Source: Lentisphaeria bacterium (GTDB lineage Bacteria > Verrucomicrobiota > Lentisphaeria > Victivallales > Victivallaceae). From it: a DNA stretch of 33,117 nt. The stretch covers positions 1-33,117 of the forward strand of contig JAFVQX010000066.1 in NCBI GenBank assembly GCA_017504585.1, given 5' to 3'. Below are positions 1 through 33,117 of the stretch, one piece after another (positions within the stretch are counted from its first letter, which is position 1; the number at the start of each line of letters is the position of its first letter). A program made the translations under genes and the position numbers. The notes beneath the pieces are model-generated. The model was given only the letters and a program-made list of their open reading frames with translations. It was not told the origin of the DNA and searched no databases.

Positions 1-19
1 CAGAAAATTTACTGCTCAT
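1..19 (-). CDS. 5' end of an unidentified gene (partial)
   Basis: On the minus strand an ATG at 19-17 follows a good Shine-Dalgarno sequence (GAGGTAAA, 30-23). It opens a frame reading M-S-S-K-F-S before the window ends. It lies about 40 bases beyond the stop of the 313-residue gene on the same strand, so it is probably the next gene of the cstA transcript. Nothing can be said about its function. The call rests only on the RBS plus start codon and the position. Confidence 0.45.
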
Positions 20-57
20 AGTTTACCTCATTATTTTTCTTGAATCTTGATCGACCT

Positions 58-999
58 TTACTTCCGTCTGGCTCGCGGCGGGCGGGTGAACCGCACTTTG
101 TTGTTGCTTTTGAGCTTGACCCCGTTGGCAAAAAGTACGCAGTTAAGTGCCGCATGACCGATGTTCTGCACCAAATGCAAGCGGCTTTCGCTGCTGCACT
201 CCTGCAAAGCGGGGTTGACCACCACTTTAACGCTTTTATCGGGCATTATATACCACAGCCCCCAGCCGTCGGGGATCTCTTTTTCGGAGAGCATATTTTC
301 GGGTACTGCCATGACCAGATAGTCTGCCACGTAGGCACGGGCAAGCTGTTCCATACGCGTACCCTTATACAAACTCTGCTGCAAAGAGTTTATCCGGCGG
401 CAGAGTTTGTGATACTCTTTGTTGGTACTGCGGCTGTAATCAAAGGTGCGGAACTCATCAAAAAGTTCTTCTTCCACCCACAGATCCGGTTCTTCAACGC
501 GGATAGACTGCTCCATAACAGTCCGCTTTTCCCGCAGCTCCGACAACTCTTCCAGCATTGCCCCCCGCCCGGCACTTTCGGGCAGACACTGTTTGCGATC
601 AGTATAAACATCCACCACCAGAGTCCGCTCCAGGTGATTGATCCTTTTGCGGTAGCAGGAGTAATACGCCGCCACATCGGCCTGAAACTTCCGCAACCGG
701 CAAGGCACTTGCAATGCCGCTCCTGCCGCTCCGCTCTGGGCAAGATATGCCAAAGCAGCTTGCAGCAAAGCAAAGCGGTCAAGTTTGCGATTGTCTTCAA
801 CGGCAGGAGTTTCCGGAAGCGTTTCCACCACAGGCTCCGGAACAGCATCCGGAGTTGCCGCATTTTCAGCTGAAAGCTCCACCGGTTCAGCCGCTTCAAG
901 CAAATCAGAAAGATTTGCTTCAACCGTTTCGTTGACCGGAGCGGCAGCTACCGGAGCATCGAAGTCAAAAAAGAGTTGTTTGTCGGAAGATTTTTTCAT
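58..999 (-). CDS. Unrecognised 313-residue protein with acidic N-terminal linker
   Basis: I do not recognise the family. Residues 1-70 are Ala/Glu/Pro-rich and acidic and look disordered. From about residue 85 the protein becomes basic and helical (CRLRKFQADVAAYYSCYRKR), with a charged stretch likely to form a coiled coil around 145-200. The last third contains YVADYLVMAVPENM, then PDGWGLWYIMPDKSVKVVV. This is faintly like the closing strands of small PD-(D/E)XK nuclease-type proteins, where a 'PdgwGL..v' strand precedes a basic C-terminus, but no catalytic D...ExK set is evident. The tail is very basic (RFTRPPRARRK), consistent with nucleic-acid binding. There is no signal peptide or membrane segment. 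It starts 10 bases after the stop of the cstA-like gene with no obvious SD, so translation may depend on coupling. Coding potential is supported by uninterrupted length and composition; the function is unknown. Confidence 0.75.
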   Translation of the reverse strand: MKKSSDKQLFFDFDAPVAAAPVNETVEANLSDLLEAAEPVELSAENAATPDAVPEPVVETLPETPAVEDNRKLDRFALLQAALAYLAQSGAAGAALQVPCRLRKFQADVAAYYSCYRKRINHLERTLVVDVYTDRKQCLPESAGRGAMLEELSELREKRTVMEQSIRVEEPDLWVEEELFDEFRTFDYSRSTNKEYHKLCRRINSLQQSLYKGTRMEQLARAYVADYLVMAVPENMLSEKEIPDGWGLWYIMPDKSVKVVVNPALQECSSESRLHLVQNIGHAALNCVLFANGVKLKSNNKVRFTRPPRARRK

Positions 1000-1009
1000 A
1001 GTTCAAAAC

Positions 1010-2458
1010 TTATTTTTTTGCCAGTTTATCGCCGTGGATCCAAACCGCAACCGAGGTTGCCGCCGCAATGATCACCGACAGCACATAAGCAGTATTCAGT
1101 TCCAGACCAAATCCGGCAGGACCGCCGTGATCCGGCGATATCCACAATATGTAGCAAGCTACGATAAAGAGCATGAAAGCCCCCGGAACCAAAGCGATCA
1201 ACCGCCACCAGCCTTTTTGAGCAAGGTAAACCGCCCCTGACAGCAATGTGGTGACCGCCAGAACCTGATTGCCCCACGAGAAATAGTTCCAGAGGATATT
1301 GAAGCTCTTGGCATCTTTATTGCTCCAGTAGAGCAAAACCGCCACCAGGAGCAGCATGACGCAGCAGAGGATCAAACGGTTGCGGACGGGTTTCTGATCG
1401 ATATGCAGCATTTCCGCCAAAGCCATACGGGTACTGCGCAGAGCCGTATCGCCGGAAGTGATTGCCAGCACGATCACCCCGGCAATGGTGATATTGCCCG
1501 CCACGCTGCCGAGAAAGTGTTCAGTTATATAGCCCAGCACTTTAGCCGGGGCCAGCATCATGTAATGGGGGTACATGTTATAGATCGCCATACCGGCACC
1601 CGCCCAGATCATACCGATGATACCTTCGGCAACCATCATGCCGTAAAAGGTACTGCGCGCCTGCCGTTCAGTGAGCATGGTGCGTGCCACAATGGGCGAC
1701 TGGGTGGCGTGGAACCCGGAAATGATACCGCAGGCAATAGTTACAAAAAGCATGGGCAGAATGGGCTGATTTTTTTCGGCAGTAAACTTGGCAAGTTTAA
1801 AGGCAAAACCTTCCTGCATAATGGAGGGATCCTTGATCCCGGCAATCAGCAAAGCTCCGAAAATGGCAATAGAACTGACGATCAGCAAACCGCCGAAAAC
1901 CGGATAGATACGCCCGATGATCTTATCCACCGGGAACATGGCTGCCGCCACATAGTATATGGTGATCGCCACCACAGCGTACCAGAAGCAGTCGCTCTTG
2001 GTCATGGCGTCGACCAGACTGGCAGGAATATTCACAAACACCGCCACCACCAGCAGCAGCAATACCACCATGAACCACGAAAAGATGTTGTAATATACTT
2101 TGCCCAGATTGTCCTGAACCAGCGTAGTGAGGTTGGCTCCATCTTTCCGCAAAGACATCATCCCGGCGATCATATCATGGGTAGCTCCCGCAATCAGGTT
2201 CCCGATGGGCAGAATGATAAAGACAATGGAGCCGAATTTGATCCCCAAAATGACCCCGATCACCGGGCCCACCCCGGCAATGTTCAGAAGCTGGATCAGC
2301 ATATTTTTCCAATGGGGCAAGACCACAAAGTCCACGCCGTCAGGTTTTTTGACCGCCGGGGTTTCCCGGTCATCAGGCCCCAAAACCTTTTCCACAAGTT
2401 TACCGTAAGTAAAATACCCCGCGATCAACACGGCGATACCGGCTAAAAAGAGCAACAT
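1010..2458 (-). CDS. cstA: CstA-family (carbon starvation protein) peptide/pyruvate-type transporter, short form
   Basis: This is a polytopic inner-membrane protein of 482 residues with about 12-13 hydrophobic segments. The CstA core is readable: LLNIAGVGPVIGVILGIKFG near residue 57, GATHDMIAGMMSLRKDGANL near 91, and SGFHATQSPIVARTM near 248. Family members import peptides (E. coli CstA) or pyruvate (BtsT) during nutrient limitation. This protein is the short type of about 480 residues, lacking the long C-terminal region of the ~700-residue E. coli proteins. The ATG at 2458 is preceded by AAGGGAT and about 50 bases further up by a TTGCAA-N16-TATATT promoter. It heads a minus-strand transcript with the 313-residue unknown protein. 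The family is clear; the exact substrate cannot be read. Confidence 0.88.
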   Translation of the reverse strand: MLLFLAGIAVLIAGYFTYGKLVEKVLGPDDRETPAVKKPDGVDFVVLPHWKNMLIQLLNIAGVGPVIGVILGIKFGSIVFIILPIGNLIAGATHDMIAGMMSLRKDGANLTTLVQDNLGKVYYNIFSWFMVVLLLLVVAVFVNIPASLVDAMTKSDCFWYAVVAITIYYVAAAMFPVDKIIGRIYPVFGGLLIVSSIAIFGALLIAGIKDPSIMQEGFAFKLAKFTAEKNQPILPMLFVTIACGIISGFHATQSPIVARTMLTERQARSTFYGMMVAEGIIGMIWAGAGMAIYNMYPHYMMLAPAKVLGYITEHFLGSVAGNITIAGVIVLAITSGDTALRSTRMALAEMLHIDQKPVRNRLILCCVMLLLVAVLLYWSNKDAKSFNILWNYFSWGNQVLAVTTLLSGAVYLAQKGWWRLIALVPGAFMLFIVACYILWISPDHGGPAGFGLELNTAYVLSVIIAAATSVAVWIHGDKLAKK

Positions 2459-2508
2459 AGTTCATCCCTTTATGTAAAATGTTGATATTTAAAAGTATTA
2501 TCATATAA

Positions 2509-2536
2509 AATATACCACGATTCAACACGATTGCAA
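2509..2536 (-). promoter_or_regulatory. Promoter of the cstA-like gene
   Basis: On the minus strand TTGCAA (2536-2531), 16 bases, then TATATT (2514-2509). It is divergent from the promoter of the DMT transporter and gives a leader of about 45 nt before the ATG at 2458. Confidence 0.6.
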
Positions 2537-2567
2537 GTATATAAGGCATGAAAAACTCTCCTTTACA

Positions 2568-2596
2568 TTGGGAATACGCATTTGTTGTGCTATATT
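2568..2596 (+). promoter_or_regulatory. Promoter of the DMT transporter gene
   Basis: TTGGGA (2568-2573), 17 bases, TATATT (2591-2596). The predicted transcription start near 2603 leaves a leader of only about 16 nt before the SD and ATG at 2619. It also rules out the longer reading frame that would begin at 2568 inside the promoter. Confidence 0.6.
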
Positions 2597-2618
2597 AAAA
2601 TCAAGTGAGGTGAATTTT

Positions 2619-3509
2619 ATGGTGATCGAAAACTTTCTTATCCCCACGCTGGCATCTTCTTTGCTGCTGGGTTTTTACGATATTTGCAAGAAACGGGCGG
2701 TGCTGGATAACCCGGTGGCACCCACGCTTTTTTACTCCAACTTGTGCGGCAGCGTATTTTTTGTGATCGCACTCTTTTTGAGCAACAGGATCGCGGCGGC
2801 GGCAAATTGCACAGCGTTGGAGTGGTGGCTGATTTTCGCCAAAGCCGCTTTAGTAGGCTTCAGCTGGGCGTGTGTATATTACGCTATGCGGGAATTGCCG
2901 ATTTCCATAGCCTCGCCGGTGCGGGCGTCGGCACCTTTGTGGGTCTTTATCATGTGGTTGATCTTCTATGGCGAGATCCCCACGCTACTGCAAGCAGTCG
3001 CCATGATATTGATTTTTGGTGGATATCTGATTTTTGCTCTGGCGGGAAAACTGGAAAATATTGATTTCAAACGCCACAAAGGCATCCATGCTCTGGCATT
3101 GGGCACTCTGTTAGGGGCGGCATCGGCGATTTACGATAAATATTTGTTGAATACTTTGCACATAGATCCTAATGTGGTGCAGTTTTACTTTGCCGTGAAT
3201 TTGGTATTGGTGCTGGGGGCAAACTATCTGGTGTGTACGGCGGTCAAAAAAGATAACGCCAAAAAATTTCACTGGCATTGGAGCGTGGCGGCTACGGGGA
3301 TACTGCTTATAGCTGCCGATTTCTGCTACTTTTACGCCGTAAGTCTGCCGGAAGTGCATATATCCATAATTTCGCTGGTGCGGCGAAGCAACTGCATAGT
3401 AAGTTTTGCCCTGGGAGCGTTCATCTTCCGGGAAAAATATTTGGCAAAGAAGTTTGCCGCCCTGCTGCTCATACTGCTGGGAGTATTGCTGCTGGCATTG
3501 CATAAATAA
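2619..3509 (+). CDS. EamA/DMT-superfamily transporter
   Basis: This is a 296-residue inner-membrane protein with about ten hydrophobic helices in two repeats, the usual size and build of EamA (DUF6) drug/metabolite exporters. The second half has the characteristic pattern of a helix with internal gly/ala, a short loop and a final LLLILLGVLLLAL helix. The hydrophobic N-terminus (MVIENFLIPTLASSLLLGFYD) begins directly in the first helix. The start at 2619 was chosen because AGTGAGGTGA lies 5-14 bases upstream and a well-formed promoter occupies 2568-2596. Upstream-frame residues would therefore be untranscribed. The gene stands alone and converges on the operon ending at 3897. Substrate is not predictable; members export amino acids, nucleosides or other small metabolites. 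Confidence 0.85.
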   Translation: MVIENFLIPTLASSLLLGFYDICKKRAVLDNPVAPTLFYSNLCGSVFFVIALFLSNRIAAAANCTALEWWLIFAKAALVGFSWACVYYAMRELPISIASPVRASAPLWVFIMWLIFYGEIPTLLQAVAMILIFGGYLIFALAGKLENIDFKRHKGIHALALGTLLGAASAIYDKYLLNTLHIDPNVVQFYFAVNLVLVLGANYLVCTAVKKDNAKKFHWHWSVAATGILLIAADFCYFYAVSLPEVHISIISLVRRSNCIVSFALGAFIFREKYLAKKFAALLLILLGVLLLALHK

Positions 3510-3711
3510 GCGTGTTACCCCGCTTGCACTACTACCGCATACGCGGGCAATAGTATAGATGGCGGCTGGGGAAATATGAGAATGTATGGGAGATTGCCGC
3601 CAACAGTAACAACCGGCAATATTTCACCGTTTATTTACCGTTATTTACCGTTATTTTCCGTTCTGTTGCCATCAACCGTCTTGCCGGGCTTGCCCCGCCC
3701 ACCGGCGACAA

Positions 3712-3756
3712 GACTCGTCCGACCTGTCCGACCTGTCCGACCTGTCCGACCTGTCC
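3712..3756. repeat. Tandem 9-bp repeat GACCTGTCC
   Basis: Four exact head-to-tail copies (3721, 3730, 3739, 3748) follow one degenerate copy (GACTCGTCC, 3712). The complementary strand carries regularly spaced GG pairs (GGACAGGTC), which could form a two-layer G-quadruplex. Copy number is likely to vary between strains, as is usual for such short perfect arrays. Confidence 0.9.
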
Positions 3757-3772
3757 GACAAACCGCTGCCAG

Positions 3773-3892
3773 CAAGCAAAAGCCCGAGCAAAGGTTGAGA
3801 TTTTGGCAAGCCGCACACGAGGGAGTGTACCCCGGTACTCGACCGAATGGGCGGTGCAGTCAAGGTCTCAAGATTTGCCGGGCTTTTGCTTG
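3773..3892 (-). terminator. Long inverted repeat just past the secreted-protein stop; possible terminator or mRNA 3' stabiliser
   Basis: The left arm 3773-3800 begins CAAGCAAAAGCCCG and the right arm 3866-3892 ends CGGGCTTTTGCTTG. Further matching blocks are GCAAA/TTTGC and TTGAGA/TCTCAA, giving about 25 pairs over 27-28 positions with a 65-base loop. On the minus strand the stem begins only five bases after the TGA at 3899-3897. There is no clean U-run, so simple Rho-independent termination is uncertain. It may instead protect the 3' end of the operon mRNA or be an integral part of repeat element A. Confidence 0.5.
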
Positions 3893-3896
3893 CGTT

Positions 3897-5750
3897 TCAT
3901 GGGCGCAATATGTAGGCGTGCACCTCAAACGGCTCAAAGTTGATCACGGCCTTGTTGCCCTTTAACCACACTTTGTCGTTGCGATCGATGTTGTCGATCA
4001 TAAAGCGGGGCAGCTTGGGCAGATTTATTTCAAAATTTGCCTTTACCGGGGTACGCATATTGTTGACCGCCAGCAATAGATAGCTGCCGTCGGTGCGGTG
4101 CTTGCGCAAGCAGTAAGTTACATCCGGCACGATATCGCCCACTTCCTGATAAACGCCGTCTTCGGTGGCATCCACTTCCCGGACACGGTTTTTGAAGCGT
4201 TTGAGATAGTCTGCGGTGGCTTTGTCCCGGTCACTGGAAACCAGTTCATCATACCATTCACCGAGGAAATACTCTTTAAGTTTGTGAACTTCTTTCATCG
4301 CCGGGAAGATGACGAATTTGCGGTATTCATCGCTGCACCGCTGCAAACGCCAGCCGTGGATGCCCATTACGCCCCGGGTAATGGGGGCAAACATCACATA
4401 AAGCTGTTCTTTGATGGTGTAACCGATATGCCCTTTCCGCAAATCGTACATGGGGGGCATGAAAATAGCACTTTTGCCGTTACCGGCGGCACGGACGGCT
4501 GCTACTTGCATGGCGGCATCGTAGTTAACCCGGTACAACGGTGGCTCGAACTCTTTCATACCGGCAAGTTTGTGGGGATAAGTATTGGCGATCAATACAT
4601 CATAGAGTTCAGTAGTATTGGAATAGCTGGGTCCCCAGGCGATAATAGGCATCATCTGGGCGTTGGGGTGATATTTTTTGACCACATCTTTAGTCCACCC
4701 GAGCCAGCTTACCATATATTCGCACAGACCTTTATCCTGGCGTTTTTCCCAGTCGTGCTTCAGATTTTTTTCGTAATACTTCCAAACGCAGTTTTCCGGT
4801 TCATCCATAGTGTAACCGATCACATTGGGGTAAGTCGCCAGCTTTTTAGCGGCTTCGGCAAGAACTTTTTTACGCAGTTCCAGAGCTTTGCCGACGGCAG
4901 GAGAAAGCATAGTGTTCATGCCGAAGCCCTTCGCACCGGATTCATCCAGCATCAGATTGGCACTGAAACCCACCAGAATTGCCACATCTTTGAAGCGTGG
5001 ATCGTTTTTCATCTTGTCCAAAGCCGCAAAAATTGCCGGTTGCCCGTGAGTGGCATACGCCTTTTTGTAACCGCTTATTGGGGTGTGTTCCGGCGGCAGA
5101 TAAACAGAGCCAAAGTCGGTAAAGTTGCCCCCGGCTTCGATAAAACGATCATCCATAGTGCCGAACTGACCGTTTTTGCCAACTTCAAAAGTATCGTAAG
5201 CCCCCAGCGGGAAGAAGGGTTTGCCTTTGAACATCACCGGCGGAATGGGTTTAAGGCGGGTTTTCTTCGCCTTTTTTCCGGCAACTGAAGCGGCGGCAGC
5301 AGCAGTTTCAAACTTGATGTTGCTGATTTCAAAAACATAATCTTTTTGCGGATTTTTTACTGAAATACGCAGTTCGGCAGGGGGTTTGTTGCCCAATGCG
5401 GCAAATTTCAGATTTACCGCCTTATCCGGTGAAAGCATATTGTTGAAATAGCCGCCTTTGATGGCATTGCTGTCGGGCTTGACCGATCCCAGAGTGATCC
5501 CGCTGGTGATTTTTCCTGCGGGGGAGAGCTTTTTAAAGGTAAAAGCCACTTTGGCATCTTGCCAAACCGTGCCTTGGGGTACGCCAATGCGGATCTGGGG
5601 CCAGCCTTTACCGGCTTTGACGCTGAATTTATACACCCCGGGGGCAGTTTTTTCGACTTGGGCAGGGCCGCTGGCATAGACTTTCAAGTCACTTGCCGAC
5701 ACGCCCAACGCAGTTACGGCAGCAAAAACCGCCAACAAAAGTTTTTTCAT
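3897..5750 (-). CDS. Secreted TIM-barrel glycoside-hydrolase-like protein
   Basis: 617 residues with a clear signal peptide (MKKLLLAVFAAVTALGVSA, likely cut near residue 19). Residues ~20-150 form a beta-rich, carbohydrate-binding-like domain. An Ala/Lys linker at 150-165 follows. From ~168 to ~500 the sequence looks like a (beta/alpha)8 barrel of the large clan of GH-A-like hydrolases: FKGKPFFPLGAY opening strand, YPNVIGYTMDEPEN (~308-320) with an acidic pair at a strand end, then IIAWGPSY and GVMGIHGW. The C-terminal ~550-617 is a beta-sandwich ending FEPFEVHAYILRP. The family cannot be named, and the acid/base and nucleophile assignment is inference. The start follows AAGGAGAG. It is the third gene of a regulator-pseudopilin-hydrolase operon, 49 bases after the pseudopilin, so it is probably induced by a glycan-derived signal and exported to the periplasm or surface. 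Confidence 0.82.
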   Translation of the reverse strand: MKKLLLAVFAAVTALGVSASDLKVYASGPAQVEKTAPGVYKFSVKAGKGWPQIRIGVPQGTVWQDAKVAFTFKKLSPAGKITSGITLGSVKPDSNAIKGGYFNNMLSPDKAVNLKFAALGNKPPAELRISVKNPQKDYVFEISNIKFETAAAAASVAGKKAKKTRLKPIPPVMFKGKPFFPLGAYDTFEVGKNGQFGTMDDRFIEAGGNFTDFGSVYLPPEHTPISGYKKAYATHGQPAIFAALDKMKNDPRFKDVAILVGFSANLMLDESGAKGFGMNTMLSPAVGKALELRKKVLAEAAKKLATYPNVIGYTMDEPENCVWKYYEKNLKHDWEKRQDKGLCEYMVSWLGWTKDVVKKYHPNAQMMPIIAWGPSYSNTTELYDVLIANTYPHKLAGMKEFEPPLYRVNYDAAMQVAAVRAAGNGKSAIFMPPMYDLRKGHIGYTIKEQLYVMFAPITRGVMGIHGWRLQRCSDEYRKFVIFPAMKEVHKLKEYFLGEWYDELVSSDRDKATADYLKRFKNRVREVDATEDGVYQEVGDIVPDVTYCLRKHRTDGSYLLLAVNNMRTPVKANFEINLPKLPRFMIDNIDRNDKVWLKGNKAVINFEPFEVHAYILRP

Positions 5751-5799
5751 AGTACTCTCCTTTTTTATGTTTTTAATAATATATATTATTTACTGACAA

Positions 5800-6528
5800 T
5801 CACTTGCGGATTTTATCCTCTTCCAGAAAGTCGGTCATCTGACCAAACTTGGTAATTTTCGTATCCAACGCTGCGGTCATGATGTGGCTGGTCACATCCC
5901 CCGCCAGACGGCAGGCCCGCACGCTGAAATCCGGGTGGTTGGCAGCAGGCTTGGCACGTCCCTGATCGCTGGACATGGCAGAAGTGTATTCTATGGCAAT
6001 GGATACATCCGGGTCGCTGGTGCCGATCACTTCCCGTGCCCGTTGGAAGTTCCACCATTTGCCTTTCCAGGTGTTCCAGGAAGTTGCCCCTTTGTGCATG
6101 GGGCCGCTGTGCAAAGACATGTAACTGGGGTAAGCAGAGCCGGATGACTGATTGATGATCTGAAAGTTGGAATTATCTGAAGGACACCGGTAAACGCGTT
6201 CAATGGAATTGATATCGTATTTGCTGTTGCCGGGGAAATATTCGCCCTCCAGAAGTTTCATTTGCGATTCAGTACCGTCAGCACAGCGGGCACATGTTTC
6301 ATTGCCGAGTTTAGATCCCGAACTGAAAGCGATAACATCTTTGTTATCTCCGGCATACATCTGCACCGCCAACCCGATCTGCTTGAGCTTGCCGGTACAG
6401 TTGGCTTGTTTGCTCCGTTCCCGGGCGGCAGAAAGTGCCGGTAAAAGCATTGCCGCTAAAATAGCGATAATGGCGATTACAACCAAAAGTTCGATCAATG
6501 TAAAATGTTTCCTGTTTATCCTGTCCAT
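5800..6528 (-). CDS. Pseudopilin-like protein with type IV prepilin N-terminus
   Basis: 242 residues. The N-terminus is the textbook prepilin helix, [20 protein letters not shown] (residues 8-27), with the conserved Glu at position 5 of the mature protein. The next helix, [25 protein letters not shown], is typical of the very abundant pseudopilins of Lentisphaerae and Planctomycetes (DUF1559-like). The residue before the expected cleavage site is His rather than the canonical Gly. The globular part (60-242) has five Cys (79, 82, 115, 206 and the earlier 44), including a CARC pair, and no recognisable enzyme motif. A strong SD (AAGGAGG) precedes the ATG. It lies 15 bases after the regulator gene and 49 before the secreted hydrolase, so all three are likely co-transcribed. 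A surface scaffold or secretion-adaptor role for the hydrolase is a guess from this pairing. Confidence 0.88.
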
Positions 6529-6543
6529 ATCAACCTCCTTGAC

Positions 6544-7632
6544 TTATTTATTATGATCAAATTTTATCTTTTTTAATGATTTGTTGAATAAAATCTCGCA
6601 ATGCTGTTTTATGCCCCGGCACGGTGCGTTGGGGTGCAATCTGCTGAACATCAGAAGTTCCCACGCTTTGTTACCCAGTTTTTCCAGCGAGCGTAAAGTG
6701 TATGCACCAAAACTGCCGACATCTTCATCGGACTGGTGCGTCATATATATCAGCAGTATTCTGTCAGGAGCGATCCCGTGCTGTTGCAGATTTTCTGCAA
6801 TTACACTCTTTGCCTTGCGGCAGCCGCACCAGATAACATCCGGCAGATGCTTTAAGGTCAGCAGATATTCCACATATTTTTTTACATTGCAATATAATTC
6901 TCCGGCATTTTCCGGCATCTTGTGGTAAAACAATAAGTAACTCTTTTTTGCTGCTTCAAAATCTTCCACGATCTGCCAATGGTTGTCCGGCAATTTCCGG
7001 AAATCACTTTCGGAGGCACTCGAACTGCCACTACCGAAAAAAGCCAGATATCTTGCTCCGCGGTTGACCAGATAGCCTGTAACATCATCAAAAAGCTCAA
7101 GGTGGTTCCAATCCACCCAGTTTATATCCACGCCCATAGCGGGGCGGTTGACAGAAACAAAACTTATATTGTTTGCTTTAAGGTAATTACCAGCTTCCAC
7201 GGAAAATGTGCTGTTGGTAAAGATCACGCTGTCTTTGGCGGTCAAATCACACTTTTTAAGAGTTGCCAGAACATTTTCTTTTTTAGCTACTTGCCAATCC
7301 ACAAGAAAATCATATTTAAGAATATTAGCGGCAATGGTTTGAGTTATGCGGTCATTAACATGATTTTCCGGAGCCGTGGGCGTAATAAGCACTATTCTTG
7401 CTTTGTCAGCTGATTTGTCAAAAGCATTTGCACAAATCAGCGTACCGGTGGGTGTTGGTTCAATAATGCCGCTGATTTTAAGCTGCTGAAAAACCTTGTG
7501 CAATGTGCGGCTGGAAACTTGAAACTCCTCCATAAGTTCCCGCCGGGGCGGCAGACGGTGGGTGTAAACCTTGCGGGCAATGCGGTCTTTTACTGTATCG
7601 CAAATCGCCTGATATTTGTTGTTTACACTCAT
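6544..7632 (-). CDS. GntR-type transcriptional regulator with LacI-like sensor domain
   Basis: 362 residues. Residues 1-70 form a GntR winged helix-turn-helix: YQAICDTVKDRIARKVY, LPPRRELMEEFQVSSRTLHKVFQQL and the wing SGIIEPTPTGT. From ~78 (KARIVLITPTAPENHVNDRI) onward is a periplasmic-binding-protein-like fold as in LacI/GalR and AraR-type regulators, with the usual 'vDWNHLELFDDVTGYLVNRGARYLAFFGSG' subdomain hinge. Such proteins bind sugars and derepress adjacent genes. It is first in the operon with the pseudopilin and the secreted TIM-barrel protein, so autoregulation and control of both are likely. A consensus promoter and SD (CGGAGG) lie just upstream. The ligand is unknown but probably a saccharide released by the cognate hydrolase. 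Confidence 0.88.
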   Translation of the reverse strand: MSVNNKYQAICDTVKDRIARKVYTHRLPPRRELMEEFQVSSRTLHKVFQQLKISGIIEPTPTGTLICANAFDKSADKARIVLITPTAPENHVNDRITQTIAANILKYDFLVDWQVAKKENVLATLKKCDLTAKDSVIFTNSTFSVEAGNYLKANNISFVSVNRPAMGVDINWVDWNHLELFDDVTGYLVNRGARYLAFFGSGSSSASESDFRKLPDNHWQIVEDFEAAKKSYLLFYHKMPENAGELYCNVKKYVEYLLTLKHLPDVIWCGCRKAKSVIAENLQQHGIAPDRILLIYMTHQSDEDVGSFGAYTLRSLEKLGNKAWELLMFSRLHPNAPCRGIKQHCEILFNKSLKKIKFDHNK

Positions 7633-7656
7633 ATAAAACCTCCGTATTTCAACGAT

Positions 7657-7685
7657 ATTTTACCATGATTTTTCAGTATTGTCAA
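7657..7685 (-). promoter_or_regulatory. Promoter of the regulator-pseudopilin-hydrolase operon
   Basis: On the minus strand a perfect TTGACA (7685-7680), 17 bases, and TAAAAT (7662-7657). It is the closest match to the bacterial sigma70 consensus in the window. It sits 24 bases before the start codon, leaving a short leader with the SD CGGAGG. Confidence 0.7.
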
Positions 7686-7830
7686 GAGTGGTTTCCGGCA
7701 AGTTTATGGCTGCAAGTGTAAGCCACTTAAAAATAATAACCGCAGCCGGAGTAAACCACATGCAGTTGTAAGACAAACACCTGCTTGCCGCGGCGTAGTG
7801 TAACGAAGCCGGGTTTGCCGCGCGATAGAT

Positions 7831-8160
7831 TTGGGAAGTTTTGGGAAGGATTGAGAAATTTTGGGAGTTTACAGCCGGTAGACGCTCTGCTCCGGTAAGC
7901 AACACGCTGTATAATGGCTCCCCACGCATTATTGGGGCGGCAATTTTCCCAATCACTCCCAATTCCTCCCAAGCCTTCCTAATTCTTCCCAAGTTGCCAT
8001 CAACCGTGCTGCCCGCGTATGCGGAGCAAGGCGGCATCCTCCTACGCCGGAGGCTACGGAGGACAAGCCTGCCGCCACACACAATACTCCCATACTCTCC
8101 CATACTCTCCCATACTCTCCCATACTCTCCCATACTCTCCCATACATTCCCATAACTCTC
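7831..8160. repeat. Mosaic intergenic repeat element B
   Basis: This occupies most of the 632-base gap between divergent genes. It contains four 10-bp units of the type TTGGGAAGTT (7831-7870), then about 72 bases, then five inverted-sense 10-bp units ending in CCC (about 7943-7992). Together these form a large imperfect hairpin. Next come the 15-mer GTTGCCATCAACCGT (7993-8007), the 14-mer GCCCGCGTATGCGG (8011-8024), a GC-rich imperfect stem (GGCGGCA ... TGCCGCC, 8030-8076) and a tract of 10-bp units CATACTCTCC (five perfect, 8091-8140, with degenerate neighbours to 8160). All decamers keep strict 10-bp phase. Long open frames across it (for example a 196-residue one on the minus strand) encode only repeat-derived peptides and are not believed. 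Confidence 0.85.
8081..8160. repeat. Tandem 10-bp repeat CATACTCTCC
   Basis: Five perfect copies at 8091-8140 are flanked by one degenerate copy before and two after. The complementary strand reads GGGAGAGTAT repeatedly, giving at least four GGG runs separated by exactly seven bases. That matches the simple G3N(1-7) G-quadruplex rule. The tract ends about 33 bases before the -35 of the hisB promoter. Confidence 0.92.
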
Positions 8161-8192
8161 AATAAAACCGCAGAATTTATTATTTATAATGA

Positions 8193-8220
8193 TTGCATTT
8201 TTCTTTTGCGGTATTACATT
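8193..8220 (+). promoter_or_regulatory. Promoter of hisB-exbB-exbD
   Basis: TTGCAT (8193-8198), 16 bases, TACATT (8215-8220). The predicted start near 8227 gives a leader of about 38 nt with SD CAGGAGAA before the hisB ATG at 8265. An alternative TATAAT at 8185-8190 lacks a good -35. Confidence 0.5.
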
Positions 8221-8264
8221 ACTGTTGTAAGAGTTTTTTTGTATCAACATCAGGAGAAAAAATC

Positions 8265-8863
8265 ATGGAAAATAAGCTCCGTCAGGCGTCTGTCGAACGT
8301 ACCACCCGGGAAACGGCGATCAAACTTACTTTCAATATCGACGGCACCGGAAAATCCGCTGTCAATACCGGTATCGGATTTCTTGACCACATGCTGGAAC
8401 TTTTTGCCAAACACGGCTTTTTTGATCTTGTGATCGAAGAAAAAGGCGATATCCATGTCGATTACCATCACAGTATGGAGGATCTGGGTTTGGCGCTGGG
8501 CAGCGCCATTGCTCAAGCGGCGGGCGACAAAGCGGGCATCCGCCGTTACGGCAGTTTTCTGCTGCCTATGGATGAAGCTCTTGCGGAGATCGCCCTCGAC
8601 CTCTCCGGCAGACCCTATCTGGTGTACGATGTAAAAATGCCCGCAGCTCAAGTGGGCGATATCGATGTGCAGCTTTTCCACGAGTTCTTTCAGGCTTTGT
8701 GCGTAAAGCCGGACTTAATATGCACATAAGATTGCTGGCAGGCAACGAAGCACATCACTGTCTGGAAGCGATTTTCAAAGGCTTTGCCAAGGCGTTGGAT
8801 CAGGCAACCACTTACGATCCCAGGATCCAGGGAGTGCTTTCCACCAAAGGTACTTTGGATTAA
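8265..8863 (+). CDS. hisB: Imidazoleglycerol-phosphate dehydratase, interrupted by a frameshift
   Basis: HisB dehydrates imidazole glycerol phosphate to imidazole acetol phosphate in histidine biosynthesis, using two Mn ions. The start at 8265 follows CAGGAGAA; the track frame beginning at 8193 lies in the promoter. Family motifs are exact: [35 protein letters not shown] and the middle [10 protein letters not shown]. In frame, translation stops at 8727-8729 after ...[11 protein letters not shown]. Moving one base from about 8705 restores the family sequence, [25 protein letters not shown] ... [10 protein letters not shown], ending at TAA 8861-8863. The repaired protein has 199 residues, the normal HisB length. 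The deleted base lies at GTAAAGCC, where one more A would give V-K-A-G. As written, the protein lacks the second HH..E metal site and would be inactive. An assembly error or a recent mutation are both possible. exbB follows 12 bases later. Confidence 0.88.
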
Positions 8864-8875
8864 GGAGAAAATTTT

Positions 8876-9979
8876 ATGCTGATAACCAATTCTGTTCTGC
8901 TTGCCGATGCCGGGGTGTGGTACGCTTTTGCCAACTCCGACGGCATGGGCAAAGGTATTGTTGTATTGCTCTTTTTAAGCTCCATGATCGCATGGTTCAT
9001 TATGATCGAAAAGGGGTTGGCACTCTTCCGGGCGCAAAAACTTTCGGAACGCTTTGCCAACACCTTCAATAATCAGCACGGCTTGAATTCAGTTTTGCGC
9101 GATGGCATGGAAAACCCCTGTCCGGTGGCAAAAGTTTACATCAGCGGCATGGAACAATTGCTGGAGTTTTACGGACAGACCGCCGAAGAAGTCCGCAACA
9201 GTGTACCCGTTGCCCACAACCGGGGGCCGCGCAAACTCTCTCCGGCCCAGCTGGATGCGGTGCAAACGGCTATGGAGCGGGAGATCTCCAGCCAGATTTT
9301 TGTGATCGAAGAACGTATCGGTATGCTGGCAACTTCGGTGAGTCTGGCTCCGTTTCTGGGGTTGTTCGGTACTGTCTGGGGCGTGATGATCGCGTTTTGC
9401 GGAGTGGCTTCGGCGGGCAGTGCCAACATTCAGGCATTGGCTCCCGGGGTGGCAGGGGCGTTGCTGACCACGGTGGCGGGGCTGATCGTGGCGATCCCCT
9501 CTCTGGTGGGGTACAACTATCTGACATATATGATCCGCAAGATCACAGTTTCCATGGATAACTTCAGCGAGTCTTTTATGGCAAGACTCAAGCTTGAACA
9601 GCTGGCAGTAAAAGAGTCCGGAGAAAAGAAACCCGCCGCTCCGGCTGATACTCAAACTGCGGCAGCGGCAACTGCAGCGGCAACGGCTGCCGGTCACCCG
9701 GCATTCAACCGTCCGGCAGCTCAAATTCCGGTCAATGTCCAGCCAAATACCGGAGCAGCTCCGGGGGCAGGGCACAACTTCAGCCGTCCGGCAAGTTACA
9801 ATTACCAGCAACAGCCCATACAGTATCAGCAGCCGGTGCCGCAAAACCCGGCTCCGGCGCAATACCAGCAGCCACTGCAGCCGCAGACAGCTGCACCACA
9901 GTATCAGGAGCCGCAGCAGATGTCGTTCAACAACATGAACGAAAACGATAATGAACCGGCAAACTCCATGAGGGTTTAA
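8876..9979 (+). CDS. exbB: MotA/TolQ/ExbB-family proton channel with Pro/Gln-rich tail
   Basis: This is an inner-membrane proton-channel subunit that, with ExbD/TolR, uses the proton gradient to drive outer-membrane transport or envelope maintenance. 367 residues. TM1 is near 27-46 (GIVVLLFLSSMIAWFIMIEKG). A cytoplasmic loop follows with RIGMLATSVSLAPFLGLFGTVWGVM (148-171), which holds the family signature and TM2. TM3 is about 192-214. Residues ~251-367 form an unusual low-complexity tail rich in Ala, Pro and Gln with repeated YQQP/QYQ motifs, absent from E. coli ExbB/TolQ. SD TAAGGAGA overlaps the hisB stop, and exbD follows after three bases. It is co-transcribed with hisB. ExbB versus TolQ cannot be separated by sequence alone, because no tonB, tolA or tolB is present. 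Confidence 0.88.
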   Translation: MLITNSVLLADAGVWYAFANSDGMGKGIVVLLFLSSMIAWFIMIEKGLALFRAQKLSERFANTFNNQHGLNSVLRDGMENPCPVAKVYISGMEQLLEFYGQTAEEVRNSVPVAHNRGPRKLSPAQLDAVQTAMEREISSQIFVIEERIGMLATSVSLAPFLGLFGTVWGVMIAFCGVASAGSANIQALAPGVAGALLTTVAGLIVAIPSLVGYNYLTYMIRKITVSMDNFSESFMARLKLEQLAVKESGEKKPAAPADTQTAAAATAAATAAGHPAFNRPAAQIPVNVQPNTGAAPGAGHNFSRPASYNYQQQPIQYQQPVPQNPAPAQYQQPLQPQTAAPQYQEPQQMSFNNMNENDNEPANSMRV

Positions 9980-9982
9980 GTT

Positions 9983-10402
9983 ATGGCACGCAAAAAAATG
10001 CGTTCACAGCTGGAGGCTATGGACGAAATCAACATTACGCCGCTGCTGGACCTGACCTTTATGCTGCTGATCGTTTTTATGATCACCACGCCATTGATGG
10101 AAAACGGTATAGATGTTACGCCGCCGACCATGAATGCCGACAAGATCGATGCCGAAAAAGTGACCCGCAATCTCACGATCACCCGCGACGGCATATTGAC
10201 CTACGAAAAACAGCCCATAACGCCCAAAGAACTGCTGGTGACTTTGAAAACGCTGCAAGCCGCCAGCCCCGATGCAACGCTGCTGCTGCGCGCCGACGGT
10301 TCCCGCAGTTACAGCGAAGTTATTGAAGTAATGAAAACCATCCGGGAATCCGGCTTCAAAAATGTTCAGCTGGTAACTTTAAGTGACGGCAAAGAGAAAT
10401 GA
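9983..10402 (+). CDS. exbD: ExbD/TolR-family protein
   Basis: This is the partner subunit of the ExbB channel; its single TM helix carries the proton-relay aspartate. 139 residues: a short basic cytoplasmic N-terminus (MARKKMRSQL), the motif INITPLLDLTFMLLIVFMIT (17-36) with the conserved Asp23, then a periplasmic ExbD fold ending VQLVTLSDGK. Length and architecture match the family. It starts three bases after the exbB stop and is presumably translated with it. The two genes form a complete channel pair. The energised partner (TonB or TolA) must be elsewhere. Confidence 0.92.
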   Translation: MARKKMRSQLEAMDEINITPLLDLTFMLLIVFMITTPLMENGIDVTPPTMNADKIDAEKVTRNLTITRDGILTYEKQPITPKELLVTLKTLQAASPDATLLLRADGSRSYSEVIEVMKTIRESGFKNVQLVTLSDGKEK

Positions 10403-10438
10403 TCTCCATTTATCATTGATATTTCCAAAATATATGGT

Positions 10439-11068
10439 ATGAAAAAGCCCGGCAAAAAGTTTTATTTCCACTTTTCAATTGTTGCTTTGTTGGTGATTGC
10501 GGCAATTTCCGGGTGGGTGAATCTGTTTTATATAGTAAACTTGCTTTACGCTCTTTTCTGGGCTGTAAAAATTGTCCGGTGCGGGATTCGGAACTCTGTC
10601 GGCAAGTGGCGTAAAATCATTGAGGCAACAGCATTGAGTATCGGGGCGGCATTTCTGGTGCCATTTATGCTGATACCGGGGTGGCTGGTTGCTGTAACTT
10701 ACATGACCCGCAATCCTGATATAGGGGAAAATGTTCCTGAATACAAATTTTTTAATGTTATATTGAAGGACGCAACTTTTATAAACAGTTACAACTTCAG
10801 AGCCTGCGAAGGAGCTTTGAGCGAAAATGATTTGAAACTTCTGGTAATAAATCGGGGATGGAAACTGGAAAATATCACCAAGCCGAAAACAATCCGCAAC
10901 ACAGCCGGAAACCTTATAGAACAGCACCGGAGCGAAAAGTACGAGCCGACGCCGGTAACGGTCAAAAACGGTTACTCCTACTCTACTTACAACGGTACCG
11001 ACAGTGGAATAATGTACACCTGGTGCCGCGACAGCAGCAAATTTTATTTTTTTTCAAGTTTGAGGTGA
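10439..11068 (+). CDS. Unrecognised membrane protein (three TM segments plus extracytoplasmic domain)
   Basis: 209 residues that I cannot assign. Hydrophobic segments are at about 12-27, 29-45 and 62-87, followed by ~120 polar residues that would form a globular domain outside the cytoplasm. That part contains two cysteines (FRACEG and YTWCRD) which could form a disulfide. It starts 36 bases after exbD and its stop (11066-11068) abuts the crcB start, suggesting translational coupling. There is no strong SD before 10439. Composition is more AT-rich than its neighbours. The position suggests membership of the exb transcript, but a role with ExbBD is not supported by sequence. Confidence 0.65.
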   Translation: MKKPGKKFYFHFSIVALLVIAAISGWVNLFYIVNLLYALFWAVKIVRCGIRNSVGKWRKIIEATALSIGAAFLVPFMLIPGWLVAVTYMTRNPDIGENVPEYKFFNVILKDATFINSYNFRACEGALSENDLKLLVINRGWKLENITKPKTIRNTAGNLIEQHRSEKYEPTPVTVKNGYSYSTYNGTDSGIMYTWCRDSSKFYFFSSLR

Positions 11069-11449
11069 GTGGTGAAAATCGTTCTGCTTATATGTGTTGC
11101 CGGAGTTTTGGGGACTCTATCAAGGTTTTTTGCCGTCAAAGGCGTAAATATGCTTCTGCCCGCTTTCCCGTGGGGGACGCTGGCGGTGAATATCTTTGGA
11201 GCGTTCATTGCCGGATTTTGTTATGTGGTGTGCAAACATAAATTGGCGGGATTTGAAGAGTATTTTCCGGTATTGTTTATGGGGTTTCTGGGGGCATTTA
11301 CCACTTTCAGCAGTTTTGCGTTGGAAAGTATGGTATTCTTTGACCAGGCTCAATACACAAAATTTTTCCTGAACATACTTTTACAGAATTTCTCCGGTAT
11401 AAGTGCCGCCGCCATGGGGTTTTATCTGGCGAAAAAACTTTGCTTTTGA
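11069..11449 (+). CDS. crcB: Fluoride channel CrcB/Fluc
   Basis: Small dual-topology fluoride channel that exports toxic F- across the inner membrane. 126 residues with four TM helices. Family motifs: GVLGTLSRFFAV (12-23, matching GG.lGa..Ry), FPWGTLAVNIFGAFIAG (33-49, the P.GTl.vN..G motif) and the diagnostic GFLGAFTTFSSFALES (73-88), which provides the pore phenylalanines and the Na-binding turn. The frame begins GTG-GTG at 11069/11072; the SD TGAGGTG (11061-11067) overlaps the preceding stop and favours the second GTG slightly. No fluoride riboswitch could be recognised upstream, so it is probably expressed from the exb transcript. Confidence 0.93.
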   Translation: MVKIVLLICVAGVLGTLSRFFAVKGVNMLLPAFPWGTLAVNIFGAFIAGFCYVVCKHKLAGFEEYFPVLFMGFLGAFTTFSSFALESMVFFDQAQYTKFFLNILLQNFSGISAAAMGFYLAKKLCF

Positions 11450-11488
11450 CTTTCGATATTTAATAGGTCAAAAAAAAGCGTTTTATAC

Positions 11489-11517
11489 TTGCATTAGCCT
11501 GATAAATGTACTATATT
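11489..11517 (+). promoter_or_regulatory. Promoter upstream of the small membrane protein and secDF
   Basis: TTGCAT (11489-11494), exactly 17 bases, TATATT (11512-11517). It is identical in plan to the promoters at 17767 and 26743. It probably drives the 11557 gene and reads on into secDF, since no terminator is evident between them. Confidence 0.65.
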
Positions 11518-11556
11518 ACCTCGATAAAACATATTTTGCAGGATATTTATAGAGAG

Positions 11557-11979
11557 ATGTTGCAGTTTTTAAATCGCAGGTCATATCATATGCGGCGCGC
11601 AGGCGGCGTTTTTGCGCTGCTTGCGGCGTTGATGGTGATTTTTGCTTTGAGCTGTATGCTCTCTGCTGATACGGAAAATTACTCTTGCCAGCTGCACCGG
11701 AGCTTCGAGCAGCTCTCCTCTCCGGAAAACGGAAATGACAGCGATGCAGCAGTCCGCTGGGATTATAATTGCCGGGTGCTTGCCGGGTTGCGCTGGGAAA
11801 ACCGCAACTCGCTGCGGCCCCAGGGCGTGTCGCCATGTCATTTGCTGCCAAACAACAATGATCTGACAATAAAAGCACAGAGTCATAATAATATTTTTAT
11901 TTGTGAACAGCCGGAAAACATTTATTATCGCAGGCTGTGGCAAAAAATATTGCCATCCCGGGCCGGACCCCGGGTGTGA
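11557..11979 (+). CDS. Small hypothetical protein with one membrane segment
   Basis: 140 residues from the ATG at 11557, which follows AGAGAG and lies about 33 bases downstream of a predicted transcription start. A basic N-terminus (LNRRSYHMRR) is followed by a strong hydrophobic helix GGVFALLAALMVIFALSCML (16-35), which could be a TM anchor or a lipoprotein-like signal ending in Cys. The remainder is polar, with four Cys and no motif I recognise. No antisense ORF is more credible, but the Arg/Pro-rich, composition-poor C-terminus leaves real doubt that it is coding. The alternative is that the whole stretch is a leader of secDF. Confidence 0.4.
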   Translation: MLQFLNRRSYHMRRAGGVFALLAALMVIFALSCMLSADTENYSCQLHRSFEQLSSPENGNDSDAAVRWDYNCRVLAGLRWENRNSLRPQGVSPCHLLPNNNDLTIKAQSHNNIFICEQPENIYYRRLWQKILPSRAGPRV

Positions 11980-11994
11980 ACTTTATTGTTGGAT

Positions 11995-12097
11995 AAGCCG
12001 GGAAGATGTTTTGTTTATATTGCGGTTGTTATAACTTCCCGGCTTGCTGAAAGATCGATAATTTGATCTGTCCGGCAAGATAGCCGGAGCGGATCAG
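11995..12097 (+). promoter_or_regulatory. Structured leader of secDF (two hairpins)
   Basis: Hairpin 1 has a perfect 11-bp stem, AAGCCGGGAAG (11995-12005) with CTTCCCGGCTT (12035-12045), and a 29-base AT-rich loop. Hairpin 2 is TTGATC...TCCGGC (12063-12076) with GCCGGA...GATCAG (12083-12097), including a small internal loop. Neither is followed by a U-run. They sit within the 142 bases before the secDF start and may regulate translation or processing. Confidence 0.5.
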
Positions 12098-12121
12098 ACA
12101 AAGTTTGGAAAGTATTTGGTA

Positions 12122-14665
12122 ATGAAAGATTATTTACGGCTCAGAACTTTTCTGGTATTGGGTGTGATCGCTGTTTTTGCCTGCGCTATACACCCCCTGA
12201 AGCCGCTGGATTTTTATAAGACCTTCAAGGCATCACTCAAAGAAAATGCCGATTCAAAGAAGGTGGAAAGTGTTATTGCTCAAGCCCAAGCCGCCCAGCA
12301 GAAACGTGCCGACCTTTATCCGGCAGCTGCCGTGCTGGAAAGTGCGGAAGCTCAAGGCGTTGAGTTAAAAGAATTAACAGTTTTTGATCAGGCTTTTGAC
12401 AATTCCGAGGTTATCAGCATGATCCGCAAGCGGGCGTCAAGTTCCATCCGTCTGGGACTCGACCTTAATGGCGGTGTGGAATTTGTCCTTGATCTGAAAC
12501 CTGACTATGCCGCGCTGGCTGCCAGCGGGGTAAGTTATGACGAAGCGCAGAAAAAGCTGAAAGAAAATTTCCGGGAATACCGGGATCTGGCGATGGAAGC
12601 TTTGCGCAAACGCCTGGAATCGCAGAATATTTTTGAAAGCGAGATCGCACCTTTCGCTTCAACAGCACTCTCTCTGAAAGCCCCCATCGTTTCTAAAGAC
12701 GAAAAAGATAAACTCCAGAAACTTATCAGCATGAGCAATAAGCTGGAGTTCCGGCTGGTGCATCCCCGCTCCAGCGAAATTTTATCGGGCAACGGTGTAG
12801 TGCCCATCGGGTACGAGCGTTTGCGGGAAGTTTCGGGCAAGCGCGACTCTTCCGGCAATGTATATATTGTGGAAAAATTTTCCCAGATGACCGGCAATGC
12901 GGTGGATCGGGCACAGGCAGTACAGACCCAGTACGGGTCAATTGCCATTACTCTTAAATTCAACAGCAAGGGTGCCGCCCAGTTTGCCACTGTTACCGAA
13001 AAAAATGTGAAACGCCAGTTGGCTATCGTGCTGGATGGCAAACTCTATTGTGCGCCGGTGATCCAGGATCGGATCGCCGGAGGTCAGGCAGAGATCACAG
13101 GTCGCTTTTCCATGGAAGAAGCCAACAATATTGCCGACGCACTCAACAGCGGCAGTTTCCCCTTTCAGGTGGAAGTGCAGGCAGTTTACGATACCGACCC
13201 CACGCTGGGGGCTGATAATGTAAACAACGGTATCCGGGCGGGCTTGGTCGCACTGGTGCTGCTGGCGATATTTATGATAGTATATTACCGGTTGGCAGGT
13301 TGTATTGCCGTTTGTGCATTGGTTGCCAATGTGGTGCTGATCCTCGGATCTATGGCGGCATTCGGCGCAACCATGACCATGCCGGGTATCGCCGGGATCA
13401 TCCTGACTCTGGGTATGGCGGTGGATGCCAACGTGCTGGTTTTTGAACGTATGCGCGAAGAATACGATCAGGGCAAATCCCCGGTCGCGGTGATCAACAA
13501 CGGGTTCAAACAGGCGTACTCGGCAGTGCTGGACGGCAATCTGACCACGCTGGTGGTGGCGCTTATTCTTATCTATTTCGGTACCGGTGCGGTGAAAGGT
13601 TTTGCCGTCAGTCTGGCTATCGGGATCATTGCCAGTTTGTTCACTGCACTCTTTATGAGCCGGGTTTTGTTCGACTGGCTGCTGGTGATCAAGCCGGATG
13701 TGAAACTTTCGATGTTGAAATTTTTCAGTAATCCGGCTATTCCCTTCCTGCGGCAGAGCAAAGTTGCAGTTACCGTATCGCTGGTGCTGATCGTCGGCAG
13801 TATAATATTGTTTGCTTGCAAAGGCAGAAATATGTTGAGTGTGGACTTTACCGGCGGTACGCTTTTGAGCTACGCATACAACGATCGTGTGGCGGTTGCT
13901 GATTTGGAAAAAACACTTGCGGACAATGCATTGCCCGCCAAAGTCACTTACAAAAGCAGCGCATCGCAAAGCGACAACCGCAAGGTGGAGATCCTTTTGC
14001 GTGAAGGATTTGAAAAGAAATTTTCGGCCGGCACTTCCGGTATTGGCGAACATATTCAGAGTTTGCTCAATCAAAAATATCCGGAATTGAAGCTCAAAGA
14101 TGGCTCTGCGACCGTTATCGGTGCGCTGGTCGGCGGCGAAATGACCCGCAATGCAGTTATATCGCTTTTGCTGGCATTTCTGGGGATGATAATTTATGTT
14201 TCGCTGCGTTACGAGTTCAACTACGCCTGCGCCGGTATTCTGGCACTGGTGCACGATGTGATATTGTCGCTGGGCGTCTTTGTGCTGACCGGGCGGGAAA
14301 TGAGTCTGCCGGTGGTAGCCGGTCTGCTGACCATCATCGGTTACTCGATCAACGATACTATCGTGATTTTTGACCGCATCCGGGAAGAACGCAAACTGCA
14401 TCCGGAAAAGAGTTTTGAAAATATTGTGGATGACAGCTTGAACCGTACCTTGAGCCGTACTGTGCTGACCAGTTTGACCACATTCCTGGTGGTTGCGGTA
14501 ATGCTTTTTGCCGGAGGTATAGCTATCAGTGACTTTATGCTGGTGATCGCTTTGGGAATCATTATCGGCAGCTATTCAAGTTTGTATATAGCTTCGCCGG
14601 TGATCGTATTTTACTATAAATTGAGGACGAAAAAGGAGCAGACGCCCCGGGCTTCTGCTCCTTGA
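12122..14665 (+). CDS. secDF: Protein translocase SecDF (fused SecD-SecF)
   Basis: SecD and SecF use the proton gradient to complete export through SecYEG. Here they are one 847-residue chain. TM1 is near 10-28. The SecD part has IRLGLDLNGGVEFVLDL at ~105-120, the periplasmic P1 domain (an alpha/beta repeat with AQFATVTEKNVKRQLAIVLDG) and six-helix motif GIAGIILTLGMAVDANVLVFERMREE around 430-455. The SecF part starts near 545 with VDFTGGTLLSYAY, then VVAGLLTIIGYSINDTIVIFDRIREER near 725-750. Both halves keep the conserved Asp-containing TM4 motifs. ATG at 12122 is preferred to a TTG six bases upstream; the SD is weak (TTTGGAAAG). SecD-SecF fusions are known in Bacillus and several PVC bacteria. 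Confidence 0.96.
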   Translation: MKDYLRLRTFLVLGVIAVFACAIHPLKPLDFYKTFKASLKENADSKKVESVIAQAQAAQQKRADLYPAAAVLESAEAQGVELKELTVFDQAFDNSEVISMIRKRASSSIRLGLDLNGGVEFVLDLKPDYAALAASGVSYDEAQKKLKENFREYRDLAMEALRKRLESQNIFESEIAPFASTALSLKAPIVSKDEKDKLQKLISMSNKLEFRLVHPRSSEILSGNGVVPIGYERLREVSGKRDSSGNVYIVEKFSQMTGNAVDRAQAVQTQYGSIAITLKFNSKGAAQFATVTEKNVKRQLAIVLDGKLYCAPVIQDRIAGGQAEITGRFSMEEANNIADALNSGSFPFQVEVQAVYDTDPTLGADNVNNGIRAGLVALVLLAIFMIVYYRLAGCIAVCALVANVVLILGSMAAFGATMTMPGIAGIILTLGMAVDANVLVFERMREEYDQGKSPVAVINNGFKQAYSAVLDGNLTTLVVALILIYFGTGAVKGFAVSLAIGIIASLFTALFMSRVLFDWLLVIKPDVKLSMLKFFSNPAIPFLRQSKVAVTVSLVLIVGSIILFACKGRNMLSVDFTGGTLLSYAYNDRVAVADLEKTLADNALPAKVTYKSSASQSDNRKVEILLREGFEKKFSAGTSGIGEHIQSLLNQKYPELKLKDGSATVIGALVGGEMTRNAVISLLLAFLGMIIYVSLRYEFNYACAGILALVHDVILSLGVFVLTGREMSLPVVAGLLTIIGYSINDTIVIFDRIREERKLHPEKSFENIVDDSLNRTLSRTVLTSLTTFLVVAVMLFAGGIAISDFMLVIALGIIIGSYSSLYIASPVIVFYYKLRTKKEQTPRASAP
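14633..14663 (+). terminator. Hairpin overlapping the secDF stop codon
   Basis: A perfect 10-bp stem, AAGGAGCAGA (14633-14642) with TCTGCTCCTT (14654-14663), and an 11-base loop. The last base of the stem is the first base of the TGA stop. No U-run follows (GAACAAATG), so it may be a weak terminator, an mRNA stabiliser or an intramolecular blocker. The DUF2062 gene starts 47 bases on. Confidence 0.45.
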
Positions 14666-14709
14666 ACAAATGAAAAAGTGATTATTCGTAAGAACAGGAG
14701 AGTAAGAAC

Positions 14710-15204
14710 ATGAATTGGGGAAAGATATTTTCGCGGCGTGCACTGTTGCGTTTTTACGCTAAAATCGTGCGCGAAAAAGCCGACTCAAAGTATATAGCCC
14801 GCGGTTGGGCGATAGGTATGTTTTGCGGATGTTTTTTCCCATTCGGTATCCAGTTGTTTTTTTCCATCCCTGCGGCATTTCTCATGCGCGGCAGCAAGAT
14901 CGGAGCCACACTGGGGACCCTTCTTACCAATCATGTAACAATATTTTTCATTTATCCGCTGCAATGTTATGTGGGTGACCGCTTGATGGGTGGTCACTTA
15001 TCCTGGGAACAAATAAGATCTGCCATGGAAAATGTGTTGGCAAAACAGAGTTTTGACTCACTTTTTGCATTGGGCTGGCATTTGACTACAGCTTTTTTCA
15101 TCGGAGGAGCCATTCTGACAGCAATAATGACTCCGCTGACCTATGTGGGTGTAAAAAATCTGGTGGAAAAACGGCGGGCCCGCCGTGAAATGAAAAGTTC
15201 CTGA
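14710..15204 (+). CDS. DUF2062 membrane protein
   Basis: 164 residues matching the DUF2062 family of small inner-membrane proteins of unknown function. Typical features: a basic amphipathic start (RRALLRFYAKIVREKADSKYIARGWAIGMF), the signature CGCFFPFGIQLFFSIPAAFLMRGSK...GTLLTNHVTIFFIYPLQCYVGDRLMG (40-95), and a last TM (about 126-148) before a very basic tail (EKRRARREMK). Members often sit near lipopolysaccharide or secretion genes. SD AACAGGAGAG is strong. It follows secDF by 44 bases, so it is likely in the same transcript. Confidence 0.88.
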   Translation: MNWGKIFSRRALLRFYAKIVREKADSKYIARGWAIGMFCGCFFPFGIQLFFSIPAAFLMRGSKIGATLGTLLTNHVTIFFIYPLQCYVGDRLMGGHLSWEQIRSAMENVLAKQSFDSLFALGWHLTTAFFIGGAILTAIMTPLTYVGVKNLVEKRRARREMKSS

Positions 15205-15217
15205 AAAAACACATAGC

Positions 15218-15251
15218 ATTGCTTCCGGGGAATAAAATCAAAGGAAGCAAT
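15218..15251 (+). promoter_or_regulatory. Hairpin that buries the symporter ribosome-binding site
   Basis: A perfect 9-bp inverted repeat, ATTGCTTCC (15218-15226) and GGAAGCAAT (15243-15251), with a 16-base loop. The 3' arm contains the only SD (AAAGGAAG) for the ATG at 15256. Folding would block translation, so a trans-acting factor, temperature or coupling from the upstream gene would be needed to open it. Confidence 0.55.
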
Positions 15252-15255
15252 AATT

Positions 15256-17577
15256 ATGACTTTATGCGATTGGCTTATATTGATTATTCCGACCGCTATT
15301 GTTATGGGGGTGGGTATCTACTCCATGAAGTATGTCCGCAGTGTAGCGGACTTCCTCTCTGCCGGTCGGGTGACAGGGCGATATGTTATAAGTGTTGGCG
15401 ACGTGGCGGCGGCCCTTTCCATTATCGGGCTGGCGGCGTATGTTGAAGTGCACTACAAAACCGGTTTTGCTCTGGTATTCTGGAACAATATCCTGCTGCC
15501 GTTAGGGGTGGTCATAAGTTTGTTCGGATACTGCACTTACCGGTTCCGGGAAACCAAGGCCATGAGTCTGGGGCAGTTTCTGGAAATGCGTTACAACCGG
15601 TCGTTCCGTATTTTTGCGTCGTGTTTGCGCAGTGTATCGGAAATGCTGGCCAATATGATCATGCCGGCGATTGCGGCACGGTTTTTTATCTACTTTCTGG
15701 ACTTGCCGCATTCGGTAAATATTTTCGGTGTTCAGATATCGACTTTCGTTATTATTGTAACGATCTGTTTGACGCTGGCGATCACGCTTATCTGCTGCGG
15801 CGGTACGCTTTCGCTTTTGATCACTGACGCATTGCAGGGTATGTTCCTCTTCCCGCTGATGGTGATTTTTGTGATCTTCATTTTGTGGAAGTTCAACTGG
15901 TCAACGGATATCGTGCCGGTAATGAGCGACCGGGTGGCGGACGAAAGTTTTCTCAACCCCTACGACATATCCAATTTGCGGGACTTCAACTTGCTGACGG
16001 TCATTCTGGCAGTCGTTACCAGCATTATTCACCGTGCCAGCTGGATCGGTGCCGGTTACAGTACGGCAGCCAAATCGCCCCACGAACAGAAAATGGCTGG
16101 TTTGCTGGGGACCTGGCGTGGTGCATTGAACATGCTGTTTTATGTTCTGATCGCCATCGGTATTATTGTGATGATGAATCACAAGAGTTTTGCTACTGAT
16201 GCCCGCAAGATCAAGATCGCTTTAAGTGAACATATTTCGCAGGAATTGGTGCAACCCGATAAGCGTGCAGACTTTGTGCAGCGCATCGCCCAAGTTCCGG
16301 AACAGGTGCATCATATCGGCAAAGATGCACCGCTGTCGCAGGATAAAAACCTGGATACCCCGGTACTCAATGCCGCCCACGAAGCGTTTAAAAGCTACGA
16401 AGGCGAAGCCGAAGGCAACGCCCGCTTTCAGGAATACCGCACGCTTTATCATCAGCTGATGATGGCATCGGCCATGCGGGAGATGCTGCCGCCGGTGATC
16501 ATGGGGTTGTTCTGTCTGCTGCTGGTGCTGGCAATGATCTCCACGGATGATACCCGGATATTCAGTGCCAGTTTGACCTTTACGCAGGATGTGATACTGC
16601 CTTTGATGAAAAAACAGCCCACACCCAAACAGCACATGTGGCTGTTGCGGTGGGCATCCATCGGGGTAGGGGTGTTCTTTTTGTGCGGCAGTTTCTTCAT
16701 GTCGCAGCTGGATTACATCAACTTGTTTGTTACCTTGATGTGTATGATGTGGCTGGGCGGCTGCGGGCCGGTGATGATTTTCGGGCTTTACAGCCGTTTC
16801 GGGAACACTGCCGGGGCATTTGCGTCGCTGGTATCCGGTATGCTCTTATCGTTCGGCAGTATCTTTGTGCAGCGCAACTGGGCGGATGTGGTCTATCCGT
16901 GGCTGGCAAAACACAACTGGGTGGAACCGCTTGGCAGATTTCTGGAAGCGGTTTCGGCACCACTCAACCCCTATGTGGTCTGGAAGATGGACCCCGTAAA
17001 GTTCCCAATCAACTCTTACGAGCTTTATCTTCTGACCATGATCATTACACTTTTGATCTATGTGGCAGTTTCGGCGGCTACCCAGCGCAAGCCCTTCAAC
17101 CTTGACCGCATGCTCCACCGGGGTATCTACAATACCGACGGCGAAAAGAAAGAGAAGATGCACTGGTCATGGAAGACCATTTTCAGCAAACTCATCGGTA
17201 TCACGCCTGAATACACCCGTTCTGACCGGGTGATCGCCTGGAGCGTATTTATTTACAGCTTTATCTATAAATTCGTTCTGGCATTTATTCTGGTGATAAT
17301 CTGGAACGTGGTGACTCCGTGGCCCCTTGAGTGGTGGGGACACTACTTCTTTATCACCACATTGCTGATACCGGGGATCGTGGCGTTTATTTCCACATTC
17401 TGGTTCGGTATCGGCGGGGTGATCGATATGTACCGCCTGTTCCGCGATTTGGAAAAACGCACCGTTGACCCGCTGGATAACGGTGCGGTGGAAGGGAATG
17501 TATCGCTTTCCGACAAAGCCAAATTCTCCGAAGCCGAAGCCAGGGCAGAAGCTGAAAAAACTGAACAGGCAGAATAA
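15256..17577 (+). CDS. Sodium:solute symporter (SSS family), extended form
   Basis: Inner-membrane Na+-coupled importer of 773 residues. The LeuT-fold core is readable from residue 8: WLILIIPTAIVMGVGIYSMK, VADFLSAGRVTGRYVISVGDVAAALSIIGLAAYVE, then MSLGQFLEMRYNRSFRIFASCLRSVSE (the family 'leflErRyg...' helix). A hydrophilic insert of about 80 residues (317-396) lies between TM segments. Extra TM helices after ~600 and an acidic tail (EAEARAEAEKTEQAE) extend it beyond the usual 500-550. Substrates of the family include sugars, amino acids, nucleosides and sialic acid; none can be inferred here. Translation may be controlled by the hairpin at 15218-15251. A strong terminator follows at 17597. 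Confidence 0.9.
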   Translation: MTLCDWLILIIPTAIVMGVGIYSMKYVRSVADFLSAGRVTGRYVISVGDVAAALSIIGLAAYVEVHYKTGFALVFWNNILLPLGVVISLFGYCTYRFRETKAMSLGQFLEMRYNRSFRIFASCLRSVSEMLANMIMPAIAARFFIYFLDLPHSVNIFGVQISTFVIIVTICLTLAITLICCGGTLSLLITDALQGMFLFPLMVIFVIFILWKFNWSTDIVPVMSDRVADESFLNPYDISNLRDFNLLTVILAVVTSIIHRASWIGAGYSTAAKSPHEQKMAGLLGTWRGALNMLFYVLIAIGIIVMMNHKSFATDARKIKIALSEHISQELVQPDKRADFVQRIAQVPEQVHHIGKDAPLSQDKNLDTPVLNAAHEAFKSYEGEAEGNARFQEYRTLYHQLMMASAMREMLPPVIMGLFCLLLVLAMISTDDTRIFSASLTFTQDVILPLMKKQPTPKQHMWLLRWASIGVGVFFLCGSFFMSQLDYINLFVTLMCMMWLGGCGPVMIFGLYSRFGNTAGAFASLVSGMLLSFGSIFVQRNWADVVYPWLAKHNWVEPLGRFLEAVSAPLNPYVVWKMDPVKFPINSYELYLLTMIITLLIYVAVSAATQRKPFNLDRMLHRGIYNTDGEKKEKMHWSWKTIFSKLIGITPEYTRSDRVIAWSVFIYSFIYKFVLAFILVIIWNVVTPWPLEWWGHYFFITTLLIPGIVAFISTFWFGIGGVIDMYRLFRDLEKRTVDPLDNGAVEGNVSLSDKAKFSEAEARAEAEKTEQAE

Positions 17578-17596
17578 AAATACTTGAGTATCTGCA

Positions 17597-17632
17597 ATGC
17601 TCCGGACCGTTGAATAAGTCCGGAGCATTTTT
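17597..17632 (+). terminator. Rho-independent terminator of the symporter gene
   Basis: ATGCTCCGGAC (17597-17607), a 10-base loop and GTCCGGAGCAT (17618-17628) form a perfect 11-bp stem followed by TTTTA. It lies about 20 bases past the stop and is the cleanest terminator in the window. Confidence 0.93.
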
Positions 17633-17766
17633 ATGGTATGCGCCAAATACATATCGGCTCAACCGGCGAGTCCGATCGTAATATCGCTGTTTCGTCATAA
17701 TGAGAGTTTCTGCGATAGTAAAGGATAGTAATGAGCAGATTTTCGGCTTGCCGGTGAACTTTTTAT

Positions 17767-17795
17767 TTGCAATAGATTTTAATTTATGTTATATT
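17767..17795 (+). promoter_or_regulatory. Promoter of the structured RNA / repeat-protein unit
   Basis: TTGCAA (17767-17772), 17 bases, TATATT (17790-17795), with a predicted start near 17802. No gene begins for another 260 bases, so the transcript opens with a long non-coding segment. Confidence 0.68.
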
Positions 17796-17801
17796 ACCAG
17801 G

Positions 17802-18047
17802 TATGGACTGCAAAATCAAGAAACAAGAAGAGGTTTGCTGAAATCAAAAAATCAAACTTATACATTTAACCGATAAAACGTCTACCACCATGAACTCGCA
17901 CTTCAGAAAACAGGCGTTAAGCAAAAGAACTTTTATTGGGTCAGAGTGTCCATGCAAAAGCATGTGGCACATTCTGATTGGGTGTTCTTTTGCATACGCT
18001 GTGCGAGGCGTTGGTGGTAGGCACTATTCGGGATGTGCCTTTTTTTT
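17802..18047 (+). ncRNA. Candidate structured RNA with rod-like fold and intrinsic terminator
   Basis: The region lacks a credible ORF but has strong nested complementarity. Outer stem: CTACCACCA (17882-17890) with TGGTGGTAG (18012-18020). Second stem: CTCGCAC (17895-17901) with GTGCGAG (18001-18007). Then a short GCGT/ACGC helix (17914-17917 with 17996-17999). Then a perfect 10-bp helix GCAAAAGAAC/GTTCTTTTGC (17921-17930 with 17984-17993). The apical hairpin is 17941-17977, with about 15 pairs around an AAAA loop. All lie on one axis, giving an irregular rod of about 140 nt. A terminator (AGGCAC/GTGCCT, 18019-18040, then eight Us) follows immediately and shares two bases with the outer stem. 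It has its own promoter at 17767. The shape recalls 6S RNA, but no sequence signature confirms that. It could also be a 5' attenuator for the gene at 18065. The first ~80 nt are A-rich and look unpaired. Confidence 0.6.
18019..18047 (+). terminator. Intrinsic terminator after the structured RNA
   Basis: Stem AGGCAC (18019-18024) and GTGCCT (18035-18040) with a 10-base loop, followed directly by an eight-T run (18040-18047). It sits 18 bases before the ATG at 18065, so read-through would be required to express that gene from the upstream promoter. Confidence 0.78.
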
Positions 18048-18064
18048 GCAGGAATGTTGCCCCT

Positions 18065-18421
18065 ATGAATGAGCTTTTGCCGGAAGAATTTGCCGCCTTG
18101 AATGATTGCCGCCATGCCCGTAATGAGTATTTGCACAGATGGTTGAAAGCGCTTTGCGAATTTCCCAAACTGTGGATCTTCTGCGATGTGTACGGGGATT
18201 TCAGTTCGGGCGCGTGGGCGGTGCTGCTTTCGCATCGCCCGGAGTTTGTGAGCCATGCTCCGTTGAGTGCTTTTTCTGCCGGCGAGTGGCGGCATGTACT
18301 GATTTATCAACCACAGTTGATAAGTTACTGCAATAAGTGGTCAGATTTTTCTGCTGCGCAAAAAGCCGCGCTCTTGAAACTCCAGCCGGAACTTACCCGA
18401 TACATAAAAAAAGCGCCCTGA
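18065..18421 (+). CDS. Small protein with degenerate ~24-residue repeats
   Basis: 118 residues starting at 18065 with a distant AGGA (11 bases up). After a 40-residue N-terminal segment, three repeats of 24-25 residues can be aligned on Phe46, Phe70 and Phe95. The pattern is FS...W..LL..rPEf, then FS.geW..vLiyQPQl, then FSaaqkaaLLklQPEl. From memory, longer proteins with repeats of the type 'W..fsg.dW..LL..QPqfadkC' are abundant in some gut bacteria, and this is a short, decayed version; I know no function for them. Cys, Trp and aromatic residues are frequent. There is no signal peptide or TM helix. It converges with the phosphoesterase gene, the two sharing a hairpin at 18411-18435. An in-frame extension upstream to 17978 would run through the terminator and is unlikely. 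Confidence 0.62.
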   Translation: MNELLPEEFAALNDCRHARNEYLHRWLKALCEFPKLWIFCDVYGDFSSGAWAVLLSHRPEFVSHAPLSAFSAGEWRHVLIYQPQLISYCNKWSDFSAAQKAALLKLQPELTRYIKKAP

Positions 18422-18435
18422 AAAAGCGGGCGCTT
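18411..18435 (-). terminator. Terminator between convergent genes
   Basis: AAGCGCCC (18411-18418) and GGGCGCTT (18428-18435) form an 8-bp GC-rich stem with a 9-base loop. On the minus strand it is followed by a run of Ts (complement of the A-run 18406-18412), so it terminates the phosphoesterase operon. On the plus strand the stem overlaps the stop of the repeat protein but lacks a U-run. Confidence 0.85.
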
Positions 18436-18454
18436 GAGTGTCTGCTGAAACAGC

Positions 18455-20260
18455 TTATTTATCTTTGGCCACCGGCAGTGGATAGGCTTTCAGCTCTTTA
18501 TCCAGATAAAGTTCAGTAAGTTTGCCGTTGCGGTCGATGACAAATTCATCAAATTTTTTGCCGTTTTCGTCAATAGCTTTGACCAGAAGTTTTTCCGGCG
18601 AACAACTTACATGTATGTAGCTGAAATCCGGCTTGGCAGAGCTGCCTTTGGGCGCGTCGCCGGTCAGCCAGTTTACCGGCGAAACCGGCAGTGCCGGCGG
18701 CGCTTTGGGTTCAATACGGGTCACCAGACTGCGGGAGCCTTCGGCTGCACGCCAATAACGGTGACAATGCCCGGCGACCCACAGGTGGATCTTGCCGGAT
18801 TCAGATTTGTCCTGCAGCATATCCAATGCCAGCTCGCGGATGGTATTGTTGAATTTACTGCGTGATATCTGCACTTCGCCGTGAGCAATAACGACCCGGA
18901 ACGCGGCATTGCGGAAAGCTTCGGAGCGCCGGACTTGTTTAAGCCACTGTGCCTGTTTGCGCATAAGTTTTTTCATATCCAGCAAAGGCCCGTTGAAGGC
19001 ATTGAGTTTGCCACTGCTGAAATACTCGCCGCAATCCAGCACGATAAAGAACACCTTGCCCAGCTGGAACGAAAAATAGCTCTTTTCGTCGGGCATCTGG
19101 AAGTGATCATACCACTCTTCGGCGGCAATGCCGTTGGTGTCGTGATTGCTGCGCACCAGCAGCCACGGACGGAGCTTTTCGCCTGCAGCCGGTGCAAAGT
19201 CGTTGAAAAGATCGGTCAGCAGATATTTTTCCACATTGTGTATGTAACTGTCGGTATCGCCGATATGCACCAGAAAGTCCGCCGCCTTATATTCGGGGAA
19301 AGTGCGCAGTTTATTCAGCAGCTCTCTCCGCTGGGCAACTGTCTGGCAGCTCTTGGAAAGCGAAAGCTGCGTATCGCCGAAAAGCAGAAATGAAAAATTA
19401 TCTTTGTCGGGATTGTGCAATGTCTTTACCGGCGTAAAAACTTCTTTATAAGTCCGGGGCGAGCGGCAGGGGCGGCGCAAGCCATCCTGACCCGCCGGCG
19501 GCTCCAGCAGCACCAACCGGTACTCTATATCGCCCCAGTTGGCAATGCCGCTGATCCTGACCCGGTGGATACGGCTTCTTTCCCGCAATACAAGCTCGCC
19601 TGTGGTATCATATTCGCGGAGCCACTCCTTGTCGCCTTTTTTGCGGTAATCCACCCCGGCGGGGATCGCTTCGGTGGTCACAAAGCTGAACATTACACTG
19701 TCGCGGTCGGGGCGCAACGCCATTTCCGGATGTGCCAGAGCCGCTTTGACCGGCTGGTAATCTTTCATAAGTTCTACGGCAAGATCCCAGATTATTTTGC
19801 GGTTTTTGCCGTAGCAATAATCATATTTCCAGTTGGTCCGGCGGGTGTTGAAGAGTATTTCATTGCGTCCGGCCTTCAGTTCCAGCGGCACGATGTGATC
19901 GGTGCTTTTGACGTGCAGTATATCGTAACCCAGAGCGTATTCCCGGAAATCGTAGATCATCTTGCCGTTCAAATACAAAGAAAAGAGTTTGCTGCCAATA
20001 CCCAGCCAGACGGTTTGGGCCTTGTCAACATCAATAAAGCCCCGGATCGCTGCCGAGTCTTTGCCGTTGGCAATAGTATCAAGATTTATTGCTTTGTCCG
20101 AAAGAGTCAGTTTTTGAGCAGCGCTCCCGATGTTCAACCCTTTGAGAAAAGTTTTTTCATCGATTTTGAAAAATTCCACATCCCACTTTTCCGGCAAAGC
20201 TACTGCGGCGGCGAGGTTCCAGGCCAACAATCCGCATAACAGCATAAAAAAGTTTTTCAT
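18455..20260 (-). CDS. Secreted calcineurin-like metallophosphoesterase
   Basis: 601 residues with a signal peptide (MKNFFMLLCGLLAWNLAAAVA, cut near 19-21). Residues ~25-165 form a beta-sandwich likely to bind carbohydrate or act as a spacer. Residues ~175-275 resemble the Fn3-like N-terminal domain of purple acid phosphatases. The catalytic domain has all metal motifs in order: FGDTQ (294-298), HIGDTDS (332-338), SNHD (371-374, usually GNHD), VIAHGE (457-462) and AGHCH (496-500). It should hydrolyse phosphomono- or diesters in the periplasm or outside; the substrate is unknown. It is the last gene of the rdgB operon, 22 bases after the PfkB kinase, and is followed by a terminator. A phosphorylated sugar or nucleotide substrate shared with the kinase is possible but unproven. 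Confidence 0.9.
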   Translation of the reverse strand: MKNFFMLLCGLLAWNLAAAVALPEKWDVEFFKIDEKTFLKGLNIGSAAQKLTLSDKAINLDTIANGKDSAAIRGFIDVDKAQTVWLGIGSKLFSLYLNGKMIYDFREYALGYDILHVKSTDHIVPLELKAGRNEILFNTRRTNWKYDYCYGKNRKIIWDLAVELMKDYQPVKAALAHPEMALRPDRDSVMFSFVTTEAIPAGVDYRKKGDKEWLREYDTTGELVLRERSRIHRVRISGIANWGDIEYRLVLLEPPAGQDGLRRPCRSPRTYKEVFTPVKTLHNPDKDNFSFLLFGDTQLSLSKSCQTVAQRRELLNKLRTFPEYKAADFLVHIGDTDSYIHNVEKYLLTDLFNDFAPAAGEKLRPWLLVRSNHDTNGIAAEEWYDHFQMPDEKSYFSFQLGKVFFIVLDCGEYFSSGKLNAFNGPLLDMKKLMRKQAQWLKQVRRSEAFRNAAFRVVIAHGEVQISRSKFNNTIRELALDMLQDKSESGKIHLWVAGHCHRYWRAAEGSRSLVTRIEPKAPPALPVSPVNWLTGDAPKGSSAKPDFSYIHVSCSPEKLLVKAIDENGKKFDEFVIDRNGKLTELYLDKELKAYPLPVAKDK

Positions 20261-20282
20261 GAGTCGATCCCGTCAGTAAAAG

Positions 20283-21479
20283 TTATTGGTTGGCAAGGTA
20301 ATAGTCGCAGTAACGTTTGACTTGGGCGTATTTATCGCCTTTGGATTTTTCCAGATAAGTTCCGCCCAGACAGAAACAGGCAAAACCTCCGGAGGCATCT
20401 GCCCACGCTGCCGCGGTACGCAAATCAAGTTCTCCGGCCTTGGCGCCATCGGAAAGCTGCATGATGATCGAAGCCAGCAAGCCGCCGGCAAAGTTGTCGC
20501 CGCAGCCGGTGGTATCGCCCCGCTTTTCGGGGTACTTGGCAAGGTCTTCGTTGACCAGTTCGTTTACGCCCAGCGAGGCGAGGTCAAACTTCTTGAAAAG
20601 TCTGCCGTCGCTGTAAACATGGAAGTTTTTGGCGCCGTGGGTGATGGTCATGGCGCTGACGCCGCGGTTGGCAAAAAATTCCACGATCTTTTCCAGAGTT
20701 TCTTCGCCGGAGAGGCGGCGGGCTTCATCCCAGTCAACTGCCAGTACGTCGATATATTTGTAGGCTTCGTCGCTGTCGCCCATGGGCCAGCGGCCGTTGG
20801 GGTCGCGCATTTCGTTGCGGAAGTCGAAAACGGTGGCAACCATGTTGATCTTGCCGGCTTCTTTGCCCCGCTTGAGCAGCGCTGTCAGATTGTCGTGCAG
20901 CGGCGGAACCAATGCCGTGGCGCTGAAGACCAGTACGTCAGAAGCAAAAAACTCATCGCCCAGATCTGCGGGCTGATAGTTGTTGGCGGCCCCGATAACA
21001 TTGACAAAGGTTCTTTCGCCCTTGCCGTCGTGGTATCTCGGGTCGCTCAAAACCTGGGTGGAGGGCGTAAACCCTTCGCCTTTGGGGTAATTGGTAATAT
21101 CCAGCGGAGTCTGCGCAAGGATGCTTTCGATAAAATCAGCATCGCTGTCACTGCCCCGGGCACCGTAAAATTTGACCTGGGCGGGATATTCGCTGCAAAG
21201 CTGGGCGGCGTTGACTGCCGCCACTACTGCCGGACCGCCTACGTTGCGGGCGGAAACCGGGGCATTGCCGGTCAATTCCGCAAGCATCTGCAAGGCGGGT
21301 ACATTGGTGAATTTTTCCAGACTTTCCATAAACACCAGTTGACCGGGCACCAAACCGCCGTCACCGGGTTTTACGCTGGAATATTTTTTGAACGCTGCCG
21401 AAGAAAAATCCACGTTGGCGTAAACGCAATCTACCAGCGAACAGCCGGTGACAGATACAGAGATGTTTTTTTTGCTCAT
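20283..21479 (-). CDS. PfkB-family carbohydrate/nucleoside kinase
   Basis: Cytoplasmic ribokinase-fold kinase, 398 residues, somewhat longer than the usual 300-340. Motif 1 is near 70-82 (LTGNAPVSARNVGGPAVVAAV). The C-terminal signature RGDTTGCGDNFAGGLLASI (320-338) carries the catalytic Asp328 and anion hole. AVDWDEARRLSGEETLEKIVEFF (247-269) is the typical post-strand helix. Residues PRYHDGKGERTFVN (147-160) resemble the 'dG.Rt' strand of adenosine- and fructokinase-type members. The substrate is probably a sugar or nucleoside but cannot be chosen. Its ATG overlaps the TGA of the upstream glycosyltransferase (ATGA), indicating translational coupling; SD is AAAGGAT. The phosphoesterase gene follows. 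Confidence 0.92.
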   Translation of the reverse strand: MSKKNISVSVTGCSLVDCVYANVDFSSAAFKKYSSVKPGDGGLVPGQLVFMESLEKFTNVPALQMLAELTGNAPVSARNVGGPAVVAAVNAAQLCSEYPAQVKFYGARGSDSDADFIESILAQTPLDITNYPKGEGFTPSTQVLSDPRYHDGKGERTFVNVIGAANNYQPADLGDEFFASDVLVFSATALVPPLHDNLTALLKRGKEAGKINMVATVFDFRNEMRDPNGRWPMGDSDEAYKYIDVLAVDWDEARRLSGEETLEKIVEFFANRGVSAMTITHGAKNFHVYSDGRLFKKFDLASLGVNELVNEDLAKYPEKRGDTTGCGDNFAGGLLASIIMQLSDGAKAGELDLRTAAAWADASGGFACFCLGGTYLEKSKGDKYAQVKRYCDYYLANQ

Positions 21480-22878
21480 AGGGTTATCCTTTCGATATTG
21501 TTATCTTCTGTGGTAAAATCCATTTTTAACGTCATTTGAGTTGCCATAGCTATCAGCATGGGCAATGCGGGCAAAAGGTAGCGGGGGCTGATGACCGGCC
21601 CCGGCGCCCAGATGTAGTAAAAGACCAGCACGCCGAATATCAGCAAATAGCGCCACTGCCGCTTGAATAAATAGAAAGTCAGGCGCACCGCCGCCAGCAG
21701 CAGCGTAAGCAAATGCACCGCCAAAAGGGGCAGCAGAATAAAGATCCACCCCCACTTATCCCCCAGATAGTGCTGTACTGCGGCAATAAAACCCTGTTGG
21801 CGCAGTACCGCCATAGTGCCCCGTTCCCCCCGGGTGATATGGTTGTTTTCCAGCATAGTCGGCAAATCGGGCAGCAGATTGAATACATTGGGCAGATGGG
21901 TGATCGCTGCCGATACGGGGTATTGTTTGATCAACTTGATAAATTGAGCTTTTTCCACTCATTCTGTGCCTTAAGCGACTGATATTTGGCAGGGTTTTTT
22001 CTGAAAGCAGCATCGGCCCGGGCCAGCAGACGTTTTTTCCATACTTCGGAACTTTCGCCGGTGGCGTGAGCTGATATTGCCGACCCGTTATGAAAGTAGA
22101 TATTGGCGGTGTTGCCGTCAAATCCGCCGCAGAGTTTGTAATTTTCGTACCAGATCGGCACCAGCAGCAGCGAAACAAAAAATATGAGCGTGACCATTCC
22201 CGCAACCAAACTCTTCCAGCCGTGGGCCGTTGCCAGCAATATCACCGGCAGCCCCACCAGCACCACCGGCAGATTGACCGGCTTTACGAAACAACCGGCG
22301 ATCGCCAGCAAGGTCAATCCGGCAAAGTAGACCATTTGCCGCTCCCTGATAAGATATATGGTCATAAAAAGCTGCCAGGCGGCAATGATCCCCAAAAGAT
22401 TATCTGCCAGAATGAGCGGCGATACGGCAATCGCGGTCATATTCAAGGCATAAAGCCAACCCCCCAGCAATGCCGGACGGTCGCCGGTAAATTTCCGGAG
22501 TGCCAGAGTTATGGGCAGCACGCCCGAGGCCCCCAGCAGTATCCCTGCCAGCGCTGCCGGCAAAAAACTGCTGCCGAAAAGTTTTATCGTAAGCGCCAGA
22601 AACCACGGGTAGCCGCAAGGGCGTATCAGCTCCGGAATATTTGATCCGGGCGCTGTAACATATCCATCTCCGGCAGCCAGTGCCGTTGCCGGCGACCAGT
22701 AGCCCATACTGTCCGGCCGCAGCAATGTTGCCGGTTCAGCAAGTGCGGGCAAAGCCAGCAGCAGCCGCAAAAGTACAGCAACGCAGAACAAAAAGGCAAA
22801 ATGCCGCCAGAACCTGCCGTTTTTCATCGGCCGGAGAAAACGGAATTTATAAAATTGCAGCTTACGCTTAAAACTCAT
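21476..22878 (-). CDS. ArnT/PMT-like membrane glycosyltransferase, interrupted by a frameshift
   Basis: Polytopic GT-C-fold enzyme that transfers a sugar from a lipid carrier to an acceptor outside the membrane. Two frames make up one gene: 22878-21931 (315 residues) and 21958-21476 (160 residues). The first half has a cytoplasmic basic start, TM1, then an acidic loop motif RPDSMGYWSPATALAAGDGY (~52-71, typical of the catalytic Asp loop) and PCGYPWFLALTIKLFG. The second half ends with TM helices and the ISPRYLLPALPML motif typical of the family. In the first frame translation stops at ...NEWKKLNLSS. Inserting one A into the A5 run (complement of T 21950-21954) gives NEWKKAQFIKLIKQYP and fuses the frames into 467 residues, a normal length. 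As written, the product is split. It overlaps rdgB by 11 bases upstream and pfkB by four bases downstream. Confidence 0.82.
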
Positions 22879-23467
22879 CGTCCAATACGCTCATTTCATC
22901 TTCGATGAACTCCAGAGCTTTCTGCAAAGCTTTGGCGCGGTGACTGATCCTGTTCTTTTCTTCAGAACTCATTTCAGCAAAGGTGCGTGTTTCGCCTTTG
23001 GGTACAAAAATGGGATCGTAGCCAAAGCCGTTTTCGCCCCGCGGCGCATCGATGATCGTACCTTCCATGACCCCTTCAAAAGTTTCGATGACTTCGCCGT
23101 TGATGGCAATAGCTATTACACATACGAAGCGGGCGCTGCGGTCGCTTTTGCCTTCCAGTTCGCGCAAAACTCTGCCGATGCGGTCGGCGTCATCTTTGCC
23201 GTAACGGGCCGAGTAGATGCCGGGGGCGTTATCCAGCGCGGTGATCTCCAGCCCGGAGTCGTCAGCAAAGGTGGGCCGGTCGGTGTAGATACACGCTTCC
23301 AGCGCCTTCTGCGAAGCGTTTTCCTTAAATGTTTTGCCGGTTTCTTCCGACGGCGTAAAGCCCGGATAATCCAGCAAACTGTGCAATTCTGCATCCTGAC
23401 TGCCCAGAAGTGCGCGATATTCTTCAAATTTGTGAAGATTGGCGGTTGCGGCAACGATAACTGTCAT
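22868..23467 (-). CDS. rdgB: RdgB/HAM1-family dITP/XTP pyrophosphatase
   Basis: Hydrolyses non-canonical purine nucleoside triphosphates (dITP, XTP) to monophosphates to keep them out of DNA. 199 residues. Motifs are canonical: VAATANLHKFEEY near 4-16 (usual TxNxgKl.E), FADDSGLEITALDNAPGIYSARYG (catalytic Asp and substrate loop), then GFGYDPIFVP and SHRAKAL. The start at 23467 was chosen because GAGGTAA lies 7-13 bases upstream and the upstream frame is AT-rich leader. A promoter (TTGCCA-N17-TATGTT) lies 44 bases further. It begins the four-gene minus-strand operon with the glycosyltransferase, PfkB kinase and phosphoesterase. Confidence 0.95.
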   Translation of the reverse strand: MTVIVAATANLHKFEEYRALLGSQDAELHSLLDYPGFTPSEETGKTFKENASQKALEACIYTDRPTFADDSGLEITALDNAPGIYSARYGKDDADRIGRVLRELEGKSDRSARFVCVIAIAINGEVIETFEGVMEGTIIDAPRGENGFGYDPIFVPKGETRTFAEMSSEEKNRISHRAKALQKALEFIEDEMSVLDDEF

Positions 23468-23510
23468 GTATATTACCTCGTTAGTTTTATTAATTGAATA
23501 CACACTCAAT

Positions 23511-23539
23511 AACATAAAGCCGTTTGGCAGTTTTGGCAA
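23511..23539 (-). promoter_or_regulatory. Promoter of the rdgB operon
   Basis: On the minus strand TTGCCA (23539-23534), 17 bases, TATGTT (23516-23511), with the predicted start near 23504 and a 37-nt leader. It is divergent from and partly overlaps the tilS upstream region. Confidence 0.55.
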
Positions 23540-23547
23540 ATTTGAAG

Positions 23548-24915
23548 ATGAAGAAACTTTTAATAATTCCGCATTTTCTTAAAGAGTATCAGCATCGGAA
23601 GCTCCGGGTGGGCTTTTCCGGCGGTTCCGACAGCACCGCACTTTTGCTGCTTCTGCTGCAGTGGGGTTTTGAGCCCGATCTGCTGGAAGCTGTGCATTTT
23701 GATCACGGTTTGCGGGGTGATGCCAGTAGCGCCGACGGCGAATGGTGCCGGGATTTCTGTGCCGGTTTTGGGGTGAACTTTGTGTTGGTAAAACTGGATT
23801 TGACCGATGCTGTAAAGTCGGGCAGTTCGCTGGAGGATGCCGCCCGGGATGCCCGTCTGGCGTGGTATCGCGCGCACGATGACGACTCGCCCATAGTGCT
23901 GGCGCATCACGCCGGAGATGTTCAGGAAAATATCCTGCTCAAACTTGCCCGGGGCGGCAATGTGTCAAGTTTGACTTCGTTGAGAAATGTGCGCAAACTG
24001 TGGGATTTGACCATATTGCGGCCATTGCTGGAGTGGCACAAAAAAGATTTGGAAGAGTTTTTGCAGCAAAAACAGATCAGCGATTGGCGCAACGACGCAA
24101 CAAATCAGCAAAATGATTACCACCGGAATTTTTTGCGCAACGATCTTTTGCCCCGCTGGAACAGCTATCACGCCCCGGTGCAGAGCGCTTTGGACCGGGC
24201 GGCAAAAGTTCTGGCGATGGATGCGGATTTTATTGAAAAATGTGCAGGTGCAAAATTGGCGGAACTGGGCGGTGTTCTGCCGGAAACGACTTATGTCGGC
24301 TATTGGCTTGGTATGCACAACGCTTTGCTGGGGCGGGTGTTGCGCAGTTATCTTGCGCAAGTTGGCCCAAGCGCCGATGTGAAATTGACTTATTTGCAGT
24401 TGGAAAATTTCCGCAATAAACTTTTGCAGGAGCCCGGAACAGAAAGCCGGATCATCGAACTCAACGGCTCTTTCCGCTTCCGGCGCCGGGGCGACAGGTT
24501 GGAATTTCTTGGCGGAGAGCCTGAAAAATGTGAACTTGCTCCGGCAGAGTGGCAGTGGCAGCAGCAGAAAAAAGTCGAATACGCCAACTGGCTTCTTGCC
24601 TGCGAGGTGATCGACGGGGCCGTTTGCGCTCCGGGGCAGGGGGTGTTCTATTTTGATCAGGCGACACTTCCGGCAACATTGTATTGTTCGCTGCGCCGGG
24701 GCGGGGAAGTTATGAGTGTCTGGGGCGGCAAAGCTCCGCGGCATGTGAAGCATCTTTTAAGCGGCAGGAATTGCCGGAAGGATATGCTGCTGGTAAAGGA
24801 TGATCGAGATAATATCATCATTCTGGGGGATTTGCGCCGCAGCGCGATCGCGCCGGTTACAGCTGATACCCGCAAAACGGTCAAAATCATCATAAAATCG
24901 CCGGATAACCAATAA
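23548..24915 (+). CDS. tilS: tRNA(Ile)-lysidine synthase
   Basis: Modifies C34 of the tRNA-Ile CAU anticodon to lysidine using ATP and lysine, which switches the codon reading from AUG to AUA; essential in most bacteria. 455 residues from the ATG at 23548. The PP-loop FSGGSDST is at 23-30, followed by HFDHGLRGDAS (~53-63), AHHAGDVQENILLKLARGGN (~126-145) and LRPLLEW, all hallmark positions. The central region is family-typical, and the C-terminal domain (LYCSLRRGGEV...KHLLSGRNCRKDMLLVKDD) is the TilS substrate-binding domain. ATG 23548 is preferred over an upstream TTG; SD is weak. It faces the rdgB operon. Confidence 0.95.
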   Translation: MKKLLIIPHFLKEYQHRKLRVGFSGGSDSTALLLLLLQWGFEPDLLEAVHFDHGLRGDASSADGEWCRDFCAGFGVNFVLVKLDLTDAVKSGSSLEDAARDARLAWYRAHDDDSPIVLAHHAGDVQENILLKLARGGNVSSLTSLRNVRKLWDLTILRPLLEWHKKDLEEFLQQKQISDWRNDATNQQNDYHRNFLRNDLLPRWNSYHAPVQSALDRAAKVLAMDADFIEKCAGAKLAELGGVLPETTYVGYWLGMHNALLGRVLRSYLAQVGPSADVKLTYLQLENFRNKLLQEPGTESRIIELNGSFRFRRRGDRLEFLGGEPEKCELAPAEWQWQQQKKVEYANWLLACEVIDGAVCAPGQGVFYFDQATLPATLYCSLRRGGEVMSVWGGKAPRHVKHLLSGRNCRKDMLLVKDDRDNIIILGDLRRSAIAPVTADTRKTVKIIIKSPDNQ

Positions 24916-24941
24916 AAACGGTGAAAATCCATACCGCAGAG

Positions 24942-24970
24942 TTGCAATACTGGCAAAGCAGAGCTATCTT
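24942..24970 (+). promoter_or_regulatory. Promoter of the TetR-type regulator
   Basis: TTGCAA (24942-24947), 17 bases, TATCTT (24965-24970). The leader to the ATG at 25010 is about 33 nt and may hold the autoregulatory operator, though no clear dyad is visible. Confidence 0.62.
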
Positions 24971-25009
24971 ATACCACGTTTTAACGGTAACAAAAGAGTT
25001 CGCAAGACG

Positions 25010-25576
25010 ATGAATAAAGAAAGTAAACGGGATCTTATCCTGGAGGGTTTGGAAAATCTGCTGCCCGGCCGGCGTTTTCATGAGATCACTCTCGACGAAG
25101 TGGCCAGAGCCGCGCAAGTTGGCAAAGGTACGATCTATTTGTACTTCAAGGATAAAGAGGCGCTGTTTGCTGAACTTATAAGTTATCAGCTTGAACGGCT
25201 CGCCCGGGAACTTGCGGCATTGGAAAGTTGTCCGGTCGATAAGCTGCCCGAACAGGTATTTGATCTGGTTGGCGGGTTTATCCGTCAGCACCGCGCCGGG
25301 TTCGGAGCGGCGGGCGAAGCGGCTTCGCACATAGCAAATCTGACCGGAGAACAGATCGAAAAGTTGCGCAATCAGAGTACGGCGGTGGTCGAGGCTCTGG
25401 CCGGAGTAATGAAAAAGTCATTACCCGTCTGGGGCGATGAACAGGCTGCACTCAATGCAAGGATATTGCTCTGGCTGGTGGATGGATTTATGCGCAGCAA
25501 TTTTGCCCGGGAAGATTGCAAGCTGAACTCCCGGGAAATTCTGGAGTTTTTCCGCCGGGGTGCCGGTCTTAAATGA
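25010..25576 (+). CDS. TetR/AcrR-family transcriptional regulator
   Basis: 188 residues. The N-terminal HTH is canonical: DLILEGLENLLPGRRFHEITLDEVARAAQVGKGTIYLYFKDKEALFAELI (residues 8-57), with the recognition helix GTIYLYF. The remaining ~130 residues form the helical ligand-binding and dimer domain, which is not conserved enough to infer a ligand. It has its own promoter. Regulators of this family usually repress a neighbouring exporter or enzyme; here the downstream gene is an M42 aminopeptidase 54 bases on, which is an unusual partner, so the target may lie elsewhere. No efflux genes are adjacent. Confidence 0.93.
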   Translation: MNKESKRDLILEGLENLLPGRRFHEITLDEVARAAQVGKGTIYLYFKDKEALFAELISYQLERLARELAALESCPVDKLPEQVFDLVGGFIRQHRAGFGAAGEAASHIANLTGEQIEKLRNQSTAVVEALAGVMKKSLPVWGDEQAALNARILLWLVDGFMRSNFAREDCKLNSREILEFFRRGAGLK

Positions 25577-25630
25577 TTTGATATTTCAGTTTTTATATAA
25601 AACAATAATGTTACGAATGGAAGTCTTGTT

Positions 25631-26704
25631 ATGCCCGACAAAAGCGCTTTGAAATTTTTTGAGGATCTGCTCAACACCACCGGTCCTTCCGGTTACGAAG
25701 AAGAGCCGGCAGGCGTTTTCCGCAAATATATGGAAAAATTCTGCGATAAAGTGGATACTGACGTGCTGGGCAACACTATCGGGGTGCTTAATCCTGATGC
25801 GCCTTTCAAGGTGATGCTGGTGGGGCATTATGACGAGATCGGTTTTCAGGTAACGCATATATCTGAAGACGGCTACATCTGGTTCCGCCCCAACGGCGGT
25901 ATCGATAAACTCAATGTCCCGGCGTCGGAGGTGGAAATCAAAACCGCCAGGGGTATCGTTCATGGGGTCATCGGCAAAAAGCCCATCCACCTGTTGAGCG
26001 AAGCCGAGCGGGATCGGGCGGTCAAGCTGGAAGATATGTGGATCGATATCGGTACCGAAGACCGCAAGGAAACCGAAAAACTTGTCGCCGTCGGCGACCC
26101 CATCGCCCTGAAACGCAATGTTGCCATGCTGGGCAAAAACCGTATTATGAGCAAAGGTCTGGATGACCGGATCGGCGCTTTTGTAGTTGCCGAAACTCTG
26201 CGCGCTCTTGCCAAACGCAAGATCAATGTGGGGGTGTACGGTGTTGGGTCGGTTCAGGAAGAGCTGGGGTGCCGCGGGGCGATCGCCAGCAGCTACAATA
26301 TCAACCCCAACGTGGCGATCGCTATCGATGTCGGGTTTGCTACTGATTTGCCGGATGTGCCCAAAAAGAAGTTTGGCGATGCCAAGCTGGGGCAAGGCCC
26401 CATGATCGCCGCCAGCGCCGACGTAAATACGGTTTTGCGCCGGAAGATCGTGGAAACTGCCGATAAAAACAAGTTCGCTTATCAGCCGGTCACCGCCCAC
26501 CGGGCTTCCGGGGGGACCGATGCTGCGGTCATCCAGCTTATCCGGGGCGGAGCAGCGGCGGCTTTGATCAGCATTCCCAACCGCTATATGCACAGTCCGG
26601 TAGAGGTCTGCGACTTGCGGGATGTGGACAATGCAGTGAAAATCCTGACCGAAACTATCGCTGCATTGACTGGAAATGAACAATTTCGGCCCGGTTTGGA
26701 CTAA
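25631..26704 (+). CDS. M42-family metallo-aminopeptidase
   Basis: Cytoplasmic dinuclear-metal aminopeptidase of the FrvX/PepA/TET type, 357 residues, which forms large tetrahedral or dodecameric shells that trim short peptides. All expected metal ligands can be placed: His66 in GHYDEIGF (65-72), Asp179 in LDDRIGAF (177-184), Glu210/Glu211 in SVQEELGCRGA (207-217), Asp233 in AIDVGFATD (231-239) and His321 in MHSPVE. HRASGGTDAA (290-299) is the family C-terminal active-site loop. The N-terminal LLNTTGPSGYEEE is also typical. It may work with the peptide importer CstA and other scavenging functions, but this is inference. SD is GGAAG; no promoter was found directly upstream. Confidence 0.94.
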   Translation: MPDKSALKFFEDLLNTTGPSGYEEEPAGVFRKYMEKFCDKVDTDVLGNTIGVLNPDAPFKVMLVGHYDEIGFQVTHISEDGYIWFRPNGGIDKLNVPASEVEIKTARGIVHGVIGKKPIHLLSEAERDRAVKLEDMWIDIGTEDRKETEKLVAVGDPIALKRNVAMLGKNRIMSKGLDDRIGAFVVAETLRALAKRKINVGVYGVGSVQEELGCRGAIASSYNINPNVAIAIDVGFATDLPDVPKKKFGDAKLGQGPMIAASADVNTVLRRKIVETADKNKFAYQPVTAHRASGGTDAAVIQLIRGGAAAALISIPNRYMHSPVEVCDLRDVDNAVKILTETIAALTGNEQFRPGLD

Positions 26705-26742
26705 AAAGTTGCAAAATTGCGGAAAAGTTCATAAAAAGCTAT

Positions 26743-26771
26743 TTGCATTAACGTAAAATTGGATATATATT
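26743..26771 (+). promoter_or_regulatory. Promoter of the FHA-ftsH-DUF167-ilvH region
   Basis: TTGCAT (26743-26748), 17 bases, TATATT (26766-26771), with the predicted start near 26778. It has the same pattern as the promoters at 11489 and 17767. The leader to the FHA start is about 73 nt. Confidence 0.65.
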
Positions 26772-26850
26772 CTCTCAAAAAGGTTATGTCAATTTTTTGA
26801 TAGATACGGCGGCGGGAAGAAAAACGCTGATGTACGGAGGTAGATCAACA

Positions 26851-27390
26851 ATGGCGGATTATCCAAAACTGATGGTATTGTCAGAAAAATTCCGTGGGCT
26901 GGTTTTTGAGTTAAAAGAAGACTCGATCAGTGTGGGACGGAACGATCAGCGGGATATTTGTATCAAAGATCCCAGCTTGAGTTCTTATCATTGTGATTTT
27001 ATTCATAATGAAGATGGTTATTTTATCTGCGACCGCGGCAGTACCAACGGTACGCGTTTGAATAACGTGCCGTTGAATCCGGAAGAGATGTATCCGCTGA
27101 AGAATTCGGATCTACTGCAGCTGGGCAGCGTGGAAGTCATGTTCGATTATGATGACGGCTCTCTGCCCACAGTTTCGCGGACTGAAACCGGCATTGATCT
27201 TACCAGTACGCAAACTGGTATGTCAACGGTAAAAGATTTCAACAATCTTTCGCCGTTTGCCAACAACGATGATAAGAGCGAAGCGCGCAACCGCAAACTG
27301 ATAATTGGCGGTATTGCAGCAGTAGGATTGGTGATCCTCGGTTTGTTGGTATGGCTGGTGGTCAAAACCGTTCAGCAGCATATAAACTGA
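26851..27390 (+). CDS. FHA-domain protein with C-terminal membrane anchor
   Basis: 179 residues from the ATG at 26851, chosen because GGAGG lies 10 bases upstream; an in-frame ATG at 26797 lacks an RBS. The FHA domain (about 5-98) has the phosphothreonine-binding residues SVGR (27-30), SSYHCDF (44-50) and STNGTRLN (64-71). A polar, Thr-rich linker follows (~100-145), then a TM helix LIIGGIAAVGLVILGLLVWLVV (152-173) and a short tail. The FHA part would face the cytoplasm, so it reads Ser/Thr kinase signals at the membrane. No kinase gene is present here. It precedes ftsH by 157 bases, with an attenuator-like hairpin between them. Confidence 0.88.
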   Translation: MADYPKLMVLSEKFRGLVFELKEDSISVGRNDQRDICIKDPSLSSYHCDFIHNEDGYFICDRGSTNGTRLNNVPLNPEEMYPLKNSDLLQLGSVEVMFDYDDGSLPTVSRTETGIDLTSTQTGMSTVKDFNNLSPFANNDDKSEARNRKLIIGGIAAVGLVILGLLVWLVVKTVQQHIN

Positions 27391-27423
27391 AGTTTGCAAC
27401 ACAACTTGCCAAGGCTGCTGAAG

Positions 27424-27524
27424 TTGTCGGCAGTCTTGAAAATAAAGTTGTGATAAAAAGACGACACCGACAAAAGTTTGAGCTGGCATTTTACAGTGCC
27501 GCCGATTTTTGTCGGTGCCGTTTT
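27424..27524 (+). terminator. Alternative hairpins between the FHA gene and ftsH
   Basis: CACCGACAAAA (27465-27475) pairs with TTTTGTCGGTG (27507-27517) to form an 11-bp stem, with an inner GGCA/TGCC hairpin, then TTTT at 27521. The segment CCGACAA (27467-27473) can instead pair with TTGTCGG at 27424-27430. The two folds exclude each other, as in an attenuator, but the U-run is short. Confidence 0.5.
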
Positions 27525-27546
27525 AATAATAGCAGGAGAGATTTTT

Positions 27547-29613
27547 ATGAGCGAAGAAAAGCGTGATCCCGGCAAAAAAATGCCGGAAAACAATAACAAT
27601 ATAAAGGTGTTGCGCATACCCGGCGTGCTGATTTTCTGGGTGTTGCTGCTGGTGGTTTTTGCCGGGATGTACTTCTGGAAAGGCAGCAGCGCTCCGGCAG
27701 TACAGCAATGGGATCAAACCCAGTTCGAAAAACGCATCGGCGATGTGATAAATGCCAAGGTCATGCCGGAAGAAGACGGTTTGCTTTATGTGGAAGGCGA
27801 GTATAAACTTACCGAAGCCGAACTCAATGCTGCCAAGCTCAAAGGCAAAAACGTGCCATCCTACGGTAAATTCCGCACAAGAATTCTTAAAAATGATAAT
27901 ATAGAAGCCAAACTGCAGCAGGTGGGCAATATCAAGATCCAGCCCCGGGATAACTGGTTTACCTCGTTGATTTCGCTGGTGCTGCCGGTGCTGATAATCG
28001 GTATAATCATCTATATACTCTTTTCGCGGCAGATAAAGATGGCGAACCGCAACGCTATGCAGTTCGGTAAATCCCGTGCCCGGATGATCCTGCCCGGTGA
28101 TCTCAAGGTCAAATTTGCTGATGTGGCGGGTGCCGACGAAGCCAAAGAAGAGATACAGGAGATCGTGGAATATCTTAAAGATCCCCTGAAATTCAAACTC
28201 CTCGGCGGCAAGATACCCCGCGGCTGTCTGCTGGTGGGTCCCCCCGGAACCGGTAAAACCATGTTGGCCAAAGCGGTAGCAAGCGAAGCCGGGGTGCCGT
28301 TCTTTTCCATCAGCGGTTCGGATTTTGTGGAAATGTTTGTGGGGGTGGGCGCCAGCCGGGTGCGTGATATGTTTGACCACGCCCGCAGAAACACCCCCTG
28401 TCTGATTTTTATTGACGAAATCGACGCCGTGGGCCGTTCCCGTTTTTCCGGAATGGGCGGCGGGCACGACGAGCGGGAACAGACTCTGAACGCCATGCTT
28501 GTAGAGATGGATGGTTTGGAAAATCGCTCCGACGTGATCGTGCTGGCAGCCACCAACCGCCCCGATGTGCTTGATCCGGCATTGCTCCGCCCCGGCCGTT
28601 TTGACCGGCAGGTGGTGCTGGATCTGCCCGACATAAAAGGCCGTCGGCAGATACTTGATGTGCACGCCAAAAACGTCCGGCTGGGCGAAGATGTGAATTT
28701 GGATACCATTGCCCAGAGCACCCCCGGGTTCAGCGGGGCGGATCTGGCGAATTTGTGCAACGAAGCGGCGTTGCTGGCAGCGCGTTACAACCGCGACAGC
28801 ATCACCCAGGCGGATATGGAAGAAGCCCGGGATAAGGTCTGTTTCGGCAGAGAGCGCCGCAGCCGCAAAATCAGCGAACGCGAGCGCAAACTTACGGCAT
28901 ATCACGAGTCCGGCCACGCGCTGGTGGGGCTGCATTGCGAGCATACCGACCCGCTGCACAAGATCACGATCATACCCCGCGGGCAGAGTTATCTGGGGGC
29001 GACATTTTCCATACCCAAAGAAGATGTTTACACCAAAAGCAAGCTGGAACTCCTTGACCAGATGGCAATGACCCTGGGCGGCCGGGCTGCCGAAGAGATC
29101 ATTTTTGGCGACATAACCACCGGGGCAGGGCAGGATATCGAAGTTGTCAGCCGTCTGGCGCGGATGATGGTCTGCGCATACGGCATGAACGATAAGATCG
29201 GCCCCATCAAATATGGTGATTTCCGCAGTCATGTGCATATACGCTTTGACGCGCCGCCGGTACATGAATCCAGCGAAGAGACCGCCCGGGAAATCGATGT
29301 GGAAGTCAAAAAACTCATCGACGATGCCCACAAACGGGCGCTGGATATACTTTCGGAACATCGGGACGAATTGGAAAAACTGGCGCAGACTTTGCTGGAA
29401 AAAGAAACGATTTCGGCTGCCGAAGTGGATATTTTGCTGGGTAGAGCGGTTCCGGAAACTCCGGAAGCTCCGGCTGATGCCGAAAGTGCCGGCGAAGCTG
29501 CCGAAGCTGGCGAAGCTGCCGAAGCTGCCGAAGCTGCCGAAGCTGCCGAAGCTGCCGAAGCTGCCGAAGCTGTTGAAAATAAAGAAAAAACCGAACCGGC
29601 AGCCGAAGCATGA
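27547..29613 (+). CDS. ftsH: ATP-dependent zinc metalloprotease FtsH
   Basis: Membrane AAA+ protease that degrades misassembled membrane proteins and regulatory proteins. 688 residues from ATG 27547 (SD AGGAGAG); the earlier frame start at 27478 lies in the hairpin. TM1 is at 25-44, a periplasmic loop follows, and TM2 is at 140-160. The AAA module has GPPGTGKT (231-238), [11 protein letters not shown] (286-296) and the SRH ending [15 protein letters not shown] (348-362). The protease has the zinc motif HESGH (453-457; usual HEAGH), with the third ligand expected near D529. After ~640 the tail is a pure Ala/Glu stretch built from a 9-bp DNA repeat, which other FtsH proteins lack. The DUF167 gene start overlaps the stop (ATGA). 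Confidence 0.97.
29494..29574 (+). repeat. 9-bp tandem repeat inside ftsH (GAAGCTGCC)
   Basis: Seven perfect copies and one GAAGCTGGC lie between 29494 and 29565, then GAAGCTGTT to 29574. It encodes (Glu-Ala-Ala)n at the C-terminus of FtsH. The frame is kept because the unit is three codons, so copy-number changes would only lengthen or shorten the tail. Confidence 0.92.
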
Positions 29614-29924
29614 GTACGCCCCCTGATGGAGCCGTAACAGCCTCCGGCAGCGGTTGTGTGATAAACTGTCTGGCAACGCCCCGGGCATCGCGCAATGCCT
29701 TGACCGCATGGCACGATAACCGGCTGAAAGTTGCGTTGGCGGCGCCGCCGGTGGATGGCGAAGCCAACAAAACGCTGGTCAAATTCATGGCAGAAGTGCT
29801 GCAAGTACCCAAAAGCAGCGTCAGCGTGGCATCCGGCTTGACCGGGCGGCGCAAAAGCGTGGCAATAAGTAATTTAAGTGCCGAAGCGGCAATAAAGATA
29901 TTATCAGATTTGGTCAAAGATTAA
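29610..29924 (+). CDS. DUF167 (YggU-family) protein
   Basis: 104 residues of the small, widely conserved DUF167 family whose structures are known but whose role is not. Typical features: INCLATPRASRNALTAWHDNRLKVALAAPPVDGEANKTLVKFMAEVLQVPKSSVSVASGLTGRRKSVAI (about 19-87), including the 'PPvdGkAN..l..fla..l.v....v.i..G...r.K.v' signature. Its ATG overlaps the ftsH stop by four bases (ATGA), so it is translationally coupled. The first ~15 residues are low-complexity. ilvH follows 22 bases after its stop. Confidence 0.92.
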   Translation: MSTPPDGAVTASGSGCVINCLATPRASRNALTAWHDNRLKVALAAPPVDGEANKTLVKFMAEVLQVPKSSVSVASGLTGRRKSVAISNLSAEAAIKILSDLVKD

Positions 29925-29946
29925 ATATAAACAGGAGATGGTGAAA

Positions 29947-30438
29947 ATGAGCGAAGCAAAAAGTTACACTTTTTCGGTGCGCGTGGAAAATAAATTTGGG
30001 GTTTTGTCCCGCATTGCCGGACTTTTCAGCGGCCGCGGCTACAATATTTCTTCTTTGACGGTGAACTCCACCAGCGACCCGGAAGTATCCCGCATGATCA
30101 TTGTGACCCGGGGCGATGATGCCGTCATCGAACAGATCGAAAAACAGCTCAACAAACTTATTGAAGTCATTAAAGTCGACCGTTTGAGCGGCGAAGATTT
30201 CATTGAACGTGAGCTGGCACTCTTCAAGATCGCAGCCGATACTCCCGAAAAGAAAGCCCAGGTCATTCAACTGGTGGAAATTTTCAACGGCAAATTTGTG
30301 ACTGTCGGCCCCGAAGAACTGGGCGTGGAAATTTCCGGCCGGGCCTCCCAGATCGACAACTTTATGAGCATGGTCAGCGATATTGGTATTATCGACATGG
30401 CCCGCTCCGGCCGTGTAGCCATAGCCCGTGCTAAATAA
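29947..30438 (+). CDS. ilvH: Acetolactate synthase small (regulatory) subunit
   Basis: Regulates the large acetolactate synthase subunit of branched-chain amino acid synthesis; its ACT domain binds valine. 163 residues from ATG 29947 (ATG 29938 lies inside the SD AGGAGATGGTG). The N-terminal ACT domain reads FSVRVENKFGVLSRIAGLFSGRGYNISSLTVNST (8-41), with the conserved 'rGyNI.SLtVg' segment, then VIEQIEKQLNKLIEVIKVDRL. The C-terminal half (VQLVEIFNGKFVTVGPEELGVEISGRASQID) is family-typical. The large-subunit gene (ilvB/ilvI) is not in the window, so the usual ilvBN pairing is broken here. Confidence 0.95.
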   Translation: MSEAKSYTFSVRVENKFGVLSRIAGLFSGRGYNISSLTVNSTSDPEVSRMIIVTRGDDAVIEQIEKQLNKLIEVIKVDRLSGEDFIERELALFKIAADTPEKKAQVIQLVEIFNGKFVTVGPEELGVEISGRASQIDNFMSMVSDIGIIDMARSGRVAIARAK

Positions 30439-30462
30439 TTACAGCCGGAAATAGAAAAAACC

Positions 30463-30484
30463 CAGGCTTGTCTTGGGGCGCCTG
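30463..30484 (-). terminator. Rho-independent terminator of the minus-strand hydrolase transcript
   Basis: On the minus strand CAGGC (30484-30480 region), a 12-base loop and GCCTG (30467-30463) plus GG, followed by six Ts (complement of 30455-30460). It lies about 150 bases past the hydrolase stop and overlaps the space just after ilvH. Confidence 0.62.
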
Positions 30485-30510
30485 ACGAAAGAGCAAGGCA
30501 ACCAAGCTTC

Positions 30511-30537
30511 CGGCGGTTACTCAACAAGTAGCCGCCG
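30511..30537. other. GC-rich hairpin in the ilvH-hydrolase gap
   Basis: CGGCGGTTACT (30511-30521), five-base loop, AGTAGCCGCCG (30527-30537): an 11-bp stem including one wobble. There is no U-run on either strand, so it is not a simple terminator. Confidence 0.6.
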
Positions 30538-30581
30538 TAATCTTTATTGGGAAGTTAAACAATATTTTTCATGTTCCAATC

Positions 30582-30620
30582 AGGCTGTTGCCAAGGAAAT
30601 CAACCGTTTGGCAACAGCCT
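30582..30620. terminator. Perfect 13-bp hairpin between convergent genes
   Basis: AGGCTGTTGCCAA (30582-30594) and TTGGCAACAGCCT (30608-30620), with a 13-base loop. It is just past the stop of the large hydrolase (minus) and past ilvH (plus). Only three Ts follow on the plus strand. It may block both transcripts or protect mRNA ends. The left arm and loop contain GTTGCC and ATCAACCGT, the two halves of the element A/B core. Confidence 0.6.
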
Positions 30621-30635
30621 TTGAAGCGGCTTTAC

Positions 30636-33117
30636 TTATTTACCTTTTATATAGTACAAATTGAATTTGCCCGGTTCGACATTGATTTTGAATTCGCTGC
30701 CGGCGGTGCTTTTTGCTTTGGTGTTCAAATCCAGCACGCTTGCTTGGGCGAAGGGCAGTTTTATTGTGGTTTCGGGATTGGCACGGTAATAGTTGCCCAC
30801 CAGCAGCAGAAGTTCGTTGCCACGCTTTGCCATGCTGTAAAACATCTTGTCGTTGCTGCCGGTGATTTCGGGGTGTTCGCAATTCAAAAGCAGTTCTTCG
30901 TAAGGCGCAAGCTTCATTACTGCCAATGCGTGATAGTAGAAATCCAGCGGCGAATCAGCAAAGTGGTTGAAAGCGTAGTTCAGAACCCCGCCCGCACCGT
31001 TCATAAAGGCTTCCAGCACAATGGGCTCCACCAGATAGGAGTCATATTCGCCATAGCACCCGGTGGAGAGCCAGGGCAGAATATCTTTTTTGCCGATGAG
31101 TTTATAGTTGGCACGGATATTTTTCTGGATCACCGGCGGGTGTCCGCCAATATACAAGCTGGGCTGGGAACTCTTGATCAAGTCCGGATAAAGGTCTGTA
31201 AAGCGGGTTATGCCGTGGGAGTTATCCAGCCGGTCAAGGTCGTACATGTGCAGCTGTGGTACAGGTATATTGGCTTCTTTGGCTCCCTTTTCCACAGCTT
31301 TGGCTATATCGCCGATCATGCGTTTACCGCAGGAATAGATGTATTCCCGCTCGCTCAAGCCTGACGCCTTGATCGCCGCCACACAGCGGGAACACTCTTT
31401 GGTGGAGCGGCGGAAAGCGTAGTTGAAACACTCGATATCCAGCAAAACATGTTCCGGCTTGCTCATGACCACACAGCGGGCAATACGCTCCATCTCTTTC
31501 TGATAATATACTCCGGTATAGCTGGGGCAAGTGAGCTTGCCCGGCTGTTTGGTAATGCAATATACTTCGTGACCGGCTTTTTTGTTGCGGATCATTTCGT
31601 GCATGGCGGAGTCGTTCATATAGAGTTTCAACCCGGCTTGGCGGATCTCTTCGTAACGCCGGATCTTATCCGAGGGGTCAGCCTTGGGATTGCGGATCCA
31701 GAAACGGGGGAATACTCCGGCGCCGTTGAAGCCGAAACGCTTGTAATTTTTCAGCAAATCGGGGTAGGAGTCAAAATAACTTTCCGTAGTCATCCACGAC
31801 AGACAGACCGGCATTTTTTTGAAAGTTTCAAACTCCGGCAAAGTCACGACCTTGATGGGCAAAGTCTGCTTGAAGCCGGTTTTGCCGTCGTACTCCACAT
31901 AAATATCAGCCAGCGGCAGCTGATCGGGGGTCTGGTCGCTGCTCAATATATAAAGGTAGTCGATACTCAAACGGTCTTTTCTGGTGGGGATGCGGTAGCG
32001 GTGATACTTTTTGCCGTTGCGGGTGATTTTTTCCGGAGTATGCTTGAAAATGGTCAACTCTTCCGGCAGCTCCAGCACTACTGCGGCGTTTTTGATTTTC
32101 TTTTGTTCGATGCGGTAATCGCTGATACTGATCGCCTGGGGTGCGGCAACGCCCTTGACTACTGCCAATTCCGGAATCCGGGGCTGGGCGGTCAAGCTGT
32201 CCTGGGGCACGGCAAAGCCGCTGCCTTCATAAGCGAGGTTGAAGTTTACATCCTGTTTTTCGGCAGCAATAACTGCCATTTCATCGCTGAAAAAGTGTTT
32301 ATCCAGCGTAAGTTTAACGATCACATACCGGGCTTCGGCATTGACAAAAAGTTTGAAAGTTTTGCAAACGCCGCGATTTCTGCCGAGAGTTTCGGGGTAA
32401 TAGTAAGTTTTGACAAAATCGCTCTGGTAGGCTTCTGCTGGAGCAAGTTTGACCATTTCGGTCGCCCGGTAGAATTTGTCGTTATCTTTGGATACATAAA
32501 CTTCAAACTTTTTCGGCCAGCGGAAACCGGATTCCGAACCGCCCAACGCCCGCAAAGCTATGTAGTCCACCGGCTGGATACTACCCAGATCAAGGCGCAT
32601 AAATACCGTATTCACGCCGCCGTAAAACCCCACGGCTTTGCGGTCGAACCAGATGGTATCGGAAGCACGCTTGGTAATGCTGCCATCGGTCAAATCAGTA
32701 GCATCTTTACCGTCGGCACCTTTTTTGTCCTGCGTCAAGTGGTAGTTGCCTTTGGGCATGAATTGGATGGGTTTCTTCAACGCCAGATTTTTTTTGCCCA
32801 AAGTCAGATCGAACCACGCCTGCCGGTTTTCCCGGGTGGTGGGGGAGTCGGCTGTAAACAACGCCGTGGGTATCTTGTTGGCAGTAGCGATCTTTATAGC
32901 AAAGGGCATGGTGTAATAAGTTGCCAAACCATCCAGTTCGGCAGCGGCGACCATATACATTTTATCTTTGTCAGAGTCAAAGCTGAAAGCATCTTTGGTA
33001 ACTTTTACGCTGGCTGTGTAGCACTTGTCAGCTTCGTTGTAAACCGCATCAAAGCTCCGTTCTTTGGCGAGCTGAAAGTTCTGCAACGCCCGCTTTTTAT
33101 GGCCGGTGACAAAAATC
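30636..33117 (-). CDS. Large secreted discoidin plus TIM-barrel protein (5' end beyond the window)
   Basis: The frame is open to the window edge: codons upstream of 33086 read T-G-H-K-K-R-A-L-Q-N and no stop intervenes, so the true start lies outside. About 827 residues are visible. An N-terminal beta-rich region is followed (about 120-230) by an F5/8 type C (discoidin)-like carbohydrate-binding domain: DLGSIQPVDYIALRALGG, FRWPKKFEVYVSKDNDKFYRA. A further beta domain spans ~240-420. From ~435 (MPVCLSWMTTESYFDSYPDLLKNYKRFGFNG) a TIM-barrel begins with HVLLDIECFNYAF and GYGEYDSY-like acidic strand ends. The C-terminal ~70 residues resemble a beta-sandwich (ELLLLVGNYYRANPETTIKLPF). It probably acts on a host or plant glycan outside the cytoplasm, but the GH family cannot be assigned. 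Ends with hairpins and a terminator at 30463-30620. Confidence 0.8.
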   Translation of the reverse strand, partial: IFVTGHKKRALQNFQLAKERSFDAVYNEADKCYTASVKVTKDAFSFDSDKDKMYMVAAAELDGLATYYTMPFAIKIATANKIPTALFTADSPTTRENRQAWFDLTLGKKNLALKKPIQFMPKGNYHLTQDKKGADGKDATDLTDGSITKRASDTIWFDRKAVGFYGGVNTVFMRLDLGSIQPVDYIALRALGGSESGFRWPKKFEVYVSKDNDKFYRATEMVKLAPAEAYQSDFVKTYYYPETLGRNRGVCKTFKLFVNAEARYVIVKLTLDKHFFSDEMAVIAAEKQDVNFNLAYEGSGFAVPQDSLTAQPRIPELAVVKGVAAPQAISISDYRIEQKKIKNAAVVLELPEELTIFKHTPEKITRNGKKYHRYRIPTRKDRLSIDYLYILSSDQTPDQLPLADIYVEYDGKTGFKQTLPIKVVTLPEFETFKKMPVCLSWMTTESYFDSYPDLLKNYKRFGFNGAGVFPRFWIRNPKADPSDKIRRYEEIRQAGLKLYMNDSAMHEMIRNKKAGHEVYCITKQPGKLTCPSYTGVYYQKEMERIARCVVMSKPEHVLLDIECFNYAFRRSTKECSRCVAAIKASGLSEREYIYSCGKRMIGDIAKAVEKGAKEANIPVPQLHMYDLDRLDNSHGITRFTDLYPDLIKSSQPSLYIGGHPPVIQKNIRANYKLIGKKDILPWLSTGCYGEYDSYLVEPIVLEAFMNGAGGVLNYAFNHFADSPLDFYYHALAVMKLAPYEELLLNCEHPEITGSNDKMFYSMAKRGNELLLLVGNYYRANPETTIKLPFAQASVLDLNTKAKSTAGSEFKINVEPGKFNLYYIKGK

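Follow-up and report, generated by a model that had tools for sequence, protein, structure and literature searches.

A multicopy leader RNA of Lentisphaeria with two conserved, mutually exclusive folds and a probable role in transcription attenuation

We analyzed a stretch of 33,117 nucleotides from a Lentisphaeria bacterium (GenBank assembly GCA_017504585.1, contig JAFVQX010000066.1; hereafter the window), in which a first-pass annotation had pointed to a rod-shaped structured RNA. Besides the rod, the RNA has a second conserved fold, and the two exclude each other. The element, a member of an apparently new RNA family, probably acts in cis as a transcription attenuator that uses three mutually exclusive pairings, with the rod as the read-through state and a long hairpin formed by helix H7 as the stop state.

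The annotation was right in describing an unreported structured RNA that has a promoter and a terminator of its own: positions 17880-18047 fold far beyond chance, both signals are present (Table 1), and a search of the window against Rfam 15 matched no family. The folding energy of 17880-18046 was -74.9 kcal/mol compared with -44.2 ± 3.9 kcal/mol for 200 dinucleotide shuffles (z -7.9), none of which was as good, and 17802-18047 gave a z of -7.2. The proposed consensus promoter was confirmed, and all of the nested helices were recovered, namely a closing stem (P1, here 11 bp), a 7-bp stem (P2), a 10-bp stem (P4), and an apical hairpin (P5). The stretch contains no independent ORF, as the frame opened by a TTG at 17978 simply continues in frame into the gene at 18065. 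While the terminator with its eight Us is indeed present, it shares three bases with the closing stem (GGC, 18020-18022) and not two, and its 3' arm has its best-conserved partner at 17966-17977 within the rod rather than in the local 5' arm.

Table 1. Features of the element and its gene in the window
Feature	Positions	Strand	Remarks
Promoter TTGCAA-17-TATATT	17767..17795	+	Expected transcript start near 17802; position conserved in other copies
Shine-Dalgarno-like motif AGAAGAGGTT	17826..17835	+	5' leader; without start codon
P0, 5' strand, AACGTC	17877..17882	+	Pairs with 17913-17918
P1, 5' strand	17880..17890	+	Closing stem of the rod, 11 bp with 18012-18022; P1 98.7% paired; 6/6 counted pairs change on both sides
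P2, 5' strand, CTCGCAC	17895..17901	+	7-bp stem with 18001-18007; P2 98.5% paired; 7/7 pairs change on both sides
P0, 3' strand, GGCGTT	17913..17918	+	Pairs with 17877-17882
P4, 5' strand	17921..17930	+	10-bp stem with 17984-17993
P5	17938..17979	+	Apical hairpin of the rod
H7, 5' strand, GGCACATTCTGA	17966..17977	+	Equals the 3' side of P5; pairs with 18028-18039
P4, 3' strand	17984..17993	+	10-bp stem with 17921-17930
P6 hairpin, ACGC-[UGUGCGAG]-GCGT	17996..18011	+	P2 3' strand in its loop
P2, 3' strand, GTGCGAG	18001..18007	+	Doubles as P6 loop
P1, 3' strand	18012..18022	+	Last bases are the local terminator 5' arm
Local terminator	18020..18047	+	Hairpin 18020-18039 and U8 18040-18047
H7, 3' strand, TCGGGATGTGCC	18028..18039	+	Terminator 3' arm; pairs with 17966-17977
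Downstream gene	18065..18421	+	118 aa; QPxF-type repeat protein; no Pfam match

By DNA search, three copies of the element were found in the window's own genome and more in relatives, some of them in tandem. From an alignment of 17 copies we built a covariance model, R1, which gave about 110 hits and placed copies in 38 of 78 genomes of the window's family; a second model, R2, was then run on 137 genomes of the order, 59 of which carry copies, up to 13 in one genome. In a phylum-level sample of 388 genomes, R2 was positive in 43, and four of these lie outside the order. Copies representing all subfamilies had no match in Rfam 15, and open-licence papers on structured RNAs in these groups yielded no description of the family. 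The sole Rfam hit at gathering level among the neighbours was a group II intron (RF02001) adjoining one copy, where it begins directly past the U-run (L026, positions 1-156, minus strand); group IIC introns insert behind terminators. Beside a subfamily C copy lies a strong inverted repeat with weak matches to microRNA models on both strands (L075, positions 86-191).

In the rod, the 5' half of the RNA is paired with the 3' half through P1, P2, P4, and P5. Across 103 distinct copies, P1, P2, and P5 were 95.2% paired, 24 of 25 pairs changed on both sides (591 such cells in total), and the covariation score was 0.648 compared with at most 0.122 for slid partners. Thus, the paired columns strongly passed the test of compensatory change in related genomes that the annotation had proposed. 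The ratios of G.U to A.C were 10:1 in P1, 36:8 in P4, 113:18 in P5, and 28:5 in P6. Unlike the other helices, P2 covaries with almost no G.U (2 of 716 cells), possibly because P2 forms within the P6 loop as well. The idea that P1 and P2 addresses diversify within genomes was rejected: the p values were 0.009 and 0.26, respectively, and the comparison is confounded by orthology.

In the alternative fold, each half is closed on itself. The 5' half forms P0, which joins the strand just 5' of P1 to the strand after P2 and has bases in common with P4, and the 3' half forms a long hairpin composed of H7 and P6, the latter having the general form ACGC-[U P2b]-GCGU with the P2 3' strand set in its loop. 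P0 and P6 replaced P3, an extra rod helix assumed between P0b and P6a, which was rejected with only 73% pairing and frequent A.C. H7 and P6 were 93.6% paired, with a covariation of 0.352 compared with at most 0.126 for slid partners. By permutation, the specificity of each strand for its own partner reached z values of 11 (P0), 12 (P6), and 12 (H7), and of 6.1, 5.4, and 8.6, respectively, on 21 held-out copies, where shared ancestry is not removed by permutation and shuffle tests and is partly removed by the slid control and the distant copies. All of these helices were found again in the 21 copies, none of which had been used to define them. G.U far exceeded A.C in H7 (145 versus 11) but not in the local terminator stem (22 versus 27), which argues that selection acts on the plus-strand RNA and more strongly on H7 than on the local stem. 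H7 is also the better conserved of the two; in L135 and L136, which lie outside the training set, at least 11 pairs of H7 are kept while the local stem is not evident. The 3' half of the window copy folds into an H7 of 12 pairs around P6 (-36.1 kcal/mol), which ends at U8.

The two folds cannot coexist. P0 and P4 are mutually exclusive, H7 is incompatible with both P5 and the local terminator, and P1 is incompatible with the local terminator, whose 5' arm is part of the P1 3' strand. The element thus has the hallmark of a transcription attenuator, in that terminator helices and antiterminator helices exclude each other and both are conserved. In partition functions calculated without pseudoknots, the pairing probabilities for the full RNA of the window were 1.00 for P1, 0.01 for the local stem, and 0.00 for H7, while H7 reached 1.00 in the 3' half alone; in subfamilies A-C, the corresponding values were 0.96-0.99 for P1 and 0.00 for H7 in the whole RNA, and 0.96-1.00 for H7 in the 3' half alone. 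The rod is ahead by 10-25 kcal/mol at equilibrium in most copies, with a median advantage over forced H7 of 19 kcal/mol in group A and 14 kcal/mol in group B. Because the rod is the thermodynamic ground state, a switch would have to be kinetic or factor-driven, and a factor, pausing, or the folding path would have to favor P0 to reach the OFF state. The roughly 50-75 nt enclosed by H7 exceed what is usual for an intrinsic terminator. The local hairpin of group A copies is fairly good as well (mean pairing of 0.51 within the full RNA), and the read-through state may therefore be leaky.

The layout around the element is that of a gene leader, with a structured RNA between promoter and ORF and a terminator before the start codon. 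A promoter match of at least 9 of 12 positions occurs at this distance in 53% of 93 copies compared with 14% of shuffles, and the end of the -10 element lies a median of 99 nt upstream of P2. The Shine-Dalgarno-like motif is found in 84% of copies compared with 27% of shuffles, and a start codon follows 2-14 nt past it in just 7 of 93 copies. The motif lies about 50 nt upstream of P0 and could be an mRNA-stabilizing ribosome site; it resembles the STAB-SD known from cryIIIA, which we take only as a lead. Pairing of the motif with the U-run or the P2 flank was inconsistent among copies when judged by eye.

Genes start a median of 37 nt past the U-run (18 nt in the window), and an ORF of at least 60 aa with a Shine-Dalgarno sequence and ATG lies within 60 nt in 53 of 104 copies, compared with 1 of 97 antisense controls. 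The products among 82 downstream proteins include EcoRI-type methylases (10), SNases (8), zinc ribbons, Sel1 and ankyrin proteins, UDP-glucose dehydrogenase, and M48 peptidase; they belong to many unrelated families, with no common pathway that would point to a ligand. The window gene is itself one of a multicopy family of QPxF/W-repeat proteins of about 110-130 aa (L022, L024, L025, L058, L063), often with one RNA copy per gene. Since the RNA is multicopy and mostly lies just ahead of a gene in the same orientation, it is most plausibly a leader and not a stand-alone RNA.

Members of the family were also detected in IMG/VR contigs by a gapped pattern search. Two of these contigs (L160 and L162) are genuine phages, as judged from a tail tape-measure gene nearby. 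In the phage contigs, the RNA and its gene are oriented opposite to the neighboring tail gene, as in a phage 'moron'. Most phage contigs carry TATCTTTGC upstream of the RNA, which we take to be a Bacteroidota -7 element. A further viral contig, L176, was missed by R2, spotted by eye, and then tested helix by helix. Of 1000 shuffles, 0-16 matched the H7 of L159-L162 and L176, and in isolation the 3' half of these copies folds into one hairpin (-32 to -41 kcal/mol) at the U-run. A 16-mer scan of viral contigs gave chance matches only, two looser scans gave mostly chance matches, and the accessory protein of L160 had no relative in phage or plasmid collections.

We propose the following mechanism, which builds on features observed directly, namely the helices, their covariation and mutual exclusion, the U-run, and the proximity and orientation of the gene. 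The leader RNA would be transcribed from its own promoter and could adopt three pairings: 1:2, in which P0 closes the 5' half on itself; 2:3, the rod (P4, P5, P2, and P1), which would hold both possible partners of the terminator 3' arm, with P5 taking up the H7 5' strand and P1 the local 5' arm; and 3:4, H7, which with P6 would make one long hairpin ending at the U-run. Once the rod has formed, RNA polymerase would read into the gene; if P0 or a bound factor ties up the 5' half, the 3' half would collapse to the H7 hairpin and transcription would stop. A factor or ligand would presumably act on the 5' half, and H7 or the local stem is the predicted terminator in vivo. We infer this sign of the switch from the fact that the rod occupies both partners of the 3' arm and H7 always abuts the U-run. 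Given the lack of a leader peptide, the switch would not be translation-driven in the classical way. An assignment of H7 as an antiterminator opposing the local stem was abandoned, since some copies keep H7 without the local stem, the local stem does not tolerate wobble pairs, and both partners are already occupied by the rod.

Other readings of the element have to be weighed against attenuation. The annotation had suggested a stand-alone small RNA, 6S-like in shape, and an RNA of this type (6S-like or antisense-acting) would end at its own terminator while the neighboring gene is expressed separately. The own promoter and terminator, the very stable rod, and tandem copies with truncated or no genes (G003:C80 and G001:C9) agree with this. 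However, the 6S model RF00013 did not match the window at E ≤ 5 and matched 0 of 21 related genomes, while 5 of 14 control genomes were positive. The median of 37 nt between U-run and gene start leaves little room for another promoter, the ORFs are co-oriented, and the many copies within a genome have diverged helices. We therefore regard a stand-alone RNA as unlikely; the annotation's second thought, an attenuator for the downstream protein, was the better one, as the RNA is multicopy and tied to co-oriented genes.

It is less likely still that the conserved unit is a DNA-level hairpin for gene-cassette recombination, similar to an integron attC site, with the genes as cassettes. In favor of such a hairpin are the single element at each gene, the tandem arrangement, the unrelated nature of the accessory genes, and the covariation of P1 and P2 almost without G.U, and integron integrases do occur in the order. 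However, no integron integrase exceeded the cut-off in the copy-rich, incomplete genomes G000-G004, G019, and G021; G040 and G041 have the integrase and no listed copies; and the R-box pair RYYYAAC/GTTRRRY was found outside the stem in 0 of 97 copies. Moreover, promoter and U-run are conserved and H7 shows wobble pairs on one strand only. Most improbable is a type III toxin-antitoxin system, in which an RNA antitoxin binds the protein encoded after the terminator: its order of promoter, pseudoknot-prone RNA, terminator, and gene is alike, but the downstream proteins belong to many unrelated families and not to one nuclease fold, the RNA has no internal tandem repeats, and exclusion between H7 and the rod would not be expected. 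No ToxN/AbiQ-type family was among those listed by Pfam or PADLOC for the 82 downstream proteins.

We can tentatively imagine, as something possible rather than probable, a portable, gene-independent switch that travels with accessory genes across phyla and gates them through the choice between rod and terminator in answer to one shared trans-acting signal. Its carriers would be Lentisphaeria chromosomes, other genomes of the phylum, and phages with a Bacteroidota-like promoter at their copies. Since the RNA precedes genes as varied as restriction-modification-type methylases, nucleases, surface and repeat proteins, and phage accessory genes, the signal that it reads could be a general control of accessory genes in poorly studied gut bacteria and some phages. 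The family appears to be undescribed, and its covariation for two competing folds is unusually strong, which makes a switching mechanism directly testable in vitro.

Among known RNAs, a structured motif described from Lentisphaerae, Acido-Lenti-1 (RF01687; PMC2864571), differs from the present element in that it is 46 nt long, is absent from G000-G004, and shows no overlap with the element. The genomes with its above-cutoff hits (G018, G040, G041, G045, and G048; L155-L158) coincide with those that have a true integron integrase or, in G048, part of one, and a hit often has a partner on the opposite strand about 80 nt away; Acido-Lenti-1 may therefore not be an RNA but an integron attC site. 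The element resembles 6S RNA as a long irregular rod of about 170 nt with a 5'-side bubble, but it is a gene leader present in up to 13 copies per genome and has an alternative terminator fold. With the trp attenuator it shares the order of three helices that exclude one another, the last of which ends in a U-run before the gene; however, no leader ORF or control codons were found in the present leader, which is much larger, pseudoknot-capable, and not bound to one pathway. As in riboswitches with a terminator platform, a structured 5' leader folds so as to decide whether the terminator arm is free, whereas here no Rfam 15 family matches and the genes share no metabolite. Taken together, attenuators as a kind are known, while what appears to be new is the family, its size, its link to accessory genes of unrelated function, and its presence in phages.
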